This document shows positions 1-13,966 of a stretch of 13,966 bases of DNA, piece after piece; the stretch's first letter is position 1; each line of letters starts with the position of its first letter. The notes beneath the pieces are model-generated. The model made no database searches and had not been told where the DNA came from. It was given only the letters and a program-made list of their open reading frames with translations. The translations under genes were made by a program, and so were the position numbers. Source of the stretch: Candidatus Dadabacteria bacterium (GTDB taxonomy: Bacteria; Desulfobacterota_D; UBA1144; Nemesobacterales; UBA2774); assembly GCA_003229065.1 (NCBI GenBank), contig QIHJ01000014.1, forward strand, positions 1 through 13,966, read 5' to 3'.

Positions 1-1
1 C

Positions 2-1894
2 AAGGTACTGAACGATCAGGCTCAGGAAATAAACCTTTACGGTGTGAGCTGGTTTGGTTTTGAGACTAACAATAATGTAGTACACGGTCTCTGGGCCCGG
101 AACTGGAAGGATATGATCGGGCAGATTAAGGGGCTCGGCTTTACTGCAATTAGGCTGCCTTTCTGCCCCGGAACCCTGGACAACGTTAGTCCGACCAGCA
201 TCGATTATTCGGCAAACCCGGACCTTCAGGGACTCGGGTCACTGGATATTATGGACAGGGTCGTAGAGGAGCTCGACAGACAGGGGTTCTACATACTTCT
301 CGATCACCACACCTCGGATTGCCAGACTATAGATGAGCTCTGGTATACGGGGAGCTACTCTGAGCAGGATTGGATAGACGACCTGACATTTATAGCTGAC
401 AGGTACAGAAACGTCGAGCGTTTTTTTGCTATAGATATAAAGAACGAGCCTCACGGGTCCGCGACCTGGGGCACCGGGGTAACGGCAACCGACTGGAAAT
501 TAGCCGCGGAGCTGGCCGCTTCAGAGGTTCTCACTGTAAACCCCGATATATTGATATTCGTCCAGGGTGTACAGGAAAATCCGTCGTGCTCGGGCAATAT
601 ACCTCACTGGTGGGGTGGGAATCTCGAACCGTTTAATTGTTTTCCTCTAAACATACCGGAGGATAAGCTCGTACTGAGCCCCCATGTATATGGCCCGGAC
701 GTATTCGTTCAGCCGTATTTTAACGACTCCGGTTTCCCCGGAAACATGCCCGCGATCTGGGAGGCGCATTTCGGTTATCTGGTGGAGCAGGGCTATGCGG
801 TTATCATCGGTGAGTTCGGCGGCAGATACGGAAACGGCGGCGACCCCAGAGACAAGGATTGGCAGGACGCCCTTATAAACTGGATGGACGGTAAGGGCAT
901 GACCAACTTCTTTTACTGGTCGTGGAACCCCAACAGCGGAGATACAGGAGGGATCCTGCAAGACGACTGGCAGACTGTTTGGGACGATAAAGTGGCGCTC
1001 CTGAGCCGGCTTATGGACGGCGACGTGCCTCCCCCTACACCCACGCCTCCTGTCGCGGCCTGCTCGGACGGTATCGACAACGACGGTGACGGTCTCACTG
1101 ATTATCCGGATGATCCCGGGTGCAGCGGCGTAACCGACAATGACGAATTTAACGTGCCTCCGGGCGGAGGGGATGTAAGCGCCTCAGTCTCCATCAATGA
1201 CGACTGGGGCAGCGGTTACTGCGCTCAGGTAGTGGTTACAAATAACGGATCAAGCACAGAAGACTGGGTCGTTACTTTTACTATTGAAGGAACCGTTAAA
1301 GATATGTGGAATGCCGAGTATTCACAGTCAGGAGATGAAGTTACGGCAGAAGGCGTTTCATGGAATAATACGATCGCGCCGGGAAATTCGGTTGATTTTG
1401 GTTTCTGTGCCGATAGAGTTGCGCCTCCGGAGCCGACTCCTCAGCCTACACCTCAACCGACCCCGCCGCCTCCGACTCCTGCGCCAACGCCTCCCCCAAC
1501 TCCTGCACCTACACCGCCCCCGCCCGTCTTTGAATGCTCTGACGGCCTCGATAACGACGGCGACGGGCTTACCGATTATCCCTCAGATCCAGGATGCGGC
1601 AGCTCAAGCGACGATGACGAGTTTAACGCGCCTCCGGGCGGAGGGGACGTTACCGCAAACGTCGTCATAAACGACGACTGGGGAGCGGGTTACTGCGCCC
1701 AGGTGACGGTGTCTAACTCGGGCTCGTCTCCGGAGGACTGGTTAGTCTCCTTTTCAATTGGGGGCACGGTCAGGAATATGTGGAATGCAACATATTCACA
1801 GAGCGGGAATACCGTTACAGCCGATGGGGTTTCCTGGAACAATGTTGTACAGCCTGGAGGAACTCAGAACTTCGGTTTCTGTGCTATACGCTGA
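2..1894 (+). CDS. Secreted GH5 endoglucanase with two CBM2-like modules (5'-partial)
   Basis: Probably hydrolyses beta-1,4-glucosidic bonds in cellulose outside the cell. The reading frame is open to the left edge: residues before the GTG at 44 read KVLNDQAQEINLYG, a normal GH5 lead-in, so that GTG is not the true start and the signal peptide lies outside the window. Numbering from the GTG, the catalytic domain spans about 1-325. It has the conserved Arg in RLPF (37), LLDHHT (85-90), acid/base Glu135 in NEP, SPHVYG (212-217), nucleophile Glu257 in IIGEFGG, and SWNPNSGDTGGIL (293-305). The last motif and overall layout closely resemble Acidothermus cellulolyticus E1 (GH5 subfamily 1) from memory. 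Two CBM2-like domains follow (about 378-457 and 536-614), each with four Trp and a Cys pair, and each preceded by an Asp-rich CSDG segment. A Pro-Thr linker separates the modules. It is convergent with murJ and unrelated to the dcw genes. Confidence 0.93.
   Translation, partial: KVLNDQAQEINLYGVSWFGFETNNNVVHGLWARNWKDMIGQIKGLGFTAIRLPFCPGTLDNVSPTSIDYSANPDLQGLGSLDIMDRVVEELDRQGFYILLDHHTSDCQTIDELWYTGSYSEQDWIDDLTFIADRYRNVERFFAIDIKNEPHGSATWGTGVTATDWKLAAELAASEVLTVNPDILIFVQGVQENPSCSGNIPHWWGGNLEPFNCFPLNIPEDKLVLSPHVYGPDVFVQPYFNDSGFPGNMPAIWEAHFGYLVEQGYAVIIGEFGGRYGNGGDPRDKDWQDALINWMDGKGMTNFFYWSWNPNSGDTGGILQDDWQTVWDDKVALLSRLMDGDVPPPTPTPPVAACSDGIDNDGDGLTDYPDDPGCSGVTDNDEFNVPPGGGDVSASVSINDDWGSGYCAQVVVTNNGSSTEDWVVTFTIEGTVKDMWNAEYSQSGDEVTAEGVSWNNTIAPGNSVDFGFCADRVAPPEPTPQPTPQPTPPPPTPAPTPPPTPAPTPPPPVFECSDGLDNDGDGLTDYPSDPGCGSSSDDDEFNAPPGGGDVTANVVINDDWGAGYCAQVTVSNSGSSPEDWLVSFSIGGTVRNMWNATYSQSGNTVTADGVSWNNVVQPGGTQNFGFCAIR
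1061..1414 (+). repeat. Cellulase module copy 1: CSDG segment plus CBM2-like domain
   Basis: This is the first of two homologous modules inside the cellulase gene, residues 340-457 counted from the GTG at 44. It opens with CSDGIDNDGDGLTDYPDDPGC, read here as CSDGIDNDGDG (340-350) followed by LTDYPDDPGC (351-360). The DxDxDG-like spacing resembles thrombospondin type 3 or EF-hand calcium sites, so calcium binding is an inference. The cellulose-binding-like part has Trp at 388, 408, 422 and 440 and Cys at 393 and 455, probably a disulfide. The second copy lies at 1535-1891. Confidence 0.8.
1424..1525 (+). repeat. Pro-Thr linker coding repeat
   Basis: About 34 codons encode an irregular run of PTP, PQPTP and PAPTP units between the two cellulose-binding modules (residues 461-494 from the GTG at 44). 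Such linkers are typical of secreted multidomain cellulases and keep the modules apart. A shorter one, PPPTPTPP (329-336), joins the catalytic domain to module 1. Confidence 0.85.
1535..1891 (+). repeat. Cellulase module copy 2: CSDG segment plus CBM2-like domain
   Basis: This is the second module, residues 498-616 from the GTG at 44, and it forms the C-terminus. It repeats copy 1 in order and spacing: CSDGLDNDGDG, the DPGC end, then a CBM2-like fold with Trp at 546, 566, 580 and 598 and Cys at 551 and 613. The two copies differ at many codons, including silent positions, so the duplication is not recent. Confidence 0.8.
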
Positions 1895-1918
1895 CGGGCT
1901 TTAAATATTCTATACAGG

Positions 1919-1956
1919 GGCGGACAGTTTGCTGTAGATTCTGTCCGCCTTTCTTT
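1919..1956 (+). terminator. Rho-independent terminator of the cellulase gene
   Basis: A perfect 9-bp inverted repeat, GGCGGACAG (1919-1927) and CTGTCCGCC (1941-1949), encloses a 13-nt loop and is followed by TTTCTTT. It starts 24 nt after the cellulase stop codon. The T-rich tail is only on the plus-strand side, so it should act on the rightward transcript rather than on murJ coming the other way. Confidence 0.85.
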
Positions 1957-2048
1957 ACTCGAAAAGACCATAATTTATATCCGGGCTTTAAATATCTGTT
2001 CGGGTGGGTGTATAGACTTATATTTAATAGCTATGCAGATACAGAGCT

Positions 2049-3617
2049 CTAATCGCGGGTTAGTCTCCTTTTAACCATACCGAACAGAAAGTCCGACTCT
2101 TTTACCCTGAGCAACTTTGCAAGCCCGAAGTAAATCACCGCCGAAAGTACGATCGAACCTGCTAATACGCCGATTTTCTCCCATGAAAATTGCGAATCGC
2201 TCCAATCCGCAAGTCCCGAGAACTTCCATGCCGCAGCGCCCATAATTAGTGATATCGGGACTAGTTTTGCGCATAGAATCAGTATGGATTTTACCTTTAT
2301 GTCACCGACCCGTCTCTCAACCAGGTAAAAGAGCAGAATAAAATTGAGAATAGAAGAGATAGAGCTTGCTACGGCGAGGCCGGTGTGAAGCATCCCGAGC
2401 TTAAAGCCCAGCACATAACCGAATACCGCGTTGGCTATGAATGCTATAAAGGCAATTATGACCGGGGTTTTCGTGTCCTGCATCGCGTAGAAAGCGGGGG
2501 CCGTAATCCTTATCCCCCCGACTGCCCAGAGCCCGAGCGCATAGCCGAAAATGGCCTGAGAGGTAAATATTGTAGCCGCATAGGAAAATTCGCCTCTCTG
2601 GTAGAGGAGATTACAGATAGGTACCCTGAGCACGATAAGGCCTACCAGGGCCGGTATCAGTATGAAGAGCATTATCCTCAAAGTGTAGGAGTAGGTCTCC
2701 CTGAATTTCCCGAATTCCCCTTTTGATATGTGTGAGGAGAGACTCGGGAGCAGCACGGTTGCGATAGATACGGCGATTATCCCAAGCGGGAACTCTATCA
2801 GCCGCTCGGCAAAATAGAGGTAGGAAATACTCCCCTGAGGCATAAACGAGGCGTACTGTGTGTTGACTATTATATTGATCTGGTAAACGGCTACTCCGAA
2901 GAGTTGAGGGACAATTAACAGGGCTATACGTTTGACCGCCGGGTGTCTGAAGCTCTTATTAAATCCAAATAGAAAACCGCGGGTTTGTAAAAACGGAAGC
3001 TGCAGCGCAAACTGGAGAACCCCTCCCAGCATAACGCCCACAGCGGCAGAGTAAATCGGGACGCCGAGGCTCCGGTGGATAAAAAATATTGCTGCTATAA
3101 TGCAGATATTCGAAAGAGCGGGAGAAATGGCCGGTGCGAAGAAATGCCTGAGCGAGTTCAGCACGCCCATGGATAGAGCGGTAAGCGAAATGAATAGTAT
3201 ATACGGGAACATGTAGCGGTTAAGCGTTACTGCCAGATCAAACGTTTCTGCGTCGAAACCGGCTGCGAATAATTTGATTATGTATGGAGAGAGAAGCACG
3301 CCCGCTATAGATATAAGTACTAAAAGACAAAACAGTATCGTAAATACCGTGTCTGCGACCTTTTTGGCCTCTTCTTTATTGCCTTTTTCCAGGTAATCGG
3401 TGAAAACCGGAATAAAGGAGATCGTGAGCGACCCCTCGGCAAAGAGCCGCCTAAGGAGGTTGGGTATTCTAAACGCTACCCAGAATGCATCAGTCGAGGC
3501 GGATGCGCCAAAGAAATATGCTATAACCATATCCCGGGCGTACCCTGCAATCCTGCTTAGAAAGGTAAGTGAGCCGACAAGTCCGGCAGAGCGGGTTATT
3601 TCTTCATGCTGTTTCAT
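2049..3617 (-). CDS. murJ: Lipid II flippase MurJ (MviN family)
   Basis: Inner-membrane flippase of the MOP superfamily, thought to move lipid II from the cytoplasmic to the periplasmic face for peptidoglycan polymerisation. The 522-aa product matches the usual family length and is strongly hydrophobic with many membrane segments. The N-terminus carries the family signature: FLSRIAGYARD (19-29), FFGASASTDAF (35-45) and FRIPNLLRRLFAEGS (49-63), including Arg and Asp residues that line the transport cavity in E. coli MurJ. It ends with the basic tail VKRRLTRD and a TAG stop. Its ATG overlaps the TGA of the small upstream gene (ATGA, 3617-3614), so translation is probably coupled; the local Shine-Dalgarno match is weak. 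It is divergent from the dcw cluster, whose product lipid II it would transport. Confidence in the assignment is high. Confidence 0.96.
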   Translation of the reverse strand: MKQHEEITRSAGLVGSLTFLSRIAGYARDMVIAYFFGASASTDAFWVAFRIPNLLRRLFAEGSLTISFIPVFTDYLEKGNKEEAKKVADTVFTILFCLLVLISIAGVLLSPYIIKLFAAGFDAETFDLAVTLNRYMFPYILFISLTALSMGVLNSLRHFFAPAISPALSNICIIAAIFFIHRSLGVPIYSAAVGVMLGGVLQFALQLPFLQTRGFLFGFNKSFRHPAVKRIALLIVPQLFGVAVYQINIIVNTQYASFMPQGSISYLYFAERLIEFPLGIIAVSIATVLLPSLSSHISKGEFGKFRETYSYTLRIMLFILIPALVGLIVLRVPICNLLYQRGEFSYAATIFTSQAIFGYALGLWAVGGIRITAPAFYAMQDTKTPVIIAFIAFIANAVFGYVLGFKLGMLHTGLAVASSISSILNFILLFYLVERRVGDIKVKSILILCAKLVPISLIMGAAAWKFSGLADWSDSQFSWEKIGVLAGSIVLSAVIYFGLAKLLRVKESDFLFGMVKRRLTRD

Positions 3618-3829
3618 GTGTATTCAATCTCTTCGAAATCAAGCTCACTCTTTAAATCCTGCAAAAGCGCCCTTGCTTCATCTTCCCTGTCCGGTGTCGT
3701 TATAATGTTTATCACCCCGGAGGCGGGGTCATCTGTCCTTACCCAGGCAAGGTGTGAGTAGGTTCCCATTATTGATTGGAAATACACTGCCTCGCTGTTA
3801 TCTCTCAGTTTTATACGAATAACCGGCAT
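3614..3829 (-). CDS. Small DUF4911-like protein, first gene of the murJ operon
   Basis: A 71-aa protein of unknown function. It reads MPVIRIKLRDNSEAVYF at the start, has a central YSHLAWVRTDDPASGVINI, and a charged helical end (DREDEARALLQDLKSEL). The pattern of a basic N-terminal strand, an Arg-Thr-x-Asp-Pro turn followed by a Gly-x-Ile/Val strand, then a Leu-rich helix resembles DUF4911 proteins of deltaproteobacteria and relatives. That match is from memory and moderately sure. It has no signal peptide or membrane segment. I chose the ATG at 3829; the same frame also opens at a TTG at 3844 with no Shine-Dalgarno sequence. Its stop overlaps the murJ start, so the two are co-translated, which hints at a role linked to envelope synthesis without proving it. 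Confidence 0.8.
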   Translation of the reverse strand: MPVIRIKLRDNSEAVYFQSIMGTYSHLAWVRTDDPASGVINIITTPDREDEARALLQDLKSELDFEEIEYT

Positions 3830-3863
3830 AGAAGTTAATCCCAAAATATATAATCTGATCGCA

Positions 3864-3891
3864 GTTATAAAGTACGGGAATTATATATCAA
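3864..3891 (-). promoter_or_regulatory. Candidate sigma-70 promoter for the DUF4911-like gene and murJ
   Basis: On the minus strand, TTGATA (3891-3886) is followed after 16 nt by TATAAC (3869-3864). This gives a start site near 3857 and a leader of about 28 nt before the ATG at 3829. The region is AT-rich, so a chance match is possible. Confidence 0.4.
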
Positions 3892-3924
3892 TTTACTCAA
3901 AGTTCCGATTCTACTATATCTTAA

Positions 3925-3970
3925 AAACACATAAAAATCCCGGAATGTCTACCTGTTTACAAACTCCGGG
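3925..3970 (-). terminator. Possible minus-strand terminator-like hairpin
   Basis: CCCGGA (3970-3965 on the minus strand) can pair with TCCGGG (3944-3939) across a 20-nt loop. On the minus strand the stem is followed by ATTTTTATGTGTTTTT. A six-bp stem with a long loop is weak, and no upstream minus-strand gene is visible. It could end an antisense or small transcript, attenuate readthrough toward murJ, or be chance. Confidence 0.25.
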
Positions 3971-3995
3971 TGGTATAAAATGGCATGGTATTATT
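3956..3995 (+). promoter_or_regulatory. Degenerate second copy of the MraZ promoter/operator
   Basis: TTTACAAACT (3956-3965) matches TTGACAAACT of the main -35 region at 9 of 10 positions. The 23 bases at 3965-3987 match 4214-4236 at 20 of 23, keeping GTGGTATAAA and TGGCATG. The GGTATTATT after it matches GGTACTATT before the mraZ start. Relative to the main copy it lacks about 23 bp carrying the first operator unit and -10 element, plus 5 bp in the last unit. Two TGG units at the 10-bp period remain (3971 and 3981), plus an off-phase one at 3986. Whether it still binds MraZ is unknown. Confidence 0.6.
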
Positions 3996-4181
3996 TTATA
4001 GCGGAATTAGGCTAAATTTAAATACTTATAGTTATAAGGTGGTTACGATGCATAGTTGAAGTATCAGTCTCTGGGCCACATCTAATTCTATTTATATTAA
4101 TACAGGTATAATGAGTGGAAAAATAATTTTATTTTCACCTATCGCCGATTTGGAAAAAATCAATAAATATCAAAACCTTAC

Positions 4182-4210
4182 TTGACAAACTTAATACAAA
4201 ATTATATAGT
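4182..4210 (+). promoter_or_regulatory. Sigma-70 promoter of the dcw cluster
   Basis: A consensus -35 TTGACA (4182-4187), a 17-bp spacer and a -10 TATAGT (4205-4210) predict a start site near 4217, about 33 nt before mraZ. The -10 overlaps the first MraZ operator unit, as expected for autorepression. Confidence 0.8.
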
Positions 4211-4242
4211 GGTTCAGAGTGGTATAAAGTGGCATGAGATGG
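4208..4242 (+). promoter_or_regulatory. MraZ operator: four direct repeats at 10-bp period
   Basis: AGTGG (4208-4212), AGTGG (4218-4222), AGTGG (4228-4232) and GATGG (4238-4242) lie exactly 10 bp apart, so they are on nearly the same face of the helix. MraZ proteins are known to bind short direct TGGG or GTGG-type repeats separated by about 5 nt upstream of their own gene in E. coli and Mollicutes; this array fits that pattern. It covers the -10 element, the predicted start site and the leader up to 7 nt before the mraZ ATG. It also includes the only Shine-Dalgarno-like bases (GAGAT). Confidence 0.8.
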
Positions 4243-4249
4243 TACTATT

Positions 4250-4696
4250 ATGTTCAGAGGACGTTACGAGCACACAATGACCGATAAAGGCAGAGTAAGC
4301 ATGCCCGCTAAATTCCGTGAAATTTGTAAGGAAAAGTACGGGGATGAAACCTTTGTAATAACGAATTTTGATAAATGCCTTGTCGCATATCCTCTTAAGG
4401 AATGGAACGAGATTGAGCGTAAAGTGTCTGAGCTCCCTCAGTTTAAACAAGAGGTTATCTCCTTTCTCCGCTACCTTATGGGCGGGGCCGTTGACTGCCC
4501 GATCGACGGACAGGGGAGGGTGCTCATACCGCAGCCGCTCAGGAACCACGCTCGTATAAATAGAGATGTTGTAATGGTAGGCATGCTGACGAGGATAGAA
4601 ATATGGTCTAAGGAAGTTTGGGACGTTGAGCAGTCAGAGCATGCGTATGAAGAATTTAAAAAGAGTAGAGAAACACTTGCCGGACAAGGACTATAA
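4250..4696 (+). CDS. mraZ: Transcriptional regulator MraZ
   Basis: A 148-aa cytoplasmic DNA-binding protein of the AbrB-like fold, which forms a ring oligomer and represses the dcw operon in species where it has been tested. It starts MFRGRYEHTMTDKGRVSMPAK, shown as MFRGRYEH (1-8) and TMTDKGRVSMPAK (9-21). The two tandem SpoVT/AbrB half-domains each carry the DxxGR signature: DKGR (12-15) and DGQGR (86-90, followed by VLIPQPLR). The length is normal. The ATG lies 7 nt after the last operator unit. It is the first gene of the cluster, with rsmH starting 4 nt after its stop. Confidence 0.97.
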   Translation: MFRGRYEHTMTDKGRVSMPAKFREICKEKYGDETFVITNFDKCLVAYPLKEWNEIERKVSELPQFKQEVISFLRYLMGGAVDCPIDGQGRVLIPQPLRNHARINRDVVMVGMLTRIEIWSKEVWDVEQSEHAYEEFKKSRETLAGQGL

Positions 4697-4700
4697 AATA

Positions 4701-5660
4701 ATGGAAAGCCCTCTACTAGACACGGCAAAACCGATGCATAAGTCGGTTATGACAAGAGAGGTTACGGATTATTTAGTGACCGAGACAGGAGGCGTATACG
4801 TAGACGCCACACTCGGGCTCGGGGGACATACGCAGGCTATATTAGAGCATACAGGGTACAAATGCCGGGTTATCGGTCTTGATGTCGATGAGGAAGCAAT
4901 ATCCATTTCGGCCGATCTCCTATCCAAGTATAAGAGCCGGGTAGTGCTAAGAAACAGCAATTTCTCTCAGATAGACAGTGTGCTGGAAGACCTGGGTATA
5001 GGGCTTGTGGACGGCATAGTAGCAGATCTGGGGATGTCTTCTTTTCAGCTAGAGTCGAGCGAAAGAGGATTCAGCTTTATGAGAGACGAAGTGCTCGATA
5101 TGAGAATGGACCCCAGGCTCCGCTTTACCGCGCATGATCTGGTGAATGAAATGAGTGTTGATGAGATATCTAAAGTCTTGAAAATATACGGTGAGGAAAA
5201 GTGGTCGAAGAGAATTGCCAGTCATATAATCGAAGCAAGGAAAGAGAGACCGATCGAAACTTCAGCCGAGCTTGCCAAAGTGGTATCAGGAGCAATTCCG
5301 AAAAAGTTTCATCCCGCTAGAATTCATCCCGCGACGAAGACATTTCAGGCACTAAGGATTGCAGTAAATAATGAGCTGGACAATATAAAGGAGTTTCTGG
5401 ATAAAGCTGTTTCGTTACTAAAACCCGGAGGGAGGCTGGTTGTAATTTCTTTTCATTCACTTGAAGACAGGCTTGTTAAGAGCGCATTTCGGCGCTTGTC
5501 CGACCCATGTGTTTGTCCTCCCGGAATGCCTCGGTGCGGCTGCGGCAAAGAGAGTGTTATGAAAATTATGACCCGCTCTCCAGTACTTCCCGGGCAAGAC
5601 GAAATTATTGATAACCCTAGGGCGAGAAGCGCGAAACTCAGAGTAGGAGAAAGGATATAG
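4701..5660 (+). CDS. rsmH: 16S rRNA (cytosine(1402)-N(4))-methyltransferase RsmH
   Basis: S-adenosylmethionine-dependent methyltransferase acting on C1402 of 16S rRNA in the small subunit (also known as MraW). The frame runs back to a TTG at 4626 inside mraZ, but I chose the ATG at 4701. It is preceded by AAGGA at 10 nt and gives 319 aa, close to the 313 aa of E. coli. Motifs: YVDATLGLGGHT (33-44, SAM loop), GLDVD (59-63), ADLGMSSFQL (108-117), MDPR (136-139), HPATKTFQALRIAVNNEL (209-226) and VISFHSLEDR (248-257). The C-terminal part has a CxCx6CxC cluster (270, 272, 279, 281), a possible metal site also seen in other family members. It lies between mraZ and ftsL as in most dcw clusters. Confidence 0.96.
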   Translation: MESPLLDTAKPMHKSVMTREVTDYLVTETGGVYVDATLGLGGHTQAILEHTGYKCRVIGLDVDEEAISISADLLSKYKSRVVLRNSNFSQIDSVLEDLGIGLVDGIVADLGMSSFQLESSERGFSFMRDEVLDMRMDPRLRFTAHDLVNEMSVDEISKVLKIYGEEKWSKRIASHIIEARKERPIETSAELAKVVSGAIPKKFHPARIHPATKTFQALRIAVNNELDNIKEFLDKAVSLLKPGGRLVVISFHSLEDRLVKSAFRRLSDPCVCPPGMPRCGCGKESVMKIMTRSPVLPGQDEIIDNPRARSAKLRVGERI

Positions 5661-5680
5661 CTAAGGCTAAGTCAGGCACT

Positions 5681-6004
5681 TTGGGTGCGAGACAGAAGAT
5701 AAAAAGAGAGAATAAAGCAGTATCGGGCGGCTTACTGCTCTTAGTTGTACTCTCTGTCGCCTTGGCGCTCGGCTATCTGAGGATTAAGGCGGAAGCTATA
5801 AGGCTCGGATATGAAATCTCCTGGAACGAGAAAGAAACCAAGGAGCTCCTTAAAGAAAATAAGACGCTTAAGTCTGAATTTATGAAAGCAATATCCGCCG
5901 ATAGCCTCGAAGGCACGGCAATGGAGCTTGGATTTAAGTTTCCTACCCAACAAGACATTGTATACGTTGAGCAAAAACATATTCTTAGTGATAAGATGGA
6001 ATGA
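5681..6004 (+). CDS. ftsL: Cell division protein FtsL
   Basis: A 107-aa bitopic membrane protein of the divisome, expected to act with FtsB and FtsQ to scaffold and activate FtsW-FtsI at the septum. It has a basic cytoplasmic start (RQKIKREN), one membrane segment at about 15-33, then a periplasmic coiled coil rich in Glu, Lys and Leu at about 45-72. The end, LGFKFPTQQDIVYVE, is characteristic of FtsL. Sequence conservation in this family is low, so position between rsmH and ftsI carries much of the call. The only standard start in reach is a TTG at 5681 with a weak upstream AAGG; the frame is open back to a stop at 5618-5620 but without ATG or GTG. Its TGA overlaps the ftsI ATG. Confidence 0.88.
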   Translation: MGARQKIKRENKAVSGGLLLLVVLSVALALGYLRIKAEAIRLGYEISWNEKETKELLKENKTLKSEFMKAISADSLEGTAMELGFKFPTQQDIVYVEQKHILSDKME

Positions 6005-7926
6005 AAAAGAAAAAAAGTTCCAAAAGAATATCACTTGGTAGAGACCTGAACAGGCCCAGATGGAGGGTGTGTTTCATGGGGTTTCTCTTACTCGTGCTTT
6101 TTGCGGGAATATCATTTAAAGCGCTAGAGCTGCAGGTGCTGGACAGAGAGCGCGCATTTAAAATAGCGAAAAAACAGCACCACGGAAGCTCGAAGCTCCT
6201 TCCCCGAAGAGGAAAGATACTAGACCGGAACTTAAAAGAGCTTGCAGTTAATGTAGAGGTTAAATCCGTCTACGTTAACCCAAGAGATGTAAAAAACCCG
6301 GTCGATATATCAAAAACAATATCAAAACATATTAATGTATCTCAGAAAACTGTGCTCTCAAGAGCATCGTCAAAAAGGTCCTTTGTATGGCTTAAAAGAC
6401 TTGTGGACCCGTCGATCACTGAGGCGCTTGAGGGTTTGGATCTAGAGGGTGTGGGGTTTATCGAAGAGCCCAAAAGGATATATCCAAATGCGCACCTTAT
6501 GGGACAGGTGCTCGGGTTTACAAATATTGACTCAAACGGAATCGAAGGGATAGAGTATCACTTCGATAACCTTCTTATCGGAACCCCTAGAAATATTACA
6601 CTGAAGAGAGACGCCAGAGGGCGTAAGATCATACAAAATCCAGATATAGTACAGGATTTTGACGAAGAGAATACCACAGGCCATGACATAGTGCTGACTA
6701 TCGACTCGCAGATCCAGCACATTGTGGAGAGGGAGCTAAAAGAGGGTATTGAAATCATGAACGCCGAGAAGGGTATGGCGATTCTTATGAACCCCGAAAC
6801 CGGTGAAGTGTTGGCAATGGCCTCTTACCCCTTTATCGATCCGAATAGCTACGGTAAATACCCTGAGGCAAACAGGAGAAACCTGCCGATCTGGTATACG
6901 TATGAGCCCGGCTCCACGATGAAGGTCTTCCTGGCGGCCTCGGCGCTCGAGGAGGGCAAGGCCAATCCCGACACGATGTTTGACTGTGAGCTTGGCAGAA
7001 GAAAGGTCGGGTCAAAGGTCATAAAGGATGTAAAGCCTTACGGAAATCTTACATTTACAGATGTAGTTAGGGTATCGAGTAATATAGGGGCATCTAAGAT
7101 CGGAGAGCTCCTTGGGAGAGAGAAATACCATAGCTACCTAAAGAAATTCGGCTTCGGTGAGAAATCGGGGATCGATCTCCCCGGGGAGTCCAGCGGAAAG
7201 GTTCTTCCTCCTAAGAAATGGGGCAGGATAGAGCTTGCGACGATCTCGTTCGGACAGGGAATATCGGTAACTTCACTCCAGCTTGTCACGGCGCTCTCAG
7301 CGATTGCAAACGGAGGGTATTTGATGGAGCCTTATATAATAAAAAAAATTATAGGCTCTGACGGAAGGGTTATAAGAGAAAAGAGGCCCGAAGTGCGCTC
7401 ACGAGTAATGTCCTACGATACGTCTTATCAAATGAAACTAATAATGGAAAAGGTAGTGGAAGAGGGTACGGGAAAGAAGGCTCGGATCAAAGGGTTTTCA
7501 GTCGGTGGTAAAACGGGCACCGCGCAAATTCCCGATCCCAGATATGGTGGGTACTACAGTGACCGCTATATAGCCTCTTTTATCGGGTTTGCACCCACGG
7601 ACGACCCGAAGTTGTCCATGGTAGTAGTTGTAGAAGCTCCCCGCAATAAGACACACGGGGGCTCGGTAGCCGCTCCTATCTTCAAACAGATTGCGGAAAA
7701 AGTCTTGTTCCATATGGGTGTTTCCCCCAAGAACGTATACGCGGGCACAAAAATTATGCCTGACTTGAGCGGTATGAGCGTGAGAGATATTCTTAAGTGG
7801 TCGGAGACAGAAGGTGTGAAAGTAGAAGTAAAGGGGAGCGGCTATGTAACGGACCAGGACCCTTCACCCGGAGACTTTATTCAAGAGGGAATGGTTTGTT
7901 CTATTGAGCTGCAGCCGAAAATATGA
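6001..7926 (+). CDS. ftsI: Septal transpeptidase FtsI (class B PBP with PASTA domain)
   Basis: A 641-aa class B penicillin-binding protein that cross-links septal peptidoglycan in the periplasm, working with FtsW. A basic N-terminus leads into one membrane anchor (about 21-43). The PBP dimerisation region follows, with RRGKILDRN (69-77). The transpeptidase domain has all three catalytic motifs: STMK with active-site Ser305 and Lys308, SSN (359-361), and KTGT (504-507). A single PASTA domain occupies about 585-641, starting near MPDLSGMSV. PASTA-bearing FtsI/Spo VD-like enzymes occur in several phyla but not in E. coli FtsI. It is joined to ftsL and murE by ATGA overlaps at both ends, suggesting coupled translation. 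Confidence 0.95.
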   Translation: MKKKKSSKRISLGRDLNRPRWRVCFMGFLLLVLFAGISFKALELQVLDRERAFKIAKKQHHGSSKLLPRRGKILDRNLKELAVNVEVKSVYVNPRDVKNPVDISKTISKHINVSQKTVLSRASSKRSFVWLKRLVDPSITEALEGLDLEGVGFIEEPKRIYPNAHLMGQVLGFTNIDSNGIEGIEYHFDNLLIGTPRNITLKRDARGRKIIQNPDIVQDFDEENTTGHDIVLTIDSQIQHIVERELKEGIEIMNAEKGMAILMNPETGEVLAMASYPFIDPNSYGKYPEANRRNLPIWYTYEPGSTMKVFLAASALEEGKANPDTMFDCELGRRKVGSKVIKDVKPYGNLTFTDVVRVSSNIGASKIGELLGREKYHSYLKKFGFGEKSGIDLPGESSGKVLPPKKWGRIELATISFGQGISVTSLQLVTALSAIANGGYLMEPYIIKKIIGSDGRVIREKRPEVRSRVMSYDTSYQMKLIMEKVVEEGTGKKARIKGFSVGGKTGTAQIPDPRYGGYYSDRYIASFIGFAPTDDPKLSMVVVVEAPRNKTHGGSVAAPIFKQIAEKVLFHMGVSPKNVYAGTKIMPDLSGMSVRDILKWSETEGVKVEVKGSGYVTDQDPSPGDFIQEGMVCSIELQPKI

Positions 7927-9203
7927 CTTTATGTGCTTTGATCGAAGGGACCCGAGTAACTAAACAGACAGGCTCGGGTGAAGTATATATAAGCGGTATA
8001 TCGATTGATTCGAGTAAGGTAGAGAAGGGGTTTTTATTCGTCGCATTAAAAGGAGAACGGACAGACGGCCATAAGTACGTAGAGTCTGCCGTTTCAAACG
8101 GCGCTTCTGCAGTGATGGTCGAAAGGGCTCCTGAATCGGTATATAAAGGAGTTACGGTGATAGAGGTTCCGGACTCGAGGGTGGCGCTTGCGGGTGTTTC
8201 GGCTAATTACTACGCTCACCCTACAAAAGAGCTTTCACTTGTAGGCATTACAGGCACAAACGGTAAAACTACGATAACTTACCTGCTCGAGTCCATATGG
8301 ATACAAGAGAGACTTAAGTCGGCTGTTTTGGGCACTATTGATTACCGCTACGGCGGGAGCAGGTTGGAATCGCTTATGACTACGCCTGAGTCTTTGGAGC
8401 TTATGAGGATGTTCAGAGAAATGAGAAATTCAGGAGTAGAGATAGCGGCTATGGAAGTCTCGTCGCACGCGCTTGAAAAAAAAAGAGTTATTGGCTGCCA
8501 TTTTGACGCTGCCGTATTCACAAATCTAACCCAGGACCATCTGGACTATCACGGAACCATAGAAAATTATTTTAATACCAAGAAAACACTCTTTACCGAT
8601 GTTCTAAAAAATAGCGAGAAGGAAAGGAAGTTCTCCATAATAAATATAGACGACCCTTACGGTGAAGAGATCAGAAAAGAAGCCCCGGGCGAAGTAATTA
8701 CCTATTCGACCCACGACCCGAGCGCCCTGGTATTCGCCGAGAGCTCGGAGATTACTGAGCGCGGAATCCGGGCCAGGATAAATACGCCCGCAGGCACGCT
8801 GGATATTAATTCAAAGCTCTACGGGACTCATAATTTATCAAATTTACTGGCCGCTTCAGCCACTGCAGTGTCTTTGGGGTCTTCTCTCGATTACATAGAG
8901 AAAGGGCTATCGGAAATTTCCGCGATACCGGGACGTTTGGAGAGCGTTGACAATACGCTCGGTATAAAGGTGCTCGTAGACTATGCGCACACTCCCGACG
9001 CTCTGGAAAACGTGCTCAGAGCCGCAAGACCGTTGACCGCAGGTAATCTGATTCTCGTGTTCGGATGCGGCGGCGACAGAGACAGAACAAAACGGCCTCA
9101 AATGGGTTTGATTGCTAAAGAGCTTTCGGACATTCTATTAGTAACCTCTGATAACCCCCGTACCGAATCTCCTGAAAAGATTATAGACGATATAGAAGAG
9201 TGA
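7923..9203 (+). CDS. murE: MurE (UDP-MurNAc-tripeptide synthetase), N-terminal 426 residues, ended by in-frame TGA
   Basis: MurE adds the third stem-peptide residue to UDP-MurNAc-L-Ala-D-Glu in the cytoplasm, using ATP. This part holds the UDP-substrate domain, the ATP-binding domain with TGTNGKTT (110-117), the DHLDYHG region with the probable carbamylated Lys220, and half of the third domain ending after DNPR (410-413). DNPR is the signature for meso-diaminopimelate as substrate, indicating a Gram-negative type wall. Codon 427 is TGA, and the same frame continues for 69 codons to a normal MurE C-terminus. The total, 496 codons, fits the 495 aa of E. coli MurE. In E. coli the equivalent residue is Gly (AGML against E-stop-VL here), so a GGA-to-TGA change is the simplest explanation. 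The ATG overlaps the ftsI stop. Confidence 0.9.
   Translation: MTLCALIEGTRVTKQTGSGEVYISGISIDSSKVEKGFLFVALKGERTDGHKYVESAVSNGASAVMVERAPESVYKGVTVIEVPDSRVALAGVSANYYAHPTKELSLVGITGTNGKTTITYLLESIWIQERLKSAVLGTIDYRYGGSRLESLMTTPESLELMRMFREMRNSGVEIAAMEVSSHALEKKRVIGCHFDAAVFTNLTQDHLDYHGTIENYFNTKKTLFTDVLKNSEKERKFSIINIDDPYGEEIRKEAPGEVITYSTHDPSALVFAESSEITERGIRARINTPAGTLDINSKLYGTHNLSNLLAASATAVSLGSSLDYIEKGLSEISAIPGRLESVDNTLGIKVLVDYAHTPDALENVLRAARPLTAGNLILVFGCGGDRDRTKRPQMGLIAKELSDILLVTSDNPRTESPEKIIDDIEE
9201..9203 (+). other. In-frame TGA inside murE
   Basis: This codon replaces a conserved-type Gly between IIDDIEE and VLGDGDSQ with no change of frame. A GTG follows directly (TGAGTG), so reinitiation is conceivable. 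A weak stem (GCTTGG 9206-9211 with CC-AG-AAGC 9224-9231) lies just downstream and could in principle aid readthrough. It may equally be a single-base sequencing or assembly error. Confidence 0.85.
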
Positions 9204-9413
9204 GTGCTTGGAGATGGGGATAGCCAGAAGCCGTACTTCAGGGTTTCGGATAGAAAAGAGGCGATCGGCCGCGCTATAGGCATGGCGCGTGAAAACGACA
9301 CGGTTTTAATTGCGGGGAAGGGGCACGAGGACTATCAGATTGTCGGAACGAAAAAATTTCCCTTTGACGACAGAATAATTGCAGGTGATGCACTTAGGGA
9401 GCGAATGAATTAG
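9204..9413 (+). CDS. murE: MurE C-terminal fragment (same frame after TGA)
   Basis: Sixty-nine codons continue the murE frame after the TGA. They encode the end of the Mur ligase C-terminal domain, including [12 protein letters not shown] with the GKGHED motif that contacts the amino-acid substrate and ATP side in MurE, and a typical tail ([16 protein letters not shown]). A GTG sits right after the TGA, but the upstream Shine-Dalgarno match (AGAAGAG at 3 nt) is too close to be convincing. The fragment is too short to fold as a whole domain. I read it as the rest of murE rather than a separate gene. If the TGA is real and not read through, the gene is broken at a point that should abolish activity. 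Confidence 0.8.
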
Positions 9414-9423
9414 ATTACACCTC

Positions 9424-9430
9424 AGGAGGT
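9424..9430 (+). promoter_or_regulatory. Strong Shine-Dalgarno for murF TTG start
   Basis: AGGAGGT ends 4 nt before a TTG at 9435, the best ribosome binding site in the window. It decides the murF start even though the codon is not ATG. Confidence 0.85.
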
Positions 9431-9434
9431 AATA

Positions 9435-10796
9435 TTGGAGTTTAGCTTTCTTCTTAACGGAACCGACGGGAAGCTCGTCTCGGGTGAGGGTAGGGGACAG
9501 CTGAGTGGCGTTTCGACCGATACGCGGAAAATAAGCCGGGGCGAAGTGTTTTTTGCCCTAAGGGGAGAGAACTTCGACGGGCATAAGTTTATAGATGAGG
9601 CTTTTCAAAAAGGCGCATCCGCCGCTGTTGTAGAGAGGGCTCCCAAAAATTTAAACTCCGCAGGCGCTTTGGTACAGGTGGGATCGACCCTCAGGGCGCT
9701 CGGTAACCTTGCCAAGAGCTGGAGAAACTCTTTAAGCGAGATCGAGCTTGCCGCAATTACGGGCTCAAACGGCAAAACCACCACAAAGGAAATGGTGTCT
9801 AGCATAATTTCCTTAAATCACAGCACTTTAAAGAATTCCGGAAACTTCAATAACCTGATAGGGCTCCCGCTCACACTTCTTGAGCTTAACGAGAGCGTTG
9901 AGATGGCTGTAGTGGAGCTCGGAATGAATGATTTCGGGGAAATAAGGAGGCTGTCTCAAATTGCACAGCCTGACGTAGGAGCCATAACAAATATCGGCAG
10001 GGCGCACCTGGAGAAACTCGGCGGTATAGAGGGGGTAGCTAAAGCCAAGGGGGAGCTTGTGGAGGGGCTTCATAAAAACAGCTTTTTCGTTGTAAACGCC
10101 GACGATCCGAGGGTGCAGAAAATAGCGGATGATACAAATTGCAGGAAAATTACCTACGGAATAGAGTCTGAGGGGTCCTTCATAACAGGGGACTCGATTG
10201 AGGAAAAGGATTTCTCGGGAATTAAATTTTATATGAGTGTTGCAGGTGAGGGGTTTCCCGTAACGCTTCACACGATCGGTATTCACAATGTGATGAATGC
10301 CCTGTGTGCGGCGGGGATTGCCTATGGTCTTGGCTGCGTAGCTGATGAAATCAGAGAAGGTCTCGAGAAGTTTAAACCCGTGCACCTGAGACTCGAGGTG
10401 TGTGATAGTCCCCAGGGTTTCAAAGTTATCAATGACTCTTATAATGCCAATCCCGACTCCATGCGCCGCGCTATAGATGAGCTTATGCGTCTTAAAGGCG
10501 GCGGACGAGCGGTGGCCGTAATAGGTGATATGCTGGAGCTTGGTGAAGCCAGTGAGTCCGAGCACCGAGGGATCGGGGAATACTTATCTTCATCGGGAGT
10601 AGACTACGTAATTACATACGGGAATTTCGGAGCTACTGTACTGGACTCGCTTTCAAACGGGACCGTAGGCGTATATGCCGCCACTCACGAAGAAGCTGCG
10701 TCTGCTTTGAGAAGCTATGCCGACAAAGACGATTTGGTTTTGATTAAAGGGTCCCGGGGCATGCGTATGGAAGAAGTTATTAAAAACTTGAGTTAA
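9435..10796 (+). CDS. murF: UDP-MurNAc-tripeptide--D-Ala-D-Ala ligase MurF
   Basis: A cytoplasmic ATP-dependent ligase that adds D-Ala-D-Ala to UDP-MurNAc-tripeptide, completing the pentapeptide. The 453-aa product starts at a TTG with a canonical AGGAGG. Motifs: SGVSTDTRKISRGEVFFAL in the substrate domain (25-43), ITGSNGKTTT (108-117, P-loop), the NNLIGLPLTLLELN segment typical of MurF, VVELGMNDFGEI, NADDPRV, and NDSYNANPDSM (333-343), a MurF hallmark in the C-terminal domain. The near-end GSRGMRMEEV is also typical. It follows murE by 21 nt and precedes mraY by 14 nt, the standard order. Confidence 0.96.
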   Translation: MEFSFLLNGTDGKLVSGEGRGQLSGVSTDTRKISRGEVFFALRGENFDGHKFIDEAFQKGASAAVVERAPKNLNSAGALVQVGSTLRALGNLAKSWRNSLSEIELAAITGSNGKTTTKEMVSSIISLNHSTLKNSGNFNNLIGLPLTLLELNESVEMAVVELGMNDFGEIRRLSQIAQPDVGAITNIGRAHLEKLGGIEGVAKAKGELVEGLHKNSFFVVNADDPRVQKIADDTNCRKITYGIESEGSFITGDSIEEKDFSGIKFYMSVAGEGFPVTLHTIGIHNVMNALCAAGIAYGLGCVADEIREGLEKFKPVHLRLEVCDSPQGFKVINDSYNANPDSMRRAIDELMRLKGGGRAVAVIGDMLELGEASESEHRGIGEYLSSSGVDYVITYGNFGATVLDSLSNGTVGVYAATHEEAASALRSYADKDDLVLIKGSRGMRMEEVIKNLS

Positions 10797-10810
10797 GGAG
10801 CGCTCACTCG

Positions 10811-11920
10811 ATGTTACATCTTCTTTATCTGTATAAAGGAGACTTCATTCTCTTTAATGTATTTAAGTACATTACTTTCCGCTCTTTGGGCGCTGGGGTA
10901 ACGGCGTTTCTTATAAGCATAATATTGGGCGGGTTTTTTATAAAATTTCTAAAAGAGAGACAATTTAAAGAAAGCATACGGGAGGACGGGCCCGCTAGCC
11001 ACCATTCAAAAGCCGGTACTCCTACAATGGGCGGGGCATTTATAGTAATAGCCGTATTAGTATCCACTTTACTCTGGGTTAATCTTACAAGTCTCATAAT
11101 CTGGTACGTTATGCTGTTCACTACAAGCTATGCTCTTATCGGGTTTATCGATGACTGGCTTAAATTTTCCAAAGGCAGGGGAATGAGCGGGCGCTTAAAA
11201 TTGTCGCTACAGCTGGTGTTCGGCTTCCTGTTTGTACTTCTGGTCGTAAGCTATATGAACAGCTTCTCGATGGCAGTGAGCGCCGAGACGGTTCAGAACG
11301 TGCCGTTTACCTCGGTAGTCTTGCCGTTCTTTAAACAGGCCGTGGTTCATATGGGCTGGCTTTACATAGTCTTTGCGCTAATAGTCGTAGTGGGCGCGTC
11401 AAACGGCGTTAACCTGACGGACGGTTTGGACGGCCTGGCTATCGGGTCTATAGCCGTTGCGGCAGCGGCATACATTATCTTCGCATACCTTGCGGGAAAT
11501 ATAGTTTTCTCCACATACCTGCAGATTCCTTATATACAGGGAGCCGGCGAGCTCGCCGTATTTATGGCCTCAGTTGGCGGGGCGTGCCTGGGGTTCCTCT
11601 GGTACAATTCCCACCCGGCAGAGGTATTTATGGGGGATGTGGGGTCGCTCGCGCTCGGGGCCGCTATAGGTTCGGTAGCGCTCATAATAAAACAGGAGCT
11701 TCTACTTATTATTGTAGGAGGAATATTCGTATTGGAAGCGATGTCAGTGATAATCCAGGTTATTTCATTCAAGCTCACCGGGAAAAGGGTGTTTAAGATG
11801 GCCCCTCTCCACCATCATTTCGAGCTTAGCGGGTGGTCTGAATCAAAGGTTGTAATAAGGTTTTGGATCGTTTCTCTGGTGCTGGCGCTCTGCGCGCTTT
11901 CAACGCTTAAATTGAGATAG
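10811..11920 (+). CDS. mraY: Phospho-N-acetylmuramoyl-pentapeptide transferase MraY
   Basis: Integral inner-membrane enzyme that transfers phospho-MurNAc-pentapeptide to undecaprenyl phosphate, making lipid I. The 369-aa product has about ten membrane segments and the family's key residues: the Asp pair in FIDDW (112-116), NLTDGLDGLA (201-210), FMGDVGSL (273-280) and the HHH cluster in PLHHHFE (333-338). GTPTMGG (69-75) near the start is also diagnostic. AAGGAG ends 10 nt before the ATG. Length is close to E. coli MraY (360 aa). Confidence 0.97.
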   Translation: MLHLLYLYKGDFILFNVFKYITFRSLGAGVTAFLISIILGGFFIKFLKERQFKESIREDGPASHHSKAGTPTMGGAFIVIAVLVSTLLWVNLTSLIIWYVMLFTTSYALIGFIDDWLKFSKGRGMSGRLKLSLQLVFGFLFVLLVVSYMNSFSMAVSAETVQNVPFTSVVLPFFKQAVVHMGWLYIVFALIVVVGASNGVNLTDGLDGLAIGSIAVAAAAYIIFAYLAGNIVFSTYLQIPYIQGAGELAVFMASVGGACLGFLWYNSHPAEVFMGDVGSLALGAAIGSVALIIKQELLLIIVGGIFVLEAMSVIIQVISFKLTGKRVFKMAPLHHHFELSGWSESKVVIRFWIVSLVLALCALSTLKLR

Positions 11921-11968
11921 TCTTTCGGGCTAGGGATTTGCGGCTGTGAAGAGTTATTGGAATATACA

Positions 11969-13306
11969 ATGAACCTTAAAGATAAAAAAGTGCTTGTAGT
12001 AGGACTCGGAAAGACCGGGTTAGAGACCGCCCTGTTCTTGCACAAAAAGGGCGCTCGCGTGCACGTTAGTGATATGTCTCTACCTGATAAGCTTAAAAAC
12101 GAGATTGATTTGCTTGGCTCTAAAGGTATTGAGACAGAGTCGGGCGGGCACACGGATGAAACATTCCTTTGGGCAGAATTGATTGTGCTGAGCCCCGGAG
12201 TACCTTTTAATATACCTGAACTCAAAAAGGCCAGTAAGATAGGTATTGAGGTTATAAGCGAAGTTGAGCTTGCCTCAAGGTTTATAACAAAGCCCGTAAT
12301 TGCCGTTACCGGATCTAACGGCAAAACTACTACCTGCACGCTTATTTCTGAGATACTTAAAAAGTGCGGAAGGAAGGTTTTTCTGGGCGCTAATATAGGC
12401 ACTCCGCTTATAACTATTGCAGGCAGGGACAGCGAGTACGACGTGTTGGTGCTCGAGCTTAGCAGCTTCCAGCTCCAGGGCGTATCCCGGTTCAAGCCCG
12501 ATATTGCAGTCGTGCTCAACATCTCCCCGAACCACTTAGACCACCATGCGGACTACGCCGAGTACGTAGAGTCGAAAATGAAAATCGCTATGAACCAGAG
12601 AAGTGAAGACTTGTTTATTTACAAGTCGGATGACGAGGAGATAAATAAACACCTGTCTCAGATTAAGGCAGCAAAAATCCCCTTTGGCACGGCTCTTTCC
12701 GAAAACGGCGTATTTTACAACGAATGCTGTGTCAGATACGGGAAGGAGCTATACGAGCTAAGCGGTATGAAGCTCAGGGGCCGCCACAACATAGACAATA
12801 TAATGGCGGCTATTGCGGGGGCAAGTGCCCTTGGATGCGAGCCTGCTCAAATAAGAAAGGCTGTAATCGGGTTTGAGCCGCTTCCCAATAGAAACGAGTA
12901 CCTTGGAGAGATCAGAGGAGCTTACTTCTATAACGATTCAAAATCTACGAGCCCGGGCGCTACGCTGAGCGCGCTTAAGAGCGTGAGGGCTCCCGTGATC
13001 CTGATTGCAGGCGGAAAAGATAAGGGCGTAAGTTACGCTACGCTCAAAAACATAGTAAATGAAAAGGTAAAAGTGTTGGTATTAATCGGAGAGGCAAGGC
13101 AGAGGATGAGTGAGGAGCTAGGCGGGAATGTCCGGTCCATATTGGCGGATTCACTTAAAGGGGCGGTGGAAAGTGTTCTGGACAATCTGGAGCCCCGGGA
13201 CTCGGTACTTTTTTCACCCGCTTGCTCGAGTTTCGATATGTTTGAATCGTATGAGCACAGAGGAAGGAGATTTAAAGAAATTGTTGAAAATATTCGATAC
13301 AGTTGA
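11969..13306 (+). CDS. murD: UDP-N-acetylmuramoyl-L-alanine--D-glutamate ligase MurD
   Basis: A cytoplasmic ATP-dependent ligase that adds D-Glu to UDP-MurNAc-L-Ala. I chose the ATG at 11969 (445 aa), with GGA 7 nt upstream and the usual start MNLKDKKVLVVGLGKTG; a TTG at 11957 would add four residues. The N-terminal Rossmann-like domain has GLGKTG (12-17). The ATP domain has TGSNGKTT (114-121), LELSSFQL (162-169), NISPNHLDHH (184-193) and probable carbamylated Lys203. The C-terminal domain has NDSKSTSPGAT and FSPACSSFDMFESYEHRG, shown as FSPACSSFDMF and YEHRG, diagnostic of MurD. A 48-nt gap separates it from mraY, the largest inside the cluster, with no terminator visible. Its 3' end overlaps ftsW. 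Confidence 0.95.
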   Translation: MNLKDKKVLVVGLGKTGLETALFLHKKGARVHVSDMSLPDKLKNEIDLLGSKGIETESGGHTDETFLWAELIVLSPGVPFNIPELKKASKIGIEVISEVELASRFITKPVIAVTGSNGKTTTCTLISEILKKCGRKVFLGANIGTPLITIAGRDSEYDVLVLELSSFQLQGVSRFKPDIAVVLNISPNHLDHHADYAEYVESKMKIAMNQRSEDLFIYKSDDEEINKHLSQIKAAKIPFGTALSENGVFYNECCVRYGKELYELSGMKLRGRHNIDNIMAAIAGASALGCEPAQIRKAVIGFEPLPNRNEYLGEIRGAYFYNDSKSTSPGATLSALKSVRAPVILIAGGKDKGVSYATLKNIVNEKVKVLVLIGEARQRMSEELGGNVRSILADSLKGAVESVLDNLEPRDSVLFSPACSSFDMFESYEHRGRRFKEIVENIRYS

Positions 13307-13966
13307 GGGACAGAGTTACGACATAGGCGTTATTCTGTCAGCTCTATTTCTGACTTCGATGGGGGTGCTGATGGTATACAGCACAAGCTCCGTATATTCA
13401 CTCGAGATGTACGGCGATACCCATTACTTTCTGAAGCGTCACGGTATATATCTCCTTATGGGTATTACCTTTATGATAGTGCTTATGCTATTTGATTACA
13501 GGTTGCTCAGGAAGCTGGTCTACCCTGCATACTTAGTGGGGCTCGCAATGTTGGTGCTTGTCCTGGTACCGGGAATAGGCAAGCAGGTGGGAGGGGCGCA
13601 AAGATGGATTGATCTCGGTATTTTTACCTTTCAGCCTTCAGAGGTTGCAAAGTATATATTGGTACTCTATCTTGCACATTCTCTGACGAAAAAGAGAGAT
13701 AAACTCGATAATTTCGTAGTGGGGTTCGCGTCTCATTTAATGATTGCGGGCGTTTATGTTGTCTTAATACTGCTCGAGCCTGATTTCGGGACCGCAACCA
13801 CGGTACTCGTGGTTCTTTTCGGTATGATGTTTATAGGCGAGGTGAAATTAAAGTATATGCTTCCGGTAGGTCTCGTGTCAGTTGTATTTATGGTTCTGGC
13901 GGGCGTGACAAAGGGCTACAGGATGGAGCGCATAACCTCGTTTCTCGACCCCTGGCAGGATCCGCT
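13281..13966 (+). CDS. ftsW: Septal peptidoglycan polymerase FtsW (3'-partial)
   Basis: SEDS-family glycosyltransferase that polymerises lipid II at the septum together with FtsI. Only the first 228 codons are in the window; the frame is open to the right edge. It begins at a TTG at 13281 (another TTG at 13284 is equally possible), inside the end of murD, with AAGGAG 11 nt upstream and no ATG or GTG option. Several membrane segments are visible. Family motifs are GVLMVYSTSS (near 30), GGAQRWI (104-110), QPSE (118-121) followed by AKY, and LLEPDFGTA, plus the start of the RITSFLDPW motif at the right end. Its place after murD is the standard dcw order; murG would be expected next. Confidence 0.94.
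   Translation, partial: MLKIFDTVEGQSYDIGVILSALFLTSMGVLMVYSTSSVYSLEMYGDTHYFLKRHGIYLLMGITFMIVLMLFDYRLLRKLVYPAYLVGLAMLVLVLVPGIGKQVGGAQRWIDLGIFTFQPSEVAKYILVLYLAHSLTKKRDKLDNFVVGFASHLMIAGVYVVLILLEPDFGTATTVLVVLFGMMFIGEVKLKYMLPVGLVSVVFMVLAGVTKGYRMERITSFLDPWQDP

Follow-up and report, generated by a model that had tools for sequence, protein, structure and literature searches.

A single in-frame TGA in a dadabacterial murE, most likely a sequence error

The window, by which we mean the whole 13,966-nucleotide stretch of DNA analysed, is an entire contig of a Dadabacteria draft genome (G000; 446 contigs, 80.3% complete; the largest among the 61 contigs taken has 21,012 bases), with UBA2774 as its nearest named relative. 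Within its otherwise intact cell-wall and division cluster, murE occupies positions 7923–9413 on the forward strand; on translation, its frame runs for 426 amino acids, meets one in-frame TGA at codon 427 (9201–9203) and then continues for 69 amino acids up to a TAG. The gene and its immediate neighbours are arranged as follows.

6001–7926, forward strand: ftsI, overlapping the start of murE by 4 bases (ATGA) and ending in a TGA stop
7923–9200, forward strand: N-terminal 426 codons of murE; NF001126 503 bits, TIGR01085 459 bits; Pfam Mur_ligase, Mur_ligase_M and positions 1–92 of 127 of Mur_ligase_C
9201–9203, forward strand: in-frame TGA, codon 427, where relatives encode glycine
9204–9413, forward strand: C-terminal 69 codons of murE and TAG; NF001126 positions 425–485 of 486 at 3.1e-19, Mur_ligase_C positions 96–127 of 127
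9435–10796, forward strand: murF, which comes next in the cluster; open frame, strong ribosome site; TIGR01143 437 bits, cut-off 288.6

The N-terminal piece contains Mur domains 1 and 2, the beginning of domain 3, the GTNGKT loop and DNPR (410–413), and the C-terminal piece, whose first codon is a GTG (Val428), holds the remainder of domain 3 with GKGHED (465–470). Alone, the N-terminal piece scores well over the NF001126 cut-off of 373 bits, and the C-terminal piece fills the remaining profile positions: the two cover positions 1–419 and then 425–485 of NF001126 (486 positions), 4–409 and then 415–471 of TIGR01085 (472 positions), and the two parts of Mur_ligase_C listed above, with only ~3–5 profile positions falling at the break. 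By itself the 69-residue piece stays under the Pfam cut-off for Mur_ligase_C (23.9 vs 28.4 bits). Because both pieces match the same families consecutively, there is no frameshift, as had been stated in an earlier reading made from the sequence alone (hereafter the sequence-only reading), which had also placed the two motifs correctly, on opposite sides of the stop. With the pieces side by side, domain order, motifs and length are those of known MurE, the UDP-MurNAc-L-Ala-D-Glu–meso-diaminopimelate ligase (NF001126, TIGR01085; PDB 1E8C, 7B53, 2WTZ), including the DNPR of the meso-DAP type; the difference is the one in-frame TGA at a glycine position. In the assembled sequence, DNPR and GKGHE do not stand on one polypeptide but flank the TGA, and the break adjoins a length-variable stretch of domain 3.

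Relatives are uniform at this codon. Glycine stands at position 427 in all 122 listed full-length MurE homologues (the best 120 of 1,699 plus two from a separate search for truncated forms), which agrees with the original claim that homologues have Gly here; one of them, P0002, is 95% identical and intact (496 amino acids). Aligning murE from relatives at the stop codon, as the sequence-only reading had proposed, gives GGN in every one of the 28 loci that could be read, out of 29 from the same order, and no stop, and the codon of the sister genome G001 is GGG. A murE match with E < 1e-100 was obtained in 36 of the 40 relatives searched; in 35 of them the frame is open over at least 497 amino acids, and in the 36th (G006) a contig end cuts it off. 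Among distant loci, the aligned position holds other residues in L043 and L047 (Glu, Ile), Ala in L046 and L054 and a gap in six, and no stop was seen at the aligned codon there either (L051–L053 and L055 gave no reading). The murE TGA is private to one assembly, and its flanks are still constrained.

The substitution pattern bears on whether the gene is decaying. Relative to P0002, murE carries 11 window-derived, 8 P0002-derived and 7 unresolved changes, of which 0, 1 and 1, respectively, lie behind codon 427. Because no change behind the stop can be assigned to the window since the split from this 95% identical relative, old decay is unlikely. Against G001, with G010 as outgroup, 494 codons show 14 window-specific and 22 G001-specific amino acid changes, and the share of the C-terminal piece (2 and 5) is in line with the rest of the cluster. 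Relative-rate tests against G001/G010 and P0002 gave no clear acceleration, and we rejected pseudogene decay. At sites invariant in seven outgroups, the numbers are small (8 window-derived vs 4 P0002-derived changes), and the excess points in the direction of relaxed constraint or further errors.

The sequence-only reading had also listed a decaying copy backed by another murE. With just 80.3% of the genome represented, such a backup could lie in the missing fifth; however, neither murE piece nor the rest of the cluster shows a sign of decay, murE sits among intact neighbours, and relatives typically have, among the matches listed, one murE plus other Mur ligases. Searches of the draft with the 426-residue protein and with 301 bases around the stop found no second murE: the protein search additionally hit murF and murD (above their own TIGR cut-offs) and, on contig C24, a gene classified from a 180-residue piece only, best as murC, while the DNA search matched the window itself alone. 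We give hardly any credence to a decaying copy.

The same data bear on the possibility that the TGA is real but very recent, that is, a functionless nonsense allele of a population minority, or of non-dividing cells, which the assembler happened to pick. Intact flanks and the lack of decay suit a mutation of very recent origin just as they suit an error, the large frames of the compared part (see below) contain no further stop of this kind, and with no second murE in the draft such an allele would be lethal if fixed, as a minority allele is not. However, given the single murE, the one copy typical of relatives among the matches listed and the normally essential role of MurE, the allele should be rare in the reads, which counts against it. 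We regard this explanation as unlikely, though next in rank after error.

In comparisons with G001 and G002 (~44,000 codons), the murE TGA is the sole mid-gene stop in G000 frames of at least 150 amino acids. The G001 comparison covered 104 places, 93 of them frames of at least 150 amino acids, and the G002 comparison 69 places with 61 such frames, together 133,281 bases of distinct coding sequence; matches with identity below 60% (G001) or 50% (G002), stretches shorter than 30 amino acids and frames sharing more than 30% with a better match were excluded before counting. G000 had no split matches against either genome. In the G001-to-G000 direction there were 19 stop rows. Apart from murE, one falls at codon 486 in a frame of 488; twelve lie within the opening 30 codons of the query frame, taken from stop to stop, and probably precede the true start (ten belong to frames of at least 150 amino acids and two to shorter ones); the remaining five are mid-frame, spread over four frames of 105–130 amino acids, and one of those frames is antisense to ftsL. 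The G002-to-G000 comparison returned four, namely murE and three no further in than codon 6. In the opposite direction, the comparisons give unclassified stop rows as well as four split G001 matches, three with a frame change. N runs are present in G001 contigs.

A code of the Gracilibacteria/SR1 type, in which UGA is read as Gly, places in-frame UGA at the glycine positions of numerous conserved genes and goes with loss of RF2 (prfB) and a UCA-anticodon tRNA. In G000, RF2 is present (prfB on contig C97, 532 bits against a cut-off of 370, no internal stop), and TGA is the stop of 28 of the 127 readable frames when murE is counted (27 of 126 without it). As the sequence-only reading had counted, exactly five window genes besides murE end in TGA (a GH5/CBM2 ORF, a DUF4911 ORF, ftsL, ftsI and murD). 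None of the 23 tRNAs found has a UCA anticodon, although this absence weighs little because many ordinary tRNAs are missing as well. With RF2 present, TGA an ordinary stop and one case in the whole compared sequence (frames of at least 150 amino acids), genome-wide UGA recoding is not supported. In PMC4032931, conserved genes and proteomics both indicate that UGA is glycine in Gracilibacteria/SR1/BD1-5; like the UGA codons described there, the murE stop falls at a glycine of the homologues, but the dadabacterial UGA is a normal stop, RF2 is retained and one compared gene is affected. None of the 10 listed literature matches (of 581) on stop-codon recoding names Dadabacteria.

Selenoprotein UGA codons are marked by a tRNA-Sec, Cys in homologues and a SECIS-like hairpin after the UGA. 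Here no tRNA-Sec scored over the cut-off, every listed homologue has Gly, and the hairpin that follows the stop does not exceed shuffled sequences in strength (z -0.45); the folds compared with it were out of register, since relative to the first base of the homologous codon the G001 piece starts one codon upstream and the G010 piece 16 bases downstream. The window has no Rfam match above the gathering score. Selenocysteine is not supported. We also considered readthrough at codon 427 alone, by a near-cognate or suppressor tRNA, yielding some full-length MurE. Frame and constraint do carry on past the stop, an essential gene would need rescue somehow if the stop were real, and a tRNA set with none for Trp, Lys, Thr or Ile leaves room for a suppressor; against this stand the presence of RF2, the lack of a UCA-anticodon tRNA among those found and of a tRNA-Sec over the cut-off, the ordinary hairpin and the normal use of TGA. 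We consider readthrough extremely unlikely. The sequence-only reading had ranked error or readthrough as most likely; the first half of that ranking holds as the best fit, whereas the second is left without support.

Another suggestion had been a two-piece MurE, in which ribosomes would terminate at the TGA and reinitiate at the neighbouring GTG, the 426- and 69-residue pieces then assembling into an active enzyme. The GTG does follow the stop directly (9204), the break lies beside the length-variable stretch, and motifs are kept in both pieces, the second without any window-derived change relative to P0002. In the sister genome, however, the same GTG simply encodes Val. The ribosome-site energy at the GTG of the window (-2.4 kcal/mol) is unremarkable, being equalled or bettered by 69.8% of 1,775 internal ATG/GTG codons; a weak site is compatible with coupling, as the real starts of murE (-1.9 kcal/mol) and murD (-2.4 kcal/mol) are no better. 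According to PMC3829189, the DNPR Asp and the GKGHE Glu act jointly on the substrate side chain, so that split pieces would need to re-form one site. No homologue near 426 amino acids occurs among the best 120 of 143, although clustering at 90% could hide one. A 69-residue fragment from another lineage, P0122, has the same start residue, but it begins with V on a 3,651-base JGI contig and looks like a gene cut by the contig end, and the start points of fragment homologues are scattered. Neither the truncated-form search nor the C-piece search gave an exact match to the two murE pieces of the window; this assembly may be absent from the database or hidden in a cluster. We thus judge the two-piece enzyme to be very improbable, and we give similarly little weight to a working MurE across a genuine UGA in general, whether as two non-covalent pieces or by readthrough in this single gene. 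If it were true, P0122 would be a second case; if the stop were real, it would be a rare interruption of an essential enzyme with no second copy found, and a test case for how cells survive such a break.

We therefore favor, with good confidence, a base-level sequencing or assembly error in the metagenome-assembled consensus. The organism would then carry an ordinary, unbroken murE with glycine at 427 and nothing special at the codon, and the source reads would presumably not support the TGA. Error fits best because no relative examined shares the stop, no second mid-gene stop turns up in frames of at least 150 amino acids in the compared part, the draft is fragmented and no decay follows the codon. 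Against it, the draft is otherwise clean, with neither other such stops nor split matches, and the 8 vs 4 changes at invariant sites fit relaxed constraint (or further errors). Moreover, the GGG of G001 is two substitutions from TGA, so an error requires another glycine codon underneath, one not seen for the window strain. PMC11017572 reports that, among pseudogenes with internal stops in public bacterial genomes, many stem from assembly errors tied to low coverage. The murE case resembles these in its single internal stop, otherwise intact and constrained gene, fragmented draft and intact near relatives; it differs in that the study tested pseudogene counts in RefSeq assemblies and reassemblies rather than this genome, and in that the error here is a probable one. 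Instead of a new way of reading the gene, the murE TGA is most likely a sequence error and, as such, a caution: a single wrong base in a draft metagenome genome is enough for an essential gene to seem broken, and automated annotation could label it a pseudogene. Window-specific G>T/C>A changes in murE (7/1) showed no oxidation-type error signature next to those on the G001 branch (9/7). As 4.1% of single-base changes create a stop, one stop in the compared sequence corresponds to an error rate of ~1.8e-4 per base (4.6e-6 to 1.0e-3 as the Poisson range).

The murE frame (7923-9413, plus strand) runs for 426 codons to a TGA at 9201-9203 and then for another 69 codons to a TAG. The two pieces are consecutive parts of the MurE profile in the same frame, covering positions 1-419 and then 425-485 of the 486 in NF001126, with next to nothing missing at the break. 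Translation and profile matches therefore bear out the sequence-only reading, which had described a single in-frame TGA with homologous sequence on both sides, and a check of the stop codons of the window genes agreed with it that five other genes use TGA as their terminal stop. The neighbourhood is an ordinary cluster, mraZ-rsmH-ftsL-ftsI-murE-murF-mraY-murD (the name ftsL rests on position only), and the murE start and the ftsI stop overlap by 4 bases.

That homologues carry Gly where the window has TGA was also confirmed. Gly occupies position 427 in 122/122 full-length homologous proteins examined (the best 120 of 1,699 and two more from a search for truncated forms with the N-terminal piece). 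Among 40 relatives searched, 36 had a murE match at E < 1e-100, and 35 of these had an open murE frame of at least 497 aa, the remaining one being cut by a contig end; the four genomes without a match at this threshold (G008, G012, G015 and G025) are 59-86% complete. We aligned the codon in sister genomes, a check that the first reading had proposed: 29 murE loci were fetched from the 36 relatives, and all 28 that were readable at the codon have GGN. Distant loci from other phyla carry Gly, Ala or a different residue here or are gapped, and a stop was not found in any relative, homologue or distant locus examined, making it private to the window. P0002, the closest among the homologues listed (95% identical, 496 aa), is intact, as read from this representative alone of a cluster of five sequences on four contigs. 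Another window-only residue is Ala398 (9114-9116), which is Gly in all 30 sequences of our MurE alignment.

By sequence comparison, murE shows no clear sign of decay. Polarised by seven outgroup proteins, derived amino-acid changes number 11 in the window and 8 in P0002, with 7 unresolved; beyond codon 427 the corresponding numbers are 0, 1 and 1. With the genome G010 as outgroup, lineage-specific changes number 14 in the window and 22 in the same-genus sister G001 (2 and 5 in the C-terminal piece), and the counts resemble those of neighbour genes. By both counts murE is as well kept behind the stop as before it. This speaks against an old pseudogene and is compatible with three readings: an error, a functional bypass or a mutation of very recent date. 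At outgroup-invariant sites changes are somewhat more numerous in the window (8 versus 4 in P0002), and three of the eight crowd in residues 2-5: I2T, S4C and D5A (7926-7937), all at sites invariant in the seven near outgroups, may reflect additional errors or simple drift next to the ftsI overlap.

As far as tested, the draft genome does not have a changed genetic code. RF2 is present, scoring 532 bits (cut-off 370), and 133 homologue-supported frames of at least 150 aa end in TAA (63), TAG (36) or TGA (28, including murE's own) or run off the contig (6). No UCA anticodon occurs among the 23 tRNAs found and no tRNA-Sec scored over the cut-off; this carries little weight because the tRNA set, which has no tRNA-Trp, -Lys, -Thr or -Ile, is clearly incomplete. 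We also took 61 of the 446 contigs and set them against frames of G001 (104 places, 93 of at least 150 aa) and of a second relative, G002 (69 places, 61 of at least 150 aa), a comparison that spans 133,281 bases of distinct coding sequence. Within this part of the draft, frames of at least 150 aa contain a single mid-gene stop, the murE TGA, and no split matches were found. Five further mid-frame stops lie in four shorter frames (105-130 aa), one of these frames being antisense to ftsL.

The GKGHE motif contains the residue that we take to be Glu-468 of E. coli MurE. A 426-residue product without the last 69 residues lacks this motif and, because Glu-468 is missing with it, should be inactive by itself. 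PMC3829189 describes Glu-468 as binding together with the Asp of DNPR. Bypass of the TGA, by restart or readthrough, is only a remote possibility. The GTG right after the TGA is an ordinary Val codon in G001, and the anti-Shine-Dalgarno energy ahead of it is -2.4 kcal/mol, a value equalled or bettered by 69.8% of 1,775 internal ATG/GTG codons in genes of the draft; downstream murF has -11.6 kcal/mol. Because the true murE and murD starts score only -1.9 and -2.4 kcal/mol, this energy is compatible with restart at the GTG. The hairpin 3' of the TGA is ordinary (z -0.45), and no Rfam family scored above its gathering score in the window. The intact genes of G001 and G010 have a fairly stable hairpin near the homologous Gly codon (L128:8573-8632 and L208:6202-6261, the fetched loci); their z values, -2.1 and -2.7, are stronger than the window's, the pieces being cut in differing register.

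A search with the C-terminal piece returned P0122, a 69-aa protein encoded on a 3,651-base contig of a 72%-identical relative; its start corresponds to V428. It opens with V instead of M, which suggests a gene truncated where the contig ends. Start points of other MurE fragments are scattered (20 of 102 C-terminal matches aligned), and no 426-aa partner was found among the best 120 of 143 N-terminal matches, where 90% clustering may hide one. We treat the shared start as coincidence, which is unproved.

The window makes up one complete contig of a fragmented draft (2,048,275 bases in 446 contigs, 80.3% complete, 3.04% contaminated). Given a private stop, no clear decay and no recoding machinery found in such a draft, the TGA most likely stems from a base-level error, with a real minority allele next. 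Of the earlier proposal that error or readthrough was most likely, the first half is thus strengthened, and no support was found for readthrough. Since 4.1% of single-base changes create a stop, an error would imply a rate of ~1.8e-4 per base (Poisson range 4.6e-6 to 1.0e-3), which would plausibly fit a low-coverage draft; many internal-stop pseudogenes are assembly artefacts, according to PMC11017572. Among the relatives found that carry a name, Candidatus Dadabacteria bacterium UBA2774 is closest, at 85% across the piece that matched.

Two further features lie in the window:
2-1894: partial ORF running off the contig end, for a cellulase of glycoside hydrolase family 5 that has two CBM2 stretches
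3614-3844, minus strand: small DUF4911-domain ORF that shares 4 bases with the start of murJ
The cellulase ORF, with Pro/Thr-rich linkers and repeated Asp/Gly-rich CSDG.DNDGDGLTDYP segments, is an odd neighbour for a cell-wall cluster.
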